Origin: a virus
DNA length: 22,445 nucleotides
IMG/VR virus record: IMGVR_UViG_3300021247_000023
Coordinates: 267-22,711 of that record
Strand: one strand, 5' to 3'
The position numbers and the translations under genes were made by a program. The notes under the pieces are model-generated. The model was not told the origin of the DNA. It saw only the letters and a list, made by a program, of their open reading frames with translations, and ran no database searches. Shown piece after piece: positions 1 to 22,445 of this stretch (positions are counted from its first letter, which is position 1; every line of letters starts with the position of its first letter).

Positions 1-80
1 AGGGTTACGCCTACTACGACAAAACCCCAGATTCGTACTTCGATTTCGTCAGGGGTTAGGCTTTTCTGGTTGTACATCAT
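1..80 (-). CDS. Small probable membrane protein, C-terminus cut by window edge
   Basis: Reading the minus strand from an ATG at 80 (a second in-frame ATG is at 77) gives an open frame of 26 codons without a stop up to the left edge. It starts MMYNQKSLTPDEIEVR and then turns hydrophobic (IWGFVVVGVT), which looks like the beginning of a membrane helix after a short acidic cytoplasmic head. It overlaps the last 32 bases of the lipoprotein gene 49-249 in another frame, the same tight packing seen across this lysis-type cluster. A purine-rich stretch (AAGAAAGTAA) lies just upstream and may serve as ribosome binding site. The position and the short charged head before a hydrophobic segment would fit a holin or other lysis membrane protein, but too little is visible to name it. 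Confidence 0.6.
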   Translation of the reverse strand, partial: MMYNQKSLTPDEIEVRIWGFVVVGVT

Positions 81-249
81 TTACTTTCTTTTCGAGAATT
101 GGAGCAACCAGATATTCTGGACATTGCTGAGTAAATAAGCACTTAGGCTTTTGACACTCTGGAGCAGTAAACTGGTCAGGGTCTTGACACTTGTAGCGGT
201 AAACATCTTTGCAGCCAGTCAGCAGAATTATCAGCAGTAGATATTTCAT
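49..249 (-). CDS. Small cysteine-rich lipoprotein, possible outer-membrane lysis protein
   Basis: This is a 66-residue protein with a textbook lipoprotein signal: a lysine, a leucine/isoleucine-rich h-region (residues 3-10) and the lipobox LTGC with Cys13 as the predicted lipidated residue. The mature part is short and has four further cysteines (about residues 21, 32, 37 and 43) and a Pro/Lys-rich C-terminus. Its ATG overlaps the stop of the 56-aa gene upstream by 4 bases (ATGA), and its 3' end overlaps the gene at 1-80. A small Pro-containing lipoprotein at the end of a lysis cluster suggests an outer-membrane spanin (Rz1-like) subunit, but the overlap is not the classic embedded Rz/Rz1 arrangement and the cysteines are unusual for it. 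The lipoprotein call is firm; the spanin role is a guess. Confidence 0.8.
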   Translation of the reverse strand: MKYLLLIILLTGCKDVYRYKCQDPDQFTAPECQKPKCLFTQQCPEYLVAPILEKKVNDVQPEKPNP

Positions 250-416
250 ACTATTACGTCCACAGATTTAACCCATTGTGTTTTAATCTCGTAAGCTTTC
301 TTTTGCTGTTCTGCTTGACGATTCAATTCTGCCAAACGCTGCATATTCTGTTGGTGGATTACCCTTTGGGCATCCCACAACATCTGAGCATTTTGTTGGT
401 AAGTTGTGATTCTCAT
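246..416 (-). CDS. 56-aa helical, Gln-rich small phage protein
   Basis: This short gene begins MRITTYQQNAQMLWDAQR and continues as a polar, Gln/Arg/Lys-rich helix with heptad-like spacing (about residues 6-48), ending in VDVIV. It has no membrane segment or signal. Its ATG at 416 overlaps the stop of the 49-aa gene upstream by 4 bases (TTATGAG), and its own stop overlaps the ATG of the lipoprotein gene by 4 bases (GTATGAAA), so it fills the space between them exactly. That double ATGA coupling and the even amino acid composition argue that it is translated. A slightly longer open frame on the same strand (283-465) is rich in Cys, Pro and Ser and is the out-of-frame shadow. Function is unknown. 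Confidence 0.75.
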   Translation of the reverse strand: MRITTYQQNAQMLWDAQRVIHQQNMQRLAELNRQAEQQKKAYEIKTQWVKSVDVIV

Positions 417-562
417 AACCCAATCTTCCCCAATAAAAGTTTAACAATTCTGTCTGATAAATCATTAGGCAGGAATCTCAAGAACCCAAGAAACCACCAA
501 GCAGCGCAACCATAGCAAAAGACTTTGCAGAACAGGTTAAATTGCTTTTGGTACTCATTCAT
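413..562 (-). CDS. 49-aa small membrane protein in lysis-type cluster
   Basis: An ATG at 562 overlaps the TGA of the 165-aa gene by 4 bases and opens a frame that ends in a TGA overlapping the next ATG at 416. The product starts MNEYQKQFNLFCKVFCYG, carries an aromatic hydrophobic segment around residues 12-31 (with CAAWWFLGFLRFL) and ends with an amphipathic basic helix (DRIVKLLLGKIG). A start at 571 (adding three residues, MWQ) is also possible but would overlap the upstream gene more. With one membrane segment and a cationic tail it fits a lysis-cluster accessory or small holin-like protein, although I recognise no family. The competing frame starting at 558 would yield only 26 residues and does not abut the next gene. 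Confidence 0.7.
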   Translation of the reverse strand: MNEYQKQFNLFCKVFCYGCAAWWFLGFLRFLPNDLSDRIVKLLLGKIGL

Positions 563-1056
563 CTGCCACATCTGCGAGTTGTATGGCAGAAGTCCATTAG
601 CTCATTTATTCCGATACCAACAAGAAGAATTACGAGTCCTATCCCGCCAATTAGTAACGCCCATTCGAGTTGCTCTTGTTCCTTTTGCTTCTGTTTTTTT
701 TCCTCATCTTTCAAGGCTTTCATCTCTTTGGCATCAGCCAAGTCCATTTCAGCTTGACGAGACTTAATCTTGTTCCAAACATCAATCTTGCCTGTTTGCA
801 TGAACAACATCTTCAATTCTTCTTCAAAGGCTCTAGCTTGCTCTAGTGCCATCTCAATCTGGAGAGCAGTCCCCATGTTTGAGCCTTTGTTACGCTTTGA
901 TTCAATAAGAGCTTTAGTCGCTACGCTCTTAGCATCAAACATCTTGCCAATCATCGGGGCAAGAGAACCTAAATCGTTGGCTACCTTACTAGCCTTCTTA
1001 ACCATCGAGATAGCTGACTGTATGCCAGCTAGTGCGCTTACTGGGTCTAACATCAT
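559..1056 (-). CDS. Coiled-coil protein with C-terminal membrane anchor (late phage protein)
   Basis: The 165-residue product has three parts: an N-terminal amphipathic helical region (residues 3-55, starting MMLDPVSALAGIQ), a long charged coiled coil (about 62-130, very Lys/Glu/Gln-rich near 115-130), and a strongly hydrophobic helix (about 132-151) followed by a short Cys/Arg-rich tail. From memory, similar proteins (with the run EMALEQARAFEEELKMLF) occur next to lysis and tail genes in many aquatic podoviruses, with no assigned function. The membrane anchor and coiled coil would suit a holin or inner-membrane spanin, but this is inference. The start overlaps the HNH gene stop by 4 bases (ATGA); a second ATG follows immediately, so residue 1 or 2 could be used. 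The stop overlaps the 49-aa gene. Confidence 0.85.
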   Translation of the reverse strand: MMLDPVSALAGIQSAISMVKKASKVANDLGSLAPMIGKMFDAKSVATKALIESKRNKGSNMGTALQIEMALEQARAFEEELKMLFMQTGKIDVWNKIKSRQAEMDLADAKEMKALKDEEKKQKQKEQEQLEWALLIGGIGLVILLVGIGINELMDFCHTTRRCGR

Positions 1057-1541
1057 GCTACCTCTGGCAAATTGTAATATTGCTTCTCGCCAGCTTTTCT
1101 AGCGGCAACAGCATCATCCAAATTTTTATAGTATCCAAGCCACTTGTTCTTTTTATTTACTTTTACATAAACAGTCCAGCAGTTATGGCTTTTAATCCAT
1201 GACACACCAATATGACCACTCTTGTTATGTTTAGGCAATGATATGTTTTGTGCGTTATCAGTTCTGCTTACATCACGCAAATTGCAAAGTCTATTGTCAT
1301 TCCTAATTCTATTTTTATGGTCAATGTCCCCATCTGGAAATTTACCATTTACATAAAGCCAAATTAACCTATGAACACGATAACTTTTATTTTGTATTTT
1401 TACCGCATAGTAACCAGAACTATTTAATGAATTTGCTTGTTGCCAAGGATTAACATTTCTACCATTACCATTACGCCAAAGTAGCATCCCACTTTCAGCG
1501 TCATAGTAAAAGATTTTTTTGACTGTTTCTTGGTCTATCAT
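1053..1541 (-). CDS. HNH homing endonuclease with AP2-type DNA-binding domain
   Basis: This 162-aa free-standing homing endonuclease carries an HNH_3-type nuclease core: VHRLIW (His57-Arg58), DIDHKN (Asp74-His75) and the following Asn-rich RIRNDNRLCNLR segment (residues 78-89), which together supply the metal-binding His/Asn residues. The C-terminal half (about 107-157: SGHIGVSW, WTVYVKV, KWLGYYKNLDDAVAARK) is a standard AP2-like DNA-recognition domain. Such genes cut an unoccupied allele of the same locus and spread by repair. The gene looks more A/T-rich than its neighbours, as expected for a mobile gene. Its ATG overlaps the stop of the small ORF 1538-1663 by 4 bases and its stop overlaps the ATG of the 165-aa gene by 4 bases, so it sits in the operon without breaking it. 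A purine-rich AAAAAGG precedes the start. Confidence 0.93.
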   Translation of the reverse strand: MIDQETVKKIFYYDAESGMLLWRNGNGRNVNPWQQANSLNSSGYYAVKIQNKSYRVHRLIWLYVNGKFPDGDIDHKNRIRNDNRLCNLRDVSRTDNAQNISLPKHNKSGHIGVSWIKSHNCWTVYVKVNKKNKWLGYYKNLDDAVAARKAGEKQYYNLPEVA

Positions 1542-1663
1542 TTTTTATCTACCTTTTTCCATTCAATACAGTAGGTCTTTCGGTTGTAAACATCTCCAAC
1601 CCACACCCACTTAACACACCTGTATTCAATAGATACAGCCAATAAAATTATGGAAATGCCCAC
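1538..1663 (-). CDS. Short Trp/Cys-containing protein, GTG start, possibly a frameshifted C-terminus
   Basis: A frame open from about 1675 down to a TGA at 1538 has no ATG; the best start is GTG at 1663, giving 41 residues. The N-terminus is hydrophobic (GISIILLAVS), followed by a soluble part with the segments EYRCVKWVWVGDVYNRK and YCIEWKKVDKK, which has two cysteines, three tryptophans and a composition typical of real protein. The stop overlaps the HNH start by 4 bases, as at other junctions in this cluster. No clear ribosome binding site precedes the GTG, and the frame overlaps the end of the 30-aa ORF (1648-1740) in a different phase. It could be an independent small signal-anchored protein or the detached C-terminal half of one small membrane protein. 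Confidence 0.5.
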   Translation of the reverse strand: MGISIILLAVSIEYRCVKWVWVGDVYNRKTYCIEWKKVDKK

Positions 1664-1740
1664 ACAATGATATAACTACAGAAAATAATGAAAGAGACTA
1701 TGCAAGAAGCAGCAATGACAGCTTCAAGCCAGTCAATCAT
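1648..1740 (-). CDS. 30-aa hydrophobic peptide in lysis cluster
   Basis: The ATG at 1740 overlaps the TGA of the holin-like gene by 4 bases (ATGA), and the frame runs for 30 codons to a TAA at 1648. After a short acidic head (MIDWLEA) almost the whole peptide is one membrane helix (VIAASCIVSFIIFCSYIIVW). Its coupling to the holin-like gene and its all-hydrophobic character fit a tiny lysis regulator or small membrane component. It ends inside the next small ORF, which is in the minus-one phase, and the joined product (about 60 residues: membrane helix, then a Cys/Trp-rich domain) would look like one ordinary small membrane protein. A frameshift, natural or from sequencing, is therefore possible. 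Confidence 0.5.
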   Translation of the reverse strand: MIDWLEAVIAASCIVSFIIFCSYIIVWAFP

Positions 1741-1964
1741 TTTTTCACCCAAGTCTGCCAAACTGCACCAGCCGCCATAATCAAGCCACCAATCCATAAA
1801 ATAGGTTTAGCAGCAGAAGCAACCCATCCAAGAACCTTAAAAGCCCCATCTAAGGCGTGTATAGCCTCTACAAGACCTTTTGTGTTCTTATCTATGCTAT
1901 CGACCTTCTGCTCAACTGCAAGAAGCCTAGAATAGATTTGTGAATGGGTTACTTGGTCTTCCAT
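1737..1964 (-). CDS. XhlA/holin-like small membrane protein
   Basis: This 75-residue protein has a short coiled coil (about residues 8-38, HSQIYSRLLAVEQKVDSIDK) followed by a hydrophobic segment near residues 44-70 (GWVASAAKPILWIGGLIMAAGAVW) and a basic end (WVKK). An N-terminal coiled coil, one C-terminal membrane helix and a cationic tail are the plan of the hemolysin XhlA/holin-type family, whose members help release endolysin by damaging the inner membrane at lysis time. It lies 3 bases after the 74-aa gene and overlaps the 30-aa membrane ORF by 4 bases. The upstream AAAGAGTAAATC gives only a moderate ribosome binding site. Holin function is inferred from architecture and neighbourhood. 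Confidence 0.8.
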   Translation of the reverse strand: MEDQVTHSQIYSRLLAVEQKVDSIDKNTKGLVEAIHALDGAFKVLGWVASAAKPILWIGGLIMAAGAVWQTWVKK

Positions 1965-1967
1965 GAT

Positions 1968-2192
1968 TTACTCTTTGGGTGTTACATCAGTTACAGATTC
2001 AAGTGAAGTTTTAAGCATCGTGAAAAATGCGTCACGACCTACTTGAAGCTGGTCAACATTGAATTTAGCAGAATTGAGTTTTCTCTCCAAGTCAATAACA
2101 TGGTTGAGCAAGGTTTGTTGCTCAGCAGTCATGTCCTCAAAAATGTATTCAACACCATCGATTGTCACAGGGTTTGTTTTTTTCTCGCCCAT
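1968..2192 (-). CDS. Small phage protein with coiled coil, DUF6447-like
   Basis: The 74-aa product begins with a short beta-prone segment (NPVTIDGVEYIFEDMT) and continues as a helix from about residue 22 to 66 (EQQTLLNHVIDLERKL and onward), ending in an acidic/Thr tail. The combination of a V-x-I-D-G-x-E-Y start, a D/E-M/L-[ST]-x-E motif and a long helix matches my memory of the DUF6447 family of small phage proteins of unknown function. It has a strong ribosome binding site (AGGAGA about 8 bases before the ATG). A perfect 7-bp hairpin lies just upstream of that site (2209-2230). It precedes the holin-like gene, so it travels with the lysis cluster. Confidence 0.78.
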   Translation of the reverse strand: MGEKKTNPVTIDGVEYIFEDMTAEQQTLLNHVIDLERKLNSAKFNVDQLQVGRDAFFTMLKTSLESVTDVTPKE

Positions 2193-2208
2193 GAGTTTCT
2201 CCTAATAT

Positions 2209-2230
2209 GCCACTAAGTTCAGGTAGTGGC
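2209..2230 (-). promoter_or_regulatory. Intergenic hairpin before the 74-aa gene
   Basis: A perfect 7-bp inverted repeat (GCCACTA / TAGTGGC) with an 8-base loop occupies the middle of the short spacer between the 100-aa gene and the 74-aa gene. On the minus strand it is followed by ATATTAGGAG rather than by a run of T, so it is not a normal intrinsic terminator. It stands a few bases from the AGGAGA ribosome binding site, so it could protect upstream RNA from decay or tune translation of the lysis cluster. No function is demonstrated. Confidence 0.45.
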
Positions 2231-2237
2231 TTCCTGT

Positions 2238-2540
2238 TTATTCAGTTGCCCAAGGCGTACCAGTAGCAGTCACAGGATTCTTCTGCAAAGCAATGTTAGC
2301 TGCCAAAGCATCTTCTGTGGCTTGTTTGTCAACGCCATTAGCCCATACCCAATTAAGCACTTCAGCCATCGTAACGCTTGAATAGGGGATTGTTGGTGTA
2401 CCAGAAGCCCATGAACTTGTTGAGTAGATAGAGGCTGTGTAGTCGCCATCTACTGCATTGCAAGTCCAATGGGCTTGTGTAATGAAACCATTGGAGGTTT
2501 CGTAGTCAGTTTGGGTAACTGTCCAAGTGATAGTAGTCAT
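2238..2540 (-). CDS. Small conserved phage protein next to the tail fibre (DUF7936-like)
   Basis: This is a 100-aa protein with a beta-rich N-terminal half (TWTVTQTDYETSNGFITQAHW; Trp/Thr/Tyr-rich up to about residue 55) and a helical C-terminal half (AEVLNWVWANGVDKQATEDALAANIALQ, about 59-87) ending in the short tail TGTPWATE. That plan, with a W-x-V-x-Q start and a P-W tail, resembles from memory a widespread family of small phage proteins (DUF7936-like) found beside fibre genes; their role is unknown. It starts 10 bases after the fibre gene with a good GAAAGG ribosome binding site. It could be a fibre-associated or chaperone-like accessory, but this rests only on position. Confidence 0.75.
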   Translation of the reverse strand: MTTITWTVTQTDYETSNGFITQAHWTCNAVDGDYTASIYSTSSWASGTPTIPYSSVTMAEVLNWVWANGVDKQATEDALAANIALQKNPVTATGTPWATE

Positions 2541-2550
2541 AATTTACCTT

Positions 2551-4323
2551 TCAGTTTGTTTCAAGTTGTGCGACACGGGCGCGGAGTGATTGGATTTCCT
2601 TGACCAACATTGGTACAAGTTTGGAATAGTCCACAGCCATCATTTCTTCTGTGTCAGCGGGTTGGTGTACTGCTTCAGGGGCAACAGTTACTAATTCTTG
2701 AGCGACAAAGCCTGCACGTTGATGTGTTCCGTCTGTTTTCCAGTCGTAACTACGAACCTTAATTGAATCAATGACACTACCAAACTCAGGAGCATCAACA
2801 ATATTCTCTTTCAGGCGTTGGTCAGAAGTTACGTTGTACAGAACCGCTGAAGTCCCAGATTGGGTAATAGAGCCAATTACCCCTCCGTTGTAACCAAAAT
2901 ATTCAAATACAGAACCACTTGATGTTCCTGTATGGTTAACAATTAAATATCCATCTCCACCAACATCAGCAATAATAGATTTAGTGTTTGTTACTCCTGC
3001 CGCAGTATGCCCAACACACAAATTGCCAGACGCATCTAGCGTCATTGCTTGGGTAAAGGAGATGGCAGTTCCTGCATTGCCTGATGCGGCGGTGTACCAA
3101 GCAAAATAACTTGATTGTCTAAATCTGGTAGCGGCATCACCAGTATTCATGTATGTGAAAGTTTCATTGCCAGATGTTTTGGCGTTCCACAACAAATTAC
3201 CTTCGCAAGCTCCATTCCCATGACCAGCCAAAGACCAATAATTTGCATTAGAAGAAATGCTTATTGCTCGATAGGTTGCATCTTGTGTTTGAGGAGTCAC
3301 CCCGAGGGCGAGGTTGCCTGCGCTGTCGAGGGTCATTGCGCTCGTCCCTCCACTAACTCTCCAGTTGTGAGCCAATGCCCAATACTGAGGTGTTAGATAT
3401 GTGGAAGTCGAGCGGTTGTAGTTGAAATAAATTGGGTCTGTGCCGCTGATACCAGCGGGGTCAATCTCAACAACAGGGCCACCATTTGCAATCGATAGTT
3501 TTCTTTGAGGCGAACTCGTCCCAATACCCACATTGATGCCGCTTGCGGTGTATAGCGATGTGCTTGTTAGGCGCATTACTTCAGAAGCACCATAACCAAA
3601 CACTAAATTATTTGAGTAACGTAATGCCGCATCAGAAGTTGATAATCCTGTTATCAATGTTGCACCAAATCCAACATATAAAGGAGCACTACTGCTATTA
3701 CTAAATGTTTGGTAACCCCCAACAGCAGAACTAGATTCAATAGTGGAAATTGAAGGATTACTAGTAATTACATGGAGTTTTGCACCCCCAGAAGTACCAC
3801 CAACACCCAAATTAGCCCCATCAAAAGTAAGCGCAGAGCCACTTGTCAGAACCTTTGAGCCGTTCAGGTAGCAAACAGAGTTGGCTGTACCGCCAGAGAT
3901 GGTGACAGCACCAGAGGCTGACAGAGTAGTAGCTGATACAGCCGCAGGAGTTGTAGAACCCAATGCAGCAGGAGATGCCCAATCAGCACCATCTAGCAAG
4001 TCAACATTAAGGTTAGCTACCTTAGTCGTAGAAGCTATTGTTAAAGGTGCTGTTCCTGTAGCCAATGTAGATGTAATAACACCTGTAGCAGAGACTGTAG
4101 TAAACGCACCAGAATAAGCCGTAGTAGCACCGATAGTGCCGTTCATAGGGCCGTTAAATGGGTCACCAGAAGCACCAGATTGCCAGCTACGAACTTGAGC
4201 CATCAAGTCACGAATAGCATCGTTAATGCCAGATGGCGCACAGCCCTCTGCAATGTTTATGCCATCAATGTCTGTGTTGCTTGCAGGAGTGGTACTCCAT
4301 TCGCTGATTTTTGTCTTTGCCAT
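2551..4323 (-). CDS. Tail fibre protein with C-terminal S74 intramolecular chaperone
   Basis: The 590-aa protein begins with the segment MAKTKISEWSTTPASNTDID, a start common in phage fibre proteins, then a helical segment (AIRDLMAQVRSW), and continues as Gly/Ser/Thr/Ala-rich beta repeats. Several copies of a D-x-x-G-N-L-x-(V/L)-G unit (FDGANLGVGGTS, LDSAGNLALGVT, LDASGNLCVGHT, and the related GINVGIGTSSPQRKL) mark the shaft. The last 91 residues are a peptidase S74 chaperone: SDQRLKENI with the Ser500-Lys505 dyad, YDWK, RAGFVAQEL, APEAV, VDYSKLVPMLVKEIQ and a terminal coiled coil. S74 domains drive trimer folding and then cut themselves off just before the serine, so the mature fibre probably ends near residue 499. 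GGAG lies 8 bases before the ATG, inside the last codons of the previous gene. Confidence 0.93.
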   Translation of the reverse strand: MAKTKISEWSTTPASNTDIDGINIAEGCAPSGINDAIRDLMAQVRSWQSGASGDPFNGPMNGTIGATTAYSGAFTTVSATGVITSTLATGTAPLTIASTTKVANLNVDLLDGADWASPAALGSTTPAAVSATTLSASGAVTISGGTANSVCYLNGSKVLTSGSALTFDGANLGVGGTSGGAKLHVITSNPSISTIESSSAVGGYQTFSNSSSAPLYVGFGATLITGLSTSDAALRYSNNLVFGYGASEVMRLTSTSLYTASGINVGIGTSSPQRKLSIANGGPVVEIDPAGISGTDPIYFNYNRSTSTYLTPQYWALAHNWRVSGGTSAMTLDSAGNLALGVTPQTQDATYRAISISSNANYWSLAGHGNGACEGNLLWNAKTSGNETFTYMNTGDAATRFRQSSYFAWYTAASGNAGTAISFTQAMTLDASGNLCVGHTAAGVTNTKSIIADVGGDGYLIVNHTGTSSGSVFEYFGYNGGVIGSITQSGTSAVLYNVTSDQRLKENIVDAPEFGSVIDSIKVRSYDWKTDGTHQRAGFVAQELVTVAPEAVHQPADTEEMMAVDYSKLVPMLVKEIQSLRARVAQLETN

Positions 4324-4326
4324 GTT

Positions 4327-6228
4327 TTACTCCGTTAAACCAAATGCTGCGCCATAACCTAATGCTATGGCTTTGCGTTGTAACTCTCTGTTCAGAGGCT
4401 CTACTGTCATTACAGATGCTTTCTTCATCAATGTAGAAGCAAGTTTAGGGTCTAGCATTGCATTGACCAATAACTCACGAATAGCATCATCTGTTCCGTT
4501 ATAAAGCCAGTTCATTGGTGCTGCTACTTTTTGCAAAGCAGGAGGAACATCACCAAACATCTGTTTACCAATAAGTCCACCAATTACATTAGCGGTACTC
4601 ATGTTCTTAAATGTGTCTGAACCAGCAACTTTTGTCGCTCTTGGTAAAACACCACTATCCAAGTCTTCAGCAACCATTTTCAATACTGCTAACTGAGTGT
4701 TAGACAACTTAGTGTCTTTTTCAGCAGAACGAATAGCATTTAAAAACTTAGGCTGAGAAATCAGATAGTCGTTAGCTCTTGATGGGTCAGGAGTAGTAGA
4801 AAGAACCTTGCTCTTAAACTGTTGAGCAGCCTCAAGACGCTCAATACCTTTACTAGAAGCAGCGTACTTAGCCAAATAATCCTTGTATCCAGTAGCACCA
4901 GCCTCAATTGCATCGTCCACGGCACGAATAACGGCTTCTAATTGTGGTTTAGCAGCACGATAAGCACCAACAGTCGGGCCATCTTTGGCAGACTTATCTA
5001 GCAATCCTTGTGCAGCAGCCCTTAAATCTTTACGAATCTCATAAAGTTCAGCAGGGGTTGCAGCACGAGCAATATCGTCTTTTGCATCATTTAACACAGA
5101 CATAACAGTCTGACGCTTGCCAACTGGAGAAGCAAGAATGTCATCAATAGTCTTATTGACTGTCAAAGCCACACCAGACTGAAATGTGTCAGGGTCAACA
5201 GTTGAGTTAGCAAATGCTTGCTCACGCAATGGCGTAGTGACTTCATCACGCTTTTTCAAGGCAGCAGTCAAAGCATCTTCATCTTTTGCAAGGCGATTCA
5301 AGATAGCCATTTGCGCACGATTGGCTTCTAATGCTTGAGTAGCAAATCTACCACCAGTTACATCTAGACCTTTAATCGCTGTCTCAGCGTTAATCAGTCC
5401 AATATCACGAGTCGCTTGAGCAGTTGTAGGTGTATATCCTGCAATCTTAGGAACGTATGCTTCACCAGACTTAATTGCTTGTTCAGCATCAGATGCTAAG
5501 TTACGCAATACATTTCCTGTGATTACTTCTCGTCCTGCTTGAGTAAATGGACGCATAGCCTCTTTTGCTGTACGAGCAAGAATAGGAGCAGAACCAACTG
5601 CACCACCTGCTGCAATAGAACCCATCAAAGCACCTGCTGTTTGACCCAATGGGCCTACATCGCTTTCACGAGCAGCACCTGATGCCAATGCACCAGCAGT
5701 AGCAGCAGCACCCTGAGTTCCTAAACTCTTAGTAAAGAACTCTTGAGCCTGTGATGGCAAGTTTCTAGCAATAGAAGCAGGGCCAGCGACACCAAATCCT
5801 GCACTTGTTACATCCTGAACTACACGCTCTTGTGGAGTTTGTGGAGTAGGAACACCAAGTTGTGTCATTAGGTTTTGCAAGCCTTGACTGCTAGGTTGCA
5901 TGACTTGGCGACCAGCAAGCAAGTTAATCAATCCTGTAAGCGCATCAGCACTCATAGTTGGGATAGACAAAGCACCAGTAACTGCTGCTCGTCCTGTTAA
6001 ACCTAACTGGCGACCAAAATCACTTGCGCTTCCAATTTGCATCTGCTCTGGACGAGGAGAAGTCGTAATCTCTTTGATTGCTTCTTCTCTAGTCATTTTC
6101 TTAGTAGGCTTTGGTGATTCAGCTACCTTTGTGCCACTAAGAACAGCCAAACCTGCATCAGAGACTTTTGACAAGTCGCCTGACTGCAAAGCCATCAAAT
6201 CATCATCTGACAGTTTGGTTAAGTCCAT
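4327..6228 (-). CDS. Putative DNA-ejection (internal virion) protein, 633 aa
   Basis: The protein opens with a short duplicated motif (LSDDDLMALQSGDLSKVSDAG), which from memory recurs at the start of large internal virion proteins in aquatic podoviruses. Two Ala/Gly-rich hydrophobic regions follow (about residues 78-108 and 170-225), then a long helical, Lys/Asp/Ala-rich body (230-520) and an Ala/Leu-rich end. Size, composition and place as the last of three consecutive Ala/Gln/Gly-rich proteins before the fibre parallel the P22 gp7-gp20-gp16 set, which leave the capsid with the DNA and form a channel across the cell envelope. No catalytic motif is visible. The start overlaps the stop of 6228-7481 by 1 base (TAATG). 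It is the largest of the three, so it might play the gp16-like part; that is inference. Confidence 0.75.
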   Translation of the reverse strand: MDLTKLSDDDLMALQSGDLSKVSDAGLAVLSGTKVAESPKPTKKMTREEAIKEITTSPRPEQMQIGSASDFGRQLGLTGRAAVTGALSIPTMSADALTGLINLLAGRQVMQPSSQGLQNLMTQLGVPTPQTPQERVVQDVTSAGFGVAGPASIARNLPSQAQEFFTKSLGTQGAAATAGALASGAARESDVGPLGQTAGALMGSIAAGGAVGSAPILARTAKEAMRPFTQAGREVITGNVLRNLASDAEQAIKSGEAYVPKIAGYTPTTAQATRDIGLINAETAIKGLDVTGGRFATQALEANRAQMAILNRLAKDEDALTAALKKRDEVTTPLREQAFANSTVDPDTFQSGVALTVNKTIDDILASPVGKRQTVMSVLNDAKDDIARAATPAELYEIRKDLRAAAQGLLDKSAKDGPTVGAYRAAKPQLEAVIRAVDDAIEAGATGYKDYLAKYAASSKGIERLEAAQQFKSKVLSTTPDPSRANDYLISQPKFLNAIRSAEKDTKLSNTQLAVLKMVAEDLDSGVLPRATKVAGSDTFKNMSTANVIGGLIGKQMFGDVPPALQKVAAPMNWLYNGTDDAIRELLVNAMLDPKLASTLMKKASVMTVEPLNRELQRKAIALGYGAAFGLTE

Positions 6229-7481
6229 TATGGTTTCTTTCTACGAGCAATCTCAGCTTGAATATCAGCCATAGATGGCATACCAACAGGTTTTTCAACA
6301 GGTGCATTAAGTGCTTCTACCAATGGGTTTAGCAATAATGAACCATCTCCACCTAATTGTTGAGAAATGCTTGAATATGGTGCTTTCTGAGCCTCAAGAT
6401 TACGAGCTTTTGCTTCAACAACCTTACCAGCAACAGCAAGTAATCCTGCACGCTCTTGTGGCAACAATTCCTGACCATTCAATGCACGTTGTGCGTAAGC
6501 TTGAATAGATTGAGGAATTGAACGATTACCAAGAATCGTTTTCTTGTCGCCTTCTTGAACAGCACCAGATGGGTCATAAATCTTACCGATTGCGTAAATC
6601 AATGCGCCATCAGCAGCCTTATTACCAGAATTTGCTTCAGCTACAGCAGACTTGGCAGCTTTGAATCGGTCTGCAACTTCCATTGCACCGACATCTTTAA
6701 CTACGCCACGCCAATCTTTAATAACATCAGACTGTGCTTTAGCTACTGCTGTTGGGTCTTTCAAATCTACCGCAACTTTAGGCGCACCTGCTGCTCGTTT
6801 GGCAAGTTCAAAGTCTTGGAATGAGCCTTTATAACCTTGGTCTTGTGCAAATTTGTATTCAGCAATAGCACTAGGTACTGGCTCACGTTTAGGTGCACCA
6901 GCAGCAACAATTTCTGTTTTGCCAGTTAAAGGATTTTCACGAACAAGTGTTCCACCTTCAGCCAATACATGAGTTTTTCCACCCATTGCTTGCTGCAAGT
7001 CAAGAGCATTTTTAAGATATGCCTGACCAGTACCACCCAAAGCAATTAACTCAGGAGCTACTGAAGAAATATCAAATCGAGATGGTTGTGCGGCTACAGC
7101 AGGCGTTTCACCTAAGTAGCGACCATCTTCCTCAACTGGCTTGGCTTCTACGCCAGCAACAGCAGGTTTATAACCACGCATGAACAACTGTTTAGCCATT
7201 TGTTCTTCTTGGCGTTTCTTCAGAAGTTCTTGTAATTGAGTGTTTTGCAGTTGAGTCTGCAATGCTTCGTTCATACCACCTTTATAGGCTTGCTGACCAG
7301 CTTGTAAACCTTGAGCAATAGATGCGCCTGTATTGCCACCTTGGAACAAACGTCCTGCTAGTGCATACAAAGCTTGTGCTTGTGCATCATCTCTACTACG
7401 CTGAATGTCAGCAGGAGACATACCAAGCAGACCCATAGTGTCTGCACCGCCAGTTCCAAAAATGTCTAATAGTCCTGCCAT
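6228..7481 (-). CDS. Putative DNA-ejection (internal virion) protein, 417 aa
   Basis: I chose the ATG at 7481 (MAGLLDIFGTGG), because it lies just after the stop of the upstream gene (TGATATG) and is preceded by GGTGGGA. A longer in-frame ATG at 7550 would overlap the upstream gene by 68 bases and has no ribosome binding site. The protein is Ala/Gln/Gly-rich: a hydrophobic start, a Gln-rich helical section (about residues 30-95, with NEALQTQLQNTQLQELLKK), a middle with a Thr/Gly segment (THVLAEGGTLVRENPLTGKT) and a helical C-terminal domain (about 275-370) with ADGALIYAIGKIYDPSG and KTILGNRSIPQSIQAYAQR. It ends in a basic tail (ARRKKP). I recognise no enzyme. Composition and place between two similar genes point to an internal virion or ejection protein. 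Confidence 0.72.
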   Translation of the reverse strand: MAGLLDIFGTGGADTMGLLGMSPADIQRSRDDAQAQALYALAGRLFQGGNTGASIAQGLQAGQQAYKGGMNEALQTQLQNTQLQELLKKRQEEQMAKQLFMRGYKPAVAGVEAKPVEEDGRYLGETPAVAAQPSRFDISSVAPELIALGGTGQAYLKNALDLQQAMGGKTHVLAEGGTLVRENPLTGKTEIVAAGAPKREPVPSAIAEYKFAQDQGYKGSFQDFELAKRAAGAPKVAVDLKDPTAVAKAQSDVIKDWRGVVKDVGAMEVADRFKAAKSAVAEANSGNKAADGALIYAIGKIYDPSGAVQEGDKKTILGNRSIPQSIQAYAQRALNGQELLPQERAGLLAVAGKVVEAKARNLEAQKAPYSSISQQLGGDGSLLLNPLVEALNAPVEKPVGMPSMADIQAEIARRKKP

Positions 7482-7482
7482 A

Positions 7483-8379
7483 TCAATCCCACCAGTTAGA
7501 GCCAAGAGCGGTTGCTGTATTGTCGATAGTACCCATATTAGAGCCACCATTTAGCCAATTTGCACCACTATTCCACAAGTTACTGATACCAGTAGAACCG
7601 CCCAAATTCTTATACAAACCACCACCAACAGCAGCCAAACCAAGCAAGTTCTGCAATGTAGATGTATCTTGTGTTCCGCTAGTTGTCTGGCTTGCTACAC
7701 GACCTAATGGGTTTCCATAAACCAATGACAGATAGTTTTGCAAGTTCTGCTGTGGTTGGTTTTGCAAGAAGTTAAACTTTTGAATATCAGCTTGCTGTTG
7801 TGCGCCTGTGTAGCCTTCACGAGCCTGACCAGCTTGCAACATAGCTTGAATATCTTGGTAGTCAGCACCAGCCATTTGAGGCGCAGCCATCGTAGCGGCT
7901 TGTTGACGCTGACGCTCTGCCTCATAATTCTGATAAGCCAACTGTCCAGCAGTATTAGCCAATTGCTGACCAAATGCGCCAGTTGCTCGGTCTTGCAATG
8001 AACCCATTGCACCAGAACCATAACGACCAGCCAAACTAGCTTTAGAGCCAATGTCACCTAGTGTTTGCTTAAACTGCATTTCAGCAGCCTTGGCAGCAGG
8101 AGCAAATGCACCTTGGAAGAATGGATTTCCACCCAAGAAACCACCAGAAACTGTGTTCTGCAACTGATTTTGTGCAGACTGAAGCAAAGGATTACCTAGA
8201 GAAGCACGAGCCTCTAAAGCTTGTAATCCTGTTTGAGTGGTAGTTGATGGGGCAACAAAAGTAGGGCCACCATAATACTGAGGGCCACCGCCTTGGTAAA
8301 GTTCTTGAGCTTGTTGCAATCCATACCCAAGATAGGGCTGAATTGTTGGGTCAATTTGAGATGTGGTAGTAGTCGCCAT
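7483..8379 (-). CDS. Putative internal virion / ejection protein, 298 aa
   Basis: The 298-aa product is rich in Gln, Ala and Gly. It begins MATTTTSQIDPTIQPYLGY, has a long Gln/Ala helical core (about residues 60-215, including KASLAGRYGSGAMGSLQDRA and the run AYQNYEAERQRQQAATMAAP) and ends with a Gly/Asn/Trp-rich section (GLYKNLGGSTGISNLWNSG, end SNWWD). This composition is common for the first of three injected proteins in P22-like and aquatic podoviruses, but there is no decisive motif. It has a strong ribosome binding site (AAGGAG, 7 bases before the ATG) in a 73-base leader, the largest gap in this part of the operon. That suggests separately tuned translation of the ejection-protein set. 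Confidence 0.72.
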   Translation of the reverse strand: MATTTTSQIDPTIQPYLGYGLQQAQELYQGGGPQYYGGPTFVAPSTTTQTGLQALEARASLGNPLLQSAQNQLQNTVSGGFLGGNPFFQGAFAPAAKAAEMQFKQTLGDIGSKASLAGRYGSGAMGSLQDRATGAFGQQLANTAGQLAYQNYEAERQRQQAATMAAPQMAGADYQDIQAMLQAGQAREGYTGAQQQADIQKFNFLQNQPQQNLQNYLSLVYGNPLGRVASQTTSGTQDTSTLQNLLGLAAVGGGLYKNLGGSTGISNLWNSGANWLNGGSNMGTIDNTATALGSNWWD

Positions 8380-8452
8380 GTTTTACTCCTTGAGTTTCGG
8401 ATTCCATAGCGGGTCATCCACGGAATCCATTTTAATCAAATTTTGTTAAAAA
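8380..8452 (-). promoter_or_regulatory. 73-base leader with inverted repeat and possible 15-codon leader ORF
   Basis: This spacer precedes the first ejection-protein gene. It has a 7-bp inverted repeat (GGATTCC at 8399-8405, GGAATCC at 8422-8428, 16-base loop) and an A/T-rich part (8430-8452). A mini-frame from the ATG at 8430 (MDSVDDPLWNPKLKE) ends with GAG TAA at 8383, exactly where the ribosome binding site AAGGAG of the next gene lies. The same sequence GGAGTAAAACATGGC also starts the fibre gene at 4323, where TAA is the stop of the preceding gene. Translational coupling by a leader peptide is therefore conceivable. A TTGATT-like promoter element can be drawn on the minus strand, but no convincing -10 box goes with it. 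Confidence 0.35.
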
Positions 8453-9226
8453 TCAACCTATAACAGCATATTTATATGTTTTTCCAGCAGTTGTATTGGC
8501 TAGATGTGTGATTGTTGCTGTTCCTTGCCCCTGTGAGCTTACATACATTTCTGGAAGTGGTGAAACCAATGTAAATGTAATCACACTAGATGGAATTGAT
8601 GGTCTTGTAAATGGGCTTGTTGATGCTGTATATCTCTCAAGATAAACCTGAGTAGATGTTGTAGCGGCAATAAGTTCAACATAGTCACCAGCAGATACAT
8701 CTATAAAGAAATTAGCAACAGCAATCAAATAACCATCAGTACCACCATGACTATTGACAACAGCATATTTGCTTCCAGTTCCTGTAATGTCAGTACCATT
8801 TTTTCTTAACCAAATAGTTACTTCATGGATTTGAGTATCCATATTGGCAAACTGTAAGCTAAATTGAATGTTATATGTACCTGCGTTAGTAATCGTTACT
8901 TTATTAGAAGCAAGACTAAATCCATAAGCAGAATCAGTTGTGTTAAATGCAACTACTGTAGGCGTATTAGCCGTTGCAAATGTCTGGTCAGCATCATTCT
9001 GAAAAGCACCACGAGGAACAATAGACCTTGATGCCTCAAACGTACTAGGCGCAAACAAAATAACGCTGTCTGGGCCTATTCTGCGGTCTGTAATGGTTGT
9101 GGTTGTTGCGCCACCAGTAGCAAGCGTTACTGAGCCTGTGTTATTTGTCTTTCCATCCATGATGCCACGGACAACCTCGGCTACTGCCCTCTGGTCACCA
9201 CCAAATGCAGGAAGACTTCTAAACAT
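8453..9226 (-). CDS. Tail or decoration protein with nested C1q-like jelly-roll domain
   Basis: The ATG at 9226 (MFRSLPAFGGDQRAVAE) overlaps the previous stop by 1 base (TGATG) and has AAGGAG 7 bases upstream, so I prefer it to the TTG one codon earlier; length 257 aa. The N-terminal part (about 14-62) holds VAEVVRGIMDGK and a beta segment with TTITDRRIGPDSVILFAPST. The C-terminal 30 residues (SSQGQGTATITHLANTTAGK, then TYKYAVIG) look like the second half of the same small phage domain. Between them (about 73-221) sits a C1q/TNF-like jelly roll: YGFSLASNKVTITNAGTYNI, TIWLRKNGTDI, NFFIDVSAGDYVELIA. This suggests a receptor-binding or surface-decoration role. The domain calls are from pattern memory. 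Confidence 0.78.
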   Translation of the reverse strand: MFRSLPAFGGDQRAVAEVVRGIMDGKTNNTGSVTLATGGATTTTITDRRIGPDSVILFAPSTFEASRSIVPRGAFQNDADQTFATANTPTVVAFNTTDSAYGFSLASNKVTITNAGTYNIQFSLQFANMDTQIHEVTIWLRKNGTDITGTGSKYAVVNSHGGTDGYLIAVANFFIDVSAGDYVELIAATTSTQVYLERYTASTSPFTRPSIPSSVITFTLVSPLPEMYVSSQGQGTATITHLANTTAGKTYKYAVIG

Positions 9227-10668
9227 CAACGAACTCCTTGAGGCGTTACGTCAACATCTACAGAAATGGCATTTTTCCAACTAGAACCTGTCGGAGTGAT
9301 TTTCAGTCGGTGATAACGTCCTGCACTTCTCAATGGAACACGATTTTCTGAACTTGCAGCTACAGCAGTATTAAAAGTTACACCTTGGTCTAGCAATGTA
9401 CGAGATGCAATCGCAACAGTTGCAGAACCATTGTCAACAATAGGTCTAGCCAAAGTCACAACAGAGTTAGCACCAATGTCTAAATCTCCAGTTGCAATTA
9501 CACCTGTTTGATTAGCACCTGTGTAAGTCATTACCCTGTCGCCTAGCGTACCACCCAAGAAGTACTTGCCACCAACATACAAACGTGAATCTAATGATGT
9601 AGTCAAAGCATCAATAGAGCCTGAAATACTGTCCAATTGCTCAAGTGTTACAGATGATGTGGAAGCTTCTGATAAGTAATCAGTACCAGCATCGCCATAA
9701 GTCCACTTCTGTGTTTTGAAGTTGTAAATCAAGACATTACGATTTCCATAAATAGTCTTGTAATTCCAAATCACAAGTTTACGGATTGGGTCAACAGCAG
9801 CAGACATTGTGCCGTAATCAGAGTCGGAGGCATTGTCGATAAAGTATCGGTCAATCTTTTCTGCACCAATAGGTGTGATATTTTGTCCATCACACATATA
9901 GAAACCATCATCTGACAGGAAGAATGTAATACCTTGGTACTGAGCAATTGAGCCAGATACCATACATCCCTTACCACGAGAGATATTGTCAAACTGGAAA
10001 ATGAATGGAGTTCCAACATAGCTCATGCGATGAATAGCACGCTCTAAGAACACCAATCCAAACTCACCTCCACGGATGCCTACAATCTGTCCACCATCAG
10101 GAATGTCCTGATAATCAGATTGAGTGTTTACGTCCTCAGTCCAGTCTGTTTCATCGTTAATAGCTGACCAGCGAACACGATATTGCTTTTGTTCAGCAGA
10201 CTCGTATGTATTGGCAACAACTACAAAATCACGAACAACAGTAATGTATTTAGCTACAGGTGCAGTTGTAGATAAATCAGCAAATGATGTAGATGTTCCT
10301 AAAGTCCAAGACTGTAACTTTTGTGAATTATTAGTTGAAATAATGGTAGAGCCAAACTGCGTAAAACGAACCTTGTCGTTAGTTCCAGTTGTCATTCCTG
10401 ACTTAACTTGCGTAATAGCACCAACACCACTTACTGTGTAAATCTTGGTTGAACCAGCAGCAAATAGTGCTGTATCTCCATTTGGTTGTTTGGCAGCATA
10501 TAGAGTGGTTAAGTCCTCAGATGCAGAGGATGTAGAAAATGTCACAGGCGATGGAAATGGGCCATACCCAATAGCCTGAGATACAACATTCTTAGCGTCA
10601 GTTAAAGCACCTGAAACGCTAGGTTGGTCAGGCATCCACTCACCAAATGTTAGTTTTGTCGTAGCCAT
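9226..10668 (-). CDS. Putative tail hub / packaged-DNA stabilisation protein (P22 gp10-like)
   Basis: The 480-aa protein is almost all beta: repeated short segments such as LYAAKQPNGDTALFAAGSTK, RFTQFGSTIISTNNSQKLQS, ITVVRDFVVVANT, GLVFLERAIHRMSYVG, ITFFLSDDGFYMCDG and VLIYNFKTQKWTYGD alternate with turns, as in a beta-propeller. The motif VRWSAINDETDWT is a hallmark of a broad family of podovirus tail proteins that includes the P22 gp10-type packaged-DNA stabilisation (nozzle) proteins. The C-terminal part (about 380-480) looks like a separate beta domain. It overlaps the repeat-protein gene upstream by 19 bases and has a good AAGGAAG ribosome binding site. Its place after the adaptor matches the P22 order. 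The exact tail ring it forms is inferred. Confidence 0.78.
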   Translation of the reverse strand: MATTKLTFGEWMPDQPSVSGALTDAKNVVSQAIGYGPFPSPVTFSTSSASEDLTTLYAAKQPNGDTALFAAGSTKIYTVSGVGAITQVKSGMTTGTNDKVRFTQFGSTIISTNNSQKLQSWTLGTSTSFADLSTTAPVAKYITVVRDFVVVANTYESAEQKQYRVRWSAINDETDWTEDVNTQSDYQDIPDGGQIVGIRGGEFGLVFLERAIHRMSYVGTPFIFQFDNISRGKGCMVSGSIAQYQGITFFLSDDGFYMCDGQNITPIGAEKIDRYFIDNASDSDYGTMSAAVDPIRKLVIWNYKTIYGNRNVLIYNFKTQKWTYGDAGTDYLSEASTSSVTLEQLDSISGSIDALTTSLDSRLYVGGKYFLGGTLGDRVMTYTGANQTGVIATGDLDIGANSVVTLARPIVDNGSATVAIASRTLLDQGVTFNTAVAASSENRVPLRSAGRYHRLKITPTGSSWKNAISVDVDVTPQGVR

Positions 10669-11540
10669 GTGTTACTTCCTTGCGCCTGAATTGTCCAATC
10701 GTTGTCATTAGCAGCAACTGGTGTCCATGTATTTGAATCTCTTGAAACTACAGTCCAAGTATTAGAGTCTCTGCTTACTGGTGTCCATGTGTTGTCATCA
10801 ACGACAACAGGTGTCCAATTGTCACCAAGGATAACGCCATTCGCAGTAATCGTAGCAATTGCAGTAATCGCAATTACATTTCCATATGTCGCATTGGCTT
10901 GTGCTGTTACATCAGCCGTAGCCTCAATACTAGCTACCGCATCTCTAACTTTAATTGCTTCAGCCGTAACAGTTGCTGTAGCGTCAACACTAGCAGAAGC
11001 ATTTTGCTCACGGATAGCAGATGCAGTTACTGTTGCATTACCAGTAACACTAGCAGCACCTTCAGCAACCAAGCCACCATTTGCAACAACATCTGCTGTG
11101 CAAGTAATAGATGCAACACCATCCTTGATGATTCCACCATTAGCAGTTACATCAGCACTAGCAGTAACACTACCACTTGCAAACTGAACCCTAATAGCAT
11201 CAGCAGTAACAATCGCTACTGCATCAATTCCTACTGAAGCATTTTGTACACGAATACCTGTACAAGTTGCACTTGCAGAACAATCTATGCTTGCACTAGC
11301 ATATTGGACACGAGTTCCATCTGCCGTTACTGTCGCTGCTCCATTTACTGCCCCAGAACCATACTGAACCCTAGTTGCATCGGCTGTAACGCTTGCAGAA
11401 GCAGTCACAGACCCATAAGCATCCCATAGGGTTACTGATGTTTCGTAAAGTGGACTATCGAGTGTGAGTGTTAAGTCATCAATGCTTGACTTTAATTGGT
11501 CAAGCGAATCAATAGTCCATGGAGGCAGTAAATCAGCCAT
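10650..11540 (-). CDS. Two-part repeat protein: ten 20-residue beta repeats then six Trp 10-residue repeats
   Basis: The 296-aa protein has a short helical head (MADLLPPWTIDSLDQLKSSI), then about ten units of exactly 20 residues (44-240) on the pattern S-V-x-x-x-A-x-V-T-A-x-A-x-R-V-Q-x-A-S-A. Six units of exactly 10 residues follow, with Trp at 242, 252, 262, 272, 282 and 292 (consensus SNTWTPVSRD). The first block should fold as a regular beta-solenoid; the second looks like a stack of Trp-anchored turns. No signal peptide or catalytic motif is seen. Located between a small structural protein and the tail hub, it is probably a virion spike, fibre or adhesive appendage. It starts 1 base after the previous stop with a weak ribosome binding site (GTGAG). 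Function is unassigned. Confidence 0.85.
   Translation of the reverse strand: MADLLPPWTIDSLDQLKSSIDDLTLTLDSPLYETSVTLWDAYGSVTASASVTADATRVQYGSGAVNGAATVTADGTRVQYASASIDCSASATCTGIRVQNASVGIDAVAIVTADAIRVQFASGSVTASADVTANGGIIKDGVASITCTADVVANGGLVAEGAASVTGNATVTASAIREQNASASVDATATVTAEAIKVRDAVASIEATADVTAQANATYGNVIAITAIATITANGVILGDNWTPVVVDDNTWTPVSRDSNTWTVVSRDSNTWTPVAANDNDWTIQAQGSNTWLRQN
10653..10820 (-). repeat. 30-bp coding tandem repeat, tryptophan-anchored, about 6 units
   Basis: The last 56 codons of the repeat protein form units of exactly 30 bp, each with an (A/N)-x-W core: NWTPVVVDD, NTWTPVSRDS, NTWTVVSRDS, NTWTPVAAND, NDWTIQAQGS, NTWLRQN. At DNA level the middle units are very close to identical (repeated GTGTCCA and GAATCTC-type words on the plus strand), so these duplications are younger than those of the 60-bp array before them and could change copy number by slippage or recombination. 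Confidence 0.85.
10821..11411 (-). repeat. 60-bp coding tandem repeat, about 10 diverged units
   Basis: The DNA encoding residues 44-240 of the repeat protein is a tandem array with a 60-bp period. Units begin at residues 44, 64, 84, 104, 124, 144, 164, 184, 204 and 224. They share GTRVQYAS-like and VTASADVTA-like segments but have diverged at most positions, so protein periodicity is kept without recent DNA duplication, except for closer pairs such as units 1-2 and 5-6. No insertion or deletion disturbs the period. Confidence 0.85.
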
Positions 11541-11541
11541 C

Positions 11542-11928
11542 TCACGCCAAAGTAACGCTCAATGAACCAGCAGCAATGCGGAACACATCGCCTGTAGCAA
11601 TTGTTTTAGAAGCGTCTAGTGGTGTGTGATACAACAAATTTCCACCTGTCAAAGCATCACGAATACCGACATAGGCAACAGTTCCCCAAGAGCCACCAGC
11701 TTGAGGAAATTCAATAGCTGCGGAATTGGTAGAAGCACCATTGCTAGGCGCACCAAAAGTAACTGACTGACGAGCATAGCTAGTGCCAGATACTTCAGTA
11801 CCTGTATCAGCATCTGTAGGGTCAGACGTATAAAGTGCCAGATACACAGTTGTTGGTGCTGTGTATGTTGTTGCTCGCAATGTGCCGTTAATCAGCGCAT
11901 TTTCGAGATAGTTACTCATTTCTGCCAT
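11542..11928 (-). CDS. Small beta-rich phage structural protein
   Basis: The 128-aa protein has a short helical start (SNYLENALINGTLRATTY) and then a pattern I know from small tailed-phage structural proteins: TTVYLALYTSDPT, GTEVSGTSYARQSVTFGAPS, EFPQAGGSWGTVAYVGIRDA, GGNLLYHTPLDASKTI and a final GDVFRIAAGSLSVTL. In databases such proteins are often called putative tail fibre or capsid-associated protein; the exact role is unclear. All of it looks like a compact beta sandwich without a signal. An AAGGTG ribosome binding site precedes the ATG at 11928; a second ATG three codons later is also possible. It lies 4 bases after the adaptor gene, so it is made together with head-tail joining proteins and may decorate the tail or adaptor ring. 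Confidence 0.8.
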   Translation of the reverse strand: MAEMSNYLENALINGTLRATTYTAPTTVYLALYTSDPTDADTGTEVSGTSYARQSVTFGAPSNGASTNSAAIEFPQAGGSWGTVAYVGIRDALTGGNLLYHTPLDASKTIATGDVFRIAAGSLSVTLA

Positions 11929-11932
11929 AGTT

Positions 11933-12553
11933 TCACCTTGGAGTTAGTTTCATTGCTAAAGGAACGCCAGAATACTGACCTTCTTCGTCAGACTTGGCAA
12001 GAGATGCAATTGCTCTGTCGTACATAGTTCCCCATGTATTGATTCGTGCGTCATTCATAAGATAAGGCTCGGCCTCAATCAAAGACGCATAGAGCAAAGC
12101 ATCGGGTGCAGTTGTCAGGAATACATTGGTTGTATTGCTAGACGATAAATATGCAGGTGCAGCAAAGTACAACAGTTTTACTGTGTACACAGCATCTGGT
12201 ACTGGCGACATTTGGAAGTCGTTTGCAAGAATAGTGTATGACTTTGGAACACCAACTTCAGATGCTCTTGGGTCATTAGACAATGACGATGGGCTTGAAT
12301 AGCTTAGTGGTGTCAAAGGATTAGTCACCACCACAAAGTCACGCACTTGCAAAAAGTCACTAGGTAGCTCAACAGTAGAGTCATTGGCTACTGTTGCTGT
12401 TGTTACTGACTTCAACATCTGGCGAATACGCAACTCTCTACGGAGGCGATTCTCAGCAAATGTAATAAAGTCTGGGATTTGTGAAGTCAAGTCAGACCTA
12501 GCCAAATAATTGGCTATTGAAGTCTGCAAGTCTGAATAGGTTGAGAGGCTCAT
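11933..12553 (-). CDS. Head-tail adaptor protein, SU10 type
   Basis: The 206-aa protein starts with a helix pair (TYSDLQTSIANYLARSDLTS and IPDFITFAENRLRRELRIRQ), then a beta region (ELPSDFLQVRDFVVV, and PKSYTILANDFQMSPVPDAVYTV split by a loop) and a C-terminal helical part (APDALLYASLIEAEPYLMND, then TWGTMYDRAIASLAKSDEEG). This is the typical order of the SU10-type adaptor family, which binds under the portal and links it to the tail nozzle. Presence of an SU10-like capsid protein two genes upstream supports the call. It overlaps the stop of the 101-aa gene by 4 bases. No unusual feature is seen. Confidence 0.85.
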   Translation of the reverse strand: MSLSTYSDLQTSIANYLARSDLTSQIPDFITFAENRLRRELRIRQMLKSVTTATVANDSTVELPSDFLQVRDFVVVTNPLTPLSYSSPSSLSNDPRASEVGVPKSYTILANDFQMSPVPDAVYTVKLLYFAAPAYLSSSNTTNVFLTTAPDALLYASLIEAEPYLMNDARINTWGTMYDRAIASLAKSDEEGQYSGVPLAMKLTPR

Positions 12554-12855
12554 ACCACTCCTGTTCGAGTTCTAAAAACTCGGTTATCACGCTCATTTAA
12601 CCATGCTCTAAATCGCTTTTCATCAAGAACAGCGAAACCACGCATAATTCCTTGTTTATTTAGTTCATCAATAACTGTTAATGGAATTGATGCAACCTTA
12701 TTCCCAAACAATTCGTCTGACCATTTTGCTCGCTCGTCATAAGAGTTGTACTCTTTTTTATTCTGCTCAATGATGTCAGAAATATCTTGGCGAGTCTCAA
12801 TAATGATGCCACCATCACCATCGGCATGAACAGCAGTTTGTCTAAAGTTTTGCAT
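12550..12855 (-). CDS. Conserved small phage protein between capsid and adaptor genes
   Basis: The 101-aa protein runs: a beta start (RQTAVHADGDGGIIIETRQD), an acidic helix (ISDIIEQNKKEYNSYDERAK), and a C-terminal part with SIPLTVIDELNKQGIMRGF and the motif RFRAWLNERDNRVFRTRTGVV, which ends the protein. The last motif (W-L-N-x-x-D-N-R-x-F-R-T-R-x-G) is strongly reminiscent of a small protein found between the capsid and adaptor genes of many aquatic podoviruses, with no assigned function. It is probably a head-completion or assembly factor by position only. It is the first gene after the capsid terminator, and there is no strong ribosome binding site (a GAG 6 bases before the ATG). Confidence 0.8.
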   Translation of the reverse strand: MQNFRQTAVHADGDGGIIIETRQDISDIIEQNKKEYNSYDERAKWSDELFGNKVASIPLTVIDELNKQGIMRGFAVLDEKRFRAWLNERDNRVFRTRTGVV

Positions 12856-12880
12856 AACTCAATTCTATCAGTTTGACTAG

Positions 12881-12917
12881 AAAAGAAAATGCCCCAGAGG
12901 TTTAATTCTGAGGCATT
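12881..12917 (-). terminator. Intrinsic terminator after the major capsid gene
   Basis: On the minus strand a stem of 11 pairs (AATGCCTCAGA / TCTGGGGCATT, one G-U pair) closes an 8-base loop and is followed by TTTTC and TTTT. It begins 19 bases after the capsid stop codon. The position suggests that most transcripts end after the capsid gene, with partial readthrough to the tail genes. That would give the large excess of coat over tail protein that tailed phages need. Confidence 0.85.
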
Positions 12918-12935
12918 TTTATAGGCTACACCAGA

Positions 12936-13886
12936 TTAAGGTGTTACGTCAGCAATGATGCCGTGAGCAGCTTCGTTCTTCACTTCCAATGTGTACTCAG
13001 CCAACAACTGTGTTGACTCATTGTCGCCAGTTACAGCCAACTCGTTGGTCTGGAAAGGACGCAAGTAAGCAACAGCAGCCATATCAGGGTCAAGCACAAA
13101 TGCTGTCTCATCGCATGAGTTGGTAGAAGTCATGAAACGGTTGGGGACAACAGAAATCGTGCCGAAGTCGCTGAGATAAACATCTGCCGCCGCAACGATT
13201 GTAGTGGGGGCATTTGAAGGGGCCATAAAGCGTTGAGCAGCGATACCAGCAAAAGCAGAAACCAATTGCTTGTGTGCAGGATTAACCATCAATACTTTAG
13301 GATTGCCACCAGAAGCGTAAACTTCCTTGATAACAGTCTTCAAGATGTCTTCTGTGAAAGTGCGGTTTGTGCCGTTGGTACGAGCAGTAGTGCCAGACGC
13401 GCCAGCAGAACCACCAGAACCAAAGTCACCATTGGTAGCCAACCATGCTTGCAGACCACCCAATTTACGAGCAGTAGTAGAGTCACCATTGGAGGCAACT
13501 TGGTTGCTCAACAAAGATGTTTCCATGTCACGCTTGATTTCGGCAGAGGCTTTAGCCAACTGGTAAGCCTTTTCAGACTTACGACCAGCTTTGTCAACTG
13601 ACTGCAAAGTGCCAGAAATCTTGATAGTTTTCTGTGCAATCTGAGTGCGGTTACCAACACGAGTTGTTGGAGACATAGTAGCGTCAGATGCTGTTGCACC
13701 CTCAACTGCGTAGTTAGACAAAGAAGCAGCAGCCAAGCTGTCTGTTTGCCACTCGTGATAAACAGCAGTAGCCTTTGTCTTGCCAACGGAAGACATGAAA
13801 GGTGTGTCTGTGGGGCTGATGTTATAGATAACGTCAGACAGGTCTTCACGCTGACCAATAGCGGTATAGGTTTGATATGTAGCCAT
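12936..13886 (-). CDS. Major capsid protein, SU10 (DUF5309) type
   Basis: The 316-aa protein has the start typical of this coat-protein family: TYQTYTAIGQREDLSDVIYN and ISPTDTPFMSSVGKTKA, then HEWQTDSLAA, a Thr/Arg segment (TRVGNRTQIAQKTIKISGT), the helix AKASAEIKRDMETSLLSNQV and a Gly/Thr-rich loop around 160-180. The C-terminal half (KVLMVNPAHKQLVSAFAG, DVYLSDFGTISVVPNRFM, DMAAVAYLRPF, ESTQLLAEYTLEVKNEAAHG) matches the SU10 major capsid (formerly DUF5309) family, an HK97-fold coat protein. It follows its scaffold by 15 bases with a clear GGAG ribosome binding site and is followed by a terminator. The N-terminus looks mature, so scaffold-directed assembly without a coat prodomain is likely. 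Confidence 0.93.
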   Translation of the reverse strand: MATYQTYTAIGQREDLSDVIYNISPTDTPFMSSVGKTKATAVYHEWQTDSLAAASLSNYAVEGATASDATMSPTTRVGNRTQIAQKTIKISGTLQSVDKAGRKSEKAYQLAKASAEIKRDMETSLLSNQVASNGDSTTARKLGGLQAWLATNGDFGSGGSAGASGTTARTNGTNRTFTEDILKTVIKEVYASGGNPKVLMVNPAHKQLVSAFAGIAAQRFMAPSNAPTTIVAAADVYLSDFGTISVVPNRFMTSTNSCDETAFVLDPDMAAVAYLRPFQTNELAVTGDNESTQLLAEYTLEVKNEAAHGIIADVTP

Positions 13887-13901
13887 TTTAAAACTCCAAA
13901 T

Positions 13902-14834
13902 TTAAAAGAATCGTTCAAATGCTCGGGCTGCGTCAGTCACTTTTCCAGTTTCTCGCAGTCGTTGCATTACCTGTTTGTCTTGTGTTGACTTTGTAGGAGG
14001 CGCAGAAGTTCCAGAACGCATCATCTTAGGAGCAGCTTGAAGTTTCTTGGTTACCTCAGGCTTACTCTTTTGAAGTTGCTCATACTTCATTGCTTTATAC
14101 AAACTCACCACAGCACGAGAGTCATACACGGAACTGAGTTCTTCGTCAGTCCAACCAACAGACTTCGCATAGTCACGGATTTGTTTCCGAACCGCATCAC
14201 CCTGTGGAGTGGATAACTCAGGAATCAGACTAACTAGCTTCTCAGATTCTTGACGGAGATGGTTTTGCAGGGAAGCTTGATGCTCCGCTTGTTGCTGTTG
14301 GGCAAGGCGTTGCTGTTCGGCTCTCACTACTGCTAACTGTTTCTCACGCTGACTCTGTTCAGCTACCGCTACGGCATAGCCGATAGGGTCTGTTTCCTTT
14401 AGAACATCTAAGTCCACACCCCGATTTTGCTGCGTAAGGAAGCTATCCAACGCTTGCAACTTCTGGGCATATGCCTGTCGCTCTTGTTTAACCTGCTCAA
14501 GATGAATACGCTCGGCTTCAATTGCCTTACGTTGTTCAGCTAGAGCCTGAGACTTTTTAGTGTAATCAGTACCTTGTTGATAACCTTTGATAAGTTCATC
14601 GAGTTCGACCTCAACTTCCTCACCAGCAGCCTTGACTTTATATCTTGGCTTGGGTTGTTCTTCCTCGGATTCCTCCTCAGAATACTCAACTTCATCAGAA
14701 GCTTGTAGTTCTTCTGTTTGTTCCTCAGATTGGCCTTGTTCGGCTTCCTCAGAATTTCCCATCAGACCTTCAAACGCTGAAGCGGCTTGGTTTACATCTA
14801 GGCTTTCACTCCCTTGTGGGTTGGTGTTTTCCAT
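13902..14834 (-). CDS. Capsid scaffolding protein
   Basis: This 310-aa protein has the usual make-up of a separate scaffold: an acidic, disordered N-terminus (about residues 28-60, dominated by Glu), a small beta patch (PRYKVKAAGEEVEVELDEL) followed by KGYQQGTDYTKKSQALAEQR, and then long Gln/Glu/Lys/Arg-rich coiled coils (about 95-215). The C-terminus is helical and basic (LRETGKVTDAARAFERFF), the part that binds coat protein in other phages. The segment resembling DELIKGYQ...DYTKKSQ is common in scaffolds of aquatic podoviruses. It directly precedes the capsid gene, as expected, and guides procapsid assembly before being released. Two weak hairpins lie in the 52-base spacer before its start. 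Confidence 0.88.
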   Translation of the reverse strand: MENTNPQGSESLDVNQAASAFEGLMGNSEEAEQGQSEEQTEELQASDEVEYSEEESEEEQPKPRYKVKAAGEEVEVELDELIKGYQQGTDYTKKSQALAEQRKAIEAERIHLEQVKQERQAYAQKLQALDSFLTQQNRGVDLDVLKETDPIGYAVAVAEQSQREKQLAVVRAEQQRLAQQQQAEHQASLQNHLRQESEKLVSLIPELSTPQGDAVRKQIRDYAKSVGWTDEELSSVYDSRAVVSLYKAMKYEQLQKSKPEVTKKLQAAPKMMRSGTSAPPTKSTQDKQVMQRLRETGKVTDAARAFERFF

Positions 14835-14852
14835 TTGTCATCTCAAAAATCG

Positions 14853-14890
14853 CTAGACACCTTCTAGACGGAGGCTAGGGTAAACCCTAG
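14853..14890 (-). promoter_or_regulatory. Two small hairpins ahead of the scaffold gene
   Basis: The spacer between the 79-aa gene and the scaffold gene contains CTAGGG-TTTA-CCCTAG (14875-14890, 6-bp stem overlapping the stop codon) and, a few bases on, CTAGA-AGGTG-TCTAG (14853-14867), followed on the minus strand by CGATTTTT. The second could act as a weak terminator or RNA-processing site that limits portal transcripts relative to scaffold and coat. Both stems are short, so I call this a candidate only. Confidence 0.35.
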
Positions 14891-15126
14891 AGAATCTTCC
14901 ACTTTTTCTCTTTGATTAAGGATTCTGAGGCTAAGCCTTCTAAGTGTCCTGTAATCAATTCAATTGTCTTTATGTGCTGATAAGCGTTTTCACGCTTATT
15001 TATTTCACTAGCACTTGTGTTAATTATTACACTAATCTGCTCTTTTTTCAAATTATCTATGACTTCTTTGAAAAAGTCATCTTCTAATAGATTTTTAGCC
15101 CATTGTGCTACTAGGTGCTTGTCCAT
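14887..15126 (-). CDS. Small helical phage protein, 79 aa
   Basis: The product starts MDKHLVAQWAKNLLEDDFFK and is helical throughout, with a central polar stretch (INTSASEINKRENAYQHIK) and a lysine-rich end (IKEKKWKIL). I know similar small proteins with the ends D-x-F-F-x-E-V and K-E-K-K-W-K-I-L next to portal and scaffold genes in podoviruses, but their role is unknown. The start overlaps the end of the 735-aa gene by 32 bases in another frame, and the region is A/T-rich. No membrane segment, signal or metal-binding motif is visible. A portal- or scaffold-associated assembly factor is possible from position only. Confidence 0.75.
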   Translation of the reverse strand: MDKHLVAQWAKNLLEDDFFKEVIDNLKKEQISVIINTSASEINKRENAYQHIKTIELITGHLEGLASESLIKEKKWKIL

Positions 15127-17302
15127 ATTGGTTTTGTATTCCAGAAATAATATCGTTGATAGACAAACTGCTTGCTGATGGATAACCTTGTTTGCTACCC
15201 AAGATTCCCATTAAGTCGTTGTAACTCAAGTTTGAGGATTGTGCAAACTTAACTGGCTCTGGTACTTTGCCATAGTTAGGGTCAAGAAATTTCTCCCATT
15301 GTGTACCAATAAGCAAATTACGAGTACCAAAATCAATTGGTGTTAGTGGCGTAAATGGCGCAACTCCAGTTTTAGGAGGAGTTTTCCAACCCTCTGGTAC
15401 TGGAACAACGTCAAAACCAGTTGGCGTACTAGTATTAGACAATACAGAACCAGCACCAAGCAAACCAGCAGCAGTTAAAGCCAACTGAGCTACTTTTAAT
15501 GGGTCTGTCTTTGTTTCTGGTGTTGTAGTAGTTGTTGTACTAGGTGTTGTAGGTGTTGTTGCAAGCGTACTAATTACACTAGGAATCGTTGTAGTTAAAT
15601 TTGGATTAGTTCCAGTTATATTAACTGTTGGAACATTAGGAGTCGTAGCCAACAAATTCACTACTTGGTCAGCAGTAAGATTCTTATTGCCAGTTACATT
15701 TACAGTTGGTGTTTGTACTGCTCCACTAACTGCATTTAGTGCCGCATTTAGTGTTTGTTGGTCAATTTGCTTGGGCGCAGAAACAGTCAATGTAGGGGCA
15801 GTTGATGCAATTGTATTAACAACATTGCCTAATGATGGTGCTGTTACATTAACAGTTCCTGCACTTGGTGTAGTTGGTGTGTTTAAGATTGCATTTGCAC
15901 CACCAGTATTACTGATGAAATCGTCAATCTGAGTATTAGATAAACCTATTCGTTTTAAATCATTGATGAAGTTTGTTTCAGTAGCATCAGCAATTTGCTC
16001 TGGTGTCATTTTGCTAAAGTCAACTGGTACATCCATTGAGGCAATATAGTCCTTCAATGTGCTGCCAGCATAAGCACCACCACCACCCAATAAAGCTGCT
16101 CTTAAAACATCTTCTTTGCTACCACCTGTCAGAGCAGTAGAACCACCCGCAATGGTTGCACCTGTAGCACCAGCTAAAGCAGGGCCTGTTAGACCAGTAG
16201 AACCTGCAATTAAATTGCTTAGATAGGGCGCACCAAGAACACTAGCTGTCAATGCTAGAACTGGACGAGATGCAGCCAACAATCCTTGGTCACCACCGCC
16301 AGCAAATGTACCTGAATCAATTACTTCACCAGTTTTAGGATTAACAATCTGCCAATTGGCTTTATTGTTTGGGTCAACTCTTGTTTCATAAACAACTTGA
16401 GGAACACCAGCAATCTGTTGTTCGATGTTATCGCCCTCAATAACAGTACCTCTAGCAGTTGGTATTACAGGCATAGTTTGTCCAGTCTGTGCTAATTGTG
16501 TAATCTGTGCTGGTGCAGTTGCAACCACATTAGATGTTTGTACTTGCTTAATAGCATCTGGTGTACTAGGAGGAACTTCATTTTTAAATTGAGACAAAGC
16601 ATCAATAACTGATTGGTTATAGATTGCCGTACCTTCTGCATTTGTATGCAAAGCATCTACCAATAATTTCTTATTTTGTAAAATCTCACCTTGAGTTCCA
16701 ACTAAAGCAACATTCTTGTTTTCTTTAGCAATCTCATTAAATAATGGGTCAACTTTAGGGTCAAAGTTGTTTGTAACTACATCATTGATGGATACGGCAT
16801 AAGGAGAACCAGTCAAAACAACATTAACACCTTGGTCACCCAAAGTTTTAACAATCTGATTGATGTTATTTTTGATAGTTCCTTTATCCACACCTTGCAG
16901 AAAATCTACACCACCAGTTTGCAAAAATACAGTAGCGTTAGGGTCAAACTGACCACCACCAGCCAAAAAAGTATTTAACTGATTGAGAGTGTCAGCAGTC
17001 GTTGCACCACCTACAGCTACATTAGTAGTCGCTTGTCCTGTGGCTTTAGCAAGTTCTTCAGGAAGTGCAGTATTAAGACTATTCCAACTAGCACCAGCCA
17101 TGATGTTTCCACCAAGCAAACCACCTGATTTGCCACCAGTTGCATTGGCTACATCTTCTCCTGAGATACCATATTGAGCCATAGCTGCTTGTGTTGCAGC
17201 AGCATCAGGATTAGTAGCTAAGAAATCACGAATAGTTGCATAAAGGTCTTCAGCAGAACCACCTGTGTTCATCCGATAGCGCATTGCATCAGAAATAGCC
17301 AT
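15095..17302 (-). CDS. 735-aa protein with divergent SGNH-hydrolase-like domain and VNVT repeats
   Basis: Residues 1-60 are helical (start MAISDAMRYRMNTGGSAEDL). Residues 66-240 match the SGNH/GDSL hydrolase order: GASWNSL (block I, Ser72), NVAVGGATTAD (block II, Gly98/99), FLQTGGVDFLQG (block III, Val132 where Asn is usual) and DALHTNAEG (block V, Asp216/His219). So the Ser-Asp-His set is present, but GDS is GAS and GxND is GGVD. A Gly/Ala hydrophobic region (341-415) follows, then repeats around TVNVT or TVNIT (483, 533, 559), a poly-Thr run (584-598) and a Pro-rich end. It lies 2 bases after the portal gene with AAAGG as ribosome site. It may be a virion protein that deacylates surface glycan or lipid, or a catalytically dead binding fold. 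Confidence 0.75.
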   Translation of the reverse strand: MAISDAMRYRMNTGGSAEDLYATIRDFLATNPDAAATQAAMAQYGISGEDVANATGGKSGGLLGGNIMAGASWNSLNTALPEELAKATGQATTNVAVGGATTADTLNQLNTFLAGGGQFDPNATVFLQTGGVDFLQGVDKGTIKNNINQIVKTLGDQGVNVVLTGSPYAVSINDVVTNNFDPKVDPLFNEIAKENKNVALVGTQGEILQNKKLLVDALHTNAEGTAIYNQSVIDALSQFKNEVPPSTPDAIKQVQTSNVVATAPAQITQLAQTGQTMPVIPTARGTVIEGDNIEQQIAGVPQVVYETRVDPNNKANWQIVNPKTGEVIDSGTFAGGGDQGLLAASRPVLALTASVLGAPYLSNLIAGSTGLTGPALAGATGATIAGGSTALTGGSKEDVLRAALLGGGGAYAGSTLKDYIASMDVPVDFSKMTPEQIADATETNFINDLKRIGLSNTQIDDFISNTGGANAILNTPTTPSAGTVNVTAPSLGNVVNTIASTAPTLTVSAPKQIDQQTLNAALNAVSGAVQTPTVNVTGNKNLTADQVVNLLATTPNVPTVNITGTNPNLTTTIPSVISTLATTPTTPSTTTTTTPETKTDPLKVAQLALTAAGLLGAGSVLSNTSTPTGFDVVPVPEGWKTPPKTGVAPFTPLTPIDFGTRNLLIGTQWEKFLDPNYGKVPEPVKFAQSSNLSYNDLMGILGSKQGYPSASSLSINDIISGIQNQYGQAPSSTMG

Positions 17303-17304
17303 GA

Positions 17305-19437
17305 TTAACCTTTAATCTCTACATTAGATGTAATACCAGCACCAATTTTCATTGCTTTCAATTGGGCTTCAGCTTCAAACTCTTGTTGCTTCATAGCAAA
17401 GTAAGCTTGTTGTTTATCACGCTCTAATTGCAACTTAGCTGCTTCTTTTTCACGCAACAATTGCATCTCAAGACCAGCCTTTTGTTGAGCCATCTGTGAG
17501 TCAATCTGCATTTGCTGTTGTTGCAGTTGCATATCAGCTTGAGCCTTGGCTTGGTTAGCCTGAATCTCAGCCTGTGTCTTAGCCATCAATGCCTGTACTT
17601 CTGGAGGCATCTGTTGCTGTTGTGGGGGAGGATTGGAGAGCATTTGGTCTTGCTCTGGTGTGATTGGTTTATAGAACTCAGCAGAATCCTTAAAGCCAGC
17701 AATCTCAACCATACGTCCTAATGTGCCACGATACTGAGCAGGTGAAACGTAAGGATTAGCAGGGCCATACTGAGCAATCAACTGCTCTTGTTTGGCCAGA
17801 ACCATAGACAGCATAGCCATCTGTTCTTGGCGATTTCCTGCACCCAAACCTACGTTAATAGCAACATCGTATTGATTAGCCCATGTGCGAGGGTCAAACT
17901 CTACGAATTCGCCACGCATACGCACTAAACGAGGCTTATCTTGATACTTGCACAAGAGATGCAAGATGCCCTTAAACAAAGACTTAACACCTGTCTCAGC
18001 AAAGATACGAGCCATCAGTTCAATCTTGCCTGCACCAGCTTGTTGCATTGAGGCAACCGCAGCAGCAGTCACATTCTGCAAGATAGATGGGTCAAGCCCT
18101 TGTGAGGCATCAGACACACCTGTACGCTTTGATTGGATTGTGTCCAAGTACTGAAGCATTGGAAAAGCTTGAGATGCTACATTCTGCACTACAAGTTGTT
18201 GCACAGCTCCTTGAGACTTAGCACGAATAACACCACCAGCAGTAGATGTAAGCAAGTCATCAAGGTTTACCTGCCCTTCAACGGCTACCACTCGTGCATT
18301 GTTTGTCAGATACAAGTTATCCAACATCTGACGAGTGATAGTAGTCTTAATCAGTTGCAAGTCAGTTGTTCTGTCTGCAAGTGAGTTACCAAAGAACTTG
18401 TGTGGAATTGGGATTGGGCAGATAGAGTGGAAAGGAACATAGTCCACTTCCTCAATCATTTCCTTACCCTTAACATCTTGCAGAATTTCATTTCCTGCAT
18501 AGAACACTTGCACCAATGATGCAATGCCTTTGCCGTCTATATCAGTTTTGACATAGCACTCAAAGACTTCAATCTCTTGCATTGATGGGTCATCGGTCTG
18601 CACTTGGTAAGGCTGCTCACCAGCAGAATAACGAGCCACACGCTCTGGCGTATATGCCAAAGCATCATCCATCTGCAAGCCTTCAACTTGCTTCTTATTG
18701 AAGCCCATAGCAATCAATGTGCTACGAGTCAACATCTGACGATGTGCCACAAATGGTGAATCAGCAATGGTACGAGCCTTCTTGCTAATCAAGAATTCCT
18801 CTGGAGGAACATTCTCAATCGTTACCTTGCCTGATTTCTTTTTCTTCTGGACTACTACGTTATGAGTAGCACCCATGACAGGCTGACCATTTTGGTCAAT
18901 GACTGGCTGTCCATTAGGGTCAAAGATTGGAAAATCTATCGTTTCTTGCTCGACAATTTCCATGCTTTCATCACTTAAAAGCATTGCTAACTCGTCATCA
19001 GACAAGTCGTAGTAACGCTCTTTTGTAATGTCTTCTTTGTCTTCCCAATAAGCTTTAACAATGCCGTTCTTTTGCAAGAGAGCATCTTTAAACCAATCGT
19101 GCAGAATAGCTACACCTTCGTTGTCACGATGGAATACCCAATTGCAATAGTCTGTGGCTTGCTTAGCAGACGCTTCGTCTTGTGGGCCTTGAGGCTCAAA
19201 GACAACAATCTGGTCTGAGCCTGTGAAAATGCGTACAAGCGATGGCAAAGCACCATCAATAGCCTCTGCTACTTCGCCTGTGACAATCTGTGATTTACCC
19301 TCGACCTCATTACCATAGGGCTGACGCAAATAGGCTTCTAAAGCCTGTTTACGCTGCTCTACTGTTTCAGATTCAATATATCCAATAGCATCATCAATTT
19401 CAGCTTGGAGTATTGACTTCAAGTCGTTCTGTTCCAT
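17305..19437 (-). CDS. Portal protein, P22 type
   Basis: The 710-aa protein is near the usual length of P22-type portals. The N-terminus has the family pattern: DDAIGYIESETVEQRKQALE, QIVTGEVAEAIDGALPSLVR, IFTGSDQIVVFEP, and ATDYCNWVFHRDNEGVAILH. Further typical stretches are EEFLISKKARTIADSPFVAH, VPFHSICPIPIPHKFFGNS, LADRTTDLQLIKTTITRQML and the segment RTGVSDASQGLDPSILQNVT. Residues 600-700 form a long Gln/Ala/Lys helix with methionines, corresponding to a barrel-like C-terminus. The dodecameric portal is the DNA entry channel and binds terminase and adaptor. The ATG has AAGGA upstream. Its start overlaps the small ORF 19400-19588 by 38 bases. Confidence 0.93.
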   Translation of the reverse strand: MEQNDLKSILQAEIDDAIGYIESETVEQRKQALEAYLRQPYGNEVEGKSQIVTGEVAEAIDGALPSLVRIFTGSDQIVVFEPQGPQDEASAKQATDYCNWVFHRDNEGVAILHDWFKDALLQKNGIVKAYWEDKEDITKERYYDLSDDELAMLLSDESMEIVEQETIDFPIFDPNGQPVIDQNGQPVMGATHNVVVQKKKKSGKVTIENVPPEEFLISKKARTIADSPFVAHRQMLTRSTLIAMGFNKKQVEGLQMDDALAYTPERVARYSAGEQPYQVQTDDPSMQEIEVFECYVKTDIDGKGIASLVQVFYAGNEILQDVKGKEMIEEVDYVPFHSICPIPIPHKFFGNSLADRTTDLQLIKTTITRQMLDNLYLTNNARVVAVEGQVNLDDLLTSTAGGVIRAKSQGAVQQLVVQNVASQAFPMLQYLDTIQSKRTGVSDASQGLDPSILQNVTAAAVASMQQAGAGKIELMARIFAETGVKSLFKGILHLLCKYQDKPRLVRMRGEFVEFDPRTWANQYDVAINVGLGAGNRQEQMAMLSMVLAKQEQLIAQYGPANPYVSPAQYRGTLGRMVEIAGFKDSAEFYKPITPEQDQMLSNPPPQQQQMPPEVQALMAKTQAEIQANQAKAQADMQLQQQQMQIDSQMAQQKAGLEMQLLREKEAAKLQLERDKQQAYFAMKQQEFEAEAQLKAMKIGAGITSNVEIKG

Positions 19438-19588
19438 GTGTATCCTTCGGAGGGCGACCGATTTTAGGTCTTTGTGAGGATTGTAATCCTTTTACCACAT
19501 TTTCCAACATTTCGATACGCAATTCAAGTTCTTTTACCTTTGGGGCGAGATTTACGCCTTGACGTTCTATATACATTACACAATCCAT
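19400..19588 (-). CDS. Small coiled-coil protein with AT-hook-like motif between terL and portal
   Basis: The ORF fills the 138-base space between terL and portal and overlaps both. Its central helix (KVKELELRIEMLENVVKGLQ, about residues 17-36) shows a leucine heptad, so it should dimerise; after it come SQRPKIGRPPKDTHG with a GRPPK AT-hook-like core, and an acidic tail. A start at 19588 gives 62 residues; the ATG at 19576 gives 58 and forms TAATG with the terL stop, the coupling used elsewhere in this operon, so it may be the true start. Neither has a strong ribosome binding site. It could bind DNA or help the terminase-portal junction; that is inferred from position and motif. Confidence 0.65.
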   Translation of the reverse strand: MDCVMYIERQGVNLAPKVKELELRIEMLENVVKGLQSSQRPKIGRPPKDTHGTERLEVNTPS

Positions 19589-20838
19589 TTCGGAGCTTGG
19601 TTAATCGGCTTACTCCACGTTGAATGACCTTCATCCAACCCCAGAGCAAGATAACGGAATGAATCAGAGCCGTGAGAAGACCAATCGTGAAGTGGTCTTT
19701 CATAGAAAATCTTACGCTTCTCATCGTAGTCTCTGCGGTAGTTTCTCAGGCAATTAAGCCCTATTTGCACTTGTGGGACATTAAACCAGCACCTTGGAAG
19801 CAGTCGCCTTACGGCTTGAATTCCATCGTCTAGTCCCATTCTGGGAGCAATCTTTATCTCAAGTCCTGCTTCCTCAAGCATCTCTAGTCGGCTTTTTCCA
19901 GAACCTAACTCTCTGACCCTAACGTCATGGGGCAAGATATGTTCTGCTTTGATGTAATCATTATCTCGAATCCACTTTACATAGTGGTCTAGTCCAACAC
20001 CATGATTCTCGTAATAGTCGATTAGGCGCACCTCAGAGCCTACCAACTGAGCCACCCAGATAGATGTAGAGTCACCCATACCCAAGTCCCAAGCAGTAAA
20101 GGTACGGCTTAGTTCCTCTCTGGGAATCTCTTGCATATGCTTCTTGTCTTCCAGTTCGTTTAGGATTTGTCCATAGTACGAGCCTTCTACAGCAGCATCA
20201 AAGCTACACTCAAACTCTTGACGATACTTATCTTCGCCCATCTCATTCTTAGCAGCCTTGAGTTCTACTTCATCTACTACACCTGTCTCAGAGGCTTTGA
20301 ACTCTAGTAAACCCCAACCTTCTTCCTTTTCTGCCCTGTCTCGCAGTTCTTTGAAGTGGTTATGGCCTTTAGGTGTGCCAATGAACAAGCACCGACCTTT
20401 TCGGTCAGCTAGCGCAGGGCGAATAATATCAGTCCAAATCTTAGGATTCTGGTCACCAATTTCGTCGAGTATCACGAAGTCAAAATACTGACCACGCAAG
20501 GCTTCAGGATTGTCTGAGCCATAAAGCTGGATGCGCCTACCCCAGAAGTCAACTCGCAACTCAGAGATATTGCTAGAACCTCCTAATGGCTCTGCATACT
20601 TCACCAGATAGTCCCATGCTACCCTCTTAGCCTGTCCATAAGTAGGAGCAATGTAGGCATAGCGAGGAGCTTCCTTCTGATTGAGGATAGCGTCTTTTAT
20701 TAAGTGGTTAATCGCAGAGACAGTCTTGCCCATGCGCCTATGAGCAACGACAACGCCAAAACGCTTACTATCCATCAATTCATGGATAGCAAGCTGTTGT
20801 TCTCTGGGTTTGTAAGGTATCTCGATTATTTCTGCCAT
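19576..20838 (-). CDS. terL: Terminase large subunit
   Basis: The 420-aa product has all expected parts. The ATPase has the motif VAHRRMGKT (31-39, Walker A with the arginine before the P-loop usual for terminases), an adenine-contact-type region (YIAPTYGQAKRVAWDYL), FDFVILDE (119-126, Walker B with catalytic Glu126) and LFIGTPKGHNHF (coupling motif, 151-162). The nuclease has AWDLGMGDS (Asp251, Asp256), ILPHD (Asp305) and HGSDSFRYLA (Asp392), a complete RNase H-like set. The enzyme pumps DNA into procapsids and cuts the concatemer. Its ATG overlaps terS by 13 bases. No host-specific insert or intein is seen. Confidence 0.96.
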   Translation of the reverse strand: MAEIIEIPYKPREQQLAIHELMDSKRFGVVVAHRRMGKTVSAINHLIKDAILNQKEAPRYAYIAPTYGQAKRVAWDYLVKYAEPLGGSSNISELRVDFWGRRIQLYGSDNPEALRGQYFDFVILDEIGDQNPKIWTDIIRPALADRKGRCLFIGTPKGHNHFKELRDRAEKEEGWGLLEFKASETGVVDEVELKAAKNEMGEDKYRQEFECSFDAAVEGSYYGQILNELEDKKHMQEIPREELSRTFTAWDLGMGDSTSIWVAQLVGSEVRLIDYYENHGVGLDHYVKWIRDNDYIKAEHILPHDVRVRELGSGKSRLEMLEEAGLEIKIAPRMGLDDGIQAVRRLLPRCWFNVPQVQIGLNCLRNYRRDYDEKRKIFYERPLHDWSSHGSDSFRYLALGLDEGHSTWSKPINQAPKWIV

Positions 20839-21092
20839 TGGACGCTTATCTGAATGTCTTTACCTTCTTCTCCAGTTACCTGTAGTGGCAAGACTTTACC
20901 TATAAGTCCCATGAAAGCCTGTGGATGGCTCTCGGCTTTGTCGATTAGATATGAAACGCCACCAGCACCATCAAGTGCTTCAATAATCATCTCTCTGATA
21001 GCGGCGTTGCCTTTGTCTAGGCTTCCTTTAGGTCTTCCTGCGCCTTCTCTAGCGCCTCCACGACCTGAAATGTTTGATTGTTTTTCAATCAT
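20826..21092 (-). CDS. terS: Terminase small subunit (putative)
   Basis: The 88-aa protein starts with a basic Gly/Arg-rich DNA-binding-like stretch (GRGGAREGAGRPKGSLDKGN, with a G-R-P-K core) found at the N-terminus of many small terminases. A helical body follows: AAIREMIIEALDGAGGVSYL and AESHPQAFMGLIGKVLPLQV, ending in a beta strand (DIQISVQWQK). It overlaps terL, the usual partner position. The small subunit finds the packaging site and activates the large subunit. It is shorter than classical P22 gp3 but within the range of aquatic podoviruses. The start has a strong ribosome binding site, AGAGGAGT, 9-10 bases before ATG, in a 42-base spacer. Confidence 0.88.
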   Translation of the reverse strand: MIEKQSNISGRGGAREGAGRPKGSLDKGNAAIREMIIEALDGAGGVSYLIDKAESHPQAFMGLIGKVLPLQVTGEEGKDIQISVQWQK

Positions 21093-21134
21093 TTTGTTTT
21101 GACTCCTCTAGGGTTGGTCAAGGTTAGTTAATGC

Positions 21135-22298
21135 TTACTCATTATATCCAAATTCGTATGGATAACCTTCTGTTGATAAAGTTTTAGCTTTTACATTTTT
21201 CTTAATAATTTCAAAATCACCATCAAGCACATTTTCACCATGCCATTTAGCGTAGTCTTTGCTTGTTGTAACCCAATCTCCATTATTAATATTTTTAACG
21301 CCTTTAGGAACAGCACGATAAACTTCAATTTCTGCTTCTGGCTTTCCTCGTGCTTTTAATGCAGCAATCCTCCATTGAGAATCAATCATTGCATTACCAA
21401 TGCCATAAAGCTGTTTACCACGAGCATCATAGACATCTGCTGGCATTATTTGAGTCAAGTCATCTAATGTAGCTCCATAAGTTTTGGCGTTAGGAGCAGT
21501 ATGAGAACCACGATACTCACTAACATCTTGACCAAGCAATCCAGTTTCAGGTGTTGGGGCAATGCGCTGTTGCATTTGAGGAGAAATCATATTGACTGAT
21601 GAATTTTCATCAATCATTCTATAAACATCATCCAATGTAGCATCAGGCATATTAGGCGGTCTTCTACCTAATTTATAAGCATTTGTAGCTGCTGCTTTAG
21701 AAGAAACTTGTCCCTGCATATCAGGAAAGTCTTGCAAAACTTTAGACTGCAACAAACTTCCAATTCCTTGACCTCGGAATGTCTCTGGAACTTGTAACTC
21801 TAATACAGACGCAGTTCCATCTGGACGAGCCAAAACATCTATTGAACCACCGCTTCTTGGGTCTGTATATTTAACTCGTTGTGCGCCAGCACCAAAAATA
21901 TCTGAAGCATCACGCTTGGCAATATCAAGCAAACCTTGTTGACCAACATCTTTAATGCTTGCACCAACTGGCAAACCTTTAGTAGCTTGCATCAATGCTC
22001 TAAAAGTAGGTGCAACAAATGGCGCAACATTCATCATTGCTTCCGCAGTCTCAGGCTTTAGCAATGGCACATTAGCACGATTTACATTGGTTAATGCGTT
22101 TAGCAGACCAGTAGGGCTTTCAGCGTATGCTGCTCGTTCTACTGTTTTAGGGATTCCTGTACTTTCCAATAAACTAGCCAAACCCTGCATTTGCTGAGTT
22201 CGTTGTTTATCTCTCATGTAACCAAGCAAGCCTTGGATAGCATCGTTAGATAACCCTGTTAATGGGTTAGCGTAAGGAGTAGCCCTTAAATCAGCCAT
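21135..22298 (-). CDS. GNAT-like plus ADP-ribosyltransferase-like (ART-PolyVal-type) protein
   Basis: The 387-aa protein starts with helices (MADLRATPYANPLTGLSNDA). About residues 140-235 look like a GNAT acetyltransferase: IDVLARPDGTASVLELQVP as strands and RGQGIGSLLQSKVL (175-188), which is the acetyl-CoA loop Q/R-x-x-G-x-G followed by a helix. Residues 263-387 match the phage polyvalent-protein ART type: GSHTAPN, YDARGKQLYGIG, VYRAVPKG (Arg328), GDWVTTSKDYAKWHGE (341-355) and a final YEFGYNE. So the R, the Ser/Thr strand and a terminal acidic residue of R-S-E ARTs are present. It is preceded by a DUF6496-like gene (TAATG coupling) and followed by terS. An injected host-modifying or virion-associated effector is likely; activity is unproven. 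Confidence 0.75.
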   Translation of the reverse strand: MADLRATPYANPLTGLSNDAIQGLLGYMRDKQRTQQMQGLASLLESTGIPKTVERAAYAESPTGLLNALTNVNRANVPLLKPETAEAMMNVAPFVAPTFRALMQATKGLPVGASIKDVGQQGLLDIAKRDASDIFGAGAQRVKYTDPRSGGSIDVLARPDGTASVLELQVPETFRGQGIGSLLQSKVLQDFPDMQGQVSSKAAATNAYKLGRRPPNMPDATLDDVYRMIDENSSVNMISPQMQQRIAPTPETGLLGQDVSEYRGSHTAPNAKTYGATLDDLTQIMPADVYDARGKQLYGIGNAMIDSQWRIAALKARGKPEAEIEVYRAVPKGVKNINNGDWVTTSKDYAKWHGENVLDGDFEIIKKNVKAKTLSTEGYPYEFGYNE

Positions 22299-22445
22299 TA
22301 TTTCATTCTGCCCATTTTCTTGGCAGCTTCGCTAATAGCAATCGCAACGGCTTGCTTTGGATTCTTCACAACCTTGCCACCTTTGCCAGAGTGCAGTTCC
22401 CCCTTGCCAAATTCGTGCATGACAGTAGCCATCTTAGCTTTGCCA
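22298..22445 (-). CDS. DUF6496-like small basic protein, N-terminus cut by window edge
   Basis: Forty-nine codons are visible from the right edge to the TAA at 22298: KMATVMHEFGKGELHSGKGG, followed by KVVKNPKQAVAIAISEAAKK and MGRMK. The pattern V-M-H-E-F-x-x-G-x-L-H-S-G-x-G-x-x-V-x-N-P-K-Q-A-x-A-I-A-x-S-E-A is that of the small DUF6496 family, frequent in phages and bacteria and of unknown function. The protein is very basic and Gly/Lys-rich, so nucleic acid contact is plausible. Its stop shares one A with the ATG of the next gene (TAATG). The start lies beyond the window; earlier homologs are short, so little is missing. Confidence 0.8.
   Translation of the reverse strand, partial: GKAKMATVMHEFGKGELHSGKGGKVVKNPKQAVAIAISEAAKKMGRMK

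Follow-up and report, generated by a model that had tools for sequence, protein, structure and literature searches.

Fibre I of podophage GP4 is reportedly built from five gp80 dimers, held together by what has been called an 'elongated rope protein'. The fibre I protein of this phage is Gp80, and its chain, 8jou_a, is present ten times in the PDB entry. The neck of A-1(L) bears five chain-like fibres, attached to a 15-fold ring, but in contrast to the arrangement considered here, the beads of these fibres are stacked trimers joined head to tail and no rope protein is described (PMC10966104). In LSH1, a three-gene module (gp34-gp36) places a Gp80 homologue beside a protein with a long, poorly modelled region, which AlphaFold renders as a poor, low-confidence beta-helix that trails into disorder. 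The authors doubted this helix, did not explain its cause and cited Slicko01 for relatives of the long-region protein (PMC13243795, 2026). A described mode of fibre attachment is provided by SU10, in which the dock loop of the nozzle protein gp17 contains Trp839, Trp847 and Trp857, at spacings of 8 and 10 residues. These three residues form a quasi-threefold star that holds the trimeric short tail fibre (PMC9509320).

The DNA analysed here (the window: 22,445 nucleotides from IMG/VR virus record IMGVR_UViG_3300021247_000023) is, from its gene content, a fragment of a short-tailed phage. The module encodes, in order, an SU10-type portal, a scaffold, an SU10-type capsid protein, an SU10-type adaptor, a Gp80-family protein, a 296-residue repeat protein, which we refer to as the rope, and a nozzle/stabilization protein (Table 1). 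A single base separates the stop codon of the Gp80 gene from the ATG of the rope gene, and this 1-bp gap is found in nearly all relatives checked, the rest having a different close junction. The original prediction had placed the repeat protein in a tail region and suggested that it might be a spike or appendage; the neighbouring genes confirm the tail module, and a role as an appendage is likely. Table 1 also includes three other genes of the window, one of which encodes a protein with a weak GDSL-type match. A GDSL/SGNH hydrolase has been detected in the particle of Sinorhizobium phiM5, and its gene lies between the capsid and adaptor genes.

Table 1. Positions of the features in the window, with the evidence for each
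Feature	Position	Strand	Evidence or remark
HNH endonuclease gene, end of structural module	1053..1541	(-)	
Tail fibre protein, candidate trimeric partner	2551..4323	(-)	phrog_5668 4.5e-29
Nozzle / stabilization protein	9226..10668	(-)	8zkk nozzle gp16 2.2e-8; phrog_3287; overlaps rope ORF by 19 bp
Nozzle loop, residues 340-366, same triple-LD motif	9571..9651	(-)	hhalign and motif scan
Rope-like repeat protein, 296 aa	10650..11540	(-)	ATG at 11540; no Pfam/PHROG match
C-terminal Trp array, residues 242-296, Trp every 10	10653..10817	(-)	six Trp invariant, 48-sequence alignment
Ten 20-residue beta-units, residues 43-242	10815..11414	(-)	z20=16, unit alignment
N-terminal triple-LD motif, residues 8-34 (LDQLKSS/IDDLTLT/LDSPLYE)	11439..11519	(-)	common to nozzle protein
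Gp80-family protein, proposed bead	11542..11928	(-)	Pfam PF23140 2.1e-51; GP4 fibre protein 8jou_a 4.2e-14
735-aa protein between portal and scaffold	15095..17302	(-)	weak GDSL-lipase/acylhydrolase match, PF00657 1.4e-5
Gene adjoining the terminase gene	21135..22298	(-)	ParB C-terminal-domain PHROG match

Architecture and predicted structure of the repeat protein

Searches of Pfam and PHROG with the 296-residue protein returned no families and no PHROG matches. When the protein was compared with itself at successive offsets, the z-scores relative to shuffled sequences were 16.0 at an offset of 20 residues (z20), 10.3 at 40 and 6.2 at 10. This signal corresponds to ten successive 20-residue units, residues 43-242, that follow each other without insertion or deletion, in agreement with the original prediction of about ten such units. 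In an alignment of the units, column 7 is Ala and column 3 is Val or Ile in all ten, column 10 is Thr and column 11 is Ala in nine of the ten, and small or hydrophobic columns alternate with polar ones. The mean identity between the ten units is 39% at the protein level and 49% at the DNA level, which means that diverged units follow one another at an exact period. Trp residues are located at positions 8, 39, 242, 252, 262, 272, 282 and 292; given eight Trp in 296 residues, the chance of even four of them occurring at an exact spacing of 10 is approximately 6e-5. The last six, which the original prediction had also picked out, form an array in register with the repeats, since Trp242 is the last residue of unit 10. 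The observation of ten units plus a Trp array is thus confirmed to be far beyond chance.

To follow the protein among related phages, we kept 80 IMG/VR loci that encode relatives of the rope with 47-99% identity. The six array Trp are invariant in a 48-sequence alignment of relatives, and six Trp at a spacing of 10 are present in all full-length same-class relatives listed. Relatives with differing numbers of units, a search for which had been suggested at the outset, do exist: whole-protein lengths of 296, 276 and 216 residues step in multiples of 20, with indels of one or two residues in addition (295 and 294 residues). A second class, represented by Methylophilales phage Venkman gp51, has another N-terminus, the same 20-residue repeats and either four or six Trp, and in this sister class the array has been extended from four to six by one 20-residue insertion. 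Venkman gp51 (L083:8866-9582) is annotated as 'putative E3 ubiquitin-protein ligase HERC6', a name that we consider to be an artefact because the product contains 20-residue repeats followed by a Trp array. One of the longest ropes encountered as a separate protein is a 707-residue product encoded after Gp80 (L280:5523-7646), which contains roughly 30 Ala-rich 20-residue units (z20 = 12.3).

AlphaFold2 monomer models have a mean pLDDT of 46 for the window protein and 54 for the Venkman class. The 20-residue tier is modelled as a low-confidence strand repeat (pLDDT mostly 50-75) with about two strands per 20 residues, and the Trp tier, with a pLDDT of about 30-38, looks unfolded as a monomer. 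It had been proposed that both periods stack on one shared solenoid with the Trp residues forming a ladder; with low confidence in both subfamilies, we reject this as the best reading. The original prediction had set against its own proposal a disordered, low-confidence model and homologues that lack the periodicity; the model is indeed of low confidence, but the homologues strictly keep the period. Poor models together with strict conservation would be expected of segments that become folded upon contact with a partner, more so than of a free-standing solenoid or a drifting linker. The matches in BFVD were uncharacterised phage proteins; one of them, a weak match, is from Roseobacter phage CRP-5, which also has a Gp80 homologue.

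These models also bear on the solenoid view of the original prediction, put here as a free-standing beta-solenoid shaft, possibly trimeric, with 20-residue rungs of two strands each that resemble the DUF2807/GIN domain and with the Trp array as a continuation or cap. The two strands per 20 residues in the AlphaFold2 beta-repeat models and the alternating columns of the units are as expected of such a shaft, and the likeness to the DUF2807/GIN-domain beta-helix as a short-rung beta-repeat came up from several queries, with weak recurrent matches to 3lyc and 4opw and a PF10988 match (E = 0.0035) for MEP402 gp62. However, we consider a free shaft unlikely, since there is no confident model and no residue with a pLDDT of at least 90, Foldseek gave no significant match to the PDB (E of 0.2 or worse; 3lyc, E = 0.34), the window protein matches no Pfam family including DUF2807, the DUF2807/GIN domain has no link to Gp80, and a free shaft would not explain the pairing described below. 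Moreover, a similar low-confidence beta-helix was seen, and doubted, by the LSH1 authors (PMC13243795).

Pairing of period-20 genes with Gp80

To avoid circularity, loci were fetched using Gp80 queries only (MEP402 gp63 and BcepMigl gp56), together with two bacterial loci; a wide Gp80 alignment was too diverged to serve as a scan query. In the MEP402 gp63 set, the gene directly after Gp80 has a z20 of at least 4 in 49 of 79 loci, compared with 0 of 441 ORFs located elsewhere than at positions -1 to +2; in the positive genes, the highest-scoring period is always either 20 or 40. Since the loci inside one set are related, the cluster count provides a fairer figure: when the proteins of all Gp80 sets were clustered at 50% identity, a period of 20 was found in 15 of the 34 clusters of neighbours versus 1 of 277 in the background (Fisher P = 2e-15). 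About half of the clusters at position +1 are without a clear period of 20, some being diverged or fused and others unrelated proteins. In the reverse direction, a Gp80 gene (E < 1e-44) is present in 13 of 20 long contigs picked by the rope alone; from their coordinates, most of the remaining contigs appear to end near the expected place of Gp80, with L106 as an apparent exception.

Podo-, sipho- and myophages all provide examples of the pairing. It is seen in Bcep22-like phages, Zobellviridae, Sinorhizobium phiM5, Ochrobactrum OH, Bacillus SP-15 and mycobacteriophage Hocus, in the last of which the repeat gene is located upstream of Gp80, and in weaker form in Psychrobacillus PVJ1 and Sporosarcina Lietuvens, where the repeat-like part is the N-terminus of a protein that also contains a baseplate domain. 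A functional link of the rope to Gp80 is well supported. The 20-residue repeat proteins beside Gp80 are named 'serine-rich adhesin' or 'HERC6' or are unnamed, and in most of those tested the repeat belongs to no Pfam or PHROG family. The first of these names would suit a surface adhesin or mucin-like spacer, in which the repeats provide only length and the Trp array binds a glycan or the host surface, and both the Ala/Ser/Thr-rich composition and the fusion of the repeat to adhesin-like domains in Slicko01 and Hocus are in keeping with this. Nevertheless, the cluster counts show that the repeat tracks Gp80, and invariance of the Trp array across 48 aligned relatives is unusual for host-binding tips, making an adhesin or spacer very unlikely in our view.

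BcepMigl, a relative of GP4, enables the locus to be compared with fibre I. Its gp52, gp54, gp55, gp56, gp59 and gp60 match GP4 capsid or tail chains (8h89, 8jov and 8jou), and no PDB chain was matched by gp53 or by gp57, which is encoded directly after the gp80 homologue; gp58 was left out of the query. The gp57 homologues of BcepIL02, DC1 and CSP3, which come from relatives of GP4 and not from GP4 itself, have z20 values of 7.3-7.6 (7.6 for BcepIL02 gp56) and end in a short Arg-based array with steps of about 10 residues. Given this clear 20-residue periodicity of its homologues, its position directly after the gp80 homologue and the lack of a PDB match, gp57 appears to be the best candidate for the GP4-type rope gene. 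No rope chain was found when the PDB was searched with several different ropes and profiles.

Homology of the window rope to the Bcep22-like rope family phrog_19041, which BcepIL02 gp56 matches at 3.5e-158, was not detected (0 PHROG matches). The likeness to GP4 fibre I resides in the presence of a Gp80-family bead gene beside a repeat gene, the putative counterpart of the GP4 rope gene, and, in relatives of GP4, also in a period of 20 and a short C-terminal array of about 10 residues per step. It differs in that the array of the window rope is Trp-based, whereas those of Bcep22-like ropes are Arg-based, and in that the nozzle-like N-terminal motif of the window rope is not seen in Bcep22-like ropes. 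Our best reading is that the rope and the Gp80 beads of the window form a variant of GP4 fibre I in which each end of the rope bears a proposed docking motif.

As a blind check on the pairing, a comparable arrangement is present in Slicko01, which encodes a tail protein of 1843 residues in which the period of 20 is confined to residues ~900-1750 (z20 up to 10.8). Among the proteins tested in the Slicko01 tail region, this is the only one with a 20-residue period, and a Gp80-family gene is located two genes away (E = 8.6e-8). Judging by the size and gene context of the 1843-residue protein, it is probably the one meant by the LSH1 authors. The LSH1/Slicko01 module resembles the window in that a Gp80-family gene accompanies a long region for which AlphaFold yields a poor beta-helix, with a period of 20 in the Slicko01 region. 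In this module, a lyase-like adhesin and the repeat are joined in one protein, whereas the window rope is encoded separately and ends in a Trp array.

The two ends of the rope

The N-terminal triple-LD motif of the rope is shared with a loop of the nozzle protein encoded by the following gene (hhalign, P = 1.3e-5 with 48% identity over 27 columns). Three LD or ID steps at a spacing of 7 are found in 103 of the 1698 distinct ORFs of the loci analysed, comprising 52 ropes, 49 nozzle-like proteins and 2 others. The triple-LD loop of the nozzle is at roughly the place of the SU10 dock loop, a correspondence that is approximate because the direct alignment of the window nozzle with SU10 gp17 extends only upstream of the dock loop. 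Zobellviridae-type ropes (L170, L187 and relatives) have an N-terminal 8-residue array (GDSRITEA...), and the next gene often shares this motif, which could represent a second shared docking motif.

At the other end, the Trp array resembles the SU10 fibre dock in that Trp residues of a tail protein are spaced 8-10 residues apart, but SU10 has three Trp on its nozzle, whereas the window has six on a separate protein. In Zobellviridae-type ropes, three C-terminal Trp units are found 13-15 residues apart in 54 of 55 sequences. On the basis of the three-Trp star of SU10 and these three-Trp ends, we read the array as a docking segment that may fold upon binding to an oligomer, for which a trimeric fibre is the most likely candidate, and this is the weakest part of our interpretation. 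The N-terminus of the window tail fibre (INIAEG) resembles by eye the docking segment YIYEG of SU10 gp16. In a gene located after Gp80 in L286, the C-terminal 10-residue array mixes Tyr and Trp at equal spacing (SQSY, SQSW, SNIY, SQVW), which suggests that conservation at these positions is for an aromatic side chain in general and not for Trp in particular.

The idea that the number of Trp comes in multiples of three was not upheld, since 3, 4 and 6 occur across the classes. These numbers, which grow by two in one lineage, would be more in line with an array that anchors the rope to another ring (the adaptor, the nozzle or the head vertex) or that binds Gp80, either of which is compatible with a bead-bearing rope. 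Either role is possible but doubtful, considering the three Trp units of nearly all Zobellviridae-type ropes, the use of three Trp, 8 and 10 residues apart, to dock a trimer in SU10 (PMC9509320), and the presence, in several phages, of a tail-fibre type gene directly after a rope with a Trp array.

Proposed role as a rope with Gp80 beads

We conclude that the 296-residue protein is probably the rope of a bead-on-rope virion fibre, with putative sites for Gp80 on each unit and putative docking motifs at its ends. The ten 20-residue beta-units would serve as repeated binding sites for the Gp80-family protein encoded upstream, such that Gp80 subunits would be spaced regularly along an extended chain. 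The ends of the rope, both of which are quasi-repeated (the triple-LD motif at the N-terminus and the Trp array at the C-terminus), would dock to oligomeric parts of the tail, among which trimeric fibres, or the ring to which these are attached, are the most likely. This explanation is supported by the repeat architecture, by the pairing with Gp80 across unrelated phages, by the change of length in whole units and by the motif common to the nozzle. From these observations we infer that Gp80 binds physically to the rope, that one unit accommodates one Gp80 subunit or dimer and that the Trp residues dock a trimer.

Since the sequence is much less well conserved than the period, the bead and rope pair is hard to see by homology, and the lack of a family combined with misleading names renders a widespread virion part nearly invisible to annotation. 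The pairing provides a simple rule for detection (a neighbour of Gp80 with a period of 20), offers a candidate gene for the GP4 rope and may explain the unmodelled region of LSH1 and Slicko01. It is quite possible, although we propose this tentatively, that many unrelated tailed phages use one fibre design, in which each 20-residue module holds one Gp80-type subunit. There would then be as many beads as modules (about 5 to 40), and a single chain would be able to dock a trimeric fibre through quasi-symmetric aromatic arrays at its end. The prediction that follows is that the number of repeats would set both the number of beads and the length of the fibre.

What the first reader, a model, noticed from the sequence alone, without database searches (positions are those of the whole stretch)
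21135..22298. Single phage protein joining a GNAT-like motif and an ADP-ribosyltransferase-like domain
Seen: RGQGIG with a following helix (residues 175-188), and a C-terminus with VYRAVP, GDWVTTSKDYA, WHGE and a terminal YEFGY. Known: GNAT proteins bind acetyl-CoA through such a loop; ART-PolyVal domains with the YRAVP and GDWVT signature occur in injected phage polyproteins. Inference: one effector may both acylate and ADP-ribosylate host targets, delivered by the virion or made late. It is placed directly before the terminase genes, which is not a usual site for host takeover enzymes.
Basis: partly seen in the sequence, partly recalled or inferred. Interest (0 to 1): 0.7.

Follow-up and report, generated by a model that had tools for sequence, protein, structure and literature searches.

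The report
Phage slot protein with swappable cargo
A phage gene beside the DNA-packaging genes encodes a constant front part joined to two different predicted enzymes, and in relatives the same front part carries other enzymes instead, so it looks like an interchangeable slot for proteins that may be injected along with the phage DNA.

Summary
In detail: the ORF is on the MINUS strand (22298..21135, 387 aa) and every quoted motif is present. AlphaFold gives a confident minimal GNAT (about 122-243) and a confident compact domain (262-387) whose solved-structure matches at Z>=2 are all ADP-ribosyltransferase-superfamily, at low Z (4.6 at most). R328 and E382 are invariant (43 of 43 rows); position 344 is Thr/Ser in 42. 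It does not match PF18760 ART-PolyVal, and a site beside terminase genes is documented for phage ARTs, so that part of the reading fails. Behind it, 81 complete proteins carry 15 clusters of C-terminal sequence (Pfam names include ART-PolyVal, LPD23, PBECR5, metallopeptidases). Near relatives keep module and terminase/portal DNA at 75-89% identity while the cargo differs. 56 of 81 module proteins end in a short GLL tail; this one does not. Best reading: a polymorphic, polyvalent-type effector slot, probably virion-delivered. Delivery, activities and targets are inferred, not shown.

The parts
21135..22298 (-). slot gene, 387 aa: constant N-module + GNAT + ART-like domain
21990..22298 (-). constant N-terminal module (residues 1-103), predicted helical with low confidence; shared by proteins with unrelated cargo
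   Evidence: alignment A1, 195 stretches of viral contigs, 77 distinct proteins, some cut by contig ends; pLDDT blocks 31-63
21570..21935 (-). minimal GNAT domain (residues 122-243), acyl-CoA loop R175-G-Q-G-I-G180
21528..21542 (-). GLLGQ (residues 253-257) at the joint between GNAT and ART; the same ETGLLG joint precedes a PBECR5-type domain in L105
21138..21515 (-). ART-like domain (residues 262-387)
21315..21317 (-). R328, candidate strand-1 arginine of the ART site, 43 of 43 rows
21267..21269 (-). T344, candidate strand-2 Ser/Thr, 38 T + 4 S + 1 A of 43 rows
21153..21155 (-). E382, candidate catalytic glutamate, 43 of 43 rows
20826..21092 (-). small-terminase-like gene next downstream (weak PHROG match, E 0.022); its type varies independently of the cargo in relatives
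19576..20838 (-). terminase large subunit
17305..19437 (-). SU10-type portal protein
   Evidence: PF23899 E 1.9e-218
22298..22445 (-). 3' part of the small gene upstream of the slot; its stop overlaps the slot start codon; homologs in 60 of the 144 sequences held
5758..5997 (-). segment of the 633-aa protein, two genes after a DNA-ejection-like gene; weak profile similarity to the core of the N-module

Best explanation
The gene is one occupant of a polymorphic effector slot in a group of uncultivated tailed phages. The first ~100 residues are a constant module that I infer acts as an address, placing the protein in the virion or with the ejection proteins. What follows is interchangeable cargo, replaced between near relatives by recombination. 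Here the cargo is a minimal GNAT plus a compact ART-like domain with an R-[S/T]-E pattern. The protein is inferred to be made late with the packaging genes, carried in the virion, ejected with the DNA, and used to acylate and ADP-ribosylate host macromolecules early in infection. Shown here: the fused domains (predicted folds), the constant module, different cargo between near relatives, purifying selection, and the packaging-gene position. Inferred: packaging, ejection, catalysis and targets.
For: GNAT: all 50 Foldseek PDB rows shown are GNAT-fold enzymes by title or recall (best 3d8p E 9.5e-4); VIA best is Elp3 at Z 8.8 over 83 residues, with YjdJ 5i0c at Z 7.5, 74 residues, 2.1 A. ART: domain model pLDDT 90.5, pTM 0.84; 35 of 196 chains reach Z>=2 and all 31 entries listed are ART-superfamily by title or recall. 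R328 and E382 invariant in 43 rows. Slot: module relatives in 195 stretches of viral contigs; in 77 distinct proteins Pfam finds ART-PolyVal in 11, LPD23 in 10, PBECR5 in 4, DUF6782 in 3, MATCAP in 3, Peptidase_M78 in 1. DNA: L034 matches window 22444-22035 (87%) and resumes at the TerL start, 20838 (83%), cargo unaligned; L024 and L105 resume at the slot stop codon. Position: 58 of 81 slot proteins lie near TerL or just after a putative internal virion protein. One copy per record in the 10 of 12 records that have it. In Gordonia phage Skog a protein with this ART-like domain lies four genes before the tail sheath. Precedent for head-packaged ARTs: PMC5512222, PMC9503650.
Against: I saw no virion proteomics or activity data for this protein family. 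The N-module model has low confidence and no solved structure was matched to it. ART Z-scores are low (4.6 at most) and Foldseek finds nothing at E<0.001 for that domain. Some relatives have Lys for the middle Gly of the CoA loop. PF18760 matches that I saw in detail score below that model's curated cut-off. 23 of 81 slot proteins could not be placed in the three contexts. The 'internal virion protein' label of one context is mine: its PHROG (5880) has no known function. The same ART-like domain is also a stand-alone gene in Mycobacterium phage Maxxinista, among unannotated genes near RecA-like and DnaQ-like genes. Venkman, the closest isolate by TerL, has no slot protein annotated before TerL.
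Confidence: 0.6

Rival explanations
1. The slot protein is not packaged: it is made late with terminase and portal and modifies host or phage proteins inside the producing cell, the N-module being a docking domain for a phage protein such as terminase.
For: Position directly before TerS/TerL; no direct evidence for packaging; T4 ModA and ModB are ARTs that are not injected (PMC5512222 ART section).
Against: Three different placements share only nearness to packaging or putative virion genes (35 with TerL downstream, 15 after a putative internal virion protein, 8 just after TerL; in L097 the portal follows). Cargo families overlap with polyvalent effectors.
Confidence: 0.2
2. The two folds are present, but the activity is not protein modification: the ART-like domain is an NADase or modifies nucleic acid or a small molecule, and the GNAT is inactive or acts on a small molecule. 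(Compatible with virion delivery.)
For: The residue two before E382 is Pro or Ser in 42 of 43 rows and Tyr in one, never Glu or Gln; the best structural neighbours are KptA/Tpt1, with Arr also listed; position 178 of the CoA loop varies in relatives.
Against: Conservation of R328, T/S344 and E382 and purifying selection argue for catalysis of some kind.
Confidence: 0.3
3. A polymorphic toxin with a cognate immunity gene, as in MuF toxins of temperate phages.
For: Constant N-terminus with variable C-terminal domains. In L034 and L075, which share a cargo cluster, an extra 118-aa ORF overlaps the slot stop.
Against: In the window the next gene is small-terminase-like, and in relatives its type does not follow the cargo: L008 and L024 have nearly the same cargo by eye but different types. 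No MuF family among the Pfam hits of 77 slot proteins. The module was not confirmed in the 84,980-genome collection by the pattern scan, so there is no sign of prophages.
Confidence: 0.05
4. The N-module is only a recombination anchor and has no address function.
For: DNA similarity to relatives with other cargo commonly stops near the module's end (about residues 88-98).
Against: The module is conserved at the protein level while synonymous sites are near or at saturation in most pairs tested; its core scores higher against a segment of the 633-aa protein family than all 200 column shuffles did, a post hoc comparison.
Confidence: 0.1

Closest known systems
Polyvalent proteins of phages and conjugative elements (Iyer et al. 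2017, PMC5512222)
   Same: Unrelated effector domains in one polypeptide, GNAT next to ART, encoded near late genes in portal-terminase phages; two or three domains is also the usual number there. Slot relatives match named polyvalent domains (PF18760, LPD23, PBECR5).
   Different: One family-wide constant N-terminal module with a single replaceable cargo position; the paper says polyvalent proteins did not conform to the organisation of secreted toxins, whose variability is mostly C-terminal. The ART-like domain here does not match PF18760 and has an R-[S/T]-E rather than an H-Y-D pattern.
MuF polymorphic toxins of temperate phages (Jamet et al. 2017, PMC5576092)
   Same: Constant N-terminal domain, variable C-terminal effectors, gene in the packaging module.
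   Different: No MuF family match, no sign of lysogeny in the genome scan, no immunity-like gene in the window.
T4 Alt and other head-packaged phage ARTs (PMC5512222, PMC9503650)
   Same: Phage ART with an R-S-E-like pattern, thought to act on the host after ejection.
   Different: Smaller domain joined to a GNAT; no direct comparison with Alt was run here.
PHROG 2579 ('ParB C-terminal domain') proteins of mycobacteriophages and Gordonia phage Skog
   Same: Profile positions 335-461 of 472 match residues 256-386 (E 1e-32); the Skog protein also aligns over residues 160-386.
   Different: Other genomic contexts. Whether the ParB name refers to another part of the profile was not tested.

Membership tests
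GNAT superfamily | GNAT fold | tested here: met
   All 50 Foldseek rows shown are GNAT-fold enzymes by title or recall; the 50 VIA entries shown have Z 6.9-8.8 over about 122-243. Pfam GNAT models score below cut-off (16.8 bits against 30).
GNAT superfamily | [QR]-x-x-G-x-[GA] acyl-CoA loop (motif recalled) | tested here: met
   R175-G-Q-G-I-G180; R175 and G180 22 of 22; the middle Gly is Lys in some relatives.
ART superfamily | ART fold | tested here: met
   All 31 entries listed at Z>=2 are ART-superfamily by title or recall, but Z is 4.6 at most and Foldseek gives no E<0.001: low-Z support only.
ART superfamily, R-S-E type | Arg on strand 1, Ser/Thr on strand 2, Glu near the last strand | tested here: met
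   R328 43/43 on strand 323-331, T/S344 42/43 on strand 342-344, E382 43/43 just before strand 383-385. That these residues form one site was not measured on the model.
ART superfamily | NAD-dependent transfer activity | not testable with these tools
   no assay
ART-PolyVal PF18760 | profile match | tested here: not met
   No PF18760 hit for P0001 at E<=1; 11 of 77 slot relatives match at E<=0.001.
Polyvalent proteins | two or more unrelated effector domains in one chain | tested here: met
   GNAT + ART-like, by predicted structure.
Polyvalent proteins | late/virion gene neighbourhood in a portal-terminase phage | tested here: met
Polyvalent proteins | packaged and injected | not testable with these tools
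   needs virion proteomics
MuF polymorphic toxins | MuF domain | tested here: not met
   no MuF family among Pfam hits of P0001 at E<=1 or of 77 slot proteins at E<=0.001
MuF polymorphic toxins | dedicated small immunity gene downstream | tested here: not met
   In the window a small-terminase-like gene follows 42 bases after the slot stop. Relatives L034 and L075 do have an extra 118-aa ORF.
T4 Alt family | sequence or profile relationship to Alt | not tested
   no Alt profile comparison was run

The most novel reading that the evidence does not exclude
These phages mark proteins destined for ejection with portable short addresses: a constant ~100-aa N-module derived from a segment of an ejection protein, and a terminal GLL motif. 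The GLL motif is at the C-terminus of most N-module effectors (56 of 81), at the N-terminus of some effectors that lack the module (15 of 57), and at an end of neighbouring putative virion proteins. Any enzyme that lands between such addresses becomes injectable, giving an evolvable injection slot that exchanges effectors as cassettes.
Probability: 0.3. Interest if true: 0.78.

Novelty: new variant of a known kind. Interest (0 to 1): 0.55.

Why it matters
If the slot is virion-delivered, it is a compact, frequently re-armed injection system. The constant module gives a handle for finding new phage effectors by position alone (195 stretches of viral contigs already), and it is a candidate minimal signal for loading proteins into a phage particle, which can be tested directly.

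Tried and rejected
PF18760 membership: rejected. Obligate GNAT-ART pair: rejected (7 of 32, 7 of 49). Immunity gene: the downstream ORF is small-terminase-like and does not track the cargo, with L034/L075 as a possible exception. Host or prophage search with the N-module: 148 pattern stretches in genome contigs, none confirmed. The module alone gave no match in 50,697 phage records at E<=1, although the full protein aligned from residue 1 to two Manatee Spring records of the same length.

N-module against the N-terminus of the 440-aa protein (MAGLLDIFG...): hhalign probability 1.2, no support. N-module against the 633-aa protein family: first attempt probability 0.9, E 0.059; with a broader segment picked by eye, probability 11.2, E 0.0027. 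Controls for the latter: real score 21.3; 200 column shuffles mean 10.0, best 18.1; reversed 11.5; other alignments 9.4-12.0; of seven windows of the wider 633-aa alignment, three that contain the same segment scored only 16.5-16.6, one that partly overlaps it 12.1, and the other three 9.0-10.4. I count it as suggestive only.

GLL near internal domain breakpoints: 46 of 339 against 34 expected within 12 aa, 80 against 54 within 20 aa; not used as an argument. GLL tail control: the first control gave 35 of 270 other ORFs, higher than I expected; by my reading about 22 are glycine-rich ORFs and 9 are the putative virion protein next to the slot. I then counted TerL 0/66, portal 0/16, small upstream gene 0/40, TerS 0/18. 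A second count gave 36 of 474 other ORFs with the C-terminal motif.

Rows dropped: incomplete ORFs and copies with the same C-terminus before the tail counts. Before structure prediction: L092, L094 and L097 N-fragments and eight others that misaligned, and L020; the ART-only alignment left out rows with a long insert such as L100 and L020. The fold lists for the ART domain name no Alt or PF18760 structure, which says nothing either way. Literature searches in open-licence PMC listed no paper whose title or abstract start describes this module or slot; most subscription papers are not held.

Full report
WHAT IS THERE. The finding's coordinates hold a single ORF on the minus strand (22298..21135, 387 aa); the plus strand is interrupted by many stops. 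Its start codon overlaps the stop of the small gene before it (TAATG). It is followed after 42 bases by an 88-aa gene that is small-terminase-like by position and a weak PHROG match (E 0.022; best match PHROG 11043, unknown function), then terminase large subunit, an SU10-type portal and a 735-aa protein. By comparison with the annotated record MW202462, scaffold and capsid genes should follow; I did not test those ORFs. At the other end of the window lies a DNA-ejection-like gene (7483-8379, PHROG 4287 E 1.4e-10) followed by a 440-aa and a 633-aa ORF. The record is a 22,711-base viral contig that ends at the window's end. By TerL the closest listed isolate is Methylophilales phage Venkman, at 62%, whose gene before TerL is annotated as a recombination endonuclease.

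THE TWO PREDICTED ENZYMES. AlphaFold with a 63-row alignment gives mean pLDDT 74, two confident domains and a weak N-terminal region. For the whole model all 50 Foldseek PDB rows shown are GNAT-fold enzymes by title or recall, best E 9.5e-4, and VIA-align gives Z up to 8.8 over about residues 122-243, including the minimal GNAT YjdJ (Z 7.5, 74 residues, 2.1 A). The CoA loop R175-x-x-G-x-G180 is present; R175, G176 and G180 are invariant in 22 rows, while the middle Gly varies. The C-terminal domain modelled alone has pLDDT 90.5 and pTM 0.84. Foldseek gives nothing at E<0.001 for it (top row the ART Vis, E 0.35). VIA-align of 196 candidate chains gives Z>=2 for 35, and the 31 entries listed are all ART-superfamily: KptA/Tpt1 (Z 4.6 at most), Arr, cholera-type A chains, Vis, PARPs, ExoS, Tse6, RES, TreTu and CNFy (that TreTu, RES, Tse6 and the CNFy domain are ART-like is recalled). 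R328, E382, H266, Y262, D341, W342, Y349 and H353 are invariant in 43 rows and position 344 is T/S in 42. So the site looks R-[S/T]-E, unlike the H-Y-D site that PMC5512222 gives for polyvalent-protein ARTs, and Pfam PF18760 does not match. The residue two before the Glu is Pro, Ser or (once) Tyr, so I cannot predict the target. The domain is widespread: 171 phage records match the protein, 56 of the 60 listed through residues 254-386 only, and 119 stretches of viral contigs encode it, of which 80 were kept.

THE CONSTANT MODULE AND THE SLOT. The first scan of viral contigs gave matches to separate parts of the protein: residues 1-103 match at up to 86% identity in proteins whose remainder is unrelated. 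With an alignment of this region, 195 stretches encode it, best 80 kept. It has no significant Pfam or PHROG match, no match in 50,697 phage records on its own, and none confirmed in the 84,980-genome collection. Of 77 distinct proteins with the module, Pfam at E<=0.001 recognises ART-PolyVal in 11, LPD23 in 10, PBECR5 in 4, DUF6782 in 3, MATCAP in 3, and one each of M78, DUF7178 and HlyD_2. The ART-PolyVal matches that I saw in detail score below that model's curated cut-off; the LPD23 and PBECR5 examples score above theirs. The C-terminal parts of 81 complete proteins fall in 15 clusters, one of them a broken ORF, L089. One copy occurs per record in the 10 of 12 records that have it. Of 81, 35 have TerL within 2.5 kb downstream, 15 lie just after a putative internal virion protein, 8 just after TerL, and 23 could not be placed. 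'Putative internal virion protein' is my label for homologs of PHROG 5880, unknown function, and neighbours of that kind without a PHROG.

CARGO REPLACEMENT. DNA comparison of the window with relatives (coordinates converted from the reverse complement): L034 is 87% identical up to window position 22035 and 83% identical from 20838 (the TerL start), with unaligned cargo and a different small gene before TerL. L024 is 89% identical over the module and resumes at 87% at the slot's stop codon; its cargo looks ART-PolyVal-like by motif (by eye). L105 shares module and GNAT (82%), then carries a domain that clusters with the PBECR5 protein L065 in place of the ART, and resumes at the stop codon (84%). 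L008, L012, L018, L025, L026, L036, L037 and L038 show a matching module (82-89%) and matching TerL and/or portal DNA (75-85%) with unaligned cargo. The small-terminase type changes independently of the cargo: L008 and L024 have nearly the same cargo by eye but different types. That argues against a cognate immunity gene, with L034 and L075 (an extra 118-aa ORF) as a possible exception.

SHORT TERMINAL MOTIF. 56 of 81 module proteins have [GSN]LL in the last eight residues, spread over 10 of 15 clusters, encoded by 19 different Leu-Leu codon pairs, so the conservation is at the protein level. TerL 0/66, portal 0/16, the small upstream gene 0/40 and TerS 0/18 lack it, but 35 of 270 other ORFs have it, mostly glycine-rich ORFs and the putative virion protein next to the slot. 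Among proteins with this ART domain, 11 of 16 with the module and 2 of 33 without have the tail (Fisher p 9e-6, not corrected for relatedness). The putative virion protein next to the slot in one phage group has it in 9 of 13 (strict motif). GNAT/ART effectors that lack the module sometimes start with M(x)GLL instead: 15 of 57 against 26 of 474 other ORFs, and 19 of those 26 belong by eye to one ~165-aa family before the slot. The window's own protein has no terminal motif (it ends YEFGYNE); it has GLLGQ between GNAT and ART. In L110 and L117 a comparable GNAT ends the protein with GLLE or NLLD, so the ART may have been added behind a former end. That is inference, and so is any function of the motif.

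A LINK TO EJECTION PROTEINS. A segment of the 633-aa protein (window 5758-5997 and relatives), two genes after the DNA-ejection-like gene, aligns to the module's core (36 columns, hhalign E 0.0027, probability 11%). The score, 21.3, exceeded all 200 column shuffles (best 18.1), but an earlier, narrower comparison failed, wider windows containing the same segment scored only 16.5-16.6, and the segment was picked by eye. It only suggests an address borrowed from an ejection protein.

HOW IT PROBABLY WORKS. The gene is inferred to be expressed late with the packaging genes; the module (and in relatives the GLL tail) to place the product in the particle; the product to enter the cell with the DNA; and GNAT and ART to modify host macromolecules early. 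Precedent is T4 Alt and the polyvalent proteins (PMC5512222: abstract, the sections on ARTs, GNATs, domain combinations, ParB, genomic contexts and provenance, and passages; PMC9503650: passages). None of the functional steps is shown here.

COMPARISON AND NOVELTY. GNAT+ART fusions in phage polyvalent proteins, ARTs beside terminase genes, and constant-N/variable-C phage effectors (MuF toxins, PMC5576092: abstract and first part of Results) are all known. What I did not find described in the searches listed under Tried and rejected is the module, its single-gene slot with cargo replacement visible between near relatives and no evident immunity gene, an ART-like family outside PF18760 carried in it, and the terminal GLL motif. 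I class it as a new variant of a known kind.

Noticed in passing
15095-17302 (-): 735-aa protein between portal and the next gene cluster with a GDSL-lipase-like stretch at residues 72-227 (Pfam E 1.4e-5, above cut-off); unusual position.
   Followed up: no
6231-7481 (-): Putative virion protein with a nearly invariant start MAGLLDIFGTGG...MGLLGM in most of 19 aligned relatives; has the GLL motif but no detectable homology with the slot module.
   Followed up: partly
4327-6228 (-) and L234, L266, L272: The 633-aa gene position holds either a ~620-650-aa or a 520-aa form in relatives; the 520-aa form ends in NLLGIQ.
   Followed up: partly
L021:3787-6266: Two effector genes in tandem: an N-module+GNAT+ART protein, then an ART-PolyVal-like protein (PF18760 E 2.3e-6, below cut-off) that starts MPGLLG and ends GGLLD.
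   Followed up: partly
L092-L099: A sub-group with the slot just after TerL; several members end in a different constant tail, DPF(A/G)NTI...TTR, over unrelated cargo.
   Followed up: partly
L100:2970-3476: ~165-aa family about 0.2-1 kb before the slot that starts M(S/T)GLLEP and has a Cys-containing part; no Pfam or PHROG match. MW202462 has a gene annotated as high potential iron-sulphur protein upstream of its slot; homology not tested.
   Followed up: partly
L089:5001-6595: Slot gene with an apparently broken frame: N-module ORF of 142 aa overlapped by a second ORF ending KGLLD; may be a sequencing error.
   Followed up: no
L034 and L075, between slot and TerL: A 118-aa membrane-like ORF overlaps the slot stop in both relatives, which form one cargo cluster; a possible cargo-linked partner.
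   Followed up: no
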